DNA of 64,000 nucleotides from Deltaproteobacteria bacterium (GTDB lineage: Bacteria > Myxococcota_A > UBA9160 > UBA4427). The stretch's first letter is position 1, and each line of letters opens with the position of its first letter. The stretch is taken from contig PBFW01000071.1 in assembly GCA_002719955.1 (NCBI GenBank), forward strand, positions 124,001 to 188,000. The letters are read 5' to 3'. Positions 1 to 64,000 of the stretch are shown one piece after another. The notes beneath the pieces are model-generated. The model saw nothing but the letters and a program-made list of their open reading frames with translations, had not been told where the DNA came from and made no database searches. A program made the position numbers and the translations under genes.

Positions 1-4
1 GAAG

Positions 5-1141
5 ATGAAGCGAACGATTGTGACGCGACTAACCCTGACGCTCCTGGCCGTGGGCCTGGCGAGTCCTGCGCTGGCTGTGGACGGTGTGCTGGAGATCAAC
101 CAAACCTGCGCGGTCAACACCGGCTGCTTCAGTGGAGACCCGGCTGGCTTTCCGGTGACGATCTTTCCGGTGACGATCACGGGTGCAGCCGGGCACAGCT
201 ACCGCCTTACCAGCGATCTCAACGTGGATCAAAGCACGGACGCGATCCTGGTTATGCAGGCGAATAATGTCAGCATCGATCTGAACGGATTCTCGATCGT
301 CGGTCCGGTGACGTGTTCGGGGAGCCCTGTGGCCTGCAACCCTGTCGGAACCGGAAACGGAGTCGCCTCTATGGGGGACCCGCCCGTCCGTGGCGTCTCG
401 CTAAAGAACGGAAGTATCACGGGGATGGGCAACAATGGCGTTATTCTGGCCGATCAGTCCGCGATCACGAACCTGCGGGTGAGTAACAACCGCGGATACG
501 GGATTTATGTCAGTGCCGGATCGACAGTCTCGGGCAATCACGCCGAACTCAACGGCGGCGGCGGGGTCTACGCTGGCGACGGCTCGACGGTCTTGGGCAA
601 TACGGCCAACGGCAATGGCTCCTCCGGGATCACTACAAATCACAGGAGCACCGTGAAGGGCAATACGACCGCATCGAACACCGGACACGGTATCCAGGCC
701 ACGAGCCAATCAACCGTGCTCGAAAACAACGCTTCGGGAAACACGTCGACCGGAATCTGGTTGACGGGGGCTGGGAATACCGTGAAGGACAATACGGCGA
801 GCACCAACGGGAGCCGGGGAATCTCCACAGGCTCTGGCAGCACACTCATCGGAAACACCGCGTACAACAATACCGCTGCAGGGATCCATGTCGGCGGCTA
901 CGGCTCGACGGTCAAGAATAACAGCACCCGGAGCAACGGGAGTGACGGGATCACGGTCGACGGCAACGGATCGAATATTCGCGACAACACGAGTCGAGAC
1001 AACTCGGGCTATGGACTCAACATCAGCGGCAGCACGGAGAGCGGCTACGGGGGCAACGTCTTCAGCAACAACAGTTCGGGCCACGTGAATGGCGGCACGC
1101 AGCTCGGTGAAAATCTCTGCGGGGGTTCAATCTGCCCCTGA
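5..1141 (+). CDS. Exported right-handed beta-helix repeat protein
   Basis: This 378-residue protein begins with a clear Sec signal peptide: MKRT, a hydrophobic core, and a likely cut after ALA near residue 24. The body from about residue 85 to 370 is a run of 21-24 residue units rich in Asn, Gly, Ser and Thr, with recurring N-N, GNTA and GI motifs. This is the pattern of NosD/pectate-lyase-like parallel beta-helix proteins. Two Cys pairs flank the helix, at CAVNTGC near the N-terminus and CGGSIC at the C-terminus. It is probably a secreted or outer-surface carbohydrate-binding or modifying protein, but no catalytic motif can be pointed to. The start lies 5 bases from the window edge, so its ribosome binding site and any operon partner are not visible. 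The fold call is firm and the function is unknown. Confidence 0.75.
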   Translation: MKRTIVTRLTLTLLAVGLASPALAVDGVLEINQTCAVNTGCFSGDPAGFPVTIFPVTITGAAGHSYRLTSDLNVDQSTDAILVMQANNVSIDLNGFSIVGPVTCSGSPVACNPVGTGNGVASMGDPPVRGVSLKNGSITGMGNNGVILADQSAITNLRVSNNRGYGIYVSAGSTVSGNHAELNGGGGVYAGDGSTVLGNTANGNGSSGITTNHRSTVKGNTTASNTGHGIQATSQSTVLENNASGNTSTGIWLTGAGNTVKDNTASTNGSRGISTGSGSTLIGNTAYNNTAAGIHVGGYGSTVKNNSTRSNGSDGITVDGNGSNIRDNTSRDNSGYGLNISGSTESGYGGNVFSNNSSGHVNGGTQLGENLCGGSICP

Positions 1142-1279
1142 GCGGGTAATGCTCGTGAGCGTCACGTTCGCGGGGATGCACAGTCTGCAACCTGCCTCCC
1201 CTTCACCCTGCAACCCCGCACAGCCAATCCACAACTTTTGGCAATCTCTCAGAGTCGAGACCGCGTCAATTTCCTCGGG

Positions 1280-3238
1280 TTAGCTTCCCGCGTTTGGTTC
1301 GATCCAGATCGGGCTCGTCCAGGCCCGCTCGCGGATGTGCCTGGGCGGCCACTGCAACGAGCACGCTTCGGGCCGTTGTGCCTCTGGAAGTGATTCGCAC
1401 TGAATTGTCGACCAGCGACACGTGGGCACTTGTACGGCGCGTGCGTAGTAGACCGCGGACTGTGCCGGGTCGAAATCGGAGTCGCTCCACGTTGCGCAGA
1501 GTTGGCGGTGGCCGCGAGGCTCTTCACTTGTGCATTGGGCCGGAGGCGAACGAGTGCCCTTGGCACTCGCGATCTCGTGGACCTGTTGGTTCATGCGCCC
1601 CTGATCGTCGATCCACCCCTTGACGATCTGGAGTCGCTCGAGCCCGTGACGGGGCGAGTCGGGGTCGGCGTTTGCCGACAACACGAAGCGGGGGTTCGCT
1701 TGTTCGGTTCCAGAGCCGTAGAGCGTGGCCCCCATCGGTACACCGCCTCGTTGACTGCGCTCGAGGAACCCGGGTTCGTCGCAGAGATCGGGCGGCAAGT
1801 CCCAGCCCGCGTAGAAGCGGGGTTCGATTCTCGGACCGCTGGTTCCGAAGGTCTCGCGGCGTTTCATCGCATCGAATAGCGCTTCCCTCGTATTTTCGGC
1901 AGCCCAGATTCCTGCGAGCCCGCCGGGGTTGTTCAGCAGGGGGAACGCCTTGGCGGGTGCGCCTTCGAGTTGTTCGCCGAGCGCGAGTCGCAGATCTGCG
2001 TTGCGGTCGGGGATGCCCATGGCTCCGGGGTAGTTTTCCTCCGAGACGCCGCCGGCGAGGCCGAGGTGGGTGTCGGTCGCAGCCACGATTCCGAGGCGCA
2101 GCGCGTTGAGGCCCAGCCGTTCGCGTTGCCGAAGGCCCTCCAGCAACGCGTAGCGGACGAAGCCGAGTCGCGAGATGCAGCCGGTACCGCTGAAACCGCC
2201 GGTCCCAGTTCCGAGTTTGCAATCGGCAATCTCAGCGTCGGGTCGTCGGCGCTTCTCGAAATCGCAGAGTTCGTCCGCAGCGCCCAGCACTTCGAACAAA
2301 CCGTTGCGGCACTCCGAATCCCCCTTCACCTGAAAGATCTCCGCGAGCCGCTCGAGTCGAGAGCGCTGTGTCGCACGCTCGCGCGAGGCTTCGAGTGAGA
2401 CCCCGGGCTCTTCGAGTGCGAACACGAGTCCTCCGCCCAGGTTGGAGTTGTGGGGGATGGCGATCGCATCGCAGCCCGTGCCCGCATCGATGCAGTCGCG
2501 GTGCAGCGCGCTCCAGAGCTGATAGGGCTCGGGCGCTTCCACCGAACTTGTGGGTGCGTCGGGAACGATGTCGCTGCGGAAGATCACGTTGCGATGGATG
2601 CTGTTTCCCTGGTCGGTGAGCGAATACTCGTATCCGACGAAACTGGTGAACGAACAAGCGTCGCTTCGGTCGTAGGCGCGTTCCGCCGCGGCCTGCGTCT
2701 GTTGCCAGACTGTCGCTGCAGCGGAAGTGCAGGCAGCGAGATCATCGCCGCAGAAGCCCGGCGCGCGCCGTGTGTTCAGGAAGGCAAAGATGCGGGCGAG
2801 GGGGTGGCTGCCTCCCGGTCCGGGAACCTCGCGATCGCCGCGGAAGATCTGACAGGGTGGGGTGTCGTACTGCGCTGCCCCGGGAACGGTGCACAGGTGC
2901 ATCTCGCCAAACATCTCGGCGTGATCGGTGACCGCAGCGAAATCGAGTGGGCGGTCGATTTTGACGGTACGCACACTGTTGCCCGCCGCGTCGATCGGAG
3001 GCAGCGCGAGTTCTTCGCCGCGTGCAAACGCGTAGGCCTGATCCGGGGTCGCCCGTACGCCTACGGGGTACGCATCAAAGGACGTCGCCGTGTGAACGTG
3101 GAGTTCACCGAAGAAGGCCTGGCCGAGCGGGTTGCGGTTCTGGCATGCAGGGCGGTCGCTCGGCGGATTCGAGTCTGCTGCGGCTGTTGCCGCGACACCT
3201 AGCGCGATTGCCAGCCCCAATGTTGCAGTCGCCTTCAT
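1280..3238 (-). CDS. Exported DUF3604 family protein (PHP-like metal-binding motifs)
   Basis: This 652-residue protein has a signal peptide (MKATATLGLAIALG, cut after about residue 21), so it should act outside the cytoplasm. It matches the DUF3604 family, whose biochemical role is not established. Metal-site-like motifs are visible in order: GELHVHTATSFDA near residue 45, AAVTDHAE, a distal AIPHNSNLGGG, and ATDTHLG. This HxH / DH / H / DxH order is what PHP-type phosphoesterases use to bind metals, so a metallohydrolase role is inferred. The C-terminal block carries ETFGTSGPRIEPR and a CRWST motif shared with the paralogue at 9441-11387. The start is set by AGAGGA six bases upstream of the ATG. 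The stop of a TPR-like remnant lies 24 bases upstream on the same strand. Confidence 0.8.
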   Translation of the reverse strand: MKATATLGLAIALGVAATAAADSNPPSDRPACQNRNPLGQAFFGELHVHTATSFDAYPVGVRATPDQAYAFARGEELALPPIDAAGNSVRTVKIDRPLDFAAVTDHAEMFGEMHLCTVPGAAQYDTPPCQIFRGDREVPGPGGSHPLARIFAFLNTRRAPGFCGDDLAACTSAAATVWQQTQAAAERAYDRSDACSFTSFVGYEYSLTDQGNSIHRNVIFRSDIVPDAPTSSVEAPEPYQLWSALHRDCIDAGTGCDAIAIPHNSNLGGGLVFALEEPGVSLEASRERATQRSRLERLAEIFQVKGDSECRNGLFEVLGAADELCDFEKRRRPDAEIADCKLGTGTGGFSGTGCISRLGFVRYALLEGLRQRERLGLNALRLGIVAATDTHLGLAGGVSEENYPGAMGIPDRNADLRLALGEQLEGAPAKAFPLLNNPGGLAGIWAAENTREALFDAMKRRETFGTSGPRIEPRFYAGWDLPPDLCDEPGFLERSQRGGVPMGATLYGSGTEQANPRFVLSANADPDSPRHGLERLQIVKGWIDDQGRMNQQVHEIASAKGTRSPPAQCTSEEPRGHRQLCATWSDSDFDPAQSAVYYARAVQVPTCRWSTIQCESLPEAQRPEACSLQWPPRHIRERAWTSPIWIEPNAGS

Positions 3239-3262
3239 CAGGGTCCTCTACAAGAACAAGAC

Positions 3263-3420
3263 TTATTGGCCGAGCGGGTCGGGGCGCAGGGGCAGCGCTC
3301 GCGGTTCTGCGAGCCGCTTCAGCGAACGGTGTAGCGCTTTCTGTAGCGATTCGTTGTCCGGGGCGAGTTTGCGAGCCCGTTCGAGTTGGCCGACCGCGGT
3401 GGCATATTGCCCGGTGCTTT
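3263..3420 (-). pseudogene. C-terminal remnant of a TPR-containing protein
   Basis: On the minus strand, about 50 codons read GQYATAVGQLERARKLAPDN and continue to a TAA at 3263-3265. This is a typical TPR helix pair (A-x5-L-x2-A-x3-AP-x-N). The same frame is closed by a TGA about 50 bases further upstream, and a neighbouring frame continues the open reading instead. No start codon with a ribosome binding site precedes the segment. It is best read as the tail of a frameshifted or deleted TPR gene that once preceded the DUF3604 gene, 24 bases away. It is short, so the call is tentative. Confidence 0.35.
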
Positions 3421-3697
3421 CAGCTCCACCTGCTCGCTGCCGCCGCGAACGGCTTTGACGAGTTGGTCAGCGGGGCGCCGTTCACGTCCAGCGGAGCGAT
3501 CCCGCATGCCGCGTCCTCGCGGACTGGCGGCGCGCCTTGCGCGCTGAGGTTCGAGCCCAGCACCGTTGAGGCCTGACCCAGCGGATTCGTCGAAAATCGA
3601 CGTTTCCAAGTAATTCCAACCGCTTAGGGATTCTACTGCCGGTCGGTTTCGGTCTGGACCCCGATCTCGGATCGATTTATCGAAGAAATGAGTGGAC

Positions 3698-3749
3698 GTG
3701 GGAAATATATCCACGTAGTCTATGATGTATAAGTGGGAAAAATTCCCAC
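3698..3749. promoter_or_regulatory. Twin 17-bp palindromic operators around a -10 element
   Basis: Two copies of the same inverted repeat are present: GTGGGAAATATATCCAC at 3698-3714 (one arm mismatch) and GTGGGAAAAATTCCCAC at 3733-3749 (perfect 7-bp arms, 3-bp centre). Their starts are 35 bp apart. A good -10 hexamer, TATGAT (3721-3726), lies between them. The first copy falls where the -35 box should be and the second begins near the expected transcription start. This is the geometry of a repressed promoter for the gene at 3795. The cognate regulator is unknown and not in this window. Confidence 0.55.
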
Positions 3750-3794
3750 CACTTGGGTGCGACGAACGCCCAATGACGAAGGAGTTCGAAGAAC

Positions 3795-5351
3795 ATGATG
3801 AATCAAACCATTCTCACGCTCACGCTGGTGGGCTTGCTGGTGGCCGGGCCCGTCCTGGGCTAGATCACACCCGCCGATCCCGTCTGTCTCTCAACTCAGA
3901 GTGTCGACGTCGACCCGCGCCGATCCCTGTTCGTCACCGAGTTGGACGTCCTGGAACAGGCTCTGTCTCTGGAAGACGTGATGACCGCTCTCGCCGACGA
4001 CGTCGGTAACCCGAACTGGGGTCCCCTGACCATGTGGAAGCAGCTCTGGGACACCCAGAATCGCGAAAGCGATCACGATCTCGGCCTCGGGCCCAACTGC
4101 GATGACAGGGTCAATTCCGACGGCGAAGAGGTCATCAACGACTTTCCCATCCAGTGCCCGCGCAACGAGGGCATCGAGGTCCGTTTCGACCCCTTCGACT
4201 CGACGCTGGACAGCTTCTACAAGCCGATCGCACTGGTGAACCGCATGGATCTCGCTCCCATCGACGGCGCCAATTGCGGCGAGCATCGCGTGGTCTTCGC
4301 GCGCAGTGGTGGATCGCGCAATCTCATCATCTTCGAGGCCGTGCTGCCCAACCCCGACCCGGGGTGTGGGCTCGAGGGTTGCCGAAAGGTGGCCCGCTTC
4401 TGGGCGAGTCTGAGCCGGATCGATGACCCGGCACGACGGGCGAGGGCCCTTCGTCACTTCTACCTGCGTGGGTTCCCGTCTCGGGGTATCGAGCCAGTGA
4501 TTCGCGCCGCGCACTTCGGGCCTGGCGCCGGACAGCTTCGAACCAACCAGTTCATGAGCGGTTCCGAGGACCAGACCTGGCAGCTGCGCGAGTTCAAGCT
4601 GGTCCAGGTCTGTCCCATCATTGGCGATTGCTTTCCGCAGTTCGTGCCGGTGACCGACAAGCACAACCCGTCTGGGGAGCTGTTCGGCTCGAACTCGTCG
4701 GATCCGCGGGCCATCCCGTTCAAGCGCCACTACCTGACGCAGGTGAGGAATCTCGCCAAGCCCGATATCAACAGCTTCTTCGCCGCGGCGCCCGACCGGT
4801 TCAACGCCGGCCAGAGCAACGCCCAGGGCATCGAGAACGACTACCCGCTCCACTTCGGCTCGAGCCCTCGTTTCGAGCGAACTCTCGCGCGACAGTTGCG
4901 GTGGTTGGGCAGTCCCCTGACCCCCGACCACCTGGTGCGTCGCTCCATGGCGCTGTCCTGCGCGGGTTGCCACCAGCTCAACAACAACCCGCCGGCAAAT
5001 GATCTGGGCGAGGGGGTCGTTTGGCCGGCCTCTCTGGGCTTCGTCCACGTCAGCGAGTTCCAGACCGAAGTCATCAACGGCAGTGAGCAGTTCGTGATCT
5101 CCCCGGCTCTCGAAGACGTGTTCATCCCCCACCGTGAACGGGTGTTCGAGGACTACCTCAACGACGAATGCGACGAGTGCGAGACGGCGTTGAGCGACAG
5201 GTTCGATCCTCCGCCGCCTCCGGTGATCATGCTCGAGGATGGGGATCACCTGGAGGACGTCCTCACTTCGGACTCGGTGGGTGCTCTGGACAGCGAGCTG
5301 AAATCCGGCCTGCCCGCCGATTCCCTCGGTGGGGTAAGGACGGTTCACTGA
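3795..5351 (+). pseudogene. Exported c-type haem protein gene interrupted by an amber codon
   Basis: A good ribosome binding site (AAGGAG at 3779-3784) precedes ATG-ATG at 3795. The first 22 codons encode a signal peptide (MMNQTILTLTLVGLLVAGPV, then LG), and the next codon, at 3861-3863, is TAG. The same frame then stays open for almost 1.5 kb to a TGA at 5349-5351. The downstream protein carries one CAGCH haem-c motif (residues 389-393 counted from 3795) in a conserved-looking region with further Cys residues. A TTG at 3942 allows a 469-residue ORF but would remove export, which haem-c attachment requires. The most economical reading is a nonsense mutation or a base-call error. The nature of the mature protein beyond one haem is unknown. 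Confidence 0.6.
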
Positions 5352-5486
5352 GCGATCCCGGACCGGTGTGGAGGCCCCTGCCCAGGGCCTCCGCGCCGGT
5401 TCGCCAACGGCGTGGCGGGTGCTCCGCGGGGGGGGCCCGCCGCGGCCATGAGTGTGAAATTACAGATTCAGCCGGACCCCCTGTCA

Positions 5487-5798
5487 TCATGACGACGGGG
5501 GACAATCCGGAGGATCAAGGTGACCGAAGATCAACGTGAGATCAGGCGAAAGAAGAGCGTCATTGAGTACGGCGAGCAGATCGGCCACGTCGGCAGGGTG
5601 TCGACGAGAGACTAGGCGCCCCCCAGAGACGTATTGTCGTTCGAGATCGTATTCGACGTTGCCCGTTTTCGTGTCGACCCACTGCACATCCAAGACATCC
5701 GTCGAGTTCCCATCCGGGCGACAGACGATGTCGATCGCGGCGGTCTGCGTCGAGCCGGCCAACGGAACCCCCAGCCCCAGGACGAGCCCCAAAGCCAC
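5487..5798 (-). CDS. Small hypothetical exported protein
   Basis: This is a 103-residue reading frame from a GTG. The first 20 residues are hydrophobic (ALGLVLGLGVPLAGS) and look like a signal-peptide core, followed by a soluble-looking stretch with one early Cys. The positively charged n-region expected of a signal peptide (FTRRLGSV) lies in the same frame upstream of the GTG, but no start codon precedes it before an in-frame TAG. The true start may therefore be lost, or a one-base shift may separate it from an ATG near 5860. I do not recognise the family. It stands alone between the broken haem protein gene and the MFS gene, so neighbours give no clue. Confidence 0.35.
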   Translation of the reverse strand: MALGLVLGLGVPLAGSTQTAAIDIVCRPDGNSTDVLDVQWVDTKTGNVEYDLERQYVSGGRLVSRRHPADVADLLAVLNDALLSPDLTLIFGHLDPPDCPPSS

Positions 5799-6267
5799 GG
5801 ATCCGAGCCGGCGTGTGAACCTCGAGACGCGAAAAGGCTAAAGCGTTGGGAATATCCCATGCTGGCGATTCCGAATCACCGGAATGTGGCGAGATCCCAG
5901 GCGGTCCATCTACTCTCCGACTCGACGGATTCCCTCGAGGAGCCGTCGGGCCCTCCGGACGGACGGGCTTCGCCGAGGGCCGTTCACCGCTAGATCGGTG
6001 GTCGACCCGGGCGAGAAAGGGATACACATTTCGACCCCGCGAGACATGTCGTCCCGCCGAGCCCCCCCCTTATTTGATCACACCAGGCCCGCCTTGCTGA
6101 AACCGCCGCTTGATTCGCATATCCTCGAAGACGGGTCGGGCGCCGACGGCTCCCCGAGCACACACCTAGCCGTACGGGCGGAGCGAGATGGGGCCCGGTT
6201 GAACCTCACGAGTGGCAGATCCCACAAGACGACCCCCCCCAGCAAGCGCGATGCGCGGAGGCCGGCA
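5799..6267. other. Non-coding or degraded stretch upstream of the MFS gene
   Basis: About 470 bases. One plus-strand frame is open from 5884 into the MFS gene, but its residues are basic, low in hydrophobic content and unlike any protein family. It looks like open high-GC noise. No convincing promoter hexamers, hairpins or repeats were seen. Together with the gene remnants on either side it suggests decayed accessory DNA. Confidence 0.4.
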
Positions 6268-7554
6268 ATGGCTGAGAACTCGACTACAGGGAATGCCTCG
6301 AACGATCGTTATGCCAACTACGTGCTGGGGACCTTGTTCTGCATCTATCTCTCGAGCCACATCGACCGGGGGATCCTCAACATCCTGCTCCCCGCGATCA
6401 AGGCGGAGTTCGGCGCGTCGGATACGGTGTTGGGGCTGCTGGCGGGACCGGCCTTTGCGATCTCCTACGTGTTTGCGGGCATCCCACTCGCGCGCCTCGC
6501 CGACCGCGGCTCGCGGATCAACATCCTCGCACTGTCGGTGGGCTTGTGGAGCTTGATGACGATGCTCTCGGGGGCGGCGCGGAGCATCCCCATGCTGGGC
6601 CTGCTCCGCATCGGGGTGGGCGTCGGAGAGGCGGGCTGTAGCCCACCCTCGCACTCCCTGATCTCCGACTACTTTTCAGTGGAGCGCCGCGGCCGGGCGA
6701 TGGGGATCTACGCCATGGCGACCCAGGCGGGGGCGGCCTTCGGATGGTTGGTGGGCGGATGGGTCGCTGCGCTGCTCGGCTGGCGCTGGGCCTTCGTGGT
6801 GGCGGGCGTCCCTGGCATTCTGCTCGGACTGCTGACGAAGGCAACGGTGAAGGAGCCGCCCAGGGGAGGCACCGAGGGCGGACACGCCGACGTCGAGCCC
6901 ATGCCCCTGCGCGAGGCCATCGCACACCTGCTCCGCCAGCGGTCCTATTTCTGGCTCCAGGTGGGCGGCGCCCTACACGCGGTCGCAGGCTACGGCCTCG
7001 CGGTTTGGGTCTCTCCCTTCCTGACGCGCATTCACGGCATGGAGCTGTATGAGATCGGCAGCTGGCTGGGTGTGATGGCGCTCGTCGTGGGCATGCCTGG
7101 CATGTGGCTGGGCGGCTTCCTGTGCGACCGGCTCTCTCCGCGAGATCCGCGCTGGTACCTGTGGATCCCCACGCTGTCGGCCTTGCTCTCCACTCCCTTC
7201 ACGATTGCGTTCCTCTTCCTGGGTGAGCCCGTGCCCGCCCTGATCTGCTACGGGATTCACTCCCTGCTCGGGATGAGCTTCTCCGCCCCCACTTTCGCGA
7301 TGACGCAGGCCGTCGTGAAGGTGCGCGCTCGCGCTTTGGCGGTCGCGGTACACCTCTTCCTGGTGAACCTCGTGGGACTCGGGCTGGGCCCCGTCATCAT
7401 CGGCGGCCTGAACGACATGCTGCACGAGAGCATGGGCAACGAGGCGATTCGCTGGACGATGCTCCTCGCCGTACTCACCAACGCGGCGTCGGTCGCCTTC
7501 TACTTCATTGCCGCGCGAGCGGTGAAGCAGGACATCGAGAACCGGGACCGTTAG
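6268..7554 (+). CDS. Major facilitator superfamily transporter (Spinster-type)
   Basis: This is a 428-residue inner-membrane protein with twelve predicted membrane segments. The start at 6268 is chosen because GGAGG sits six bases upstream and the protein then opens with a short polar tail before the first helix. Helix 1 contains HIDRGILNILLPAIKAEFG, and the loop after helix 2 carries LARLADRGSR, the MFS signature D-R-G-x-R. The sequence GVGVGEAGCSPPSHSLI in helix 4 is typical of the Spinster/hexuronate-like branch of MFS carriers. The substrate cannot be told from sequence; members move small organic anions or lipids. It is a single gene between decayed regions, with no enzyme partner that would identify the cargo. 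Confidence 0.85.
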   Translation: MAENSTTGNASNDRYANYVLGTLFCIYLSSHIDRGILNILLPAIKAEFGASDTVLGLLAGPAFAISYVFAGIPLARLADRGSRINILALSVGLWSLMTMLSGAARSIPMLGLLRIGVGVGEAGCSPPSHSLISDYFSVERRGRAMGIYAMATQAGAAFGWLVGGWVAALLGWRWAFVVAGVPGILLGLLTKATVKEPPRGGTEGGHADVEPMPLREAIAHLLRQRSYFWLQVGGALHAVAGYGLAVWVSPFLTRIHGMELYEIGSWLGVMALVVGMPGMWLGGFLCDRLSPRDPRWYLWIPTLSALLSTPFTIAFLFLGEPVPALICYGIHSLLGMSFSAPTFAMTQAVVKVRARALAVAVHLFLVNLVGLGLGPVIIGGLNDMLHESMGNEAIRWTMLLAVLTNAASVAFYFIAARAVKQDIENRDR

Positions 7555-7714
7555 GTCGCGGTGGGCACCGGCAACCGGCTCCCGCGCCCTCGACTGCCCG
7601 TCACCGGAGTTTCTGTGGACACGAGTCCTCCACCCTAGTTCGTGGACTCGCTCGCCATCCCCGACGTCGTGAGCGCATTTTTACGGTTGCCAACGAGCCC
7701 ATAGCTGCCAGTGG

Positions 7715-7996
7715 ATGCATATCCCATGGGGCTCACGAGCTCTTTCGGCAGCGTTGGGCGATCTCCATCGGGCACGACAGAAATTGGTTCTCGACCTGCG
7801 GAACCCACCCCACGCTGAAGCCAATATCGTCATCGATCTGAACGAGGCGACCGGGGCGGGATTGCCATGGATCCAATACGACTGGCCTGGCGATGGAAAT
7901 CTCGACGGTGTACCCGACGACAACCCGGGTGGCTGGGGGACCTTCGGGATCTACCACGGCAGCGATCGACTCATCTATATCCGCGAGATCTACTGA
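7715..7996 (+). pseudogene. C-terminal fragment of a DUF6701 (MshQ-like) protein
   Basis: The 93-codon frame ends with LPWIQYDWPGDGNLDG, then TFGIYHGSDRLIYIRE. This matches the characteristic C-terminus of DUF6701 proteins (LPWLxYDWDGxG, then FGIYRGxDRIIYxRE), which form the tail of large MSHA-pilus-associated MshQ-like surface proteins. The recognisable part begins near 7790 and the preceding kilobase contains no matching upstream domain in any frame. It is therefore a 3-prime remnant of a much larger gene. No MSHA pilus genes are in the window. The family match is from memory of the motif, not from a search. Confidence 0.55.
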
Positions 7997-8215
7997 GGCC
8001 CGCCCCACAATCGATCACGGTGACCTCGGCCCTGTCGGTTCTGGGCTCGCCGATGCGGTGGCGTGCCGGTGGAGCCGATTTTCGACGGTGCCGCCCCGTT
8101 TTCGAGCCGGGTAGAACGAGCCGACCCAGCGGGCTACCCCATACTCTGAATGGGTGGATGAGATTCTCTACGCGCGAGGGGCGCTGCGCTTCGCGCGTGG
8201 GGGCCATGAGGGTCG

Positions 8216-9361
8216 ATGAGGAAGGCGACGAATAGCGGTGGGCCGGAGGCCGGGAGCGTGTCGGCGCATGTGGCGCAGCTCGATGGCCTGCGTGCCTTCG
8301 CGGTTCTTTGCGTGCTGATCCAACACGGCTTTCCGGATCAATACGTCGTGAACCGCGTGTTTCCATGGGGCGATGCGGGCGTTCGGCTCTTTTTCGTGTT
8401 GAGCGGCTTTCTGATCACGCGCATCCTTCTCGATTGTCGAGGGCGGGGCGAGCGAGAGCCCAGCGCGCGGGGGATCTCCCTGCGACATTTCTATATCCGA
8501 CGTGCGCTCCGCATCCTGCCCGTCTACTTCTTCGTTCTGGCCACGATGGCCCTGCTGGATGCGCCGGGTGTTCGGGACTCCTGGATCTGGCTCGCGACCT
8601 TCACCAGCAACTTCTTGTTCGCGAGCCTCGGGAGTTGGCCTGGCTTCATCAATCATCTGTGGACCCTGGCCGTCGAGGAACAGTTCTATCTGATCTGGCC
8701 CTGGGTGATCGCATTCGTGCCGCGCCGAACGCTGGTCATGGTCGTGATCGCCACCGTGGTGTCGGCACCTGTCTGGCGAGCGGTCAGTGTCGAGATGGGA
8801 CACAACGCAATCGCGACGAGCATCTTGACCATCAGCTGCTTCGATTCTCTCGGAATGGGTGCGCTGCTGGCCATTGCGCGACACGCGTCGTACGGCTCCC
8901 CGATGCTTCTCGATTCATTGCGCCGCGCATCCCTGTTCGTGGGCGTGCCCCTTTTCATCGTGGCCGTCGGGCTCCACGCGGAGGGGCGTTTCGCGGCCGT
9001 CCAGCTCGTGATTCGCGATCTGGCCATGGCGCTCGTCTTCACCTGGGTCGTCGATCGCGCGTGCGATGGCTTTGGGGGCTGGATCGGACGTCTTCTGGCC
9101 TGGCGCCCGGTCCGCTATGTGGGAAAGATCAGCTACGGGATCTATCTCTACCATCGCTTCCTGCGCGGATTTCTCTTCATTCTGGTGACCGAAGGCTACC
9201 TGCCGCCGCCCTCGAGCTACCTGACGCGCTTCCTGCGCATCGCGCTCGGCTCGTTGATCATCGCGATGCTCTCGTGGCATCTATTCGAGGCACCGATCAA
9301 TCGACTCAAACGGAAATTTCCCTACGAGAGAGCAGCCGGGCCAGAGAGCGAGCCCATTTGA
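8216..9361 (+). CDS. Acyltransferase 3 family membrane protein (OafA/YrhL-like)
   Basis: This 381-residue polytopic inner-membrane protein has about ten hydrophobic segments. Acyltransferase-3 hallmarks are visible: QLDGLRAFAVLCVLIQHG near the N-terminus (the R-A pair and the helix 1 His), VRLFFVLSGFLITRIL, RRALRILPVYFF, and HLWTLAVEEQFYLIWPW. These enzymes move acyl groups, often acetyl, onto cell-surface glycans, lipopolysaccharide or periplasmic sugars. There is no C-terminal SGNH domain, so it is the short form. GAGGG lies five bases before the ATG and supports the start. It converges with the DUF3604 gene and has no glycan operon beside it, so the acceptor is unknown. Confidence 0.88.
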   Translation: MRKATNSGGPEAGSVSAHVAQLDGLRAFAVLCVLIQHGFPDQYVVNRVFPWGDAGVRLFFVLSGFLITRILLDCRGRGEREPSARGISLRHFYIRRALRILPVYFFVLATMALLDAPGVRDSWIWLATFTSNFLFASLGSWPGFINHLWTLAVEEQFYLIWPWVIAFVPRRTLVMVVIATVVSAPVWRAVSVEMGHNAIATSILTISCFDSLGMGALLAIARHASYGSPMLLDSLRRASLFVGVPLFIVAVGLHAEGRFAAVQLVIRDLAMALVFTWVVDRACDGFGGWIGRLLAWRPVRYVGKISYGIYLYHRFLRGFLFILVTEGYLPPPSSYLTRFLRIALGSLIIAMLSWHLFEAPINRLKRKFPYERAAGPESEPI

Positions 9362-9440
9362 CATCGGTGGTGAGGTCGGACGCTCGGCGGAGCGCAGAAA
9401 CGCTCTCGCCGCGAACGCAGATCAGACGGATCGGTTCTGG

Positions 9441-11387
9441 TTATCCGCCCGCGATCCAGATGGGCGACGTGACCGCGCGTTCCTGAATCGTCGCGGGGAC
9501 TCCGGTGTGAAGCGGTTGCCCCAGGCGATTCGCGTCGAAGGTGCTCCAGCGGCAGGTCGGGATCTGCAATACCCGCGCGTAATAGAACACCGCTGCGTCG
9601 GGGGTATATGCGGGATCGCGCCAGGCGACGGAGAACTCGGAGGCGCCTTCGCTCGAGACCGGCTCGCATGTCTCGAGATCGGGCTCGGATGTCCGCTCCG
9701 GGCAGCGGTGGGTCCTTGGATCCGGCTTGGCCCCTTTCGCGCAAGCGATGTCGAAGACCTGCTCGTGGGTCTCTCCGTCGACGAGCCAGCCTTTCACGAT
9801 CTGCAGGCGCTCGAGTTCGGCTTCGATCGGGTCCTTCTGGGCGGCGACCAGAAAGATCGGCGCTGGGGACGCCCCGCCGTGCGGGGCCCTTCTAACGAGA
9901 ACGCCACCCATCGGTACGCCGCGCGAATATCCCGCGGCCGCGAAATCCCCGTTCGCCTCCGCTGGATCGAAGTCCCAGCCCGCGAAGAGTCGTATCCGAA
10001 TGCGGGGTCCCGAGGTCGCGAAGGTCTCGCGCCGCCGGATCGCATCGAAGAGCGATTCGCGGGTATTCTCCTCGGCCCAGATTCCTGCGAGCCCGGCCGC
10101 GCCCCATCGGGTCACGGTCGAAACGAAGGGTGCTCGTTTCGGATGATCGAGTGTCATCCAAGACAGCCGTTTCTGGGCAGTCGCATCGCTGCGGCCGATT
10201 TTTCCCGTGTAGTTCCGTTCTTCGAAGGGGCTCGATGCGTTGTGTCCGTCGGTCGATCCGAGCATGCCGAGGGCATAGGGGTTGTGGCCGGTGCGCGCTT
10301 CGATCTGGAGGCCGCGCTTGAGTGCATCGCGCAGGTAGCTGCCCTTCGGGCGACTCGCGAGATCTGGCTGAGTGGATCGCCAGTCGGCGATCTCGAAGCT
10401 CGCCCACTCGTCGCCAGGGGAGAGCGCGGGGTGGGTTTCCGACTGCCCCTTGATCTGAAAGGCTTCGGCGACGGGCTCGTTTCGCGCACGCTGCTCAGCC
10501 CATTCGGCGTCGATCGGCCTTCCATCGTGGCGGCGGGCGGCAAACATCAGGCCGTTGCTGCCGTTGGCGTTATGCGGAATCGCAATGAGGTCACCATGGC
10601 GGTCGCGCATCTCGTCCATCCAGTCCCATAGGTCTTCGGGATTCGTGGACTCCATCGACGAGAAGGGGCGAGCTGGCGCCTCGCCGCCACGCAGGATCAC
10701 GTTTCGATGCAGGTTCTGACCGTCTGGATTGGGCGAGTACTCGAAGCCGACGAAGGTCGTGAAAATGCCCGGTTGATTCTCCCGATTGGCGAGTTCGACG
10801 AGGCTTCGCCAGGCGGGACCGACGATCGAATCGGTGGTGAGTGCCGGAAGTACATCGCGGTCGATGAAACTCTTGAAGATTTTCTTCCAGGCGAGCCGCC
10901 GCAGGTCGATGTCCTTTCCCTTCCAGGATCGGATCAGGGGCTGCTTGCGAATCGGATGCTCTGGTTTCGATGCCGCGGGGGTCAGGCCCAGATATTCCGC
11001 GTGCTCGGTGAGGGCCATGAAATCCAGCGGGGGCCCCTCGAGTTGGATGGAGTTTCCCGAGAAGTGGGGAATCGATTCTCCCCGGGCATATCGATAGGCC
11101 GCCATCGGTCCGACGTTGACGCCTTCGGCAAAAGCGTCAAGGGACCAGCTCGAGTGGATATGCAGGTCACCGAAGTAGGCCTGCCTTTCGTGGGCGGGAA
11201 TCGGGCCGTTTTCGAAGTCGCGACCCGGGTCGGTTTCGGTTGGCTTTGAACGCTCTGGTTTTTTCGTATCGCCTTTCGGCGCCCGTGTTTCGTCCACATC
11301 GGCGCTTGCCAAGACCACGAATCCGGTGAGTACCCAAGCCAGGAAGAGGGAGATGAGTTTCTGAAGGAGTTGATGGGGTCGTTTCAC
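9441..11387 (-). CDS. Exported DUF3604 family protein, second paralogue
   Basis: This 648-residue protein has an N-terminal hydrophobic segment (residues 8-29) that serves as signal peptide or anchor. It is a paralogue of the protein at 1280-3238 and keeps the same landmarks: FGDLHIHSSWSLDA, MALTEHAEYLG, FVGFEYSP, AIPHNANGSNG, GSTDGHNASSP, RETFATSGPRIRIRL and CRWSTF. The conserved His and Asp positions suggest a PHP-like metal site in the periplasm or outside the cell (inference). The GTG start follows the stop of the upstream SDR gene with no gap (TGA then GTG), so the two are translationally coupled. The stop is a TAA at 9441-9443. Confidence 0.8.
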   Translation of the reverse strand: MKRPHQLLQKLISLFLAWVLTGFVVLASADVDETRAPKGDTKKPERSKPTETDPGRDFENGPIPAHERQAYFGDLHIHSSWSLDAFAEGVNVGPMAAYRYARGESIPHFSGNSIQLEGPPLDFMALTEHAEYLGLTPAASKPEHPIRKQPLIRSWKGKDIDLRRLAWKKIFKSFIDRDVLPALTTDSIVGPAWRSLVELANRENQPGIFTTFVGFEYSPNPDGQNLHRNVILRGGEAPARPFSSMESTNPEDLWDWMDEMRDRHGDLIAIPHNANGSNGLMFAARRHDGRPIDAEWAEQRARNEPVAEAFQIKGQSETHPALSPGDEWASFEIADWRSTQPDLASRPKGSYLRDALKRGLQIEARTGHNPYALGMLGSTDGHNASSPFEERNYTGKIGRSDATAQKRLSWMTLDHPKRAPFVSTVTRWGAAGLAGIWAEENTRESLFDAIRRRETFATSGPRIRIRLFAGWDFDPAEANGDFAAAGYSRGVPMGGVLVRRAPHGGASPAPIFLVAAQKDPIEAELERLQIVKGWLVDGETHEQVFDIACAKGAKPDPRTHRCPERTSEPDLETCEPVSSEGASEFSVAWRDPAYTPDAAVFYYARVLQIPTCRWSTFDANRLGQPLHTGVPATIQERAVTSPIWIAGG

Positions 11388-12173
11388 TCAGTCGCTTCCG
11401 TAGGCGGCGCCCCCGTCGACCTTGACGATCGAGCCGGTGGCATATCGCGAGGCGTCGCTCGCGAGATAGAGCGCCGCCCCCACGATCTCCTCGGGTTCGC
11501 CGCCTCGGCCGAGGGGCAGGGATCGGTTCATGCGTTCGATGACGGCTTCGGGCCAGGCCTTGCTGATATCGGTCATGAACGCGCCCGGCATGATGCAGTT
11601 GACGCGCACGCTCGGCGCGAAGGTCCGGGCAAAGCTCTTCGTGAGGTTGTGCAGACCCGCCTTGGCCGCGCCATAGGCGATCTCGCCGGAGGTCGCCTGG
11701 CTCGCGGCGATGCTTGAGACGCCGATGATCGAGCCGCCGCCGGCCTCTCGCATCGCGCTCCCGAGGACGGCCGTCAACCGAAAGGCCCCCTTCAGGTTCA
11801 CTCCGATCACCTTGTCGAAGAGCGTCTCCGAAACGTCGAGGATATCGGCGTAGACCGGGGACATTCCGGCGTTGTTGACGAGCACATCGACTCGCCCGAA
11901 ATGATCGAGCGCCCGGGAGGCCAAGGCGTCGCACTCGTCCCAATGGCCGACATGACATCCCACGGCGAGCGCTTTCTGGCCCGTCTCTTTTTCGACTTCC
12001 GCGGCGAGGGTCTCGCAGGCCGCAAGCTTGCGACTGGCGATCACGACATCCGCGCCCACCCGCGCGTAGGCGAGCGCGATCTCCCGACCGAGCCCGCGGC
12101 TGCCGCCCGTCACGACGGCGACCTTGCCGTCCAGGCGGAATTGTGAGGTCGGGTCCGGGGCGGAGGGCGACAT
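11388..12173 (-). CDS. Short-chain dehydrogenase/reductase (SDR)
   Basis: This is a 261-residue classical SDR, probably an NAD(P)-dependent oxidoreductase of a hydroxy/keto substrate. It has the nucleotide motif TGGSRGLG near residue 20, NNAG near 95, a catalytic Ser in GVSSIAAS, and the Y-x3-K motif in YGAAKAGL. The C-terminus (ASRYATGSIVKVDGGAAYGS) is typical of FabG-like family members. The ATG at 12173 is preferred because the longer frame upstream has no family match and crosses into the divergent promoter region. It is the first gene of a pair with the DUF3604 gene, which starts on the next base after its stop. It diverges from the acyl-CoA dehydrogenase gene, suggesting shared regulation and a role in fatty-acid or steroid-like catabolism (inference). 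Confidence 0.88.
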   Translation of the reverse strand: MSPSAPDPTSQFRLDGKVAVVTGGSRGLGREIALAYARVGADVVIASRKLAACETLAAEVEKETGQKALAVGCHVGHWDECDALASRALDHFGRVDVLVNNAGMSPVYADILDVSETLFDKVIGVNLKGAFRLTAVLGSAMREAGGGSIIGVSSIAASQATSGEIAYGAAKAGLHNLTKSFARTFAPSVRVNCIMPGAFMTDISKAWPEAVIERMNRSLPLGRGGEPEEIVGAALYLASDASRYATGSIVKVDGGAAYGSD

Positions 12174-12379
12174 GGTTGTCCCATCTTTCTGTTCGAGTTC
12201 ACTTGGCCACTCGACGCGTCGATCCGCGTGCGAGCCGGAGACCATGGCGGCGATCGATGGATTGTCCCACCGTAGGGCCTCTGATCTTGCGGTCAAGTCG
12301 GGAGGCTGGGGTTTCAGTTCGAGCCCGGCCGAGTCGACCGCGACCTTCGGAAGGCTCTTGCGCAAGGAGTTCCCAGCAG

Positions 12380-13684
12380 ATGGCCATCGATTTCAGCGTC
12401 GAACCCGAATTTCAGGAGCAGCTCGATTGGATTCGGGAATTCGTGGACACCGAAGCCGTTCCCATCGATCTGGCCTTCGCGGACCAGGAGAGGGTCCACG
12501 ACAAGTCGCATCCGCTGCACGATGAAGTGATTCGACCACTTCAGGAGAAGGTGAAAGCGCGGGGGCTCTGGGCGTGCCACCTGGGCCCCGACCTCGGTGG
12601 CCTCGGGTATGGCCAGACCAAGCTCGCCCTGATGAACGAGATTCTCGGTCGCTCGGGCTGGGCACCGAGCCTCTTCGGTTGCCAGGCGCCGGACTCAGGC
12701 AATGCCGAGATCATCGCGCATTACGGAAGCGATGATCAGAAGGAGATGTATCTCGCACCGCTGCTCGACGGAAAGATCTCTTCTTGTTATTCGATGACGG
12801 AACCCCAGGGTGGAGCGGATCCGAGTGTATTCGAGTGCCGCGCCTATCGAGACGGCGACGACTGGATCATCGATGGCGAGAAATGGTTCTCGTCGAGCCT
12901 GGGCTGGTCGAAATTCGCGATCGTGATGGCCGTTAGCAATCCCGACGTGCCGATCTATCAGGGGGCATCGATGTTCCTGGTGCCGACGGATACGCCCGGG
13001 ATCGAAATCCGGCGCGAGGTCGGCATGGCCCACGAAGCGATCGGGCAGGGCGGACACCCCTACGTTCGATACGACAAGGTGAGGGTCCCCAAGGAAAATC
13101 TTCTCGGTGGAGAAGGGCAGGCCTTCAAGATCGCGCAGACGCGTCTTGGGGGTGGACGACTTCATCACGCGATGCGCACGGTCGGCTCGGTGCGGCGACT
13201 GCTCGACATGATGGCCGAACGTGCCATCAGCCGCGTGACGAAGGGCTCGCTCCTCGCGGACAAGCAGGGTGTCCAGGAGATGCTGGGTCGCACCTGGCTC
13301 GACCTCCAACAATTCCGGCTGCTCGTGCTGCACGCCGCCTGGACCGTCGACCAGGTGGGTGGGGCGGCGGCGCGGACGGAGATCGCCGCGGTCAAGGTCG
13401 CCACACCCCAGGTCTATACCGATGCGGCCTATCGCTGCATGCGCCTGCACGGCGCGCTGGGTGTTTCGAATGAGATGCCGATCGCGAATCTGTGGCTGAT
13501 GGGTGCGTCATTGGGTCTCGCGGACGGTCCTTCCGAGGTTCATATGACGACGATCGCCAAGCACGTGCTCAAGAATGTGGAGCCGTCCAAGACGGGTTGG
13601 CCGAGCGAACACCTACCGGAGCGGCGAGAGGCGGCGCGCAAGCGCTTCGCCCACCTGCTCGAGCATGAGATGGGCAACGCTTGA
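12380..13684 (+). CDS. Acyl-CoA dehydrogenase family protein
   Basis: This 434-residue cytoplasmic flavoenzyme has the three-part ACAD fold. The N-terminal helices start FSVEPEFQEQLDWIREFV. The FAD and substrate region contains CYSMTEPQGGADPS and IIDGEKWFSSSLGWS. The C-terminal helical domain includes RLHGALGVSNEMPIANLW and ADGPSEVHMTTIAKHVL. It is expected to oxidise an acyl-CoA to the enoyl-CoA and pass electrons to electron-transfer flavoprotein. It is somewhat longer than short-chain ACADs (about 380 residues), like the ACAD10/11-type or FadE-like group. The start at 12380 has AAGGAG eleven bases upstream. It lies between an SDR and an acyl-CoA synthetase, consistent with one catabolic module. 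Confidence 0.9.
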   Translation: MAIDFSVEPEFQEQLDWIREFVDTEAVPIDLAFADQERVHDKSHPLHDEVIRPLQEKVKARGLWACHLGPDLGGLGYGQTKLALMNEILGRSGWAPSLFGCQAPDSGNAEIIAHYGSDDQKEMYLAPLLDGKISSCYSMTEPQGGADPSVFECRAYRDGDDWIIDGEKWFSSSLGWSKFAIVMAVSNPDVPIYQGASMFLVPTDTPGIEIRREVGMAHEAIGQGGHPYVRYDKVRVPKENLLGGEGQAFKIAQTRLGGGRLHHAMRTVGSVRRLLDMMAERAISRVTKGSLLADKQGVQEMLGRTWLDLQQFRLLVLHAAWTVDQVGGAAARTEIAAVKVATPQVYTDAAYRCMRLHGALGVSNEMPIANLWLMGASLGLADGPSEVHMTTIAKHVLKNVEPSKTGWPSEHLPERREAARKRFAHLLEHEMGNA

Positions 13685-13694
13685 CGCCGAGATC

Positions 13695-15278
13695 TCAGCC
13701 TCGGGTGGATCGGAGGCGGTGTTTCTGGATCTTGCCGCTCGCCGTACGGGGCAGCGACCCAGCGACCACGAGCTTTCTGGGCAGCTTGAAACGCGCGAGT
13801 CGTGTCGAGAGCCACTCGAGGATCTCGTCCGCAACGATCTCGCGTCCCGCGCGCGCGACGACGTGGGCGTGGCCGACCTCGCCCCATTCGGGATCCGGGA
13901 CCCCGACGATCGCCGCTTCTTCGATCGCTGGGTGATCGATCAGGGCCGCTTCGATCTCGGCGGGATAGACATTCTCACCGCCCGAGATGAACATCTCGCG
14001 CGCGCGACCGACGAGGGTCAGGTCGAACGCATCGTCCCGGGTCGCGAGATCCCCGGTTCGGAGCCACTTCCCGCGCAAGGTCTCCGCCGTCGCCTCCGGC
14101 CGCTGCCAATAGCCCAGCATCCGAATCGGACCGGCGACGACGATCTCACCGATCTCGCCGGGGCGCACATCGCGCCAGCCCTCGATCGCTCCCTCGATCG
14201 TCGCGGGGTCGATCAGGCGGATCTCGGCGTGATGAACGGGGCGACCGACGCTGCCCGCCTTTACGAGGGCGCGTTCCGAATCGAGGCAGGTCAGGATCGA
14301 GGTCTCCGTCTGGCCGTATCCTTGTTTCATCAGCAGGCCGCGTCGATGGAAGGCACGAATCAACTCGGCCGGGGCCGCGGCACCCGCGGTGAACGCGAAG
14401 CGCAGCGAGGGTGGTGGCGCGGCGACGGGTTCAGCGGCAACGAGCGCCTCGAGCAGCCGTTGATGCATCGTCGGGACGCCACCGAAATAGGTCACCCCCT
14501 CGCTCGCGATCGTGCGCCAAACGCGTGGCGCATCGAAGCCCTCCTGGATCACCAACCCGGCGCCGGCGAAGATCGCGGGAATCGCCAGGATCTGCAGGCC
14601 GAGCGAATGAAAGAGCGGGGCGACGACGAGCACGCGGTCGACGGGCTCGATGCCGAAGAAGCGCATCGCGTTGAGGCTGTTGTAGAGCGTCTTCCGAAGC
14701 GGCAGTAGCGCACCCTTCGGCTTGCCCGTGGTGCCGGAGGTGTACATCAGGATCACCGGATCCTCGGAACCGGCCTCGCGCGAAAGATCCGTGGGTGCGG
14801 ACGAGGCGAGTACTTCTTCATAGGCATCGTCTGCCGCCAGGGGAAGACCCTTCGGCGTCGATTCAGCACCGCCGACTTCGAGTACCTGTGGCGCGTCGAG
14901 CACCATCCCGCCGATCGCCGCGTGCGCCCGGGCGCGCCAGGCGGACTCGACGAGCAGGATGCGCGGCGTGCTGTCATCGAGCTGGAAGGTGACCTCGGCG
15001 GGTGTGAGTCTCGCATTGACGGGGAGAGCGATCGCGCCGAGGCGCGCCGCGGCGAAGAGGGCTTCGAGCGTTGCGCCGCGATTGCCCAGCCAGAGGGCGA
15101 TGCGGTCGCCGGCCTCGACACCGCATTCGCGAAACCACGACGCGAGACGAGCGACGCGATCCTCGGCCGCCGCGTAGTCGCAGCGGCGATGATCATCGGC
15201 CCAGGCGAGTGCCGCCGGAGCCGTCTCGGCCCAATGGGTCACCCAGCGGCCCACGTTGTGGTCGAGGAAACGATTCAT
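13695..15278 (-). CDS. AMP-dependent acyl-CoA synthetase/ligase
   Basis: This 527-residue adenylate-forming ligase activates a carboxylic acid with ATP and CoA. The P-loop motif YTSGTTGKPKGALL lies near residue 185, the A5 motif KQGYGQTET near 330, the GGENVYPAEIE hinge region near 420, and the C-terminal catalytic Lys in RTASGKIQKHRLR. The length is normal for medium or long-chain fatty acyl-CoA synthetases. The ATG at 15278 is taken as start because the family N-terminus (NRFLDHNVGRWVTHWAE) begins there; no strong ribosome binding site is visible. It converges on the acyl-CoA dehydrogenase with an 11-base gap and diverges from tilS. Substrate specificity cannot be assigned. Confidence 0.9.
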   Translation of the reverse strand: MNRFLDHNVGRWVTHWAETAPAALAWADDHRRCDYAAAEDRVARLASWFRECGVEAGDRIALWLGNRGATLEALFAAARLGAIALPVNARLTPAEVTFQLDDSTPRILLVESAWRARAHAAIGGMVLDAPQVLEVGGAESTPKGLPLAADDAYEEVLASSAPTDLSREAGSEDPVILMYTSGTTGKPKGALLPLRKTLYNSLNAMRFFGIEPVDRVLVVAPLFHSLGLQILAIPAIFAGAGLVIQEGFDAPRVWRTIASEGVTYFGGVPTMHQRLLEALVAAEPVAAPPPSLRFAFTAGAAAPAELIRAFHRRGLLMKQGYGQTETSILTCLDSERALVKAGSVGRPVHHAEIRLIDPATIEGAIEGWRDVRPGEIGEIVVAGPIRMLGYWQRPEATAETLRGKWLRTGDLATRDDAFDLTLVGRAREMFISGGENVYPAEIEAALIDHPAIEEAAIVGVPDPEWGEVGHAHVVARAGREIVADEILEWLSTRLARFKLPRKLVVAGSLPRTASGKIQKHRLRSTRG

Positions 15279-15395
15279 GGCGGAGGCGGAGAATACCGGG
15301 TGGTGAGGTCCTTGGCATTTGCAGCGGACGAGCCCCTCGAAGAAGCCGATCCGCTGCGCATGCGGGCCCCGGCGATGGGGCGGTATCCTCGGGCC

Positions 15396-16400
15396 ATGCT
15401 GGAACCGGATTTCAGAGAGACGCTCGAGGCGCTCGCTGTGGGGGATGGGCGATTGCTCGTCGCGGTGTCCGGTGGGCGAGATTCGATGGTGCTGCTCGAT
15501 CTGTTCCGGCGTGCCCGCGTCGCGAGTCGTCTCGAACTCGTGGTGGCGCATGTGAATCATGGATTGCGCGGCGAAGCATCCGATGCCGACGAGCGGTTCG
15601 TGCGCGAGGGGGCCGAGCTTGCCGGGCTCGGTTTTCAGTCGATTCGTGTCGAGCCCGAGGCCGATCGCGTGACCTCCAATAGCCGTTCCCGCCCCACCCT
15701 TGAAGAGGCCGCTCGCAACCGACGCCGATCGGCACTCCTCTCGGTCGCCGACGAGGGCGACTGCGACTGGATCGCGACCGCCCACCACGCCGGTGATCAG
15801 GCGGAGACCGTGTTGTTGCGCATCTTGCGGGGAACCGGCCCGGATGGACTCGCGGCGATGGCGGAGCGGAGTTCGGATGGGCGCTGGCTCCGTCCGCTTC
15901 TCGGGGTCATGCCCGGGGAGATCGAGCAATGGGCGAGACGCCACGCGATCGCCTGGCGTGAGGACGAAAGCAATCGGGATCGTCGCTTCGCGCGCAATCG
16001 CCTGCGGCACGATTGGATTCCGGGTCTCTGCGAGACTTTCAATCCGCAGCTCCTCAGGACCCTGGGCAATCTGGCCGAAGCGGAGAGGAGGGACCGCGAG
16101 TGGATCGACGGTCTCGTCCGCGAAGCGGTCAAGGAGCGCATCGAGATTGGTCCCGCCGGTATCCAACTCGCGATCGATGGATGGCATGAGACGCCGGATG
16201 CGCTCGCGCGTCGGTTGGTGCGATTTGCGCTCGTCGAGGCGGGACTCGGCCGCGATATCACGCGCGCCCATCTCACGCGCGTGCTCGAGTTCCTACGTCG
16301 GGGGCGAGCGGCGGGTCGGGAGAAAAGGATTGAGCTTCCCGGGGGGGTCATATTGCGCCGATTGGACAACGCCTTCCTGCTCTCGACCGATCCGGCGTAA
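15396..16400 (+). CDS. tilS: tRNA(Ile)-lysidine synthase
   Basis: This 334-residue cytoplasmic enzyme converts the wobble cytidine of tRNA-Ile(CAU) to lysidine so that it reads AUA. The PP-loop ATPase motif SGGRDS is at residues 25-30. HVNHGLRGEASDADERF and TAHHAGDQAETVLLRILRG follow, as expected for TilS. The C-terminal extension is short: the fold ends with PGGVILRRLDNAF, so this is the compact form. It is the first gene of the long plus-strand run that continues with ftsH, an order also common in other bacteria. It is essential wherever AUA is decoded this way. That is of interest here because infC at the window end seems to start with AUA. Confidence 0.92.
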   Translation: MLEPDFRETLEALAVGDGRLLVAVSGGRDSMVLLDLFRRARVASRLELVVAHVNHGLRGEASDADERFVREGAELAGLGFQSIRVEPEADRVTSNSRSRPTLEEAARNRRRSALLSVADEGDCDWIATAHHAGDQAETVLLRILRGTGPDGLAAMAERSSDGRWLRPLLGVMPGEIEQWARRHAIAWREDESNRDRRFARNRLRHDWIPGLCETFNPQLLRTLGNLAEAERRDREWIDGLVREAVKERIEIGPAGIQLAIDGWHETPDALARRLVRFALVEAGLGRDITRAHLTRVLEFLRRGRAAGREKRIELPGGVILRRLDNAFLLSTDPA

Positions 16401-16799
16401 AAGAGGATGGGCGGTCGCGAAAATGCTACGGTACCCAGGCGACAATGAACAGATTTTCAGATTTTCGGCACATACCCCCCCCTGCCGGAATCCGATCGGG
16501 CTCCGGCTGCGTCCAGGGCCGGTGCTGGGTCGGAGAAGCGGAGAGAGGATCAACCGTTTTCGGGATATCGGGCTGGGGGAAGGCCAAGCCCTCCGCGGGG
16601 TCGGCTTGAAGTCGGCGCGGGCAGAACCCGCCGCAATTGGGCAGGGTCTCAATCAGTCTGGAAGCGAATCCGTAGAGCCCCCCCGATCCTTGCCCGCTGA
16701 CCGTCGGAATCTGCACGTCCAGCCGGACCGTTGCTCGCAGAAGCGGACCTCGAAGAGCGAGGCCCGCGTCGAAGACCCGCCCGTTGATCGGAGCAAGGT
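16401..16799. other. Intergenic stretch between tilS and ftsH
   Basis: About 400 bases with no supportable gene on either strand; the open frames here have no protein-like composition. Short AT-richer patches (around 16430-16475) could hold a promoter for ftsH, but no pair of hexamers stands out. GGAG at 16792-16795 is the ribosome binding site for the GTG start of ftsH. Confidence 0.5.
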
Positions 16800-18737
<1,938 letters not shown>

Positions 18738-18802
18738 ATGAGGAACCGACGGGCGCTTTCGCGGGCTGATAGAGAGAGGGGCGAGCAGAGGGGGCGAGCG
18801 CG

Positions 18803-19678
18803 TTGATCACGGTGTTGTGGGAGTTCGGGGCGGACCTGGCGGAGTTTTTCAACTCCCGATTCGACCCCTTCCGCGATGGAATCGACATCCTGCTCGTGAC
18901 GGCCGGAATCTACTGGCTGCTCCTGTTGATTCGCGGCACGCGCGCGATTCAGATCCTCGTGGGCATGATCGTGTTGATCGCCCTTTCGTTGGCGTCTCAG
19001 CTCTTTCAACTCGCGGCGCTCGGACTGATTCTCTCGCGTCTGCTCGAACCCGCCGTCCTGATCATCGTCATCCTGTTCCAGAACGATATCCGTCGCGCGC
19101 TGGCGCGAGTCGGGCGCGGTTTTTTCCCGTCCTTCTCGGCGGACCAGGAGATCCAGGTCGTCGAGGAGATCGTGCGCACGGCCGGAGGGCTGTCTCAGCG
19201 TCGCCACGGTGCATTGATCGTGCTCGAGCGGGAGAGCAACCTCGGCGATCTGATCGAGGCGGGCGTTCCGGTCGATGCACAGCTTTCGAAAGAGCTCCTG
19301 GCGAGCATCTTTCAGCCTTCGTCACCCATGCACGATGGTGCGGTCGTGGTGCAGGAGGGACGTGTTTCCTCCGCGGGTTGTATTCTCCCACTGACATTGC
19401 GCACCGATCTGCCCGAGGGTCTCGGCACTCGGCATCGGGCTGCGGTCGGGATTACGGAAGAGACCGATGCGCTCGTCGTGGTCGTTTCGGAGGAAACGGC
19501 AAAAATCTCGGTCGTGTTGGGCGGGGAGATGCTGCGCGGGCTCGAAGCCCCGCAGCTTCGTGAGGTCCTGCGGGACGTGCTCGGCGGAGAACGAACGGAA
19601 TTGCCCGAGATTTCGGAGATGACCGGCCGGCTCGAGGTGGCCGAGGGCCCGGAATCGGGCCAGGCGAGCGCGGGCTAA
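18803..19678 (+). CDS. cdaA: Diadenylate cyclase CdaA (c-di-AMP synthase)
   Basis: This 291-residue membrane protein makes c-di-AMP from two ATP. Three hydrophobic segments fill residues 25-90. The DAC catalytic domain follows, with DGA at 178-180 and RHR at 210-212, the two motifs required for activity. The TTG start at 18803 is preceded by a G-rich GAGGGGG ribosome binding site. The next genes are its usual partners: cdaR (YbbR) and glmM, whose products bind and modulate CdaA in Gram-positive bacteria. The intact DGA and RHR motifs mean this lineage probably uses c-di-AMP signalling, tied here to peptidoglycan precursor synthesis. Confidence 0.93.
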   Translation: MITVLWEFGADLAEFFNSRFDPFRDGIDILLVTAGIYWLLLLIRGTRAIQILVGMIVLIALSLASQLFQLAALGLILSRLLEPAVLIIVILFQNDIRRALARVGRGFFPSFSADQEIQVVEEIVRTAGGLSQRRHGALIVLERESNLGDLIEAGVPVDAQLSKELLASIFQPSSPMHDGAVVVQEGRVSSAGCILPLTLRTDLPEGLGTRHRAAVGITEETDALVVVVSEETAKISVVLGGEMLRGLEAPQLREVLRDVLGGERTELPEISEMTGRLEVAEGPESGQASAG

Positions 19679-19769
19679 CGGAATCGAGCGGACGGGCGTC
19701 TGGCCCGTGGCGAAATGATGGGCCGGTGGCCGTGATGGCGGCGCGGGTCTGAAGGGGGGCGAGCGACCG

Positions 19770-20486
19770 ATGGCGTCGCGTTTTCAGAATTTGCGGCCAG
19801 GTGTTCTCATCCTGGCCCTCGCGATCAGCGTCTTCATCTGGGCTGTCGCTCAGGGCACTTCGAGCGTGATCCAGTCCTTCGACGTCGAGGTCGAGTTGGT
19901 GGGCGTTGAGGATGGCCTGGTGATCACCGACCAGAGTTCGGACGAGATCAACGTGCGTTTGCGCGGGAGTCGAGCGTCGCTGCGCAATCTCAATACGGAT
20001 CAGCTGAAATACCGCGTCGATGCGGATGGTGGGAAGCCCGGGGTCGCCGTCTACGAGGTGGACGTCGAGACCATCGATCATCCGACGGGGACACAATTCG
20101 TGGGGTATTCCCCGTCGAGATTGAAGGTTCGTTTTGAAAAACGAGGTCGCAAGGCGGTGGGTGTTCGTGCCGAAATAGAGGGCGTACCCGCGCCGGGATT
20201 CCACGTCGCCGGTGTCGAGATCCAGCCCGAGAAGGTCTGGCTCGAAGGAGCGCGAAGCCAGGTCATGCGACTGAACGAAGTGGCGACCGAATCGATCGAT
20301 ATCGCTGGCCTCGCGGCCAGCGCCCAGCGTGAGGTTCGTCTCGTATTGGGTGGGGGCACCGTCTGGGCCGAGGACAATAAGCCGGTTCAGGTCGAGGTCC
20401 GGATCGAGCCCGATCCCGTCCCCGATCCGGTCCCCGATCTCGAGGACCAGGATCTCGGAGATCCGCGCCTGGCGGAGCCGGCATGA
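19770..20486 (+). CDS. cdaR: YbbR-domain protein CdaR, regulator of CdaA
   Basis: This is a 238-residue protein with one N-terminal membrane anchor (residues 10-28, VLILALAISVFIWAVAQG) and an extracytoplasmic part made of YbbR repeats; two repeats can be seen in about residues 35-120 and 120-200. The C-terminus is an acidic Pro-Asp rich tail (DPVPDPVPDLEDQD). CdaR proteins contact CdaA and alter its cyclase activity. The start has AAGGGGGG about eleven bases upstream. The last codons overlap glmM by four bases (ATGA), indicating coupled translation. The length is at the short end of the family, which often has three or four repeats. Confidence 0.85.
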   Translation: MASRFQNLRPGVLILALAISVFIWAVAQGTSSVIQSFDVEVELVGVEDGLVITDQSSDEINVRLRGSRASLRNLNTDQLKYRVDADGGKPGVAVYEVDVETIDHPTGTQFVGYSPSRLKVRFEKRGRKAVGVRAEIEGVPAPGFHVAGVEIQPEKVWLEGARSQVMRLNEVATESIDIAGLAASAQREVRLVLGGGTVWAEDNKPVQVEVRIEPDPVPDPVPDLEDQDLGDPRLAEPA

Positions 20487-21859
20487 GCGAAAAGCGAATG
20501 CGCAGGCTCTTCGGCACCGATGGCATTCGCGGAACGGCGAATATCCATCCGATGACACCGGAGGTCGCGCTCGCCCTGGGCCGCGCGATCGCCCACGTCT
20601 TTCGCGAGCGCGAAGGTGAGCACAAGCGGATCCTGATTGGCAAGGACACGCGGCTATCGGGCTATATGTTCGAGGACGCGCTTGCCGCGGGAATCTCTTC
20701 GATGGGCGTGAACGTGATTCAGGTGGGCCCCGTTCCGACCCCGGCGCTCGCGTTCCTGACCCGCGATATGCGTTGCAACGCTGGTGTCATGATCACGGCC
20801 AGTCACAACGCCTATCAGGATAATGGCATCAAGTTCTTCGCCGCCGATGGGTTCAAGCTTCCCGACGAGGAGGAGGCCCGAATCGAAGAGATGATCGAGA
20901 CGGGCGAGGCCTCCAGGATCGCGGCGCCGCCGGACGAGATCGGGCAGGCTCATCGGATCGAAGATGCGCGCGGTCGTTATGTTGTCTACCTGAAGAATAC
21001 TTTTCCGCGAGATCTGACGCTCGAAGGGTTGCGGGTCGTGATCGACTGCGCGCACGGCGCAGGCTATCGCGTCGGGCCGACGGTGCTCGAGGAGTTGGGC
21101 GCCGAAGTCTTCGAGATCGGAACCGAGCCCAATGGGCGCAATATCAACGAGGAATGCGGCTCGCTCTTTCCCGAGCGCGCGGCCGCCAAGGTCAAGGAAC
21201 TTCGTGCGGATGTCGGGATCGCACTCGATGGCGATGCCGACCGCGTGGTCGTGATCGACGAATGTGGCGAAATCTTCGACGGCGATATGCTGATGTGGCT
21301 CTGTGCGCGAGACATGAAGATGCGCGGAACCCTCGCACATGACACGGTCGTAGGTACCGTTATGAGCAATCTGGGATTCGAGAGGGCGCTCGATTCGATC
21401 GGTGTGGATTTGCTTCGCACGCAGGTCGGTGACCGCTATGTCGTCGAGGAGATGCGAAAGGGCGGCTTCAACCTGGGAGGGGAACAATCCGGGCACATCC
21501 TTTTTCTGGACGACTCGACAACTGGCGACGGCATGATGTCCGCTCTCCAGATCCTTGCGCTGATGGTGCGGAGTGGGCGGCGCTTGTCGGAACTGAACGA
21601 GGGCTTCGAACGACTTCCTCAGGTGCTGGTGAATATCCGGGTGGCCGAAAAGCGCCCGTTCGAAGAGTTGCCCTCCGTGCAAGAGGCCATCGAAGAAGTG
21701 GAGGGCGAACTCGGCGATGCCGGGCGCGTGCTGATCCGGTACTCGGGAACGGAACTCAAAGCGCGAGTCATGGTCGAAGGTCGAGAGGAGCCGCGGGTAC
21801 ACGAGATCGCGAATCATCTGGCGAGCAAGCTCAAGAACGCACTCGCCGGAGCCGGGTGA
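20483..21859 (+). CDS. glmM: Phosphoglucosamine mutase
   Basis: This 458-residue enzyme interconverts glucosamine-6-phosphate and glucosamine-1-phosphate on the route to UDP-GlcNAc. It opens with RRLFGTDGIRGTAN and carries the phosphoserine loop MITASHN with the active Ser at residue 107. The metal-binding DGDADR loop is near residue 250, the sugar-binding GGEQSGH is near 335, and the C-terminal phosphate loop is RYSGTELKARVMVEG. All essential motifs are intact. The ATG overlaps the cdaR stop. Placement with cdaA and cdaR fits the known GlmM-CdaA regulatory complex. Confidence 0.97.
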   Translation: MSEKRMRRLFGTDGIRGTANIHPMTPEVALALGRAIAHVFREREGEHKRILIGKDTRLSGYMFEDALAAGISSMGVNVIQVGPVPTPALAFLTRDMRCNAGVMITASHNAYQDNGIKFFAADGFKLPDEEEARIEEMIETGEASRIAAPPDEIGQAHRIEDARGRYVVYLKNTFPRDLTLEGLRVVIDCAHGAGYRVGPTVLEELGAEVFEIGTEPNGRNINEECGSLFPERAAAKVKELRADVGIALDGDADRVVVIDECGEIFDGDMLMWLCARDMKMRGTLAHDTVVGTVMSNLGFERALDSIGVDLLRTQVGDRYVVEEMRKGGFNLGGEQSGHILFLDDSTTGDGMMSALQILALMVRSGRRLSELNEGFERLPQVLVNIRVAEKRPFEELPSVQEAIEEVEGELGDAGRVLIRYSGTELKARVMVEGREEPRVHEIANHLASKLKNALAGAG

Positions 21860-21862
21860 GTC

Positions 21863-22570
21863 GTGCGCGTCGTCGTCTCCCTCGATAGTTGGCCCTCATT
21901 GCGCGATTTCGCTGGTGACGATCGATGCGATCTCGTTGCGGCGGCGAGCCTCGCTGAACTCGCTGGCGTCGATTCTCTGAGACTCTCGATCAATGAGGAT
22001 CTCTTGCCGGTTCGGGAGACGGATGTCGACACGCTTCGTCGGGCGGCGTCCTTCATGGAACTCCGCATGCCGGTCTCGCAGAACCTTTTGAAGGTGCCGC
22101 TCGAGGCGCGGCCCGATCGGGTGGTGCTCGTCGGCGAACGACATGAAGCGACGGCGGTGGCGCCGCCGGTAGACGCGAGGGGTTCCGGCGCGGCCCTGGG
22201 AAGCGTATTGCGTTCGCTCGAGGATGCGGGGATCGCTGCGAGTGTGCGCGTCGCTCCGGAGCTCGACGCGATTCGTGCAGTACACGCCCAGGGTGTTTCG
22301 GACGTGGAGTTCTTTACCGGTCATCTCGTGGACCTCCCCGATGCGGAGCGTCGCAACGCCCTGGTCGCGCTCGGTGACACCACGCGGCTGGCCAGCAAAC
22401 TTCGGTTGGTGATCGCCGTCGCCGGCGGATTGGACGATCGCAACGTTCGAGAGGTGCTCGAAGCCGCACCCACCGCGGAACGTGTGGTGTTTGGCCGGGG
22501 GCTCGCGCGGCGCGCATTGTTGGTCGGCCTGGATCGCGCGGTGCGTGATTTTCGCGACCGGATGCGTTGA
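21863..22570 (+). CDS. Degenerate PdxJ-like TIM-barrel protein (probable pseudoenzyme)
   Basis: This 235-residue protein aligns end to end with pyridoxine 5-phosphate synthase PdxJ, which usually follows glmM. The barrel landmarks are recognisable: DLVAAASLAELAGVDSLRLS, REDRR-like NEDLL, VVLVGER, VEFFTG, and a late GRGLARRALLVGL. The catalytic positions are changed. The NIDH loop reads SLDS (His to Ser at residue 9), the LEMA glutamate reads LRMP (Arg68), NAGHGL reads AVAGGL (His to Gly188), and the NIGHA phosphate loop reads VVFGRG. PdxJ activity is therefore unlikely. It starts at a GTG three bases after glmM and is expressed with it. Its present role is unknown; another ligand or a structural role is possible. 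The alignment was done by eye. Confidence 0.7.
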   Translation: MRVVVSLDSWPSLRDFAGDDRCDLVAAASLAELAGVDSLRLSINEDLLPVRETDVDTLRRAASFMELRMPVSQNLLKVPLEARPDRVVLVGERHEATAVAPPVDARGSGAALGSVLRSLEDAGIAASVRVAPELDAIRAVHAQGVSDVEFFTGHLVDLPDAERRNALVALGDTTRLASKLRLVIAVAGGLDDRNVREVLEAAPTAERVVFGRGLARRALLVGLDRAVRDFRDRMR

Positions 22571-22668
22571 CCCGAGTTCTCTGGTTCTCTTCGATCACGG
22601 CGCGCGGGAGTTCTTGGCTACGCTCGATCCTCAGGCATTTTCGGTGGAGCGTTTTTGGGGAAGGCCCG

Positions 22669-24426
22669 ATGAGTCATTCGACCGGACCGGCCGGTGAAAA
22701 ACAGGAAAAGCGGCTGCAGCCGCGACCGCAGTCGCTTCACCGTCGCGGCATCTGGTCGCTCGTGACCGCCGCCGAGATGCAGGCCCTCGATCGGCAGACG
22801 ATCGATCGGCGAGGCGTCCCCGGCGAGATCCTGATGGAGAGCGCGGGACGTTCGCTGTTGTCGCCGACGCTCTCGCTTCGGCGCGAGAGTGAGCGATCCG
22901 GGGCGGCGGTTCGCGCGGTCTGCGGCGTGGGCAATAACGGCGGCGACGGTTTTGTGCTCGTTCGCCACCTGTGCGCCGAAGGGATTGCCGCCGAGGCGAT
23001 CCTGATCGGTGATCCCGAGCGGCTTCAACCGGATGCGGCGAGCAACTGGGCCCGGCTCGAGCGCGCGGGCTGTCCACGACGCGTCGTCGACCCGGAAGAT
23101 TCCGATTTCGACTGGGCTGCACTTCTCGCCGATACGAGTGTCGCGATCGACGCACTCTTCGGCACCGGGCTGAAGCGAGAGATCCGGGGCGGCTTCGCGC
23201 GTCTGATCGATTCGCTCGCTTCGGCGCGACGTGCCGGGCTTCGCGTGCTCTCGGTCGATCTCCCCTCCGGAATCGATGCGGATACGGGGTCCGTTCTCGG
23301 GACGGCGATCGTGGCGGACCGGACCGTGACGATCTCGCTTCCGAAGATCGGTCTCGCCCTCGAGCCTGGGGCGAGTCACGCGGGGGGGATCGTCGTCGCG
23401 CGCGTGGGAATAGATGATCCGGATCCACAACGACTTCCGCGTGTCGAGCTCTGGAACGCGATCGCGGCGGCCGAACGATTCCCGTCGAGGGCGGGGTTAG
23501 GACGTGCCGCGCACAAGGGCAGTTTTGGTCACGTGCTCGTCGTGGCGGGGTCGTCGGGGAAGACCGGGGCGGCCGTGCTCTGCGCGCGGGCGGCGGCGCG
23601 GGCGGGCGCGGGGCTGGTGACGCTGGCCCATCCATGTGGTGTCGAGTCCGAGCTGGGGGCGTTGCCCGCCGAAGTGATGAGCGCCCCAGTCGCGGCGACA
23701 CCCGATGGTCATTTCGCTCGTGCGGGGGAGAAGGCGATCGAAGAGTTGCTGGCTTCGCGTGACGTGGTCGCATTGGGACCGGGGATCGGGCTCGACTCGG
23801 AGACGGTCGATCTGATTCGGCGGCTCGTTGTCGTGTTCGATCGCCCGATGGTCGTCGATGCCGATGGATTGAACGCGCTTCAGGGGCAACTCGAGCTTCT
23901 CCACGAGCGGGCCACGCCTGCCATTCTGACACCGCATCCCGGTGAGGCGGCGCGGCTTCTCGACACGACGGCGGGTCGGTTGAACGCGGATCGCGTCGGG
24001 GCGGCGTGTGAACTCGCGGAGCTGAGCCGTTCGATCGTTGTGCTCAAGGGCGCGCGAACCGTCGTGGCGAACCCGCAACGTCGCAGCCTGATCATTCCAA
24101 CCGGTGGTCCCGTTCTGGCATCCGGAGGAACGGGAGACGTCCTGACGGGCATCATCGCGGCTCTGCTCGCGGCGGGTCAGGAGAGTTTCGAGGCGGCGGC
24201 ACTCGCCGCCTGGTGGCATGGCGCGACCGCGGACCGGTTGCCTGCGAGCCGAGTCGGGTTTGGCCTGCTTGCGAGTGAACTCGCGGATGCGTTGCCCGCG
24301 TCGGCGGCGACCCTCGTCGCGTACGCTTCGGATCGGGCGGGCCGAGCGGTCGATTCGCCGGTGGAACCGGAAACCGAAAAGGAGGAGCTGGGTGGAGACC
24401 TGGACCTTCGATTCCCGGGGCCCTGA
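22669..24426 (+). CDS. nnrD: Bifunctional NAD(P)HX epimerase / ADP-dependent dehydratase
   Basis: This 585-residue two-domain repair enzyme restores NAD(P)H from its hydrated form. The N-terminal YjeF_N epimerase domain has VTAAEMQALDRQTIDRRG, GVGNNGGDGFVLVRHL and DLPSGIDADTG. The C-terminal ribokinase-like dehydratase domain has KGSFGHVLVVAGSSGKTGAA, LTPHPGEAARLL and GGTGDVLTG. The ATG at 22669 is preferred since GGGGAAGG sits just upstream; a TTG at 22567 overlapping the previous stop would add 34 residues of no known homology. A basic stretch of about 30 residues precedes the first domain. It overlaps tsaE by 35 bases. Confidence 0.92.
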   Translation: MSHSTGPAGEKQEKRLQPRPQSLHRRGIWSLVTAAEMQALDRQTIDRRGVPGEILMESAGRSLLSPTLSLRRESERSGAAVRAVCGVGNNGGDGFVLVRHLCAEGIAAEAILIGDPERLQPDAASNWARLERAGCPRRVVDPEDSDFDWAALLADTSVAIDALFGTGLKREIRGGFARLIDSLASARRAGLRVLSVDLPSGIDADTGSVLGTAIVADRTVTISLPKIGLALEPGASHAGGIVVARVGIDDPDPQRLPRVELWNAIAAAERFPSRAGLGRAAHKGSFGHVLVVAGSSGKTGAAVLCARAAARAGAGLVTLAHPCGVESELGALPAEVMSAPVAATPDGHFARAGEKAIEELLASRDVVALGPGIGLDSETVDLIRRLVVVFDRPMVVDADGLNALQGQLELLHERATPAILTPHPGEAARLLDTTAGRLNADRVGAACELAELSRSIVVLKGARTVVANPQRRSLIIPTGGPVLASGGTGDVLTGIIAALLAAGQESFEAAALAAWWHGATADRLPASRVGFGLLASELADALPASAATLVAYASDRAGRAVDSPVEPETEKEELGGDLDLRFPGP

Positions 24427-25423
24427 CGAAACGCTCGAAATCGGTCGCGAACTCGGGCGATCGATCGGCGTCGACGGGCTCGTGATCGCGCTCCTCGGTC
24501 CTCTCGGTGCGGGCAAGACGGTCTTCGTCAAAGGCCTGGCCGAGGGCCTTGGGGTCGATCCTCGCGCGGTCTCGAGCCCGACCTTCGTGATCGCCCAGCA
24601 ATATGGGGTGCGCGAGGGTCCCGAGATCCTGCACCATGTCGATCTCTATCGGCTCGAATCCGAGGACGAACTCGAAGCAGTGGGCTTCTACGACATGTTC
24701 GCGCCCGGAGCGGTCCTGGCGGTGGAATGGGCGGATCGTTTTCCCGGTGCCCTCGGTCGGGAGCTGCTCTCGATCGAGTTCGAGGGACCTTCGGCGGAGG
24801 AGGGTCCAGACTCTTTCGAGTCGGGGCTTGGGGTCGCGCGTGCGGGACCGCTGCGCCGGGCCAGGGTGACCGCCGGGGGGGAGGCCGCGCGGCGAGTCCT
24901 TTCGGATTGGGCCGATCGCTTCGAGGCTTCCACACCCGCTCCTGACTCGCGCCCGGGGATGGGCTCGTTCATCGAGATGCGGCTGGGGCTGACCTTCGTG
25001 CTCGCCCTCGCGTTGTGGATCCCGGCTGGCGTCGACCTCTCCAAGGATCCCCTCCCGATCTGTCCTTCCCTGCTCGCATCGGGATCGGACGAATTGGGTA
25101 CATCGCGCGCTATGTGTCTCTCGGGGGCCGCTTCTGCGGGTGTTGCCGTCGCCGAGATCGAGACCGGTTTCGAGGGTGTCGGCCGGCTTCTCGTCGGGGA
25201 TCGAATCGATCTGAATCGCGCCGGGGCGAGGCTGCTCGAGACCTTGCCCGGAATCGGAGCGAAACGCGCCGCGGCGATCGTCGCCGCTCGCCGCGAACGG
25301 GCCTTCATTTCGGTGGCGGAACTCGAGCGCGTATCGGGCATTGGGCCCAAAACGCGAGCTCGACTCGAGCGATGGCTGCGCGTTGAAGCGGCGCGTGGGG
25401 CAGGGGTGACTCGCGATGGCTGA
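24392..25423 (+). CDS. tsaE: TsaE-type ATPase fused to a membrane-anchored HhH (ComEA-like) domain
   Basis: One uninterrupted frame of 343 residues. Residues 1-165 are TsaE, the ATPase that cycles the TsaB/TsaD complex making t6A37 in tRNA. It has Walker A GPLGAGKT at 36-43, SSPTFVIAQQY, HHVDLYRL and VEWADRF. Residues 196-215 form a hydrophobic segment (LGLTFVLALALWIPAGV). Residues 265-335 hold two helix-hairpin-helix units, LETLPGIGAKRAAAIVAAR and LERVSGIGPKTRARLERWL, as in ComEA DNA-binding proteins. The GTG start has GGAGGAG five bases upstream. A separate second gene could start at ATG 24959 or 24977, but neither has a good ribosome binding site and no stop separates them. Either a true fusion or a lost stop codon fits. 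Confidence 0.75.
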   Translation: METWTFDSRGPDETLEIGRELGRSIGVDGLVIALLGPLGAGKTVFVKGLAEGLGVDPRAVSSPTFVIAQQYGVREGPEILHHVDLYRLESEDELEAVGFYDMFAPGAVLAVEWADRFPGALGRELLSIEFEGPSAEEGPDSFESGLGVARAGPLRRARVTAGGEAARRVLSDWADRFEASTPAPDSRPGMGSFIEMRLGLTFVLALALWIPAGVDLSKDPLPICPSLLASGSDELGTSRAMCLSGAASAGVAVAEIETGFEGVGRLLVGDRIDLNRAGARLLETLPGIGAKRAAAIVAARRERAFISVAELERVSGIGPKTRARLERWLRVEAARGAGVTRDG

Positions 25424-26798
25424 AGCCGGCCCGTCGTGGCGATCCGGCGCGGACGAGGGAGAGGGGCTCGCGGGCCGTCTGGCTGCCCGCGTGGCCTGGC
25501 TTCAGCGCGAGCTGTGGCTACACGATTCGGAGGAGTCGTGGGCCCTGCGGTTCTTGCGTTCGAGTGCGCAGCTGGTGGCGCTCACGATGCGTGGTTTTCA
25601 GACGGATCAGCTCCTGCTTCGCGCGAGCGCGCTGACCTATGTGACCGCGCTCTCCGTGATCCCGATGCTCGCCGTCGTGATCGCGATCTTGGGCATCGTC
25701 GGGGGGGACGAAACCCTCGTCGAATTCGCGATCGACCAACTGACGACGGTGGCGCCCGAAGTTCGAGAGACGGTGCGCGGCTACGCGGCCGGGGTCGATT
25801 TCAGAAGCTTTGGAACGATCGGTGGCGCCGTGGTCTTCGGGATGGCGATCTTTGCGCTGCGTCATCTGGAGGCGACACTCAACGATATCTGGGGGGTCGT
25901 TGCTCCGCGCAGCTGGGCGCGTCGTTTTTCGGATTATCTGGCTGTGATGGTCGTGGCTCCGGTCTCGACCGGCGTTGCGGTCAGTCTCGCGACCACGCTT
26001 CAGAGCGGTCAAGTCGTCGGTTGGCTCCTCGAGGATCCCCTCTTTGCACGGATCTACGGTCTCGGTCTCGCGCAGGTTCCGGTTCTGGTTCTCTTCGCGG
26101 GTTTTACATTCCTCTTTTGGTTCTTCCCCAATACGGAGGTCCGGATTCGCGCGGCCGCTCTGGGCGGGGCGGTCGCAGCCATTCTCTTCGCGACCGCGCG
26201 AACGGTCTATGTCGAGTTCCAGATCGGGGCCGCGACCTATCAGGCGGTTTTCGGTGCGCTCTCGGCGGTGCCGCTGATCCTGGCCTGGCTTTATGCCTGT
26301 TGGGCGGTCCTGCTGCTGGGGGCGGAGGTCGCTTTCGCGGCCCAGAATCTGGCCTTCGCGCGTCGCGAGATGCGCGCAGGTGATGCGAGTGTTGCGGAGC
26401 AGGAGGTGGTGGCGCTCGAGATCGCGGTCGAGATCGGGAGTCGATTCCGGGCGCGGCTGGATCCGCCCAATGCGGAGAATCTCGCGGATGCCCTCGATGC
26501 CCCGATCCGTCTCGTGCGCAGACTCTGTGAGGATCTCGAGCGAGCGGACCTGCTGCGCTCCGTGCAGAGCGGGGATGGCAAGGATGCCGCCTACATGCCG
26601 GCGGCGCCTCTTCGCGACCTGACCCTGGGGGCGGTCTTGCGAGCCCTGCGCGGCAGCGCGGAGGGCATCGGTCGCAACACGGACGTCGCGCGGACCCTGG
26701 ACGAACTCGAGGGCGCCCGGAGCCGAATCGCGGATGAAACGACCCTCGAATCTCTGTGTACAGGGCGCGAATCTCCGAACGCCGATCCGAACGCTTGA
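25416..26798 (+). CDS. YihY/BrkB-type inner-membrane protein with C-terminal winged-helix-like extension
   Basis: This is a 460-residue protein. Residues 50-325 hold six membrane segments typical of the YihY/virulence factor BrkB family: ALTYVTALSVIPMLAVVIAI, VVFGMAIFALRHLE with the N-D-I-W-G motif, FWFFPNTEVRIRAAALGG and LILAWLYACWAVLLLGAEVA. Residues 340-430 resemble a winged-helix fold (LADALDAPIRLVRRLCEDLE), an extension seen in many proteobacterial members. The function of the family is unsettled: a transport or envelope role has been proposed, and the old name RNase BN is wrong. The start overlaps the tsaE-HhH gene by eight bases, so the two are co-translated. Confidence 0.85.
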   Translation: MAEAGPSWRSGADEGEGLAGRLAARVAWLQRELWLHDSEESWALRFLRSSAQLVALTMRGFQTDQLLLRASALTYVTALSVIPMLAVVIAILGIVGGDETLVEFAIDQLTTVAPEVRETVRGYAAGVDFRSFGTIGGAVVFGMAIFALRHLEATLNDIWGVVAPRSWARRFSDYLAVMVVAPVSTGVAVSLATTLQSGQVVGWLLEDPLFARIYGLGLAQVPVLVLFAGFTFLFWFFPNTEVRIRAAALGGAVAAILFATARTVYVEFQIGAATYQAVFGALSAVPLILAWLYACWAVLLLGAEVAFAAQNLAFARREMRAGDASVAEQEVVALEIAVEIGSRFRARLDPPNAENLADALDAPIRLVRRLCEDLERADLLRSVQSGDGKDAAYMPAAPLRDLTLGAVLRALRGSAEGIGRNTDVARTLDELEGARSRIADETTLESLCTGRESPNADPNA

Positions 26799-26892
26799 AT
26801 CCACGTTCTCCGGGGCTACGGTGCGCGCGTCGGGCCGGAAGAACCCGGCTCGATGGACCTCTTCCTGGGATCGAGGGTGCGACTGAGGATTC

Positions 26893-28029
26893 ATGAGGAT
26901 CTATCTCGACCACAACGCCACCACGCCGATTCGCCCCCAAGTTGCGGAGGCGATGAGCGCTGTCCTGCACGCCGAATTCGGTAATCCTTCGAGCGTCTAC
27001 GAAGAGGGTGCGGCCGCTCGGGCGCGGGTCGAGTCCGCTCGAGCACAGGTCGCCGCCCTGCTGGGCGCCGACACGAGCGGGATCCGTTTTACGGCGGGGG
27101 CCACCGAGGCCAATAACACGCTTCTCTTCGGGTTGCTCGAGCCCGGTGACCACGTCGTGACCAGCGCGGTCGAGCATCCGTCGATTTCGGAGCCCCTCGG
27201 CCTTCTCGAGGGGCGCGGCATCCGGGTCACGCGTGTCTCGCCGGATGGGGATGGTTGTCTCAGCTCGGGCGCGGTCCTCGACGCGATCGGCGAAGGGACC
27301 CGGCTCGTATCGATCATCTGGGCCAACAACGAGACGGGCTCGCTGCAACCCATCGAGGAGATCTGTGCGGAGTGCCGCCGGCGCGGCGTCCTCTTCCATA
27401 GCGACGCGACCCAGGCGGTTGGGAAGACGGCGATCGACCTCGCTCGCGTCCCCGCGGATTTTCTCTCCTCGTCGGCCCATAAACTCGGGGGGCCAAAGGG
27501 CGTGGGCGCTCTGGTCGCGCGGGACAATACAGCGCTTCCGGCTTTCCTCCATGGGGGTGGGCAGGAGCGTGGGCTGCGTGGGGGGACGGAGAACGTCGCG
27601 GGCATCGTCGGGTACGGGCTGGCTTGTGAACTCGCTCTCGTCGATTGCGCCCAACGCGAAGAGTCCTACGGCAAGCTTCGCGATCGGCTCTGGATGGGCA
27701 TTCGGGCAAGCATCGAGAACGTCCGCTGGAACGGGAACCCGGCGCGCGTGCTCACGAATACGCTGAATGTTGAGTTCAGCGGCCTCGCCGGCGAGGTGCT
27801 CGTCCAGGCACTCGATCTCGAAGGCGTCGCCGTCTCGGCGGGGGCGGCTTGTCATTCTGGCTCGATCGAACCGTCGAAGGTCCTGACCGCGATGGGGCGC
27901 ACGCCAGAGGAGGCTCGGGGAAGTCTGCGTTTCTCGGTCGGGTGGGGCGTCGACGAAGCGCAGATCGACCGCGTGGTCGGATTGCTCGCGCAGATGGTTC
28001 CGCGGGTGCGGGCGGTCGATTCGCCATGA
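26893..28029 (+). CDS. Cysteine desulfurase (IscS/NifS class)
   Basis: This 378-residue PLP enzyme strips sulfur from cysteine and passes it to acceptors as a persulfide. It opens with YLDHNATTPIRPQVAEAM. The PLP-binding Lys is K197 in SSSAHKLGGPKG, and the active Cys is C320 in AGAACHSGSIEPSKVL. The Cys loop form is the NifS-like group I type. The ATG has GAGGA five bases upstream. The gene directly precedes mnmA, which needs a persulfide to make 2-thiouridine. Supply of sulfur for tRNA thiolation is therefore the likely main job; iron-sulfur cluster assembly is also possible. Confidence 0.93.
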   Translation: MRIYLDHNATTPIRPQVAEAMSAVLHAEFGNPSSVYEEGAAARARVESARAQVAALLGADTSGIRFTAGATEANNTLLFGLLEPGDHVVTSAVEHPSISEPLGLLEGRGIRVTRVSPDGDGCLSSGAVLDAIGEGTRLVSIIWANNETGSLQPIEEICAECRRRGVLFHSDATQAVGKTAIDLARVPADFLSSSAHKLGGPKGVGALVARDNTALPAFLHGGGQERGLRGGTENVAGIVGYGLACELALVDCAQREESYGKLRDRLWMGIRASIENVRWNGNPARVLTNTLNVEFSGLAGEVLVQALDLEGVAVSAGAACHSGSIEPSKVLTAMGRTPEEARGSLRFSVGWGVDEAQIDRVVGLLAQMVPRVRAVDSP

Positions 28030-28060
28030 GCGAGTCGTTCGCTGTGGAAGGAGCAGAAGC

Positions 28061-29152
28061 TTGAGCGATTCGGGTTCCGGCGAGCGGGTCGTCGTCGCGA
28101 TGTCGGGGGGGGTCGATTCCTCGGTGGCGGCCGCGATCTTGAGCGCGGAGGGGGCCGAGGCGATCGGTGTGAGTATGCGGTTATCCGAAAGTGGATCCCG
28201 TTGCTGTTCACTCGAGGATGCCGACGATGCACGGCGTGTCGCGGAGCGTCTGGGAATCCGCTTCTACGTGGCGAATTACGCCGAGGCCTTCGGGCGTGAA
28301 GTGATCGACGAGTTCGCGGATGCCTATCTCGCGGGGCGCACTCCGATTCCTTGTGTTGCCTGCAACAAATCCTTCAAGTTCGACCATCTGCTTGAACGCG
28401 CAAAGGTTTTCGGTGCGACACGCGTCGCGACGGGACATTACGCGCGGGTGAAGCTCGATGCGGAGACGGGGCAGGCGCGTCTCTATCGATCCGTCTGCCG
28501 CGAGAAGGATCAGAGTTATTTCCTCTTTCCCCTCGACCAGGTCCAGCTGCGTTCGGCGTCCTTCCCGATCGGGGAGATGACCAAAGAACAGGTGCGCGAG
28601 CGCGCGCGGAGGCTGGGATTCGAAATCGCGGAGAAGCCCGAGAGCCAGGAGATCTGTTTCGTGCCGGATGGCGACTATGCGAAGGTGGTGGAGCGGCTTC
28701 GTCCCCATGCGGCCCGGCTGAGCGGAGAGATTGTCGACCAATCGGGTCACGTTCTCGGAACCCATCACGGCGTGCACCATTTCACGGTGGGTCAGCGCCA
28801 TGGACTCGGGATCTCGACGGGTCGTCGCCTCTACGTGCTGCGCGTCGATCCCCGCCTGCAGAAGGTCGTCGTTGGGGATGTCGAGGATCTGGATTGCGGT
28901 CGGGCCACGGTCGAAAAGGTTCACTGGATTTCCGGTGAGCCCCCGGCGGCCGCGATTCGCGTTCGGGTGCAGGTGCGGCACCGCCACCGGGCCGCGTTTG
29001 CGGAGGTCGAGGCGGTGGATGGGGAGCGGGCGGTGATTTGCTTCGAAGCGCCGGTGAGGGCGGTGGCACCGGGACAAGCGGCGGTGTTCTACGACGCCGA
29101 GTTCGATGAGGAAGTGATCGGTGGGGGCTGGTTGGTCGAGGGGGTCCCTTGA
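28061..29152 (+). CDS. mnmA: tRNA-specific 2-thiouridylase
   Basis: This 363-residue enzyme thiolates U34 of tRNA-Lys, Glu and Gln. The N-terminal PP-loop is [17 protein letters not shown]. The catalytic cysteines are C101 in the CVACNKSFKF motif and C199 in SQEICFVPDGDY; both are present. GDYAKVV, the HHFTVGQRHGLGIS block and a C-terminal beta-barrel follow as in the family. The start is TTG at 28061, as in the next two genes. It lies between the cysteine desulfurase and rnc and overlaps rnc by four bases. Confidence 0.96.
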   Translation: MSDSGSGERVVVAMSGGVDSSVAAAILSAEGAEAIGVSMRLSESGSRCCSLEDADDARRVAERLGIRFYVANYAEAFGREVIDEFADAYLAGRTPIPCVACNKSFKFDHLLERAKVFGATRVATGHYARVKLDAETGQARLYRSVCREKDQSYFLFPLDQVQLRSASFPIGEMTKEQVRERARRLGFEIAEKPESQEICFVPDGDYAKVVERLRPHAARLSGEIVDQSGHVLGTHHGVHHFTVGQRHGLGISTGRRLYVLRVDPRLQKVVVGDVEDLDCGRATVEKVHWISGEPPAAAIRVRVQVRHRHRAAFAEVEAVDGERAVICFEAPVRAVAPGQAAVFYDAEFDEEVIGGGWLVEGVP

Positions 29153-29895
29153 ACGAGGACGCGGAAGAGGCGGAGAAGATCTCCCGGCTGGAAGAGGAAC
29201 TTGGTCATCGTTTTCGCGACCGGGTGCTTCTGGAAATGGCGTTGCGGCATTCGTCGCACGCCCACGAACTCCTGCTGGGCGAGTCGGGCAGCGACACGTC
29301 GGTCGAGAGCAACGAGCGGCTCGAGTTCCTGGGCGACGCCGTGCTCGCGCTCGTCGTGGCCGAGGCACTCTACGCGGTGAAGCCGGATTGGCGCGAAGGC
29401 GACCTGACCCGGGCGCTCCATTCGATCGTCGAGGGGCGTTCTCTGGCGGACCTCGCGCGATCGATCGGAGTCGGCGAGGTCCTGCAGCTCGGGCGGACCG
29501 AGGAGAGCTCCGGCGGGCGAGAGAAGCCCTCGATCCTCGAGGATGCGATGGAGGCCCTGATCGGCGCGATCTATCTTGATGGGGGGCTCGATCCCGTCGA
29601 GCGCTTCGTGAGGCGCTTTTTCGGTAAGGTGCTGGCGGCGGATGCGATTCGTGTCGAGCGCCATCCGAAGACCGAACTCCAGGAGACGCTGATGGCTGTC
29701 GAGGGGGAGTTCCCGACCTACCAGCTCCTGCGCGACAGTGAAGTCGACGGCGATGAGCAGCGATTCACCATCGTCGTGACGTCGAAGGGAAAGAGGCTGG
29801 CCGAGGGCGTCGGGAGAACCAAACGGGCGGCCGAAGAGCTCGCCGCTACGCGCGCGCTGGAGACGCGGATCGAATCCTCCGAGTCGGAGTACTGA
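29149..29895 (+). CDS. rnc: Ribonuclease III
   Basis: This 248-residue endonuclease cuts double-stranded RNA, including rRNA precursors. The signature NERLEFLGDAVLALVV is near residue 46, with the acidic catalytic set completed by the ILEDAMEALIGAIYLDGG block near 125. The C-terminal dsRNA-binding domain (KTELQETLMA to RAAEELAATRALE) spans about residues 165-240. The length is normal. It starts with TTG, overlapping mnmA by four bases, and is followed two bases later by era, a very common rnc-era pairing. Confidence 0.97.
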   Translation: MNEDAEEAEKISRLEEELGHRFRDRVLLEMALRHSSHAHELLLGESGSDTSVESNERLEFLGDAVLALVVAEALYAVKPDWREGDLTRALHSIVEGRSLADLARSIGVGEVLQLGRTEESSGGREKPSILEDAMEALIGAIYLDGGLDPVERFVRRFFGKVLAADAIRVERHPKTELQETLMAVEGEFPTYQLLRDSEVDGDEQRFTIVVTSKGKRLAEGVGRTKRAAEELAATRALETRIESSESEY

Positions 29896-29897
29896 GA

Positions 29898-30776
29898 TTG
29901 GAAGATTTTCGCGCCGGTTTTGTCGCCTTGCTCGGTCCGCCGAATGCCGGGAAATCATCGCTGTTGAACACCATTCTCGGCCAGCACCTAGCGATCGTCA
30001 GTGCCAAGCCGCAGACGACGCGCAGCCGGATTCTCGGCATTTTGCCCCGAGAGGGTGCACAGATTCTTTTTCTAGACACGCCCGGGCGGCACGAGAGTCC
30101 GAAACAATTGAACGTGGCCCTGAACGCCGTCGTGGCCGAGGTTGCTCGGGATTGCGAGGTCGCGCTCCTGCTGGTCGATCGTGCGGTGGGTTGGACCGAC
30201 GTACACGAGCAACTCGCTGGGGCACTCGCGGGGATGTCCCGTCCCACGATCGTCGTCGGGACGAAGAGCGATCTGCGGCGCGCGCAGTCGAATCCCTGGC
30301 CGCTCGAGGAGGCGCCTCGGGGCTGGCCGGCCTTCGCGGTCTCCGCCAGAACGGAGGAGGGAATCGAAGGGCTGCTCGAGGCGATCGTTGAGGCGCTGCC
30401 CCTCTCGCCGCCTCTTTATGGAGAGGATGAGTTGACGGATCGGCCGATGCGCTGGCTTTGTGCGGAGATGGTTCGGGAGGCGCTCTTCGAGCTCCTAGAT
30501 CGGGAATTGCCCTATTCGATGGCAGTCGAAGTGCTCCGCTACGATGAGTCGAACGCGAAAGCGATTCGGATCGAGGCGAATCTGCTCGTCGAGCGGGATT
30601 CCCAGAAGCGCATCGTCGTAGGCAAGGGCGGTCGCATGATCAAGAAGATCGGGATCCGAGCGCGGGGCGCGATCGAGCAATGGGTGGGCCGCCAGGTCCA
30701 TCTGCAGCTTTTCGTGAAGATCGACCCGAGCTGGCTCAAGAACGATCGGCGGATCTCGCAGCTCGGCTACCACTGA
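29898..30776 (+). CDS. era: GTPase Era
   Basis: This 292-residue GTPase binds the 3-prime end of 16S rRNA during small-subunit assembly. G1 is GPPNAGKS at 13-20, switch regions include KPQTTRSRI, G3 is DTPGRH, and G4 reads TKSD where most Era proteins have NKxD, a tolerated change. The C-terminal KH domain has AVEVLRYDES and the RNA-binding GKGGRMIKKIGIRAR loop. It starts with TTG two bases after the rnc stop and closes the housekeeping run that began at tilS. A MerR-type regulator with its own promoter region follows. Confidence 0.96.
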   Translation: MEDFRAGFVALLGPPNAGKSSLLNTILGQHLAIVSAKPQTTRSRILGILPREGAQILFLDTPGRHESPKQLNVALNAVVAEVARDCEVALLLVDRAVGWTDVHEQLAGALAGMSRPTIVVGTKSDLRRAQSNPWPLEEAPRGWPAFAVSARTEEGIEGLLEAIVEALPLSPPLYGEDELTDRPMRWLCAEMVREALFELLDRELPYSMAVEVLRYDESNAKAIRIEANLLVERDSQKRIVVGKGGRMIKKIGIRARGAIEQWVGRQVHLQLFVKIDPSWLKNDRRISQLGYH

Positions 30777-30881
30777 TCCAATCTTCCCGGTTCAGAAGAT
30801 GTCGTGAAGCAGTCGCCCTCGGGGATTCGAGCTCGGGAGACGAATTTCTGCTGGCTTCGTTTGATTGTTTGCCCGATTCTT

Positions 30882-30897
30882 TTAACAGTTAACGTAA
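30882..30897. promoter_or_regulatory. Putative MerR-type operator
   Basis: The AT-rich element TTAACAGTTAACGTAA contains a perfect dyad (TTAAC-A-GTTAA) followed by GTTAACGTAA, a half-site resembling those reported for MerR-type regulators of branched-chain and fatty acid catabolism such as LiuR. It lies 33 bases before the MerR gene start and stands out from the GC-rich surroundings. Autoregulation and control of the mutase genes are inferred; no clear -35/-10 pair was fixed. Confidence 0.35.
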
Positions 30898-30929
30898 GCT
30901 GTGTACTCAAAAGAGGAGAACACGGCACG

Positions 30930-31346
30930 ATGTGGGCGATCGCCGAGGTCTGCGAGCGGACGGGGTTGTCGCCTCGAACCGTCCGGTACTACGAGGAAAT
31001 CGGGCTGTTGCCCGGGATCCGTCGGAGCGAGGGCGGCCGTCGGGTCTACGGCCCCGATGAACTCGAGCGATTGGGATTCATCACCCGATTGAAGGCCCTC
31101 GGCCTGTCGCTTGCGGAGATCGGCGAGTTGAATGCGGTCTACGCGATCGGCGGTTCGACCGAAGCGATGCTTGCACGCTTGGGCGATCTGCTCGCGGCAC
31201 ATCTGGTAGACATCGACCGTCGCCTTGTCGAACTCGGAGATCTGCGGGGCGAGCTCGTCGCCTATCGAGCGCACGTGGAGGATCGCGTCGCCGAGAATGC
31301 CGGGACCGCGATCAAGCCTCGGTCGACCGGTTCGGCCAGCCGGTAG
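30930..31346 (+). CDS. MerR family transcriptional regulator
   Basis: This is a 138-residue regulator with an N-terminal winged-helix domain: WAIAEVCERTGLSPRTVRYYEEIGLL, then RRVYGPDELERLGFITRLKALGLSLAEI. It has a C-terminal coiled coil (residues 75-125) for dimerisation. No metal-binding cysteines follow, so it belongs to the non-metal MerR group, such as the acyl-CoA-responsive or drug-responsive kinds. The ATG at 30930 is chosen because AAGAGGAG lies upstream and the domain begins at once. It sits directly before the fused mutase gene with a 21-base gap and is likely to regulate it. The effector cannot be read from sequence. Confidence 0.88.
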   Translation: MWAIAEVCERTGLSPRTVRYYEEIGLLPGIRRSEGGRRVYGPDELERLGFITRLKALGLSLAEIGELNAVYAIGGSTEAMLARLGDLLAAHLVDIDRRLVELGDLRGELVAYRAHVEDRVAENAGTAIKPRSTGSASR

Positions 31347-31367
31347 CGTGTGCAGAGGAGTCACCAG

Positions 31368-34300
31368 ATGAATCCCATTCAATCCGAGTCGCCGATTCGC
31401 GTCGTCACCGCGGCTTCACTCTTCGACGGTCACGATGCCGCGATCAATATCATGCGGCGGCTCCTGCAGTCGCGCGGCGCCGAGGTGATCCATCTCGGAC
31501 ACGATCGCGGCGTCGAGGAGCTCGTCGAAGCCGCCGTCGAAGAGGATGCCGATGCGATCGCGATCTCATCCTATCAGGGTGGCCACATGGAATATTTCGA
31601 ATTCCTGGTGCGGCGCCTCAGCGAGGTCGGGATGCCCCATGTTCGCCTCTATGGCGGCGGCGGAGGCACGATCACCCCGGACGAGATCGAAGCGCTGCAT
31701 CGCATGGGGGTCGCCCGCATCTTCAGCCCGGACGATGGGCGGGTCCTCGGACTCGAGGGCATGATCAGGTCCATCGTGGACGAATGCCTCGAGGCGCGTC
31801 GCACGCGGGAAGCCGGCCCCACGCAGGGGCTGGCGGAGTGGGCGGCGCGGATCGAGCGCTGCACGCCCCTCGAAGTCGCGCGCTTGATCAGTTTTTTTGA
31901 GAACCACGCGGACACGCACAAGGAAGCCGCTCGCGCGCTTCGCACGGCGATCCGCGCGAGGGGTCGGGCGCTTGCCCCTGTGGTCGGATTGACCGGTACG
32001 GGGGGAGCGGGCAAATCCAGTGTCGTCGACGAACTCGTGATGCGACTGAGGCGTGACGCACCTTCGATCCGGATCGCGCTCCTGCTGGTGGATCCCACGC
32101 GTCGGCGGAGCGGGGGGGCGCTGCTCGGTGACCGGATTCGGATGAACGCGATCGCAGGCCCTCAGGTCTTCGTTCGATCGATGGCGACGCGTCGCGCGAA
32201 TCTGTCGCTGGCGGCGGCAGTGGGAGATGGTCTGAGCGTCTTGCGTTCGGCGGGCTTTGACCTGGTCTTGCTGGAAACCGCAGGAATCGGGCAGAGCGAC
32301 TCGGAGATCGTCGATCAGGTCGATTGTTCGCTCTACGTGATGACGCCCGATTACGGCGCACCGTCCCAGCTCGAGAAGATCGATATGGTCGATTTCGCGG
32401 ACCTGATCGTCTTGAACAAATGCGACCATCGGGGGGCCGCGGATTCGCTGCGCGATATCCGCAAACAGTGGAAGCGCAATCGGAACCAGCTCGCGACGCC
32501 GGATGGGGAGGTGCCGGTTCTTCCGACGGTGGCGCGAAACTGGAACGACCCAGGGATGGATCGTCTGGCTGCAGCGCTCGAGATCAGGCTGGGCGAACTC
32601 GGGGTTGCGGCGTTCGCCGGCGCGACCGCCTCCGATCTCCCGACACCCGAGATTGTCGAGGTGGGTGGGCTCGTTCCGGCCGCGCGCCAGCGCTATCTGG
32701 CTGAGATCTCGGAATCGATCCGGGCCTATCGCGCGAGGGCTGAGGGCTGCGCGCGCGATGCGGCGCTGGCCGATGGGCATGCCCGCGTGCTCGCGTCGAT
32801 GGGGCGCGCACCCGCTCGACCTCTGGCGCCGATCGAGGCGGTCGAGGACGATGAACTCACTGCGTCCCTGCTTGCGGGCTACGCGAAGGCGGTGGCGGCG
32901 CTCGATCCCACGCTGGCTGCGCAGCTGGCGGAATGGCCCGCGCGCCGTGAGCGCTATGCGGCCGAGCACCAGAGCTACGAGGTGCGAGGTCGAGACATCG
33001 AGGTCGAGAACCGGATTTCGACCCTCTCCGGGACTTCGCTGCCGAAGGTGGCCCTGCCGCAGAGCCGGGATTGGGGGGAGCTGATCCGCTATCTGGCCCT
33101 TGAGAACCTGCCGGGATCGTTCCCCTTCACGGCCGGCGTCTTTCCCTTCAAGAGGAGTGCAGAAGATCCCGCACGAATGTTCGCGGGCGAGGGCGGGCCG
33201 GAACGGACGAACCTGCGTTTTCACTATTTGAGTGCGGGCCAGCCGGCGGTCCGGCTCTCGACCGCCTTCGACAGTGTGACGCTCTACGGTCGCGATCCCG
33301 ACGAGGCCCCGGATATCTTCGGAAAGGTGGGCAACTCGGGGGTCTCGATCTGCACGCTCGACGATGCGAAGAAACTCTATTCTGGATTCGATCTCGCCTC
33401 CGCGACGACTTCCGTATCGCTCACGATCAATGGACCCGCTCCGACGGTGCTCGCATTCTTCCTGAACGCGGCGATCGATCAGCGGGTCGAGTCCTTTCTC
33501 GCCGAGTGCGGCGGACTCGACGCGGCGCGGGAGCGATTCGCTGCGTGCCTCGAGAAGAAGGGGGTTTCGCTTCCGGTCTATGAGGGGGAGCGCCCCCCTG
33601 GACACGACGGGTTGGGGCTCGGCCTGCTGGGGATTCCCGGGGATCGTGTTGTCGACGCAGAGACTTATGCACGGCTGCGGAGCGAAGTCCTGCGAAACGT
33701 TCGGGGCACGGTCCAGGCGGATATTCTCAAGGAGGATCAGGCCCAGAACACATGCATCTTCTCGACCGAATTCTCGCTGAAGCTCCAGGGCGATATCCAG
33801 GAAACCTTTTGTCGCGAGGGAATCAGGAATTTCTACTCGGTTTCGATTTCTGGCTATCACATGGCCGAAGCCGGGGCGAATCCCATCAGCCAGCTCGCCT
33901 TCACGCTCGCCAACGGGTTCACCTTCTGTGAGTATTTTCTGGCGCGTGGCATGTCCATCGACGATTTCGCTTCGAGCCTCTCGTTCTTCTTCAGTAACGG
34001 CCTGGACGCGGAATATTCGGTGATGGGTCGAGTGGCTCGGCGTATTTGGGCGGTCGCGATGCGCGAGCGATACGGAGCGAGCGAAGGGAGCCAGAAACTC
34101 AAGTACCATGTCCAGACTTCGGGTCGGTCGCTCCACGCGCAGGAGATGGACTTCAATGATATACGCACGACGCTCCAGGCGCTGACCGCGCTCCAGGATC
34201 AATGCAATAGCCTGCATACCAATGCCTACGATGAGGCGGTTACGACTCCGACCGAGGAGTCGGTTCGGCGGGCGCTCGCGATCCAACTCATCATCAATCG

Positions 34301-34805
34301 CGAAGCCGGTCTCATGAAGAACGAGAATCCGATTCAGGGCGCGTATATCATCGATGAACTCACGGATCTCGTCGAAGAAGCGGTGCTCGTCGAGTTCGAG
34401 CGGCTGAGCGAGCGCGGTGGTGTGCTCGGCGCGATGGAAACACTCTATCAACGGGGTCGCATTCAAGACGAGAGCATGGTTTACGAGCAGCTGAAGCATT
34501 CCGGTGCGCTCGAGATCGTCGGGGTGAACACGTTCCTTTCGGACGGGCTTGCACGGTCGCAGGTCTCGCATCGAAACCTGATACGTTCCTCCGAATCCGA
34601 GAAAGAGGCGCAGTTGAATTCGCTGACGGCCTTTCACGCACGCTGGCAGGACGAGGCACCGACGGCGTTGGCGAAGCTTCAGGAGGCGGCGCGACGTGGG
34701 GAGAATCTATTCGATCTGCTGCTCGAGACGGTCAAAGTGGCGAGTTTGGGGCAGATCAGTGAGGCGCTCTTCGAGGTCGGTGGGTGCTATCGGCGAGCGA
34801 TGTAG
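31368..34805 (+). CDS. icmF: Fused isobutyryl-CoA mutase (IcmF type)
   Basis: This 1145-residue B12-dependent mutase swaps isobutyryl-CoA and n-butyryl-CoA. Domain order is: the cobalamin domain (residues 10-140, with DGH at 20-22), a MeaB-like GTPase chaperone (P-loop starting at G207 with GKS at 215-217), a linker, and the TIM-barrel mutase domain (about 560-1140). The two residues that tell IcmF from methylmalonyl-CoA mutase are Phe (F592, GVFPFKR) and Gln (Q793, EDQAQNTC), the IcmF pattern. The spacing between them is longer than I recall for well-studied IcmF, with a GHDGLGLGLLGIPGD insert. The ATG at 31368 has GAGGAG seven bases upstream. It probably serves valine/fatty acid carbon exchange; a related branched acyl-CoA substrate remains possible. 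Confidence 0.9.
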   Translation: MNPIQSESPIRVVTAASLFDGHDAAINIMRRLLQSRGAEVIHLGHDRGVEELVEAAVEEDADAIAISSYQGGHMEYFEFLVRRLSEVGMPHVRLYGGGGGTITPDEIEALHRMGVARIFSPDDGRVLGLEGMIRSIVDECLEARRTREAGPTQGLAEWAARIERCTPLEVARLISFFENHADTHKEAARALRTAIRARGRALAPVVGLTGTGGAGKSSVVDELVMRLRRDAPSIRIALLLVDPTRRRSGGALLGDRIRMNAIAGPQVFVRSMATRRANLSLAAAVGDGLSVLRSAGFDLVLLETAGIGQSDSEIVDQVDCSLYVMTPDYGAPSQLEKIDMVDFADLIVLNKCDHRGAADSLRDIRKQWKRNRNQLATPDGEVPVLPTVARNWNDPGMDRLAAALEIRLGELGVAAFAGATASDLPTPEIVEVGGLVPAARQRYLAEISESIRAYRARAEGCARDAALADGHARVLASMGRAPARPLAPIEAVEDDELTASLLAGYAKAVAALDPTLAAQLAEWPARRERYAAEHQSYEVRGRDIEVENRISTLSGTSLPKVALPQSRDWGELIRYLALENLPGSFPFTAGVFPFKRSAEDPARMFAGEGGPERTNLRFHYLSAGQPAVRLSTAFDSVTLYGRDPDEAPDIFGKVGNSGVSICTLDDAKKLYSGFDLASATTSVSLTINGPAPTVLAFFLNAAIDQRVESFLAECGGLDAARERFAACLEKKGVSLPVYEGERPPGHDGLGLGLLGIPGDRVVDAETYARLRSEVLRNVRGTVQADILKEDQAQNTCIFSTEFSLKLQGDIQETFCREGIRNFYSVSISGYHMAEAGANPISQLAFTLANGFTFCEYFLARGMSIDDFASSLSFFFSNGLDAEYSVMGRVARRIWAVAMRERYGASEGSQKLKYHVQTSGRSLHAQEMDFNDIRTTLQALTALQDQCNSLHTNAYDEAVTTPTEESVRRALAIQLIINREAGLMKNENPIQGAYIIDELTDLVEEAVLVEFERLSERGGVLGAMETLYQRGRIQDESMVYEQLKHSGALEIVGVNTFLSDGLARSQVSHRNLIRSSESEKEAQLNSLTAFHARWQDEAPTALAKLQEAARRGENLFDLLLETVKVASLGQISEALFEVGGCYRRAM

Positions 34806-34931
34806 CGCGTTGAGCTCCGATCCGCCGGAACCCTCGCGAAGGGGCGGAGCCTGCTAGACTCGCCGCCCGCGTGAAGGCGCGTGCGAATTTCGAGGGTGGC
34901 TCCGCGCCCTCAATGCCTGGAGTAGCAATTG

Positions 34932-37106
34932 ATGTCCGATTCATCCGAAGAGAAGGGCAGTGCACGGGCCGCGGACCTTCGATCCGAGTGGGCGGGTCTC
35001 GCCGCCAAAGAATTGCGCGGCAAGGACGTGAATGATCTGGTCTGGACGAGTCCGGACGGTCTGCCGCTTCGCGCGCTCTATACGGCGGATGATCTGGAAG
35101 GTCTCGAGAACACGGATACGATGCCCGGGATCTTTCCCTTCCTGCGCGGACCGCGCGCGACGATGTACGCGAATCGCCCCTGGACCCTGCGCCAATACGC
35201 GGGCTTTTCCACGGCGGAGGAGTCGAACGCATTCTACAAGGCGAATCTCGCCGCCGGCCAGCAGGGCTTGTCGGTGGCCTTCGACCTCGCGACGCATCGC
35301 GGCTACGACTCGGATCACCCCCGCGTGTCGGGCGATGTCGGCAAGGCGGGTGTGGCGATCGATTCCGTCGAGGACATGAAGATCCTCTTCAAGGATATTC
35401 CGCTCGATGAGGTGACGGTCTCGATGACCATGAACGGAGCGGTGATTCCGGTGCTGGCTTCATTCATCGTGGCTGGGGAAGAGCAGGGCGTCGAACGTGC
35501 GAAGCTCGCCGGCACGATTCAGAACGACATTCTCAAAGAGTTCATGGTCCGCAACACCTATATCTATCCGCCGACGCCGAGCATGCGGTTGGTCGCAGAT
35601 ATCATCGCGTATACGGCCAAGGAGATGCCGAAATTCAACTCGATCTCGATTTCGGGTTACCACATGCAAGAAGCCGGTGCGACGACGGTTCAGGAACTCG
35701 CCTTCACCATTGCGGATGGCCTCGATTATGTTCGGGCCGCGCTCTCGAAGGGGATGGATGTCGATGAATTTGCCGGACGCCTTTCCTTCTTCTGGTGCAT
35801 CGGAATGAACTTCTATCTCGAGGTCGCCAAGATGCGCGCTGCGCGCCGCATCTGGGCGGAGCGGATGCAGAAGGAATTTCAACCCAAGAACCAGAAGTCG
35901 ATGATGCTGCGCACTCACTGTCAGACTTCGGGTGCGAGTCTGACCGAGCAGGACCCGATGAATAATGTCATCCGGACGACCATCGAAGCGATGGCGGCGG
36001 TTTTCGGCGGGACGCAATCCCTGCACACCAACGGCTATGACGAGGCGGTCAGCCTGCCCACGGACAACGCGGCTCGCATCGCACGGAATACCCAGCTGAT
36101 CCTGCAGGAGGAGTCGGGGATCCCGGCGGTCGTTGATCCGTGGGGTGGTTCGTATTTCATGGAATCGCTTACGGAGAGCGTGTACCAGGCGGCCAGCGAA
36201 TTGATCGACGAGGTCGAAGGACTCGGCGGCATGACCAAAGCGATCGAGCAGGGGATGCCGAAGCTTCGCATCGAAGAGTCGGCGACGCGGCGTCAGGCGC
36301 GGGTCGATACCGGCGAAGACGTGATCGTGGGCGTCAATAAATATCGCCTCGCGGCGGAAGAAGGCATCGAAGTTCGCGACATCGACAACACGGCGGTTCG
36401 GATATCGCAGGTGGCACGCCTCGAACAGATTCGCGCGGATCGCGATTCGGGAGCGGTCGAGAAGGCGTTGGCGCATGTCACGGCGCTCGCCGAAAGTGGT
36501 GAAGGCAATATGCTCGAAGCCGCGGTCGACGCGGTGCGCGTGCGTGCGACCGTCGGCGAAATCTCTGAAGCGATGGAGAAGATCTACTCCCGGCATCGCG
36601 CCGAAGTCAAATCGGTTTCCGGTGTCTACCGCACGGTGTATCGGGACGAAGAGGTCTTCGAGAAGGTATCGAAATCGGTCGAGGCCTTCGGGGAAGAATT
36701 CGGGCGGCGTCCTCGGATGCTCGCGGTCAAACTCGGCCAGGACGGCCACGATCGCGGAATCAAGGTGATCTCGACTTCCTTCGCCGACCTCGGTTTTGAT
36801 GTCGATATCGGGCCGCTTTTTCAGACGCCGGCGGAGGCGGCTCAGCAGGCGATCGATAACGACGTCCATGTGGTCGGTGTATCGAGCCAGGCCGCGGGAC
36901 ATAAGACGCTGGTGCCCGAATTGATCAAGGCGCTTGCGGATGCGGGGGCCTCGGATATCGCGGTGATCGTCGGGGGCATCATCCCGCCCCAGGACTACGA
37001 CTTCCTGCGAGCGGAAGGTGTGTCGGCGATTTTCGGTCCGGGAACGCCCGTACCCGAGGCGGCGGCCGAGGTTCTCGAAGTGTTACGGGCTCGTGCGGCC
37101 GCCTGA
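34932..37106 (+). CDS. Methylmalonyl-CoA mutase, large subunit type
   Basis: This 724-residue single-chain enzyme interconverts (R)-methylmalonyl-CoA and succinyl-CoA with adenosylcobalamin. The substrate residues sit where the family numbering puts them: Y89 in [10 protein letters not shown] and R207 in [12 protein letters not shown]. The C-terminal cobalamin domain has [13 protein letters not shown], with the cobalt-ligand His, and [17 protein letters not shown]. No separate small subunit is in the window, so it probably works as a homodimer, like human MUT. It starts with ATG after a weak ribosome site and ends one base into meaB. Together they degrade propionyl-CoA from odd-chain, branched or sterol-like substrates (inference). 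Confidence 0.95.
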
Positions 37107-38107
37107 TGGCAGCGCTTGCCGAGGCGACGGACGCGCGGGAAGTGGCGCGCGCGATTCGAGCGGGAGATCGTCGGGTGATGGCTCGTGCGATCACGAAGCT
37201 CGAGAACACTCGCGAGGCCGACTACGCGCAGGGGCAGGCGGTGCTCGAGTCGCTGATCGCCGATAGCGGCAACGCGATTCGGGTGGGGATCACGGGTCCG
37301 CCCGGGGTCGGTAAGAGCACCTTCATCGAGACGCTCGGCCTGCATCTCGTCGAGCAAGGCAAACGCGTTGCCGTACTCGCGGTCGATCCCAGCAGTCCCG
37401 TTACAGGGGGTAGCATCCTTGGCGACAAGACCCGCATGGAGCGACTCAGCGTTCGTCCGGAAGCCTTTATTCGTCCCTCTCCTTCCGGCGGATCGCTGGG
37501 GGGTGTCGCGCATCGAACGCGTGAGGTCATGCTCTTATGTGAGGCAGCCGGATACGACATCGTGTTGATCGAGACGGTCGGGATCGGTCAGTCGGAAGTC
37601 GCCGTCGCTTCGATGGTCGATTTCTTCCTGGTGCTCTTGCTGCCCGCTGGCGGGGATGAACTCCAGGGGATCAAGAAGGGCGTCATCGAGTTGGCGGATG
37701 CGCTCGTCGTCAACAAGGCCGACGGCGCCATGGAGACGACCGCTCAACACACGCGCGCGGATTATGCGGGGGCCCTCGAACTGATTCGCGCGACCCACGA
37801 CGAATGGCGACCGCGCGCGCTCGCTGCGAGTGCCCTCGAGGATGAGGGAATCGTCGAGGTCTGGAACGCGGTTCTCGAACACCACGAACTGATACGGAGC
37901 TCCGGTGGCTTCGAGGAGCGTCGTCGCCAGCAGGCCCGAGCCTGGATGTGGAAGCTTATCGACGAGGGGGTCGCCAGGGCATTTCGCGAGGGGGCAGGGA
38001 TGCGGGAGGCCATCTCGCGGGAAGAAGTGGCTGTGGCGGAGCAAAAGACGACGCCGGCCGCAGCGGCGAGGACGCTCCTGGAGGCCTTCGGGTCCCGCAA
38101 GCGCTGA
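37106..38107 (+). CDS. meaB: MeaB/ArgK-type GTPase, methylmalonyl-CoA mutase chaperone
   Basis: This 333-residue G3E-family GTPase protects and reloads methylmalonyl-CoA mutase with cofactor. The P-loop is GITGPPGVGKSTFIE near residue 60. The Mg/switch region includes AVDPSSPVTGGSILGDKTRM, then IETVGIGQSEVAVA, and the base-recognition NKAD. The family term ArgK is historical. The start codon shares its A with the mutase stop (TGATG), so the two proteins are made in a coupled way. The neighbouring IcmF carries its own built-in chaperone, so this protein should serve the separate mutase. Confidence 0.94.
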   Translation: MAALAEATDAREVARAIRAGDRRVMARAITKLENTREADYAQGQAVLESLIADSGNAIRVGITGPPGVGKSTFIETLGLHLVEQGKRVAVLAVDPSSPVTGGSILGDKTRMERLSVRPEAFIRPSPSGGSLGGVAHRTREVMLLCEAAGYDIVLIETVGIGQSEVAVASMVDFFLVLLLPAGGDELQGIKKGVIELADALVVNKADGAMETTAQHTRADYAGALELIRATHDEWRPRALAASALEDEGIVEVWNAVLEHHELIRSSGGFEERRRQQARAWMWKLIDEGVARAFREGAGMREAISREEVAVAEQKTTPAAAARTLLEAFGSRKR

Positions 38108-38278
38108 AACTCGCCCTCGCAGGGTCCCTTTCTGCTCGTTTGGACATGATTCTGGCCCCGTGCGGCAAAGTGGGGTGATTCTGGCTTGATCCGGTCGCGG
38201 CACGCGCCGATGAGATCGAGGCAGGGGTTTGGCGGGTTCCGCGATCTGGCGGTCCGATGCCCCGGCTGGAGATTCAGA

Positions 38279-38935
38279 ATGGTCCAGATCAATATGGGCA
38301 GTAAAGAGATCACCCTCAAGGTCGTCTACTACGGTCCTGCCCTCTCTGGCAAGACATCGAATCTTCAGCAGCTCCACAAGATGATGGACGAGTCGACGCG
38401 CAGCCATATGCTGACGCTCGACACGAAGGACGACCGGACCCTCTACTTTGATTTCCTGCCCGTCGAGTTCGATACGGTCGGTGGCTTTTCGATCAAGATG
38501 AAACTCTTCACCGTCCCCGGGCAGGTGATGCACAAGTCGACGCGCAAGGTCGTCCTGGCGGGCGCGGATGCGATCGCCTTCATCGCCGACAGCCAGCGCT
38601 CCGCCGCGAGCGCGAACGCCTACTCCTGGCGCGACATGGAGGCCAATCTCAAGGCCCATGGCATCGATTTCGACGGTCTTCCCAAAGTCGTGCAATTCAA
38701 CAAGCGCGATATGCCCGACGTGAAGGATCTGGCGGAGATCAAGGAGCAGTGGGGCGACACGCCGACCTTTCCCGCCGTTGCGACACGCGGCGAGGGAATC
38801 CTCGAGACCTTCCATGAACTGATGCGGGTGCTCTTTCGCGGGCTCGAGGATCGCCACGATTTTTCGGTGAAGTTCTCGCTCTCGGAGGAAGAATTCCTCA
38901 AGGGCGTGATGAAGAATTTCCGGCAGAGCGACTAG
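38279..38935 (+). CDS. mglA: MglA-like small Ras-family GTPase
   Basis: This 218-residue GTPase has P-loop YYGPALSGKTSNL (G19-T26), a switch region ending FTVPGQV, ADSQ near residue 100 and NKRD near 140. The atypical VPGQ and the long beta strand before it mark the bacterial MglA group, which sets cell polarity and drives motility in Myxococcus and Thermus. The start at 38279 begins MVQINMGSKEITLKVVYYG, as the family does. No mglB lies beside it, whereas many genomes pair the two. The C-terminus is longer by about 20 residues than the shortest MglA proteins. It is separate from the B12 genes by 170 bases. Confidence 0.88.
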   Translation: MVQINMGSKEITLKVVYYGPALSGKTSNLQQLHKMMDESTRSHMLTLDTKDDRTLYFDFLPVEFDTVGGFSIKMKLFTVPGQVMHKSTRKVVLAGADAIAFIADSQRSAASANAYSWRDMEANLKAHGIDFDGLPKVVQFNKRDMPDVKDLAEIKEQWGDTPTFPAVATRGEGILETFHELMRVLFRGLEDRHDFSVKFSLSEEEFLKGVMKNFRQSD

Positions 38936-39103
38936 CTCAGCGAACGCCGACCGCGAGTCGCTGCGAGTCTCAGATCGCCCGTTTCGCTCGCGCTCGCTCG
39001 GAACGACGAACCCTCCGCAGGATCGCCGCATGAGTCGAGTGTGCGGATCGACCCTCGCCCGGGATTCGAGCGCAGACGCCAGGAAGGCAGGGCGGAGCGA
39101 GGC

Positions 39104-40273
39104 TCAGAGGATGAACCGCTCACGGTACTGACGGTAGGTCTCTTTCAATCCCTCTTCCGTGTAGCCGAACATTTCGAGGGTGTAGTCGTGGGGCGGCCGT
39201 AGGTCGCGGCGATTGTCGGCAAGCCAGCTCTGCTGGGCGGCGCGCGCCTTCTCGGTGTGCTCCCAATCTATGAACTCGTAGATCAGCGTCAGCACCACCA
39301 TCGGATCCCGAGCCGTGTTGCGGAAATCCACGTCGAGGAAACGGTCGTCGTGGCCCGCGTCGCGTGTCCGCATGCAGCGCAGCATGCCCTCGGACATCTT
39401 TGCGTTCCAATGCATGCCGCAGGCGAGGGGGTCGGCGACATCGCTGTTCTGCTGCCAGAGCGAAAAGTTCAGACTCGCCCAGGAGGGCATCACCTCGACG
39501 GGGTCGCGGTGGGTCTGAACAAAACGAGCGTCGGGGAAAACATCGATCAGCACATTGGAGTAGTGGATGTGATGGGGGGATTTGAGCACCCAGCGATCCC
39601 CGGTGACACCGCGCCTCCTCTTCTGCCATTGCAGAAATTGCAGGAGACGCTTCAGCATTTCGTAACCGGGCGTCTGGTCCTGGGCGTCGAGCCAGGCTGA
39701 GAAGGCCGTGATCTTCGCGAAAGATTCCGGCGTCGTGCTGTAGAAGGATTGTTCGAGGAGCAGGATTTCCTCGTCCGCCTGCATTGCGTCCATCGGGTGG
39801 ATAGCCTCGAGATTCGGCACCGTCTCGTACATCATTGCCACCTCGTCGAGGGCGGCCTGGATCCGCTGATCCGGTTTCTCGACGGACTCACCCGGGAAGG
39901 GCACCGGGAAGCGGGCCTCCCACCAGAGGGTCGAGTAGAAGCGTGGATCTGCAGCCAGGAGGCGTTGCAGCATCGTGGTCCCCGTGCGGCCGAAGCCGAT
40001 GATCACGAGCGGCTCCTTGATCGTCTCATCGGCGATCTCGGGAAAGCGCTGCCAGAAGGACTCGAATTGGAGGTTCGTGACGAGGATGCTCACGATCCGC
40101 TCGCGTTGGATCGCTCGCCCCGTCGCACTGAGATTCGCCTCCTCCCGGAGCCCCTTCAGCAGCTGCGAGAGTGGCTCGCGAAACGAGGCGCGTCCGAAAT
40201 CGTCGAGCCCCGCGCGCGCCACGGCATCCGCGAGAATCGAGTCGAAGTCGAGATCGGGAAGATCATTCGCCAT
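39104..40273 (-). CDS. Sulfotransferase family protein
   Basis: This 389-residue protein is likely to move a sulfo group from PAPS to a hydroxyl-bearing small molecule or lipid. The PAPS 5-phosphosulfate loop reads IIGFGRTGTTMLQRLLA near residue 95, and the 3-phosphate motif reads FVQTHRDPVEVMPSW near 250. The N-terminal 80 residues are helical, as in the Stf0/sulfotransferase group common in mycobacteria and soil deltaproteobacteria. AGGAGG six bases before the ATG fixes the start. It is the last gene of a four-gene minus-strand cassette, 33 bases after the SnoaL-like gene. Many members of this group lack proven activity. Confidence 0.85.
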   Translation of the reverse strand: MANDLPDLDFDSILADAVARAGLDDFGRASFREPLSQLLKGLREEANLSATGRAIQRERIVSILVTNLQFESFWQRFPEIADETIKEPLVIIGFGRTGTTMLQRLLAADPRFYSTLWWEARFPVPFPGESVEKPDQRIQAALDEVAMMYETVPNLEAIHPMDAMQADEEILLLEQSFYSTTPESFAKITAFSAWLDAQDQTPGYEMLKRLLQFLQWQKRRRGVTGDRWVLKSPHHIHYSNVLIDVFPDARFVQTHRDPVEVMPSWASLNFSLWQQNSDVADPLACGMHWNAKMSEGMLRCMRTRDAGHDDRFLDVDFRNTARDPMVVLTLIYEFIDWEHTEKARAAQQSWLADNRRDLRPPHDYTLEMFGYTEEGLKETYRQYRERFIL

Positions 40274-40306
40274 GCTTTCCTCCTGATGGGCTCGAGGGCG
40301 CTCGAA

Positions 40307-40675
40307 TCAGAGTTCCATCTCTCCCTCGACGCTTTCTGGCCCCCAATAAGCGCGCATTCGCTCGATCCGCCCATCCGCGTCGAACTCGAAGAGATCGATG
40401 ATGAAGAGCTTGCCCTGCTCGGTCGTGCCGAGGAGGGGGAAGGCAACGGCGTTGCCAGCGCATCGCGGTCGGCCGTCGAGCGCGAGGACCACGCCCATGT
40501 CAAAGCCTTCCTGATAGAGCGCCGCGAGCGCTTCCTTGCCACTGACCGGAGGGGTCCCATAGGGATCTTCCATCGTGGCATCCTCGCGGTAGAGCGACAG
40601 GATCGTGTCGATGTCGCGGGCGTTGTAGGCGCTGACATAGCGTTCGACGATCTCGACCTTTTTCCCACTATCCAT
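40307..40675 (-). CDS. SnoaL-like / nuclear transport factor 2 fold protein
   Basis: This 122-residue protein has a cone-shaped NTF2-like fold, recognisable from VERYVSAYNARDIDTILSLY, ATMEDPYGTPPVSGKEAL and the C-terminal strands FIIDLFEFDADGRIERMRAY. It resembles ketosteroid isomerases and SnoaL cyclases. The Asp in the DATMEDP segment is at the usual catalytic or substrate-facing position, but the general base of steroid isomerase cannot be assigned with certainty. AAGGAG nine bases upstream supports the ATG at 40675. It lies between an SDR and a sulfotransferase on one transcript, which suggests work on a common ring or lipid substrate. Confidence 0.85.
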   Translation of the reverse strand: MDSGKKVEIVERYVSAYNARDIDTILSLYREDATMEDPYGTPPVSGKEALAALYQEGFDMGVVLALDGRPRCAGNAVAFPLLGTTEQGKLFIIDLFEFDADGRIERMRAYWGPESVEGEMEL

Positions 40676-40728
40676 CGGTTCGGCTCCTTCTTTCGATTGT
40701 GGAGCGGTCAGCCGCTTCCGTTTCGCGA

Positions 40729-41589
40729 TCACTCTTCTTCGGGCGGAAAATCCGTTTCGAGGGTCACCTCTTCCCACTCGTCGAGGCTCGTCCGGACCGC
40801 CTCGAGCTTCGTGCGATAGGCATCGAGCACGACCCTGCTCATCAGGAGCTGCCGCGGCGGCGCCTCGCAGCGCGCCAGGTCGACGATTGCCCGGGCGGCT
40901 CGCTTCGGATCACCCAATTGATGGCCGTCCAGTTCGTCGATCACCGCGAGTCGCGCATGAACCGTCTCGCCATAATCCTCAATGGGGGAGCGCGTTCGTT
41001 TCATCGAGCGTCCGGCCCAATCCGTGCGAAAGGGCCCCGCCTCGATCGCTGTGACCTTGATCTCCCAAGGTGCCAGTTCCTCCACGAGCGCCTCGCTCAG
41101 CGCCTCGACCGCATATTTCGTCATGCTGTAGTAGCCGGTGCCCGGCTTCGACATGAGGCCCGCCTGGGAGGAATTGTTGATGATCTGGCCCGATCTCCGG
41201 CCACGCATGTGGGGCAGCACGGCCTTCGTCATCGCGAGGGTCCCCCAGAAATTCGTTTCGAACATGGCGCGAACGTCTTCGTCCTCGCCCTCCTCGATCG
41301 CGGCCAGATAGCCGTAGCCGGCATTGTTCACCAGGACGTCGAGCTGTCCGAACGACCGAAGGGTATAGGCGAACGCCGCCTCGACCTCTTTCTCTTCGGT
41401 GACGTCCAGGCGAATCGCCCGGGCCCGCTCGGGAAAGCGCTCGACGAATTCGTCGAGGGTGCTCGGGTTCCTGGCGCTCGTGATCACGCGATAGCCCCGC
41501 TCGAGCGCTTCGAAAGCGATGTCGCGCCCCATTCCCGAAGAGCATCCCGTGATCAGCCAGACCTTGTCCTCCTCGACGGGGGACGTCAC
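40729..41589 (-). CDS. Short-chain dehydrogenase/reductase (SDR), retinol/steroid type
   Basis: This 286-residue classical SDR has WLITGCSSGMGRDIAFEAL near residue 10, LDVLVNNAGYGYL near 85, NNSSQAGLMS with the active Ser, and YYSMTKYAVEAL with Tyr-x3-Lys near 155. The group resembles those acting on sterols, retinoids or other hydrophobic alcohols. The GTG start at 41589 has AGGA eight bases upstream and lies one base after the stop of the DUF1214 gene, so translation is probably coupled. An ATG 27 bases earlier is possible but has no ribosome site. It is the second gene of the cassette. Confidence 0.88.
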   Translation of the reverse strand: MTSPVEEDKVWLITGCSSGMGRDIAFEALERGYRVITSARNPSTLDEFVERFPERARAIRLDVTEEKEVEAAFAYTLRSFGQLDVLVNNAGYGYLAAIEEGEDEDVRAMFETNFWGTLAMTKAVLPHMRGRRSGQIINNSSQAGLMSKPGTGYYSMTKYAVEALSEALVEELAPWEIKVTAIEAGPFRTDWAGRSMKRTRSPIEDYGETVHARLAVIDELDGHQLGDPKRAARAIVDLARCEAPPRQLLMSRVVLDAYRTKLEAVRTSLDEWEEVTLETDFPPEEE

Positions 41590-41590
41590 G

Positions 41591-42847
41591 TCAATGGTCC
41601 TGGAGCCGCCAGGCATAGCTCGCCGCACGTTCCTCGAGCTGTGCTCTGCGTTCATCGGCCCCGACGAAGCGCGTGCCGGCCGGGAGGTGCTTCTGGAGGT
41701 CCGCGAGGGGGACGAGCTGACTCTTCGCCGAGAGCGAATCGCCGGGCTCACCGCCCTCGAACTCCGCCCAGCGAAGCGTCAGGACGCCGTCGTGCAGATC
41801 CGAGGGATCGAGCCAGTTGTGGACCCCCGGATCCTTCAGCGAGAGCACCATGGTGAGCGTGCCGTCCTCGTTCGCGATCGACTGGGCGCGATTCAGGCTC
41901 CCCAGCCTGTTCTGAACATCATTGGTGGTTCCCCAGGCATTCGAGATCGGCGCGATGAAATAATCCGCCCCGCCGAGATCGATGGTCAGTACGAGCGCGT
42001 CATCGTCCCCGGGAGAGAGCGCAAAGGTTCCCAGGATGTAGATCTGGTTGCGCAGCGCCCCGTCGACGTCTCGATCGATCGTGAACTCGAATTCATTGTC
42101 CGGAGTACCCGCGGACTGCGCGTTCCAGCGGTCCGACTCCCTCGCCCATTTCCACATATATTCGACGGCCCGGTCGAGCTCCTCCTCGAGGCCGTGGGGC
42201 GGACGGCTCGGCGGATCCCCGAGGCGTTCGATCGCGAGTTCGTTGATCATCTCCGTCTTCCAGTCCATCACGACGTCGCGGATATAGAACTCGTGAGCGT
42301 CGGGAGCCGAGCGGATATGATTCGGGCGATCCCCCGCCGGGTCACTGTCGACGGCGATCTCGAACGACCCGTCGGGCTCGAGCACGAGGGTCTTGCCGTC
42401 CAGAACGTCGACCGTCCCCATCTTTGCGTCCCAGAGCGTGAAGTAATTCTCCGTGACGCGGTTGGACGGGACCTTGCCGCGGATCACGTACCGCTCGGCG
42501 CCGCTGATCGGAATCACCCGGTAGACGGAGTCTGGATTGTCGATTCCCCAGCGACTGCCCGGCACGTCGAGGTCGCCCAGCCGATGGGGCAGCCGCGTGA
42601 TCGTGATGACCTTCGGGTAGAGCGGATCCTGGTTCAGCGACCAGACCACCGCCGCGAACATCACTTCTTCGAAGGCCCAGTCCATACACTTCAAAGCGTC
42701 ATTCGAGCGCGGCGCGGAATGGGTCCAGAACTCGCGAACCTCCTTTCGTGCGGCGACGATGCGGGGCTGGGCGAAGATCTCGAGGGCATGGCGTTCGAGC
42801 GCGTTCTGCTCGTCACTGGCGATCGGATGGCTGGGGGAGGCGTTCAT
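41591..42847 (-). CDS. DUF1214 domain protein
   Basis: This is a 418-residue protein without a signal peptide. The C-terminal third resembles DUF1214 (GGADYFIAPISNAWG, then DGTLTMVLSLKDPGVHNWLD). The N-terminal part has no motif I recognise. DUF1214 proteins are often found beside DUF1254 in lipid or envelope contexts, and no activity has been established. The start at 42847 is fixed by AGGAG six bases upstream; the longer frame to 42916 has no such site. It leads the minus-strand cassette that continues with SDR, SnoaL and sulfotransferase genes, so it likely shares their substrate class. Confidence 0.7.
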   Translation of the reverse strand: MNASPSHPIASDEQNALERHALEIFAQPRIVAARKEVREFWTHSAPRSNDALKCMDWAFEEVMFAAVVWSLNQDPLYPKVITITRLPHRLGDLDVPGSRWGIDNPDSVYRVIPISGAERYVIRGKVPSNRVTENYFTLWDAKMGTVDVLDGKTLVLEPDGSFEIAVDSDPAGDRPNHIRSAPDAHEFYIRDVVMDWKTEMINELAIERLGDPPSRPPHGLEEELDRAVEYMWKWARESDRWNAQSAGTPDNEFEFTIDRDVDGALRNQIYILGTFALSPGDDDALVLTIDLGGADYFIAPISNAWGTTNDVQNRLGSLNRAQSIANEDGTLTMVLSLKDPGVHNWLDPSDLHDGVLTLRWAEFEGGEPGDSLSAKSQLVPLADLQKHLPAGTRFVGADERRAQLEERAASYAWRLQDH

Positions 42848-43311
42848 GTTTTTCTCCTGGGGCTCGGGAAGCTCGAAGTCGCGCCTGGCGAGAAGGTTGG
42901 ATAGCCCCCTCCACAAAGCAACGTGTGGTCGCCCTGTTTGTGAGGAGCGACGGGGCCGAATCCTCTGCCTCGCTCACTTCGGAGGGAGCGCGCCCGCTCC
43001 TCCCTCCCCCTTGGGGGCGAGGATCTACATCTGGTGGCCCGCGCGATGGGCATGGGTGCAGGAAGCCTTGGGGAGTGCGCGGCGCTCGCTCGCCGGACGT
43101 TGATGCGGGCAGTGGGGGAGGGGACGTCGAGGCCTTCTCAAAACCGCGGGTGCGAGGGCGTTCTACGGGGCTTGATCCTCGCGATGCAGACGCATCGACG
43201 AATGCGAGCAGCGAGGGACCCACTGGGCCGGGCACACGCCGCGTCGATCTGGCCTTCAGAGCGGGTCGGCCACGCGCCGGTAGCGACCCATCCCAGGGCC
43301 CTCTCGTGTGA
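42848..43311. other. Divergent intergenic region between the DUF1214 cassette and ribBA
   Basis: About 460 bases without a supportable gene. Several GC-rich self-complementary stretches are present, such as GGAGGGAGCG facing CGCTCCTCC around 42979-43003. No FMN riboswitch consensus (the conserved AGGGGCA and ACCGGCGGT blocks) could be found on the plus strand upstream of ribBA. The promoter of the minus-strand cassette should lie near 42870-42930 but was not located. Confidence 0.45.
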
Positions 43312-43340
43312 TTGACACTCCAGTCGACGGTAGATAAAGT
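43312..43340 (+). promoter_or_regulatory. Sigma70-type promoter of ribBA
   Basis: A perfect -35 box TTGACA (43312-43317) is followed after 17 bases by TAAAGT (43335-43340), which matches four of six -10 positions. Transcription would start near 43347, about 95 bases before the chosen ribBA start. Confidence 0.6.
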
Positions 43341-43353
43341 CCGAGCGCGATCA

Positions 43354-43376
43354 CCCCCGGGTACCCTATTCGGGGG
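43354..43376 (+). other. GC-rich hairpin in the ribBA leader
   Basis: CCCCCG (43354-43359) pairs with CGGGGG (43371-43376) around an 11-base loop. It lies just after the predicted transcription start, where it could stabilise the 5-prime end or influence early elongation. It is not followed by a T run, so it is not an intrinsic terminator. Confidence 0.4.
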
Positions 43377-43442
43377 CGCGCCCACCGAGTGCCGATGGAA
43401 CCCTCCTCGAAGGGGGTCCGTACGGAAGGTGATCCCCTGCCC

Positions 43443-44738
43443 ATGTCAACGCCTCTGTCCGACTCCGAACCGACGCCCCCTCGTCCCGCCGCGAACAAGG
43501 TGATTCGCGAGATCGAACCGAGCCCCGGGCTCTCGACCATCTCAGATGCGATCGCCGAAATTGCCGCCGGCAAGATGGTCATTCTCGTCGACGACGAGGA
43601 TCGCGAGAATGAGGGTGATCTCTGCATGGCGGCGGAAAAGTGCACGCCCGAGGCCATCAATTTCATGGCCCGATTTGGGCGCGGCCTGATCTGCATGCCG
43701 CTCGAAGAGGAGCAATTGAACAAGTTGCACCTCGGGATGATGGTTCCAGATTACGAGAATTCGACGCCCTACGGAACGGCCTTCACGGTCTCGATCGAAG
43801 CGCGTGAGGGCGTGACGACGGGCATTTCCGCTGCGGATCGGTCGCGGACGGTTCTGGCCGCCGTCGCCGAAGACGCGAAGCCGACCGATATCGTTCGGCC
43901 AGGCCATATCTTCCCGTTGCGCGCTCGCACGGGAGGCGTGCTTCGCCGCGTCGGTCAGACCGAGGGGGCCGTCGATCTCGCGCGCCTTGCGGGCTGTCAC
44001 CCGTCGGGTGTGATTTGCGAGATCATGAAGGATGACGGTACGATGGCGCGGCTTCCCGACTTGATCGAGTTCGGGAAGGAGCATGATCTCAAGATCGTGA
44101 CGATCAAGGATCTCGTTTCCTATCGCCTGCGAAACGAACAACTCGTTCACCGTTCGGCGGTCGCCAAGATGCCGACCCGATTCGGTGATTTCGAGGCCGT
44201 TGTCTTCGAGAACGAGATCGACCACGTCGACCATATGGCCTTGGTGATGGGCGAAGTCCAGGGCGACGAGCCGGTTCTGATTCGCGTGCACAGCGAATGT
44301 CTGACTGGTGACGCGTTTGGATCGATGCGCTGCGATTGTGGAGAGCAGCTCGAGGCTGCGATGCGAATGATCTCCGAAGAGGGCTGTGGGATCATCCTGT
44401 ACATGCGCCAGGAGGGTCGCGGGATCGGCCTCAAGAACAAGATCAAGGCCTATGAACTCCAGGATGTCGAGGGCCTCGATACCGTCGAAGCGAATAATAA
44501 GCTGGGTTTTGGCGCCGATCTACGCGATTACGGTGTCGGCGCCCAGATCCTGGCGGATCTGGGTGTGAAGCAGATCCGAATCCTGACGAATAATCCCGGG
44601 AAGAGAGCAGGCATCAGTGGCTACGGCGTCGAGATCATCGAGCGGGTCCCGCTCGAAATCGAGCCGAACGCCAATAATCTGAACTACCTGCGGACGAAGA
44701 AGGAAAAACTCGGGCACGTGCTGCATCTGATGTCCTAG
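43443..44738 (+). CDS. ribBA: Bifunctional riboflavin enzyme RibBA
   Basis: This 431-residue fusion starts both branches of riboflavin synthesis. The N-terminal 3,4-dihydroxy-2-butanone-4-phosphate synthase has [11 protein letters not shown] and [20 protein letters not shown]. The C-terminal GTP cyclohydrolase II has [20 protein letters not shown] with the zinc cysteines, RQEGRGIGL and TNNPGK. All catalytic motifs are intact. The start could be ATG 43443, ATG 43395 or GTG 43389; the first is preferred by length, with GGAAGG about 13 bases upstream. It stands alone rather than in a rib operon, with its own promoter. Confidence 0.94.
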
Positions 44739-44794
44739 GCGACACGAAAGCCGGAATAGAGAAAACCGAAAGAAAGCGAGATCGAGAGGAAACC

Positions 44795-45778
44795 ATGTTC
44801 AAGTCGGTCGAAGACGTAGTCCAGCAGCTGAGCGACCAGGAGTATATTTGCGACAAGCAGATCGCGACCGTCGTGTACCTCGCGCAACAGCTCGAAAAAC
44901 CCGTGCTCGTCGAAGGACCGGCAGGCGTTGGCAAGACGGAACTCGCCAAGGTGGTCTCGAAGGCGCTCGGGCGCGAGATGATCCGGCTTCAGTGTTACGA
45001 GGGACTCGACGAAGCCAAGGCGCTCTACGAATGGGAATATTCGAAGCAGCTTCTCTACACGCAGATCCTCAAGGATAAGGTCTCCGAGACGATTGCCGAC
45101 AGCCAGTCGCTGTCCGACGCCGCCGATCGGGTCGGTCGCGAGGATTCGGTCTTTTTCTCGAGCAAGTTTATCGTCCCGCGGCCCCTCATGCAGGCGATCA
45201 GCTCCGAAAAGCCGGCGCTGCTCCTGATCGATGAAGTCGACAAATCGGATCCCGAATTCGAAGCGTTTCTGCTCGAGATCCTCTCGGATTTCCAGGTGAC
45301 GATTCCGGAGATCGGCACGATCAAGGCGACGACGCAGCCGCTGGTCTTCCTGACCTCGAACGACGCGCGCGAGATGAGTGATGCCCTCAAGCGTCGCTGT
45401 CTGCATCTCTGGATCGATTACCCCAGCGAAGAGCTGGAGATTCAGATTCTCGACCGCAAGGTCCCGAATATCGACAAGCGCCTTGCCGAGGAGGTCGTGC
45501 AGTTGATGAATCGTATCCGCGAGCTCGACCTCAAAAAGACGCCGTCGATCTCGGAGACCCTCGATTGGGCGCGCGCGCTCCTGGCATTGAACGCCGATGA
45601 ACTCGAGGACCAGATCGTGGGCGATACCCTGAACGTGATCCTCAAATACGAGGGCGATGTCCAGAAGGCGCAGAACGAATTATCCAAGCTGATCCAGAAG
45701 AAGAGCGCGGAAGCAGCCGCTGAGAAACCGCAGCAGGCGCCGGCGGCCGAGGCGACCAAGAAGGGCATTCTTCATTAG
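44795..45778 (+). CDS. MoxR-type AAA ATPase
   Basis: This is a 327-residue AAA+ ATPase of the MoxR family, CoxD-like group. Walker A is EGPAGVGKTELAK near residue 43, Walker B is LLLIDEVDKSD near 145, and sensor 1 is LTSNDAREMSDALKRRC near 190. The C-terminal 30 residues are Ala/Gln/Lys-rich and probably disordered. MoxR ATPases act with VWA proteins as chaperones that insert cofactors or activate enzyme complexes. The VWA partner follows 137 bases downstream. AGAGGAAA upstream supports the ATG. No client enzyme is next to the pair. Confidence 0.9.
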   Translation: MFKSVEDVVQQLSDQEYICDKQIATVVYLAQQLEKPVLVEGPAGVGKTELAKVVSKALGREMIRLQCYEGLDEAKALYEWEYSKQLLYTQILKDKVSETIADSQSLSDAADRVGREDSVFFSSKFIVPRPLMQAISSEKPALLLIDEVDKSDPEFEAFLLEILSDFQVTIPEIGTIKATTQPLVFLTSNDAREMSDALKRRCLHLWIDYPSEELEIQILDRKVPNIDKRLAEEVVQLMNRIRELDLKKTPSISETLDWARALLALNADELEDQIVGDTLNVILKYEGDVQKAQNELSKLIQKKSAEAAAEKPQQAPAAEATKKGILH

Positions 45779-45915
45779 TCCGCGAGCGTGGCAGTAGCTC
45801 GGTGGGAGGAATGAACCTGTCGTCTGGGCCCGCGTTCGTTCTCGCGCCGAGGGGATGAGGAGCGGCGGGCTCGAGAAGTCGTAAAAGGGCCAGCGGCGTT
45901 TTTGGGTAGAGGGCG

Positions 45916-47334
45916 ATGCAGAAGAAGATCATCGAATTCACGAACCTGCTTCGGAAGAGTGGCATCCGGGTCTCCGTCGCCGAGGGCATCGACGCGTTCA
46001 ATGCGCTCGATGAGCTCTCCCTCGACGACCGCGAAGTGTTCCAGGACGCGTTGCGTTCGGCGATGGTCAAACGCGGCGACGAGATCGCGACCTACGACGA
46101 ACTCTTTGACCTCTTCTGGTCTGGCTTCTATGACAATCTGAAGGGCGCCTTCGGCGAGATGGAGGGCGATCTCGGAAATATGGGCATCGATCTCGAGCAG
46201 CTGCTCGCTCAGCTCGCCGAGATGATGCAGAACATGGATGGGGATCTCGATCTCGGTGAGCTCGCCCAGGCGCTACTCACCCAGGATCTCTCCCAGCTCG
46301 AGAACATGATCCGCGCGGCCGCAGAGGAAGCGGGTACCGGGCGCATCGAAAATATGCTCCAGGTCGGCTTCTTCAGTCGCCGCACCACCGAGCAGCTCGG
46401 GCTAGAGGGGGCGCAGCAGGATCTCGAGGCGCTTGCAGATCGTCTGCGCGCGATGGGGATGGGCGAAGAAGGCATCCAGCAGATGCAGGAGCTGATCCGC
46501 AAGTTGATGGAGACGGTCCGGCGCACCGTTCGGAACTTTACCGAGCGCGAGCTCCAACAGCAGAACCACAACTATATGGAGAAGTTCCGTCGCGAGATGC
46601 TGACGGAGAAGAGCTTCTATCACCTGACCGAGGACGAGATCCAGCGCATGCGTGAGGTCGTGACGCGCCTCGCCCAGCGCATCAAGAATATCCTTTCCAT
46701 TCGGAAGAAGCGGCTCAAGAAGGGCAAGCTCGACCTGCACCAGACGCTCCGCCGCAATATGGCTCGCGGCGGGATTCCCTTCGAGGTCATCTACAAGACC
46801 CGCCGCAAGGATCGGCCGAAGCTCATCATCATGTGCGATGTCTCCTCTTCGGTCGCAAACGTGTCACGCTTCATGCTGCAGTTCATGTACAGCCTCCAGG
46901 AGGCCTTTACGAAGATCCGTTGCTACGTGTTCGTGGCAGAGCTCGGGGAAGTGACGGATGTCTTCAACGACAAGGAAGTGAATAGTGCTGTCGAAAAAGC
47001 GCTCGACGGTGGAGATGTCATCAACGTCTATACCCGCAGCAATTTCGGCTACGCGTTCCACGAATTCTGGAAGAATCACCTCGCGGCCGTCGACAACAAG
47101 ACGACGGTGATCATCCTGGGCGACGCGCGGAACAACTACAACGATGCGATGGCTTGGTGTATCCGGGATATCCAGAACAAGGCGAAGACCCTTGTCTGGC
47201 TGAACCCCGAGAGCCCGAGCGCCTGGGGCTTCGGTGATTCCGTGATGGATCGCTATATGCCCTATTGCGATATCGTCGAAGAGTGTCGGAACCTGCGGCA
47301 GCTCTCGAAGGTCGTCGACCAGATCATCCTCTAG
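45916..47334 (+). CDS. VWA domain protein, CoxE-like partner of MoxR
   Basis: This is a 472-residue protein. Residues 1-260 are helical and rich in Glu, Gln and Arg, with likely coiled coil around 170-240. Residues 290-460 are a CoxE-type von Willebrand A domain with the metal-site motif CDVSSSVAN (D-x-S-x-S) near 305 and a late ILGDARNNYN. With the MoxR ATPase it forms the classic pair thought to remodel or metallate a target complex. The target cannot be named from the neighbours, since carbon monoxide dehydrogenase genes are not in the window. Confidence 0.88.
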   Translation: MQKKIIEFTNLLRKSGIRVSVAEGIDAFNALDELSLDDREVFQDALRSAMVKRGDEIATYDELFDLFWSGFYDNLKGAFGEMEGDLGNMGIDLEQLLAQLAEMMQNMDGDLDLGELAQALLTQDLSQLENMIRAAAEEAGTGRIENMLQVGFFSRRTTEQLGLEGAQQDLEALADRLRAMGMGEEGIQQMQELIRKLMETVRRTVRNFTERELQQQNHNYMEKFRREMLTEKSFYHLTEDEIQRMREVVTRLAQRIKNILSIRKKRLKKGKLDLHQTLRRNMARGGIPFEVIYKTRRKDRPKLIIMCDVSSSVANVSRFMLQFMYSLQEAFTKIRCYVFVAELGEVTDVFNDKEVNSAVEKALDGGDVINVYTRSNFGYAFHEFWKNHLAAVDNKTTVIILGDARNNYNDAMAWCIRDIQNKAKTLVWLNPESPSAWGFGDSVMDRYMPYCDIVEECRNLRQLSKVVDQIIL

Positions 47335-47575
47335 CCGAACGAGTCAGAGGTCCAGCACGAGGGCATGTGGGTGGTCTTCGGATTGTGGCGATCGTGGCGG
47401 CGCTCCCGATCTTTGCGCTGCTCTGAATCCAGGGCGTGGGCGCGGCGTGCTCAGCCTCTGCGTGCAGCCGAGCGTTTTACGCCGACCCGACCGCACAACC
47501 CCCTGCCTCGGGCCCCCCACAACACCGGCCATGAGCATGATTCCGCCGCCCGTGGTGAAGCCGTGGCTTTCAGCC
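47335..47575. other. Intergenic stretch downstream of the VWA gene
   Basis: About 240 bases with no supportable gene. The open frames are arginine-rich noise. It ends at the A-tract that forms the 3-prime end of the minus-strand RNA described next. Confidence 0.4.
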
Positions 47576-47613
47576 AAAAAAAACGCCCGATCCGCATGCG
47601 CAGACCGGGCGTT
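47576..47613 (-). terminator. Intrinsic terminator of a minus-strand small RNA
   Basis: Read on the minus strand, AACGCCCG (47613-47606) pairs with CGGGCGTT (47589-47582). The stem continues through a G-T pair and TCTGC/GCGGA to a GCAT tetraloop, giving about 14 pairs. It runs directly into eight T residues (47583-47576). This is a strong rho-independent terminator that works only leftward, and no protein gene reads into it from the right. Confidence 0.85.
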
Positions 47614-47713
47614 CGTCAGGGGGAGAGGCGGTGGACTCATTCAATGGGGGGTGAGAGGTTGGACATTTCAGAAGAAATGGCCAATCCACCGCCACTCCAA
47701 AACCCGTTGACTT
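47576..47713 (-). ncRNA. Probable small structured RNA (about 138 nt), undescribed
   Basis: A promoter at 47747-47720 and the terminator at 47613-47576 delimit a minus-strand transcript of about 138 nt. Its 5-prime part GGAGTGGCGGTGGA (47698-47685) pairs with TCCACCGCCTCTCC (47635-47622), 13 of 14 positions. Stacked inside is a second hairpin: TTGG and CATTTC pair with GAAATG and CCAA around a TTCT loop (47684-47659). The remaining 23 bases inside the outer stem stay unpaired and contain a C-rich run, CCTCTCACCCCCC, complementary to G-rich ribosome binding sites. No ORF of sense fits inside. I do not recognise the family; 6S RNA does not fit this shape. Confidence 0.7.
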
Positions 47714-47719
47714 GTGATC

Positions 47720-47747
47720 ATTATCGCGAGCCTAGAAGGCTTGTCAA
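47720..47747 (-). promoter_or_regulatory. Near-consensus sigma70 promoter of the small RNA
   Basis: On the minus strand TTGACA (47747-47742) is followed by a 16-base spacer and GATAAT (47725-47720), five of six -10 matches. The region further upstream (47748-47840) is unusually AT-rich for this genome and could act as an UP element. Start of transcription is expected near 47713. Confidence 0.75.
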
Positions 47748-48000
47748 TCGTGTTTTGAGTCAGCGTTATATTCATCCTGAAAAATGTTCAAAATCAGACC
47801 TTTATTGTGATGTTTCAAGAATTCGTCTGAGAAAATGGGGAGGTTTTTCCGATCCCCTCGGACCCGCCTCGTCGATCGACTCGTGAGCGCCTCTCGGGTA
47901 CGTTTCGCGCCGCTCGAAGCCGGCCCTCCGTGCGCCCGGGGGCCCGCTCAGAGCCGGCCTTCCGCCTGGTTCGCTCAACCGCCTCGAATTGGGGAAATTC

Positions 48001-49509
48001 GTGCAAGACAAGCGTTTCTCCATCCGCACTTACGGCTGCCAGATGAATGTGCACGACTCCGAGAAGGTCGTGACGCTGCTGGAGGATGCGGGGCTCTCGG
48101 CGGCGGCGAGCGAGAGCGAGGCCGATCTGCTCGTGATCAATACCTGCTCGATCCGCGACAAGGCCGAGCACCAGCTCTATAGCGACCTCGGCAAGCTGCG
48201 CGAATGGAAGGCCGAGAAACCCGGCCGGATCGTCGGCGTGGGGGGCTGTGTCGCTCAGCAGGTCGGGGATCGGCTGCTCAGCCGCTTCGGGCACCTCGAC
48301 TTCGTATTCGGCACGCATCATCTGCGGCGCGTGCCGGCGATGTTGGACGGGGCGCTTGCCGGGCGGCGGGCCGCCTGGGTGGGGGAGGACGAGAGCCAGG
48401 AGCGCTTCGATCTTCCGGCCCGGCGGCCGGCGCTTGCGACCGGACCCCGCCGGAGGGCCTTCGTCACCGTAATGGAGGGCTGCGACATGTTCTGCAGCTT
48501 CTGCATCGTGCCCTCCACCCGGGGTCGCGAGATCAGCCGGGCGGCCACTGAGATCGACACCGAGGTCCGGCAGCTCGCGGACCAGGGAATCCTGGAGATC
48601 ATGCTCCTCGGCCAGACCGTGAATGCGTACGGCCGCCACGACGTGCGCCGGGGCAGGGCGGCGGCCGCCGGGACGATGCCCTTCGCAGAGTTGCTGGGGC
48701 AGCTCGATGCGATCCCCGGAATCGAGAGGATCCGCTACACGAGCCCCCATCCGCTCTTCTACGACGCGGCCCTGATCCGCGCGCATGGCGAACTCGAGCA
48801 TCTGTGTCCCAATGTCCATCTGCCGGTCCAGAGCGGGTCCAACCGGATCCTCGAGCAGATGAGGCGTCGCTACACGCGTGAACGCTATTTCGAGATCCTG
48901 GGTGCGCTGCGCGCCGCGCGGCCGGATGTGGCGATCACCTCGGATCTCATCGTGGGTTTCCCAGGCGAGACGGAGGGCGATTTCGAGCAGACCCTCGACC
49001 TCGTCCGGGTGGCGGGCCTCGTCGACAGCTTCAGTTTCAAATATTCGCCACGCCCCGGAACGGGCGCGGCCGGGATGGGCGCCGAGGTCCCCGCCGAAGT
49101 CGCTCAGGACCGGCTCGAGCGGCTCCAGGCACAGCAGAGGGACCAGACCCTGGCGTACCATCAATCACGGGTGGGACAGGAGGCCCTCGTGCTCATCGAA
49201 GGGCCGAGCCGCCGAGGGGGGCACCAGGTGACCGGGCGCGATCTCCATCACCGCGTCGTCAATCTCGATCTGTGCTCCAGTCTCGAGCCGCCGGGGGCAG
49301 CGGAGCCCGGCACCCTGCTGCCCGCCCGAGTCGTTGGGGCGACACCCCACAGCCTGCTCGCCGCGCCCCTCGACCCCGCCCTGCTGCCTGGGGCCGAAGA
49401 TCCAGATTTCCCCCGATCTCGGCTGAAGTCGTCGAAGCGACGAGCCGATGAGACGGAGAGTGTCGACTGCGCCGGGGGTTTGGCTGAGGACGTATTGCGC
49501 GTCCTCTAG
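48001..49509 (+). CDS. miaB: tRNA-2-methylthio-N6-isopentenyladenosine synthase MiaB
   Basis: This 502-residue radical-SAM methylthiotransferase modifies ms2i6A37 in tRNA. The N-terminal MTTase domain has three Cys that bind the auxiliary cluster (RTYGCQMN at C13, NTCSIRDKA, GGCVAQQ). The radical SAM cluster is CDMFCSFC with C161, C165 and C168. The C-terminal TRAM domain lies at about 385-450 (VGQEALVLIEGPSRRGG), followed by a longer-than-usual tail. The GTG at 48001 has GGGGA six bases upstream; a TTG four codons earlier is also possible. The YGCQMN form marks MiaB rather than MtaB or RimO. Confidence 0.93.
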   Translation: MQDKRFSIRTYGCQMNVHDSEKVVTLLEDAGLSAAASESEADLLVINTCSIRDKAEHQLYSDLGKLREWKAEKPGRIVGVGGCVAQQVGDRLLSRFGHLDFVFGTHHLRRVPAMLDGALAGRRAAWVGEDESQERFDLPARRPALATGPRRRAFVTVMEGCDMFCSFCIVPSTRGREISRAATEIDTEVRQLADQGILEIMLLGQTVNAYGRHDVRRGRAAAAGTMPFAELLGQLDAIPGIERIRYTSPHPLFYDAALIRAHGELEHLCPNVHLPVQSGSNRILEQMRRRYTRERYFEILGALRAARPDVAITSDLIVGFPGETEGDFEQTLDLVRVAGLVDSFSFKYSPRPGTGAAGMGAEVPAEVAQDRLERLQAQQRDQTLAYHQSRVGQEALVLIEGPSRRGGHQVTGRDLHHRVVNLDLCSSLEPPGAAEPGTLLPARVVGATPHSLLAAPLDPALLPGAEDPDFPRSRLKSSKRRADETESVDCAGGLAEDVLRVL

Positions 49510-49550
49510 AGCGCCACAGCCCGCCTTGACTCGGTCGCGCCTGAGGGACC

Positions 49551-51380
49551 ATGAGCAAGGCACGTATTCTCGCAGTCGACGATCAGCGCTATTTCCGCGA
49601 GCTGATCGAGGGATTGCTCGACGACGAGGGCTACGACGTCCAGACGGTCTCTTCCGCCGATGAGGCGCTGCATATCCTCGAGCGTGAAGACTTCGACATC
49701 GTGATCACCGATCTCGTGATGCCGGGAATGGAGGGTGTCGAACTCGTGCGCCGGATCCGCGAACGCCGGCCGGATCAGCAGGTCGTCATGGTGACGGGCG
49801 TCATCGATGTAAAGACGGCAGTCGACGCCATGAAGCAGGGCGCGGCCGATTATATCCTGAAGCCCTTCGACCGGGTGGAGCTCGTCGAATCGATCGAAAA
49901 GATCCTCCAGCAGCGTCGTCTGAGCGACGAGCACGCCCGCCTGGTGGAGGAGAATCTCGAATACATGGGTGTGCCCTCGCTCTTCGAGCGGGCCCGGGAA
50001 CTCTTCTCCAGCCTTTCCGTCGGGGCGCTCGCCGAACGTCTCCTCGAGGGCCTCTGCTTCGAAACCCGAGCGCAGTCGGGGGTGGTCTGGATCGCGGAGG
50101 ACCTGGGTCGCGAAAATCTCGAACTGGCCGGGGCTCGCGGCCTCGTGTGGGTCGAACAAGAAGCCGAATCGATTCGACTCGCCGAGGCGGTGGCGGCCTG
50201 GTGTCCGGGCCTCCAGCAATCGCGTTCGGTCCTGGCCGCGCTCCCGGCGGATCTCGAAGGCAATGAAGCGCTTTATCTGCCGATCCGGGCCGCGGGCAGG
50301 ACGGTCGGGATTGCGCGCCTCTCCGGTCGGATCGACAGCGAAGACTTTGACGAGGCGGACCGCGCGCGGGCCGAGAAATTCTGCGAGTTCGGCGGTGTCG
50401 CGATGCACAACGCGATGCGCTTTCGAGCGCTCGAGCGCCGTTCGCTGCGCGATCCCGAGACGCGCACCTATTCGCGCTCCTATTTCGATGACGCGGTTCG
50501 CAACGAGGTGCACAAGGCCAATCGCTTCGGGCACCGTTTCTCGATCGCGCGGGTGGAGATCGACGACTGGACCGGACCGGATGGCGGGGGCGTCCCGGCC
50601 GGGATCGACCACGAGGTCGTCGAAGCGGCGCGGCGGATCGAGGGTGCTTTGCGCGCGACGGATCTCCTGGCGGCGGGGGAGGACGGTGCCTTCCTGCTTC
50701 TGCTTCCCCTGACCGATGCGTTGGGGGCCGGCGTGCTCACCCAGCGAATGCGGATGGCGCTTGCGGCGGGCTGGGAAGGTCGTGAGGCGCCGACGGTGCG
50801 CATCTCGTCGACGACGTTTCCCGTCGACGGAAGCCAGCTCGAATCGCTCGAGCAGGTGCTCGAGGCGCGCGTCGATGCCTCGCGCTCGAGTCTGCTGGCC
50901 CAACGACCCGAATTCGCACGGTTCCAGGCGCTCGACCCCCTGCTCGACTGCATGCTCGAATTCGGCTCGTCCGAACCCGTCGAGGTAGAGGGGCAGATCA
51001 TGCGCTTCGTTCTCGAGGATATCGTTCGCCGCCCGGCGGAGCGGGGCGTGCTCTTCCTGTCGCCGGGGGTGCGCTGGCTCCCGGACGTTCTCGAAGCGCT
51101 CGACGAGATTCGGAGTCCGGTCTGCGGCGCCGAGATCATCCTGCTCGCCGAGGGCGAGGTGCGCGAAACGAACCCGCAGGTCACCTGGGTCACCAAGTCA
51201 GCGCTCGATTCCCGGCGACCCTTTCTCGTCTATTTCGGGGATGGCCCCGCCTACGCAATGGTCGGTCAGCTCACATTGGCCGCCGCCCGCACCGCGGTCT
51301 TCCAGACCTCGGATCGCGCCCTCATCGAATTTCTGGCCTTCGAGCTCGGGCGCGAGCTCGGGATCGTCCTGTCGGTCTAG
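49551..51380 (+). CDS. Response regulator with GAF-like and degenerate GGDEF domains
   Basis: This is a 609-residue signalling protein. Residues 1-120 are a complete receiver: acidic pair D10/D11, phosphoacceptor D54 in VITDLVMPGMEG, MVTG, and the Lys in YILKPF. Residues 150-290 look like a GAF sensor. Residues 300-435 align with a diguanylate cyclase fold (RDPETRTYSRSYFDDAV), but the active motif is AGEDGAF where GGDEF should be, so it cannot be expected to make c-di-GMP. A C-terminal domain of about 150 residues is not recognised. It starts 41 bases after miaB and heads a set of three signalling genes. The histidine kinase partner is elsewhere. Confidence 0.85.
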   Translation: MSKARILAVDDQRYFRELIEGLLDDEGYDVQTVSSADEALHILEREDFDIVITDLVMPGMEGVELVRRIRERRPDQQVVMVTGVIDVKTAVDAMKQGAADYILKPFDRVELVESIEKILQQRRLSDEHARLVEENLEYMGVPSLFERARELFSSLSVGALAERLLEGLCFETRAQSGVVWIAEDLGRENLELAGARGLVWVEQEAESIRLAEAVAAWCPGLQQSRSVLAALPADLEGNEALYLPIRAAGRTVGIARLSGRIDSEDFDEADRARAEKFCEFGGVAMHNAMRFRALERRSLRDPETRTYSRSYFDDAVRNEVHKANRFGHRFSIARVEIDDWTGPDGGGVPAGIDHEVVEAARRIEGALRATDLLAAGEDGAFLLLLPLTDALGAGVLTQRMRMALAAGWEGREAPTVRISSTTFPVDGSQLESLEQVLEARVDASRSSLLAQRPEFARFQALDPLLDCMLEFGSSEPVEVEGQIMRFVLEDIVRRPAERGVLFLSPGVRWLPDVLEALDEIRSPVCGAEIILLAEGEVRETNPQVTWVTKSALDSRRPFLVYFGDGPAYAMVGQLTLAAARTAVFQTSDRALIEFLAFELGRELGIVLSV

Positions 51381-51400
51381 GGAGTGTTGAAGCCGCCATC

Positions 51401-52957
51401 ATGTCGAGCGACCTGATTCTCATCGCAGACGGAAATATCGGCCGAGCGAGACGCGCGGCGACCGCCCTGGAGGCGGCGGGCCATCGCTGCCAAGTCGCGT
51501 CCCATGGCGCCTCCGCGCTGGAGATGGCGCTCAGCGAACGGCCCCGGGTGATCGTGATCCAGGCGGAGCTGCCCCTGCTCGACGCCGACAAACTCGCCGA
51601 GATTCTTCGTGCGAATCCGCGCACGCGCTCGGCCCGTTTTCTTTTTCTCGGGGTCGAGGCCCAGCGTGCCGGGGAACTCGGAGGCGTCGGGGATTCGACG
51701 CTCTCGGCCGGTGCCGAGACCAATGATGTCCACGATGCCGTCGAAGAATTACTCGAACGCCAGGCGCGCATCGAGTGCCTCGAAGAACGTGCCTCCATCG
51801 ATCGCGAGTTCGAGGGCGCACTCGCGGAGCTTCGACCCGCGGAACTGCTCGAGATGTTGAACGTGCAGCGGGCGACCGGAAGGCTGATGCTCATGTCCGA
51901 ACTCGACGATGGATCGACGCCGGATGGCTGGATTCAGGTGAGCGAGGGCGAGATCCATTCCGCCGAGTCCGGACGGGCCTCCGCCGAGAAGGCGCTCTAC
52001 CGGATGCTGGATTGGCAATTCGGGGACTTCTATTTCGAGCCGAACGAGATTTCGTTTTCGGCGACGATCAAGGCGCCGACCCGCTCCGTGCTGGCCGAGG
52101 GCCGTCGTCAGCGCGACGAGTGGAATCGCTTGGCCCCGAAACTGCCTCCGATGGAGTCCCCGGTGAAGCGATGTGTCGACCGGGCGGATCTGCCACGGGT
52201 CGTGCACCCACTCACCCAGGAAGTGCTCGATCTGTTGGATGATCTGAACAGCGTGGGTGAGGTCGTCGATCGATGCGGTCGTCCGGATTATCAGGTGCTG
52301 CGCATCCTCCACACCCTCGCGGAGCGCGGGATCATCGAGTTTGGGCGTGCACGGATCGCCCCGGTCGAGGCCTCGATACACGCGCTCTTTCACGAAGCCC
52401 AGTGCCGTCGGCTCCGCACCTTCGCCCAGCAGGGCCTTGCGCGCGAGACCTCCCCGCCGACCAGCAAACTCCTGGTCGTCGCGGCGAGCGAGTCGATCGC
52501 CGAGCAATTCGCCGGCCTGTTGCTCAAGGTGCCGGGCGTTGAACTCTCACAGCGTTTCGAGCGCGGAGAGATCGGCCCCACCGACCTCGAGTCGATGGCT
52601 CGAATCGACGTCGATGGCGAGTGCGGGATCGATCTGGTTCATCTCCCGAGCGTGCCGTCCTTCGAGCCGTTATGGACCTTTGCGGGCCATCGCGCACTGG
52701 GCACGATTTTCCTCCAGGACGCGCGGGTGGGGGTCTCGGCGACCGGCCTGGCCGAGATCGCCGGTGCGCTCTCCCGGGCGCCCGGCGCCCGGACCTTCCA
52801 TGTCGTGATGTTGTCCGAGGGCGACCGGCTCTCGCCGGACGACCTGCGGGATAACCTCTCGCTGATCGACGACGCGAGTCTCTTCCTGCTGCCGATCGAG
52901 GCCGAGAAGGATCCGAGCTCGGTGTTGCGTAGCCTCTTCGCCAGGATCGTCCCGTGA
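51401..52957 (+). CDS. Pseudo-receiver and DUF4388 (PATAN) signalling protein
   Basis: This is a 518-residue protein. The first 120 residues have a receiver fold (LILIADGNIGRARRAATAL), but the phosphoacceptor position is Gln54 (VIVIQAELPLLD) and the acidic pocket is DG, so phosphorylation is not possible there. Residues 140-235 form a DUF4388/PATAN domain (LRPAELLEMLNVQRATGRLM, then GEIHSAESGRASAEKALYRM). Residues 255-335 are winged-helix-like. The last 150 residues resemble a degenerate GTPase-like sheet without a P-loop (weak inference). Such proteins connect receivers to motility or polarity in deltaproteobacteria. It overlaps the next gene by four bases. Confidence 0.75.
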   Translation: MSSDLILIADGNIGRARRAATALEAAGHRCQVASHGASALEMALSERPRVIVIQAELPLLDADKLAEILRANPRTRSARFLFLGVEAQRAGELGGVGDSTLSAGAETNDVHDAVEELLERQARIECLEERASIDREFEGALAELRPAELLEMLNVQRATGRLMLMSELDDGSTPDGWIQVSEGEIHSAESGRASAEKALYRMLDWQFGDFYFEPNEISFSATIKAPTRSVLAEGRRQRDEWNRLAPKLPPMESPVKRCVDRADLPRVVHPLTQEVLDLLDDLNSVGEVVDRCGRPDYQVLRILHTLAERGIIEFGRARIAPVEASIHALFHEAQCRRLRTFAQQGLARETSPPTSKLLVVAASESIAEQFAGLLLKVPGVELSQRFERGEIGPTDLESMARIDVDGECGIDLVHLPSVPSFEPLWTFAGHRALGTIFLQDARVGVSATGLAEIAGALSRAPGARTFHVVMLSEGDRLSPDDLRDNLSLIDDASLFLLPIEAEKDPSSVLRSLFARIVP

Positions 52958-53403
52958 AGCCGGATACGCTCAAGCGATTCCAGCTTCTCGCGGAATTCAG
53001 TGAGGAGGACCGCGAGGCGCTCGCCGAGCTGCTCGAGGAACGCGAACTCTCCGGCGGCAGGAGTGCATTTCGCGAGGGCGTGGCGGGCGAGGGCCTGATC
53101 CTGCTCAGCGAGGGGCGCTTGACGCTCAAGAGCGATCGCAGCGGGAGCGTCGTGGGCGCCCTCGAGGCGCCGGCGCATCTGGGTGCCGCCTCGCTCTTTT
53201 CGTTAGGGAAACGCGAGGTATCCGCCTTCGCAGATGGCCCTGTCGTCGTCCAGACCCTGCTTCGAACCGGTCTGCCTCGGCTGATGGATGATGCGCCGCG
53301 GGCGGCTTTTCGACTGGCGGAGGCCGTGGCGAACGAACTCGCTGGTCTGCTCCGGCAGGGACTCGGCGCCATCGTCGAGAGCGATTCCGACACCGAGCGC
53401 TAG
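52954..53403 (+). CDS. Cyclic-nucleotide-binding-fold protein without a DNA-binding domain
   Basis: This 149-residue protein consists almost entirely of one cNMP/CRP-like beta-barrel: LAEFSEEDREALAELLEERE, then AFREGVAGEGLILLSEGRL and a closing helix with RLAEAVANELAGLL. The phosphate-binding cassette normally reads G-E-x6-R-A; the matching stretch here (LGAASLFSLGKREVSAFADG) lacks the Glu and the Arg-Ala pair, so nucleotide binding is doubtful. No helix-turn-helix follows. The GTG start overlaps the preceding stop, so it is translated with the DUF4388 protein and probably acts as its adaptor or sensor. Confidence 0.75.
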   Translation: MKPDTLKRFQLLAEFSEEDREALAELLEERELSGGRSAFREGVAGEGLILLSEGRLTLKSDRSGSVVGALEAPAHLGAASLFSLGKREVSAFADGPVVVQTLLRTGLPRLMDDAPRAAFRLAEAVANELAGLLRQGLGAIVESDSDTER

Positions 53404-53421
53404 CGCGCATACCCGGTTCGG

Positions 53422-53450
53422 TTGACCGTCTCCGAGCTCGCGATTATCCT
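53422..53450 (+). promoter_or_regulatory. Possible sigma70 promoter upstream of guaB
   Basis: TTGACC (53422-53427) and TATCCT (53445-53450) are separated by 17 bases, matching five and four consensus positions. They lie about 290 bases before guaB, so the leader would include the palindrome at 53578. Confidence 0.4.
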
Positions 53451-53577
53451 CCGGTATCGACTACGCGGGGTGATGTGGCGGGCGGGCCGCTCTTTCAGCG
53501 ACCTGATACGCAGGCCCCTTCTTCACTGTCATTCTCGCGCATTCGAGATCGTGGATCGGCGCGTCTGTTGTGTGACG

Positions 53578-53596
53578 CATATGTGTGTGACATATG
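53578..53596. promoter_or_regulatory. Perfect 19-bp dyad upstream of guaB
   Basis: CATATGT and ACATATG, exact reverse complements, flank a 5-base GTGTG centre. Around it the motif GTGAC recurs at 53572, 53587 and 53607 (with ATGAC at 53622), steps of 15, 20 and 15 bases. The block is AT-richer than the neighbourhood and contains no gene. It looks like a regulator binding array in the 339-base region before guaB; which regulator is unknown. Confidence 0.45.
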
Positions 53597-53715
53597 GGTG
53601 GCGTGGGTGACGGCTGGGTGTATGACGCGTCGGTCGGCAGACCTCCTCCTCGAAGACCCGGCGGTCAGCGGGCTCGAGACGAGAGGCAGTATTCGCGGTT
53701 CGCCGAGAACTCTGA

Positions 53716-55203
<1,488 letters not shown>

Positions 55204-55379
55204 GACATCGCTCGCTCTCGCTTCGTACTCCCCTGTCCAACCCCAACCCAGGGCGCAGTAGTGCGGCTCTCAGCGAGTCGATCAAACGAATCTCTCGGCC
55301 GGGTTCCCCGCTCGGTCGACCATCTGCCGCGGCTTCGACCGCTGGCAAGGCCATGGAATAGGCCGAGGATCGACCCCTC

Positions 55380-56954
55380 ATGTCATCTCGCCCCACCGGT
55401 TCGAAATCGAGGATCCTGATTCTCGATTTCGGTGCCCAGTACTCCCAGCTGATCGCGCGTCGCGTGCGCGAGAGTCATGTGTACTGCGAACTCCACCCCG
55501 CGGATATCGACCTCGAGGCGATCGAGGCCTTCGATCCGACCGGGATCATTCTTTCCGGCGGACCCAGTTCGGTGCTCGATCCCGATTCGCCTGATATGGA
55601 CAGCGGCGTACTCGAGTTGGGCGTGCCGATTCTGGGGATCTGTTATGGCCTCCAGCTGCTGGTCCAGCGGCTCGGTGGCGAGATCGAATCGGCGGACGAT
55701 CGCGAGTACGGAAGGGCGACGCTCAAGATCGAACGCGAGGATCCGCTCTTCGAAGGCCTGGCCGGGGACGCCGATCAGGTGGTCTGGATGAGCCACGGCG
55801 ACCGGGTGCTCTCGCTGCCCGAGGGCATGCACGTGATCGCCAGTTCCGGCGGCTCTCCCTTCGCAGCGGTTCGCTCCGAGAGCCACGCCGTCTGGGGCGT
55901 GCAATTCCATCCCGAGGTGGTGCACACGGAGAACGGCACGCGGATCCTCGACAATTTTGTCCTTCGGATCTGCGGTTGTCGCCCGAATTGGACGATGGCC
56001 TCCTTTGCCGAGCAGGCGATCGAATCGATCCGTGCTCAAGTCGGTTCCGGTCGGGCCGTCTGCGGCCTGTCGGGGGGCGTCGACTCGTCGGTCGCCGCCG
56101 CGCTGGTGCACCGCGCGATCGGCGATCAGCTGACCTGTATCTTCGTCGACCACGGCATGATGCGGAAGAACGAGAGGCAGGAGGTCGAAGCGCTCTTCGC
56201 GGAGGCGCTCGGCGTCCGATTGATCTCGGTCGATGCATCCGCGCGATTTCTCTCCGCGCTCGAGGGTGTGGCCGAACCCGAGAAGAAGAGGAAGATTATC
56301 GGCAATCTCTTCATCGAAGTCTTCGACGAAGAGGCCGCTCGGATCGGCGAGACGGAGGGCGATGTTCAATTTCTGGTGCAGGGGACGCTCTACCCGGACG
56401 TGATCGAGAGCGTTTCAGTGAAAGGCAAATCCGTCACGATCAAGACCCATCATAATGTGGGTGGGCTCCCCGAGGACATGAAACTCTCCCTGGTCGAGCC
56501 GCTGCGTGAACTCTTCAAGGACGAGGTCCGCGCCGTCGGTCGAGAACTGGGTCTGCCCGCGCGCGTGCTGGGGCGGCATCCCTTTCCGGGGCCGGGCCTG
56601 GGCATTCGCATCCTCGGCGAGGTCCGGCCCGAGCGCCTGGCTCCGCTCCGCGAAGCCGATGCGATCATGGTCGAAGAGATCCGGGCGGCCGGACTCTACG
56701 ACCAGATCTGGCAGGCGCTGGTGGTTTTTCTGCCGGTTCAGAGTGTCGGGGTCATGGGCGACGATCGGACCTACGAAAATGTGGTGGCGATTCGCTGTGT
56801 GAGTTCGACGGACGCGATGACCGCGGATTTTTCGCATCTTCCCTATGAGCTCCTGGGCCGGATTTCGAACCGGATCATCAACGAGGTCACCGGCATCAAT
56901 CGGGTCGTCTACGATATTTCGAGCAAGCCACCCGCCACGATCGAGTGGGAATAG
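55380..56954 (+). CDS. guaA: GMP synthase (glutamine-hydrolysing)
   Basis: This 524-residue enzyme aminates XMP to GMP. The class I glutaminase domain has C88 in GICYGLQLL and the His-Glu pair in [10 protein letters not shown] (H177, E179). The ATP pyrophosphatase domain has [15 protein letters not shown] near 225. The C-terminal dimerisation domain has [16 protein letters not shown] and ends PPATIEWE, the typical GuaA terminus. All catalytic residues are present. It lies directly after guaB and 15 bases before dnaE. Confidence 0.97.
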
Positions 56955-56969
56955 GAGGCTCGCCCGCCG

Positions 56970-59900
56970 GTGCCCGCGCCCTTCGTTCATCTCCATCTGC
57001 ATACGCAATACTCACTGCTCGACGGTGCCATCAAGCATAATCCGCTCTTCGAGCGCGCTAACGCCGCGAATATGCCGGCGGTCGCCCAGACCGATCATGG
57101 CAATCTCTTCGGGACGGTCGAGTTCTACGAGAAGGCGCGGGCCAACGGCGTCAAGCCGATCATCGGCTGCGAACTTTATTTTGCCGGCGGTTCCCGTTTC
57201 GATCGCGAGAAGAAGCAGCGCGCGGAAACGGGCTACGACGCCATCAACCACCTTCTGCTCCTGGCGATGGATGCCACCGGCTACTCGAATCTGATGAAGC
57301 TCGTTTCGAAGGCGTATCTCGAGGGCTTCTATTACAAGCCGAGGATCGACTGGTCGCTCCTCGAAAAGCATCACCAGGGTCTGATCTGTACCTCCGGATG
57401 TTTGTCGGCCCCCGTTCCGCGAACGATCATCGCCCAGGAGGGCGACAAAGCCTGGACGATGGCGGAGGATTTTCAGCGCCTCTTTGGTGACCGCTACTAC
57501 CTCGAGGTTCAGCGCCACGGAATTCAGGATCAGGAGATCGTCAACCAGGAACTCTTCAAGATGCATCACGAAATGGGGATTCCCCTCGTGGCGACCAACG
57601 ATGCGCACTATCTGAATGAGCACGATCACGAGGATCACGATGTCCTGCTGTGTGTGGGGACGGCCGCGAACGTTTCGGACGAGAAGCGGTTCCGGTTCGA
57701 TGGCGCCGGCTTCTACGTGAAGGACGGGGATGCCATGCGGGAGATCTTTCACGACTACCCGCAGGCGGTCGAGAGCACCCTCGAGATCGCCGAGCGATGC
57801 GACGTCGAGATTCCCATGGGCGAGTACCATATGCCGGACTATCAGGTTCCGGCTGGGAAGAGCCTCGATGACGTGATGGAGGAGCAGGCCTGGACAGGTT
57901 TGCGCACGAAGCTCGGGATGGCGCCCGACGAGCCCTTCGAGGGGGATCGCAATCTCTACGTCGAGCGGCTCAATCACGAACTCGGCGTGATCAAGGAAAT
58001 GGGCTTCCCTGGCTATTTCCTGATCGTTGCGGATTTCATCAACTACGCGAAGGCCAACGATATCCCCGTCGGTCCGGGTCGCGGGAGCTCTGCGGGGAGC
58101 CTCGTCGCGTACGGGATGAATATCACGAATGTCGACCCGATTGAGTACGACATCATCTTCGAGCGTTTCCTGAATCCCGAGCGCATCTCGATGCCGGATA
58201 TCGATGTCGATTTCTGCATGCGCGGTCGGGAACAGGTGATCCGTTACGTCGCCGAAAAATACGATGGTGTGGCCCCGGAGCGAGTCGAGGGCGATCCGCG
58301 CCATGAACTCGACGGCCAATACGACGAGATGAAGGTCGCTCAGATCGTGACCTTCGGGACGCTTCAGGCGAAGGCGGCGATCCGGGATGTCGGCCGAGTA
58401 TTGGGGATGGGCTTCGGCGATGTCGATCGGATCGCAAAGCTGGTTCCCGAAATGCTCGGAATCAAGCTCGCCGACGCGATCGTCCAGTCCCCCGAGTTGC
58501 GTGCGGCCATGGATTCGGACGGGCAGGTCAAACGACTCCTCGATACGGCGATGACCCTCGAGGGTCTGCCCCGCCATGCCTCGAAACACGCGGCGGGCGT
58601 CGTCATCGGGACGAGGCCGCTCATCGATATGGTGCCGCTCTACAAGGACAGCAAGTCCGGCGACGTGATGACTCAGTACAATATGGGCTGCGTCGAGCAG
58701 ATCGGGCTCATTAAATTCGACTTCCTGGGCCTGAAGACGTTGACCCTGATGGCGGATGCCGAGCGCATGATCCGCAAGAAGGAGGGCTTCGAGGATTTCG
58801 ACGTCAACGCGATTCCGATGGACGACGAAACGACCTTCGACCTGCTGTGTGGGGGGGATACCGAAGGCGTATTTCAGGTGGAATCCTCGGGCATGACGGA
58901 TCTCGTGCTCAAACTGAAGCCGCGAACCTTTCGGGAGATCATCCCGCTCGTCGCGCTCTATCGGCCCGGCCCCCTCCAGTCGGGCATGGTCGACGACTAC
59001 GTCGCTCGGAAATCGGGTGCGACCAAGACGGAATATCTCCATCCCTCGATCGTCGATCTCACGGAGGAGACGCTCGGCGTCATCGTCTATCAGGATCAGG
59101 TCCTTCAAATCGCGCAGAGGATGGCGGGCTACAGCCTGGGCGAGGCGGATATGCTTCGTCGTGCGATGGGCAAGAAGAAGGCCGATGTCATGCAGAAGCA
59201 GCGTCAGCGCTTCGTCGATGGCGCCGCCGAGAACCACATCGACAAGGGCGAAGCGGGCCGGGTCTTCGATCTGATCGTCGAGTTCGCGGGCTATGGCTTC
59301 CCAAAAGCGCACTCGACGGCGTATGCGTACATCACCTACCAGACCGCCTATTTGAAGGCGAATCACCCCGCGGAATATCTCGCTTCCGTCCTGACGATCG
59401 AATCGGTGAACCACGATCGCCTGTCTCGCTATATCGCACACGTCCGCGAAAAGGGGATCGAGATCCTGCCGCCGGACACGAACGAGTCGGAGCAGGATTT
59501 CGGCGTGGTCGAGGGCGCGATCCGCTTCGGCTTCGCCGGGATCAAGAATGTCGGCGCCGGGGCGATCGAGGTGATTCTCGAAGCCCGGCGATCCGCGGGC
59601 CCCTTCAAGAGTCTTTTCGATTTCGCGGATCGGGTGGACGCGAGGAAGGTCAATCGACGTGTGGTCGAAGCGCTCGTGAAATGCGGTGCATTCGATTCCC
59701 TGCACGCCGCGCGCGCATCTGCCTGGGCGTCGATCGATTTCGCGCTCGAGCGAGCGGCGGCGGCTCAGCGCGATCGAGCGGTCGGGCAGGAGAGCCTCTT
59801 CGGTGGGATGAACGAGGGGGGGGGGCTCGACGAGCCCAAACTCGTCGAGACCGCCAATTGGGGAGAGCGCGAGCGCCTGAGTCACGAAAAGGAGCTCCTG

Positions 59901-60530
59901 GGCTTCTATGTGACCGGGCATCCGCTGAGTTCGGTCGGGCCCCTGCTCGCGCGGTTCACGGATACGACGGCGCTCGCCACCGAGGGAAAGGGCGGGCGAG
60001 AGATCCGCGCCGGCGGGCTGCTGACCAGCCTTCGCGAGACCCGCACCAAGCGGGGTCAGCGCATGGGATTCGGTCAGTTCGAGGATCTCGAGGGCGGCTT
60101 CGAGCTGGTGATCTTCAGCGAGCCTTTCGAGCAGCACGTCGAGTTGTTGCGCCTGGCCAAGGACGAGACGAATTCCGACGGCGAGCGAGGACCGATTCCG
60201 CTGGTCATCCGCGGCACCCTCGAGGAGGGCGATCCGCCCAAGATCCTGGTGCGCGACGTGACACGCCTCGATCAGGCGGAGGGGAAATTATCCGCGAGCC
60301 TGCGGCTTCGGGTGCAGTCGCCGGACGTGACCCGCGATCGATTGATTGCGCTCAAACGACTGCTGGAATCCCACGCCGGGGATTGCGGTGTCTATCTCCA
60401 TATCACGATTCCGGGTGAGAGCGAAACCGTACTCGGGGTCGGCGGGATTCGCGGAGTGGCGCCCTCGGTCGAACTCTGCAGGGAAGTCGACCGGCTCTTC
60501 GGGCGGCCGGTGACGGAGCGAGCATTATGA
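56970..60530 (+). CDS. dnaE: DNA polymerase III subunit alpha
   Basis: This 1186-residue replicative polymerase has an N-terminal PHP domain (HLHLHTQYSLLDG, AQTDHGNL, TNDAHYLNEHDHEDHD). The palm carries its catalytic Asp pair in PDIDVDF near residue 412, after VGPGRGSSAGSLVAYG near 365; the third Asp follows in LIKFDFLGLKTLT. The beta-clamp-binding and OB-fold parts follow (GLLTSLRETRTKRGQRMGF). It is the DnaE1 type, with normal length. The PHP residues look more complete than in enterobacteria, so a metal-bound PHP is possible. The GTG start is 15 bases after guaA, and the end overlaps the next gene by four bases. Confidence 0.97.
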   Translation: MPAPFVHLHLHTQYSLLDGAIKHNPLFERANAANMPAVAQTDHGNLFGTVEFYEKARANGVKPIIGCELYFAGGSRFDREKKQRAETGYDAINHLLLLAMDATGYSNLMKLVSKAYLEGFYYKPRIDWSLLEKHHQGLICTSGCLSAPVPRTIIAQEGDKAWTMAEDFQRLFGDRYYLEVQRHGIQDQEIVNQELFKMHHEMGIPLVATNDAHYLNEHDHEDHDVLLCVGTAANVSDEKRFRFDGAGFYVKDGDAMREIFHDYPQAVESTLEIAERCDVEIPMGEYHMPDYQVPAGKSLDDVMEEQAWTGLRTKLGMAPDEPFEGDRNLYVERLNHELGVIKEMGFPGYFLIVADFINYAKANDIPVGPGRGSSAGSLVAYGMNITNVDPIEYDIIFERFLNPERISMPDIDVDFCMRGREQVIRYVAEKYDGVAPERVEGDPRHELDGQYDEMKVAQIVTFGTLQAKAAIRDVGRVLGMGFGDVDRIAKLVPEMLGIKLADAIVQSPELRAAMDSDGQVKRLLDTAMTLEGLPRHASKHAAGVVIGTRPLIDMVPLYKDSKSGDVMTQYNMGCVEQIGLIKFDFLGLKTLTLMADAERMIRKKEGFEDFDVNAIPMDDETTFDLLCGGDTEGVFQVESSGMTDLVLKLKPRTFREIIPLVALYRPGPLQSGMVDDYVARKSGATKTEYLHPSIVDLTEETLGVIVYQDQVLQIAQRMAGYSLGEADMLRRAMGKKKADVMQKQRQRFVDGAAENHIDKGEAGRVFDLIVEFAGYGFPKAHSTAYAYITYQTAYLKANHPAEYLASVLTIESVNHDRLSRYIAHVREKGIEILPPDTNESEQDFGVVEGAIRFGFAGIKNVGAGAIEVILEARRSAGPFKSLFDFADRVDARKVNRRVVEALVKCGAFDSLHAARASAWASIDFALERAAAAQRDRAVGQESLFGGMNEGGGLDEPKLVETANWGERERLSHEKELLGFYVTGHPLSSVGPLLARFTDTTALATEGKGGREIRAGGLLTSLRETRTKRGQRMGFGQFEDLEGGFELVIFSEPFEQHVELLRLAKDETNSDGERGPIPLVIRGTLEEGDPPKILVRDVTRLDQAEGKLSASLRLRVQSPDVTRDRLIALKRLLESHAGDCGVYLHITIPGESETVLGVGGIRGVAPSVELCREVDRLFGRPVTERAL

Positions 60531-61513
60531 TTTCGATGAATCGAGGCGGGTGCAGGGGCGGGCGATGCCAGCCCCTTGCCTGCATGACGGCTGCGATCAG
60601 CGTGTTCCTGGGGCTGATCGGGGCGTGGGCTGGGACGGCGCGGTCGGAACTTCAGCGCGTCGAGGCCGTCGGTATCTATGGGATTCGCGATTCGATGCGC
60701 ACACGCGTCATCCCGCGTGACGAGGCCATCGCGCGTGCGCGCTGGGAAGGCGTCTCCCGCGTCGCCCTCGAGCTGATCGGCGAATCCGCGCCGGAGCTGC
60801 TCGAAGACGAGTTCGCGGAGGTGCTCGAGCGCCTCGAAAACGAGGCGCTCCTTCCCGACCTCGGCGACGAACTCGTGCCGCCCCTCGAGTCGACTGACGC
60901 ACCGCCGATCGGCGATCCGGCGAGTCTGGCCCCGCTGCCGGGCGACGCACGGCTCGACCGCGAGGCACCGACCGAGGACGAGGTGGCGATCCTCGAGTCC
61001 GCCCTCGGCAAGGATATGCTCCCCTATACGCGCAGCTACCGAATCCTCGAGGATCAGGGGGAATTGCCAGTCCTCTTCGCGGATGCGCCTGGCATCGAGA
61101 CGGAATATGTCATCGTCGTCGAAGTGGTCGTGGATGTCGCCCGAGTCAGCTCGGCGCTCGAGCGGGCGGGGCTCGTGACGGCGTTGGATCCGGAGACGCC
61201 GGATGAGGCGTTGATTCTCGAAGTGGTCGGTTTGGCTCGCTACGAGGCGCTCGAGGCGGTTCTCGCCGCGTTGCGGGGGCAACTGGGCGCGACGCGGGTC
61301 CAAACCCTGGTTTTCGAACGCGAAAGGCAGATCCTGGCGGTCGAAGGGCCCTTCGGCGAGGAATCGCTCTCCAGCTGGTTGGCTCGCTATCGCAATCCAC
61401 AGCTGATCCTCGAGCCGCTCGGCGTCGACCCCCGTTCCGGTCGGATCCGGGTGATGGGCCGGTGGTTTTCCGAGAGCGCTGAATCCGGTCCTGATGCGGA
61501 ACCGCCGAGCTGA
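60527..61513 (+). CDS. Hypothetical exported protein
   Basis: This 328-residue protein has an N-terminal hydrophobic segment (LACMTAAISVFLGLIGAWAG, about residues 18-37) serving as signal peptide or anchor. The region after it (VEAVGIYGIRD, then PRDEAIARARWEGVSRVALE) resembles the start of FlgT-N/DUF2066-like envelope proteins, in which a conserved Ala-rich helix follows a short strand. The middle is acidic and the C-terminus repeats an alpha/beta unit (EALILEVVGLARYEALEAVL). I cannot assign a function. It overlaps the dnaE stop by four bases (ATGA), so it is made from the same transcript. A second ATG three codons later is an equally possible start. Confidence 0.65.
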   Translation: MISMNRGGCRGGRCQPLACMTAAISVFLGLIGAWAGTARSELQRVEAVGIYGIRDSMRTRVIPRDEAIARARWEGVSRVALELIGESAPELLEDEFAEVLERLENEALLPDLGDELVPPLESTDAPPIGDPASLAPLPGDARLDREAPTEDEVAILESALGKDMLPYTRSYRILEDQGELPVLFADAPGIETEYVIVVEVVVDVARVSSALERAGLVTALDPETPDEALILEVVGLARYEALEAVLAALRGQLGATRVQTLVFERERQILAVEGPFGEESLSSWLARYRNPQLILEPLGVDPRSGRIRVMGRWFSESAESGPDAEPPS

Positions 61514-61590
61514 CTTGGCCGAGAGTACCCTGAAATTCGGCTCATCATCCTCTAATTGGCCTCAGAGAGCGCTTTCCATTTCGGAACCGA

Positions 61591-61619
61591 TTGACACGCC
61601 CAAATCAAAAGGCTAATTA
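61591..61619 (+). promoter_or_regulatory. Promoter of tRNA-Val and thrS
   Basis: A perfect -35 TTGACA (61591-61596) is followed after 17 bases by TAATTA (61614-61619), a weak match to the -10 box, then a GC-rich CCGCCGCC stretch at 61622-61629. A GC-rich discriminator after the -10 box is typical of stable-RNA promoters under stringent control. Confidence 0.55.
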
Positions 61620-61642
61620 AACCGCCGCCTTAGCTGGGTTTT

Positions 61643-61719
61643 AGGCACGTAGCTCAGGGGTTTAGAGCACCGCCTTGACATGGCGGGGGTCGGCGGTTCA
61701 ATTCCGCCCGTGCCTACCA
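61643..61719 (+). tRNA. tRNA-Val(GAC)
   Basis: A full cloverleaf can be drawn: acceptor AGGCACG with CGTGCCT, D arm GCTC/GAGC, anticodon arm CCGCC-TTGACAT-GGCGG with anticodon GAC at 61677-61679, variable loop GGGTC, and T arm GGCGG-TTCAATT-CCGCC. The discriminator is A and the CCA end is encoded. It reads GUC and GUU valine codons. It lies on the same strand as thrS, 278 bases upstream of its start, without a terminator between them, so processing from a joint transcript is likely. Confidence 0.95.
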
Positions 61720-61757
61720 GCTAGGGGAAAATTCCCTTGGTATTGAAAAACGCGGTT

Positions 61758-61795
61758 CGGGATGCGTGATCGGTTCCTCCCTGACGGGCATCCCG
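61758..61795 (+). other. Leader hairpin upstream of thrS
   Basis: CGGGATGC (61758-61765) pairs exactly with GCATCCCG (61788-61795). The loop contains TTCCTCCC, complementary to a Shine-Dalgarno sequence. The stem also covers the ATG of the small frame at 61762. No T run follows. It could influence translation of the leader frame or of thrS; this is inference. Confidence 0.4.
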
Positions 61796-62001
61796 GATTC
61801 GGAGCGCGGCAGCGAGCGGCTCGTGGGCTGTCCGGGATGATCCGCCGACGTGAGGGCGATCGGTGGGACAGCGTTGATTCGAGGAGCGCAGTGGTGCGTG
61901 GTGTGGGAAATCCGGAAGTGCAGTACGCGCAGCTCGACTTCGATGCCGTCGCCCGATGCCTTGCTCTGCGTGCGCAGCTGAGCGCGCCTGGTTTCCGATG
62001 A
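61762..62001 (+). CDS. Possible 79-residue leader ORF coupled to thrS
   Basis: The frame opens with an ATG inside the hairpin stem and ends with a TGA that overlaps the thrS ATG (ATGA at 61998-62001). Its sequence is arginine-rich and matches no family. Its only support is position: thrS has no recognisable ribosome binding site of its own, so termination-coupled re-initiation from this frame is a plausible way to translate it. It may equally be a chance frame in GC-rich DNA. Confidence 0.25.
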   Translation: MRDRFLPDGHPGFGARQRAARGLSGMIRRREGDRWDSVDSRSAVVRGVGNPEVQYAQLDFDAVARCLALRAQLSAPGFR

Positions 62002-63941
62002 GTGACTCGATCCAGATTACGCTGCCCGATGGCCAGGAACTCGACTTCGAGGGCGGTGTGACCGTGCTCGAAGTGGCCGAGCGGATCGGCCCGGGTCTCG
62101 CCAAAGCCGCACTCGCGGGGCGCATCGACGGCCAGATAGTGGATCTTCGCCTCCCTCTCCACGAGAGCGCAGCGCTCGAGATCGTGACGAACAGGGACGA
62201 GGCCGGCGGAGAGATCATCCGCCACTCGGCGGAGCACGTGATGGCCGATGCGGTCAAGCGACTCTTCCCGGAAGCCCAGGTCGATGCCGGCCGATCCGAT
62301 CATAGCGAGAAATTCCAGTACGATTTCCTTGTGGAGGAGCCCTTCACGCCCGAGGATATCGAGCGGATCGAAAAGGAGATGCACTCGATCCTCTCGCAGG
62401 CCACGCCCTTCACGCGGGAAGTCATGACACGCGAGGAGGCGGCTTCGCTCTTTCGTTCGTTGGGCGAGGAATTGAAGCTTTCACGCCTCGGCGATATTCC
62501 CGAAGACGCGGAGATCACGATCTTTCGTCACGGTCCGTTTGCCGATCTCTGCCGCGGGCCCCACGTGGGTCACACCAAGCAGATTGGTGCGATCAAACTC
62601 CTCGAGTCCTCCGGAACCTATTTCCGGGGCGACGAGAGGGGTCCGAAACTGCAGCGGATCTACGGAACGGCCTTCGAAAGCAAGAAGGCCCTCAAAAGTC
62701 ATCTCGCGCGTCTCGAGGAAGCCAAGAAGCGAGATCATCGTCGCGTCGGGCAGGAGCTCGGCCTCTTCCATCTCGACGCGCTCGCCCCCGGCTCTCCCTT
62801 CTATCTGCCCAAGGGCATGACGCTCTACAACGAGCTGATCCGTTTCGTTCAGGACCTCTATCCAAAATACGGGTACAACGAGGTCATGACCCCGCAGCTT
62901 TTTCGCTCGGAACTCTTCAAGACGTCTGGCCACTACGACAAATTCTACGACGACATGTATTGGTTCGAGGGCTCCGATGAGGGCGAAGAGCTCGGTGTCA
63001 AGGCGATGAATTGCCCCGGGCATTGCCATCTCTTTTCGACGGGCGTGCGCAGCTATCGCGAGTTGCCGATCCGCTGGGCCGAGTTCTCCCGGCTCCATCG
63101 CAACGAACGCAGTGGCACCTTGAACGGCATCACCCGTGTCCGCACTTTTGCCCAGGACGACGCTCATATCTACTGCGAGCCCGACCAGGTCCCGGAGGAG
63201 ATCGACAGCTTCTTCCGGATGACCGCCGAGGTCTACGAGAAACTCGGCGTCGAGGGTGTCGAAATGGCGGTGTCGACTCGATCCGAGGAATTTCTCGGTG
63301 AGCCCGAGGATTGGGATATCGCCGAAAAGGCCTTGATCGAGGCGGTCGAGCGAGCCGGATTCAGATGCCGGATCAAGGAGGGCGAAGCCGCCTTCTACGC
63401 GCCCAAGGTCGAGGCCGATTTCAAGGATGTGCTCGGCCGGTCCTGGACCCTGGCGACGATCCAGATCGATATGGCGATGCCGGGGCGATTCGGGCTCGGG
63501 TACGTTGGCCGCGACGGCGAACTCCACCAACCGGCCATGCTGCATCGGGCCGTGCTGGGCTCGCTCGAACGCTTCATCGGCATTTATATCGAGCATACCG
63601 GCGGGGATTTCCCGTTCTGGCTCTCTCCGCTACAAGTGGTGGTTCTGCCGATTTCGGACCGTCATTCCGCGCGGGGTCAGGAAATTCGATCCGCACTCTC
63701 TTCCGCCCATATACGTGCGGAAGTCGACGATCGGAGCGAGACTCTCGGATTCCGAATTCGGGATGCCGAGAAACAGAAGATTCCGCTCACCTTGGTGATC
63801 GGAGACGAGGAAGTCGAGCGGGGAACGGTTTCCCCGCGATTGCGAAAATCCAAGCAGGCATTGGATGCGATGTCGGCGGATGCACTCGTGAAAGAGCTGC
63901 AGGCCGCGAATGCCGAACGTCGCTTAGCCCCATTGGCCTGA
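61998..63941 (+). CDS. thrS: Threonyl-tRNA synthetase
   Basis: This 647-residue class II synthetase has an N-terminal TGS domain (SIQITLPDGQELDFEGGVTV). The editing domain has HSAEHVMADAVK and the second His-Cys site (DLCRGPHVGHT). The catalytic core has the zinc ligands in AMNCPGHCHLF, motif 2 RWAEFSRLHRNERSG, and motif 3 AVLGSLERFIG. The C-terminal anticodon-binding domain ends QAANAERRLAPLA. All is normal in length and order. The ATG at 61998 is chosen as the family N-terminus begins there; no clear ribosome site precedes it. It is followed by infC, the standard thrS-infC order. Confidence 0.96.
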   Translation: MSDSIQITLPDGQELDFEGGVTVLEVAERIGPGLAKAALAGRIDGQIVDLRLPLHESAALEIVTNRDEAGGEIIRHSAEHVMADAVKRLFPEAQVDAGRSDHSEKFQYDFLVEEPFTPEDIERIEKEMHSILSQATPFTREVMTREEAASLFRSLGEELKLSRLGDIPEDAEITIFRHGPFADLCRGPHVGHTKQIGAIKLLESSGTYFRGDERGPKLQRIYGTAFESKKALKSHLARLEEAKKRDHRRVGQELGLFHLDALAPGSPFYLPKGMTLYNELIRFVQDLYPKYGYNEVMTPQLFRSELFKTSGHYDKFYDDMYWFEGSDEGEELGVKAMNCPGHCHLFSTGVRSYRELPIRWAEFSRLHRNERSGTLNGITRVRTFAQDDAHIYCEPDQVPEEIDSFFRMTAEVYEKLGVEGVEMAVSTRSEEFLGEPEDWDIAEKALIEAVERAGFRCRIKEGEAAFYAPKVEADFKDVLGRSWTLATIQIDMAMPGRFGLGYVGRDGELHQPAMLHRAVLGSLERFIGIYIEHTGGDFPFWLSPLQVVVLPISDRHSARGQEIRSALSSAHIRAEVDDRSETLGFRIRDAEKQKIPLTLVIGDEEVERGTVSPRLRKSKQALDAMSADALVKELQAANAERRLAPLA

Positions 63942-63954
63942 GGAGGAAAGTCAA

Positions 63955-64000
63955 ATACCTGCCCGATCTAAGTTCAGAATCGTAGCTCCGGAACGCGACG
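63955..64000 (+). CDS. infC: Translation initiation factor IF-3 (start only, cut by window end)
   Basis: Fourteen bases after thrS stops, and eight bases after a perfect AGGAGG (63941-63946), a frame begins with ATA at 63955 and stays open to the window end, reading I-P-A-R-S-K-F-R-I-V-A-P-E-R-D. The basic N-terminus, the position after thrS and the absence of ATG, GTG or TTG between the ribosome site and the frame all fit infC. IF-3 genes elsewhere use rare start codons, usually ATT, so that IF-3 can repress its own translation. Only 15 codons are visible, so the product call rests mainly on gene order. Confidence 0.65.
   Translation, partial: MPARSKFRIVAPERD

Follow-up and report, generated by a model that had tools for sequence, protein, structure and literature searches.

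The window, by which we mean the whole stretch of 64,000 nucleotides analysed here, carries a compact unit on the minus strand that runs from promoter to terminator (47747-47576) between a VWA gene (45916-47334) and miaB (47989-49509). Both of these genes lie on the plus strand, as the first-pass annotation had remarked when it proposed an undescribed small RNA gene at this place. A response regulator gene with a weak GGDEF match lies directly 3' of miaB (49551-51380, plus strand). The promoter had been described as TTGACA-16-GATAAT, and the -35 hexamer TTGACA (47742..47747, minus strand, read directly in the sequence) and the -10 hexamer GATAAT (47720..47725, minus strand; CATAAT or CATACT in most relatives) are indeed separated by a spacer of 16, with 11 of 12 hexamer matches, while shuffles of the region yield 0.3 such sites. 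Transcription is predicted to start near 47713, giving a transcript of about 138 nt (47576..47713, minus strand), which ends in an intrinsic terminator with a 15-bp stem and eight U (47576..47614, minus strand). The terminator scan assigns 15 pairs to its hairpin (47614-47581), one more than previously counted, with eight T at 47583-47576. The G+C content is 55.8% in the RNA and 38.7% in the 137 bases upstream, compared with 63.6% in the window, in line with the AT-richness noted earlier.

The predicted transcript is strongly structured, and of the 91 genomes of the class 77 carry a homolog. For the 138-nt strand (47713-47576) the folding energy is -70.2 kcal/mol, whereas shuffles give -40.7 +/- 3.8 kcal/mol (z -7.7), and none of 200 shuffles folded as well. 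The claimed outer stem with a nested hairpin was recovered. The outer stem, P0/P1, joins the 5' arm GGAGUGGCGGUGGA (47685..47698) to the 3' arm UCCACCGCCUCUCC (47622..47635) on the minus strand; in DNA letters, GGAGTGGCGGTGGA (47698-47685) stands against TCCACCGCCTCTCC (47635-47622) with 13 of 14 positions paired and one T.T mismatch. Within it, fold and alignment place the P2 hairpin UUGG.CAUUUC(UUCU)GAAAUG.CCAA (47659..47684, minus strand), whose nested arms are CATTTC (47679-47674) and GAAATG (47669-47664); members generally share the inner 6 bp and one outer G-C pair, and the remainder of UUGG/CCAA is family-specific. The C-rich stretch AACCUCUCACCCCCCA, minimally CCUCUCACCCCCCA (47645..47660, minus strand), is conserved in the class and in phage versions of the RNA and is unpaired, except that in some members the first bases pair; CCTCTCACCCCCC is read in the window sequence at 47658-47646 (minus strand).

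When 98 genomes were searched at the nucleotide level, the core turned up in nearly every close relative, at E-values down to 5e-72, and no genome carries more than one copy. We built a covariance model, R1, from 75 loci and ran it on 379 genomes of the phylum, of which 76 were matched, once each and all within the window's class, which we infer to be GTDB class UBA9160. One additional carrier, G007, has the core split across two contig ends and was detected by the nucleotide search. The R1 search of about 290 genomes from other classes of the phylum gave no match, and seven of the other-class genomes, together with the unmatched class genomes, were rescored more thoroughly with the model. The model left 14 class genomes unmatched, and in 13 of them miaB is cut by a contig end or was not found. 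The remaining one, G037 (family f9), in which the region upstream of miaB is assembled, has a degenerate version at the corresponding site and in the same direction (L125 3187-3273, plus strand); its stem GGAGCGACGGA/TCCGTCGCTTC is re-paired, and only a C run is left of the motif. Wherever the miaB upstream region was assembled, the RNA was there, degenerate in this one family. It always diverges from miaB, with the motif 193-589 bp from the miaB match at all loci except one truncated locus, and in every case where the fetched stretch includes the VWA gene the RNA converges with it, so that the order VWA, RNA, miaB is retained wherever these genes could be seen. Assemblies often break within miaB near the RNA locus, as in G008, G038, G059, G067 and G071.

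The strongest conservation lies in the C-rich strand itself. The 15-mer AACCTCTCACCCCCC is identical in 77 of 77 collected class loci, the unpaired stretch AACCUCUCACCCCCC does not vary among these 77 sequences, and conservation per position falls from 1.0 at the 15-mer to about 0.3 in the flanks; the motif is more invariant than the RNA's own stems. The stems vary in a manner that preserves pairing. In P1 and P2 together, 99.1% of alignment cells are paired and six pairs have changed on both sides, a level reached by 0 of 500 shuffles and far above that of slid versions of the alignment; in the eight P1 pairs alone, 99.7% of cells are paired and three pairs have changed on both sides. Such changes include a P1 U-A to C-G replacement in seven distinct sequences and a G-C to A-U replacement in two. 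The compensatory changes suggested as a check on the outer stem were therefore found, and in both stems. G-U variants are clearly commoner than A-C variants on the promoter strand, as would be expected if the RNA has the sequence of that strand. Of 75 homologous loci, 59 have TTGAC-N(15-18)-NATA(A/C/T)T upstream, at 8 to 114 bases ahead of the core; shuffles would give 0.05 such cases, and the reverse strand has 0. A terminator hairpin of varying sequence lies downstream in 75 of 77. The first-pass annotation had named, as grounds for abandoning the gene, relatives that keep miaB without conserving these signals; in the relatives the stems and the terminator are kept, and the promoter is recognisable in most.

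A search of the whole window against Rfam 15 matched only a tRNA. In the RNA region, with E up to 10, every match was sub-threshold and no family reached its gathering score, the best scoring 17.9 bits against that family's cut-off of 50; several of these matches fall on the terminator. A brief literature search, which left many journals uncovered, returned nothing on a C-rich RNA beside miaB. The small RNA gene that had been proposed is strongly supported; the RNA family is real, apparently undescribed, and in these searches confined to one class and four phage contigs.

These contigs emerged when 2.9 million viral contigs were scanned: the query AACCTCTCACCCCCCA gave four hits and looser 14-mer queries gave about 110 viral contigs. 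Each viral site was scored for the best stem enclosing the motif, with 432 random positions as control. Four sites exceeded the rest with scores of 39.5, 35.5, 35 and 28.5 (control 99th percentile 28.3, maximum 34.5), and the remaining 104 look like chance. The phage versions lie on IMGVR_UViG_3300038492_000643 (L277, 13721-13616, minus strand), IMGVR_UViG_3300049901_000275 (L280, 3131-3212, plus strand), IMGVR_UViG_3300022723_000177 (L279, 670-750, plus strand) and IMGVR_UViG_3300009370_000029 (L296, 1600-1515, minus strand), with R1 bit scores in this order of 34.7, 59.5, 27.3 and 34.6. Each of the four has a more stable fold than its shuffles, with z between -3.8 and -6.3. Their outer stems, GCCAGAGGCGGAACA/TGTTCCGTCTCTGGC, AGAGTGGCGGTGGA/TCTGCCGCCACTCT, GGCCCCGCAGGG/CCCTGCGGGGCC and GGAGAGGCGG/CCGCCTCTCC in the same order, are partly or wholly altered yet paired; the stems of L280 and L296 still resemble that of the host, and in L277 and L279 most or all of the stem sequence is new. 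Between the inner hairpin and the still-pairing outer stem, (A)CCTCTCACCCCCCA is identical across the four, and the stretch shared by host and phage versions is (A)CCUCUCACCCCCCA, immediately 3' of P2. Retention of the motif on altered stems suggests that the displayed motif is the likely functional part, and the invariance of the 15-mer in hosts, taken together with these phage versions, implies that something in cells must recognise the stretch.

PHROGs identifies phage genes for packaging or replication on each of the four contigs. L280 and L296 are related and T4-like, the former with a clamp loader, processivity factor, Hsp20, dUTPase and endolysin and the latter with a clamp loader, DNA polymerase, DnaB-like helicase and UvsX, and both have the RNA at the same place, ahead of a phrog_1574 gene; L277 and L279 carry siphophage-type terminase and portal genes. 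The nearest T4-like relatives of L280 and L296 (L389 and L391) have no motif at the corresponding place, a search of T4-like relatives through the neighbouring gene found no carriers beyond these two, and the annotated phages of INPHARED and the plasmid collections gave no match to the RNA. The hosts of the four phages are probably bacteria of this class. By sequence, the closest host version to L280 is in family f1 and to L277 in f4/f7, which suggests separate uptake. On an RNA-carrying T4-like contig, L471 (6518-10337, minus strand), a CobS/MoxR-type ATPase gene (phrog_249) stands beside a phrog_459 peptidase gene; its likeness to the MoxR/VWA pair beside the host RNA is possibly a coincidence.

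Among known RNAs, Y RNAs, which act with Ro/Rsr, have a stem closed by the two ends, a pyrimidine-rich internal loop and an adjoining VWA-protein gene. The C-rich RNA has a similarly end-closed stem, a pyrimidine-rich internal loop and a VWA gene alongside, but it has no Rfam match and its neighbour is of the CoxE type, not Ro; identity with Y RNA was rejected, since the neighbouring protein P0001 contains only PF05762 VWA_CoxE and no TROVE domain. RoxS/RsaE carry a C-rich, anti-Shine-Dalgarno-like unpaired stretch through which they can bind G-rich ribosome sites. The likeness is this unpaired C-rich stretch, whereas the present RNA has no Rfam sequence or structure match and holds one fixed 15-mer inside a long stem. 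The motif UCACCCCCC resembles the anti-Shine-Dalgarno sequence UCACCUCCU at the 3' end of 16S rRNA. Closest in design are Yfr1/Yfr10 of cyanobacteria, which are clade-wide and present one conserved pyrimidine-rich single-stranded motif on different scaffolds, and the targets of Yfr1 were measured (PMC6778093). Here too a clade-wide motif is left single-stranded by flanking stems, and host and phage versions share it on different scaffolds. The motif sequence, host group and stem arrangement differ, the C-rich strand being enclosed by an outer stem after an inner hairpin, and phage-borne versions are reported here for the C-rich RNA. Membership of the Yfr1 family was rejected on the missing Rfam match and the different motif; by analogy, the C-rich RNA would nevertheless work most like Yfr1/Yfr10.

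The first-pass annotation had suggested a regulator that pairs with G-rich ribosome sites. This remains plausible, but complementarity at start regions is near background and the sole striking site is not kept elsewhere. The start-region tests drew on 904 start regions, from 0.8 Mb of G000 and 0.4 Mb of G030. Motif-complementary 8-mers occurred 15 times in the 904 start windows, against 9.6 expected from a Markov model and 4.3 from scaled coding windows; duplex energies at these start regions were no better than for shuffled motifs. Extended mRNA complementarity over 12 nt (GGGGGTGRGRGG) occurred in 13 genomes at about the control frequency. The best site, GGGGGGTGAGAGG, is a 13-nt perfect complement of the motif just upstream of the start of a Pal/OmpA-family lipoprotein gene in G030 (contig C1, L227, 18681-18649, minus strand), and it is absent from 30 other loci read, that of G000 included. 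Over 26 pal loci, the motif has a mean duplex energy only slightly better than that of its shuffles (0.03), and the effect weakens once the G030 site that prompted the comparison is left out. The lipoprotein was rejected as a conserved target, the 13-nt site being confined to G030. Hfq was found in 0 of 21 class genomes, with the controls from E. coli, B. subtilis and Caulobacter detected, so that the host Hfq expected of an Hfq-dependent small RNA did not appear.

The principal competing explanation, which we consider possible though on the unlikely side, is that the C-rich strand is shown to a protein, either a dedicated RNA-binding protein or a machine such as RNA polymerase or Rho, which it would inhibit, recruit or titrate, with the phage versions as decoys or agonists. 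The complete invariance of the strand, stricter than in most base-pairing seeds, would suit such a partner, as would the differing stems of the phage versions and the failure to see enrichment of base-pairing targets. Against it, the search brought up no candidate protein, Hfq included in the 21 genomes, and the sequence specificity of Rho is too low for such invariance. A DNA site, such as a phage attachment or recombinase site, might explain why the motif occurs on phage contigs, in one case beside a DNA invertase-like gene, but we consider it very improbable: the phage stems differ yet keep pairing, unlike an identity-based site, among the pairing changes in hosts G-U prevails over A-C when the promoter strand is read, and two carriers are T4-like with no integrase seen in the scanned parts.

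We attach equally little probability to a cis-acting leader, attenuator or 3'-end element of a neighbouring gene; the fixed site beside miaB and the VWA gene would be expected of one, but the neighbours are on the opposite strand, the RNA has its own promoter and terminator, and the phage versions sit in other contexts. That the RNA is the 6S RNA of the class is extremely improbable. It shares with 6S RNA a one-copy hairpin with an internal single-stranded part and a housekeeping-like pattern (one copy, strong promoter, class-wide), and the Rfam model recognises 6S in few relatives, but the C-rich RNA is shorter, with a core of about 85 nt and a one-sided open loop, and the RF00013 covariance search matched nothing in the window or in G000. 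The identity was rejected since G041 carries both RNAs, its 6S match being above the curated cut-off. Among G000-G041, RF00013 finds 6S in 2 of 31 genomes (G041 and G037, the latter with a clear 6S RNA); the 6S of the others has either diverged beyond the model or been lost. A 41-codon open reading frame overlaps the RNA, but a short coding gene fits poorly with gap lengths in the P2 loop and 3' spacer that are not multiples of three, and conservation and covariation lie far above what a chance arrangement would give; either is scarcely credible.

On balance, we favour, by a modest margin, reading the unit as the free-standing gene of a new small RNA family, whose displayed C-rich strand would act in trans. 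The RNA would be transcribed from its own sigma70-type promoter and end at its own terminator, and between its outer stem and inner hairpin a fixed C-rich sequence, (AA)CCUCUCACCCCCCA, is kept single-stranded. The alignments establish a conserved, structured, independently bounded unit, in which conservation and covariation show this strand to be displayed. The strand would be the working part, and the RNA is most likely an Hfq-independent trans-acting small RNA that works through the C-rich motif and is Yfr1-like in design. Its likeliest mode of action would be pairing, free of Hfq, with G-rich mRNA stretches such as extended Shine-Dalgarno regions, for and against which we see the case as evenly balanced. 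Phages appear to have acquired versions from at least two host families, keeping the strand and changing the stems, which suggests that their versions would either imitate the RNA or soak up its partner.

We tentatively go further and hypothesize, with rather less confidence than in the explanation just given, that this is a class-wide housekeeping small RNA whose invariant 15-mer acts on a central cellular partner, and that several unrelated phages captured it independently and rebuilt its stems, making it a point of contact between host and phage. The phage versions, by keeping only the displayed strand and the fold, mark the functional part without an experiment, and the copying of the RNA by several phages suggests that the partner is important. 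To our knowledge, the class has no cultured model; in these bacteria, in which no Hfq was found, the new RNA family would offer a partner that can be reached through a 15-nt strand.
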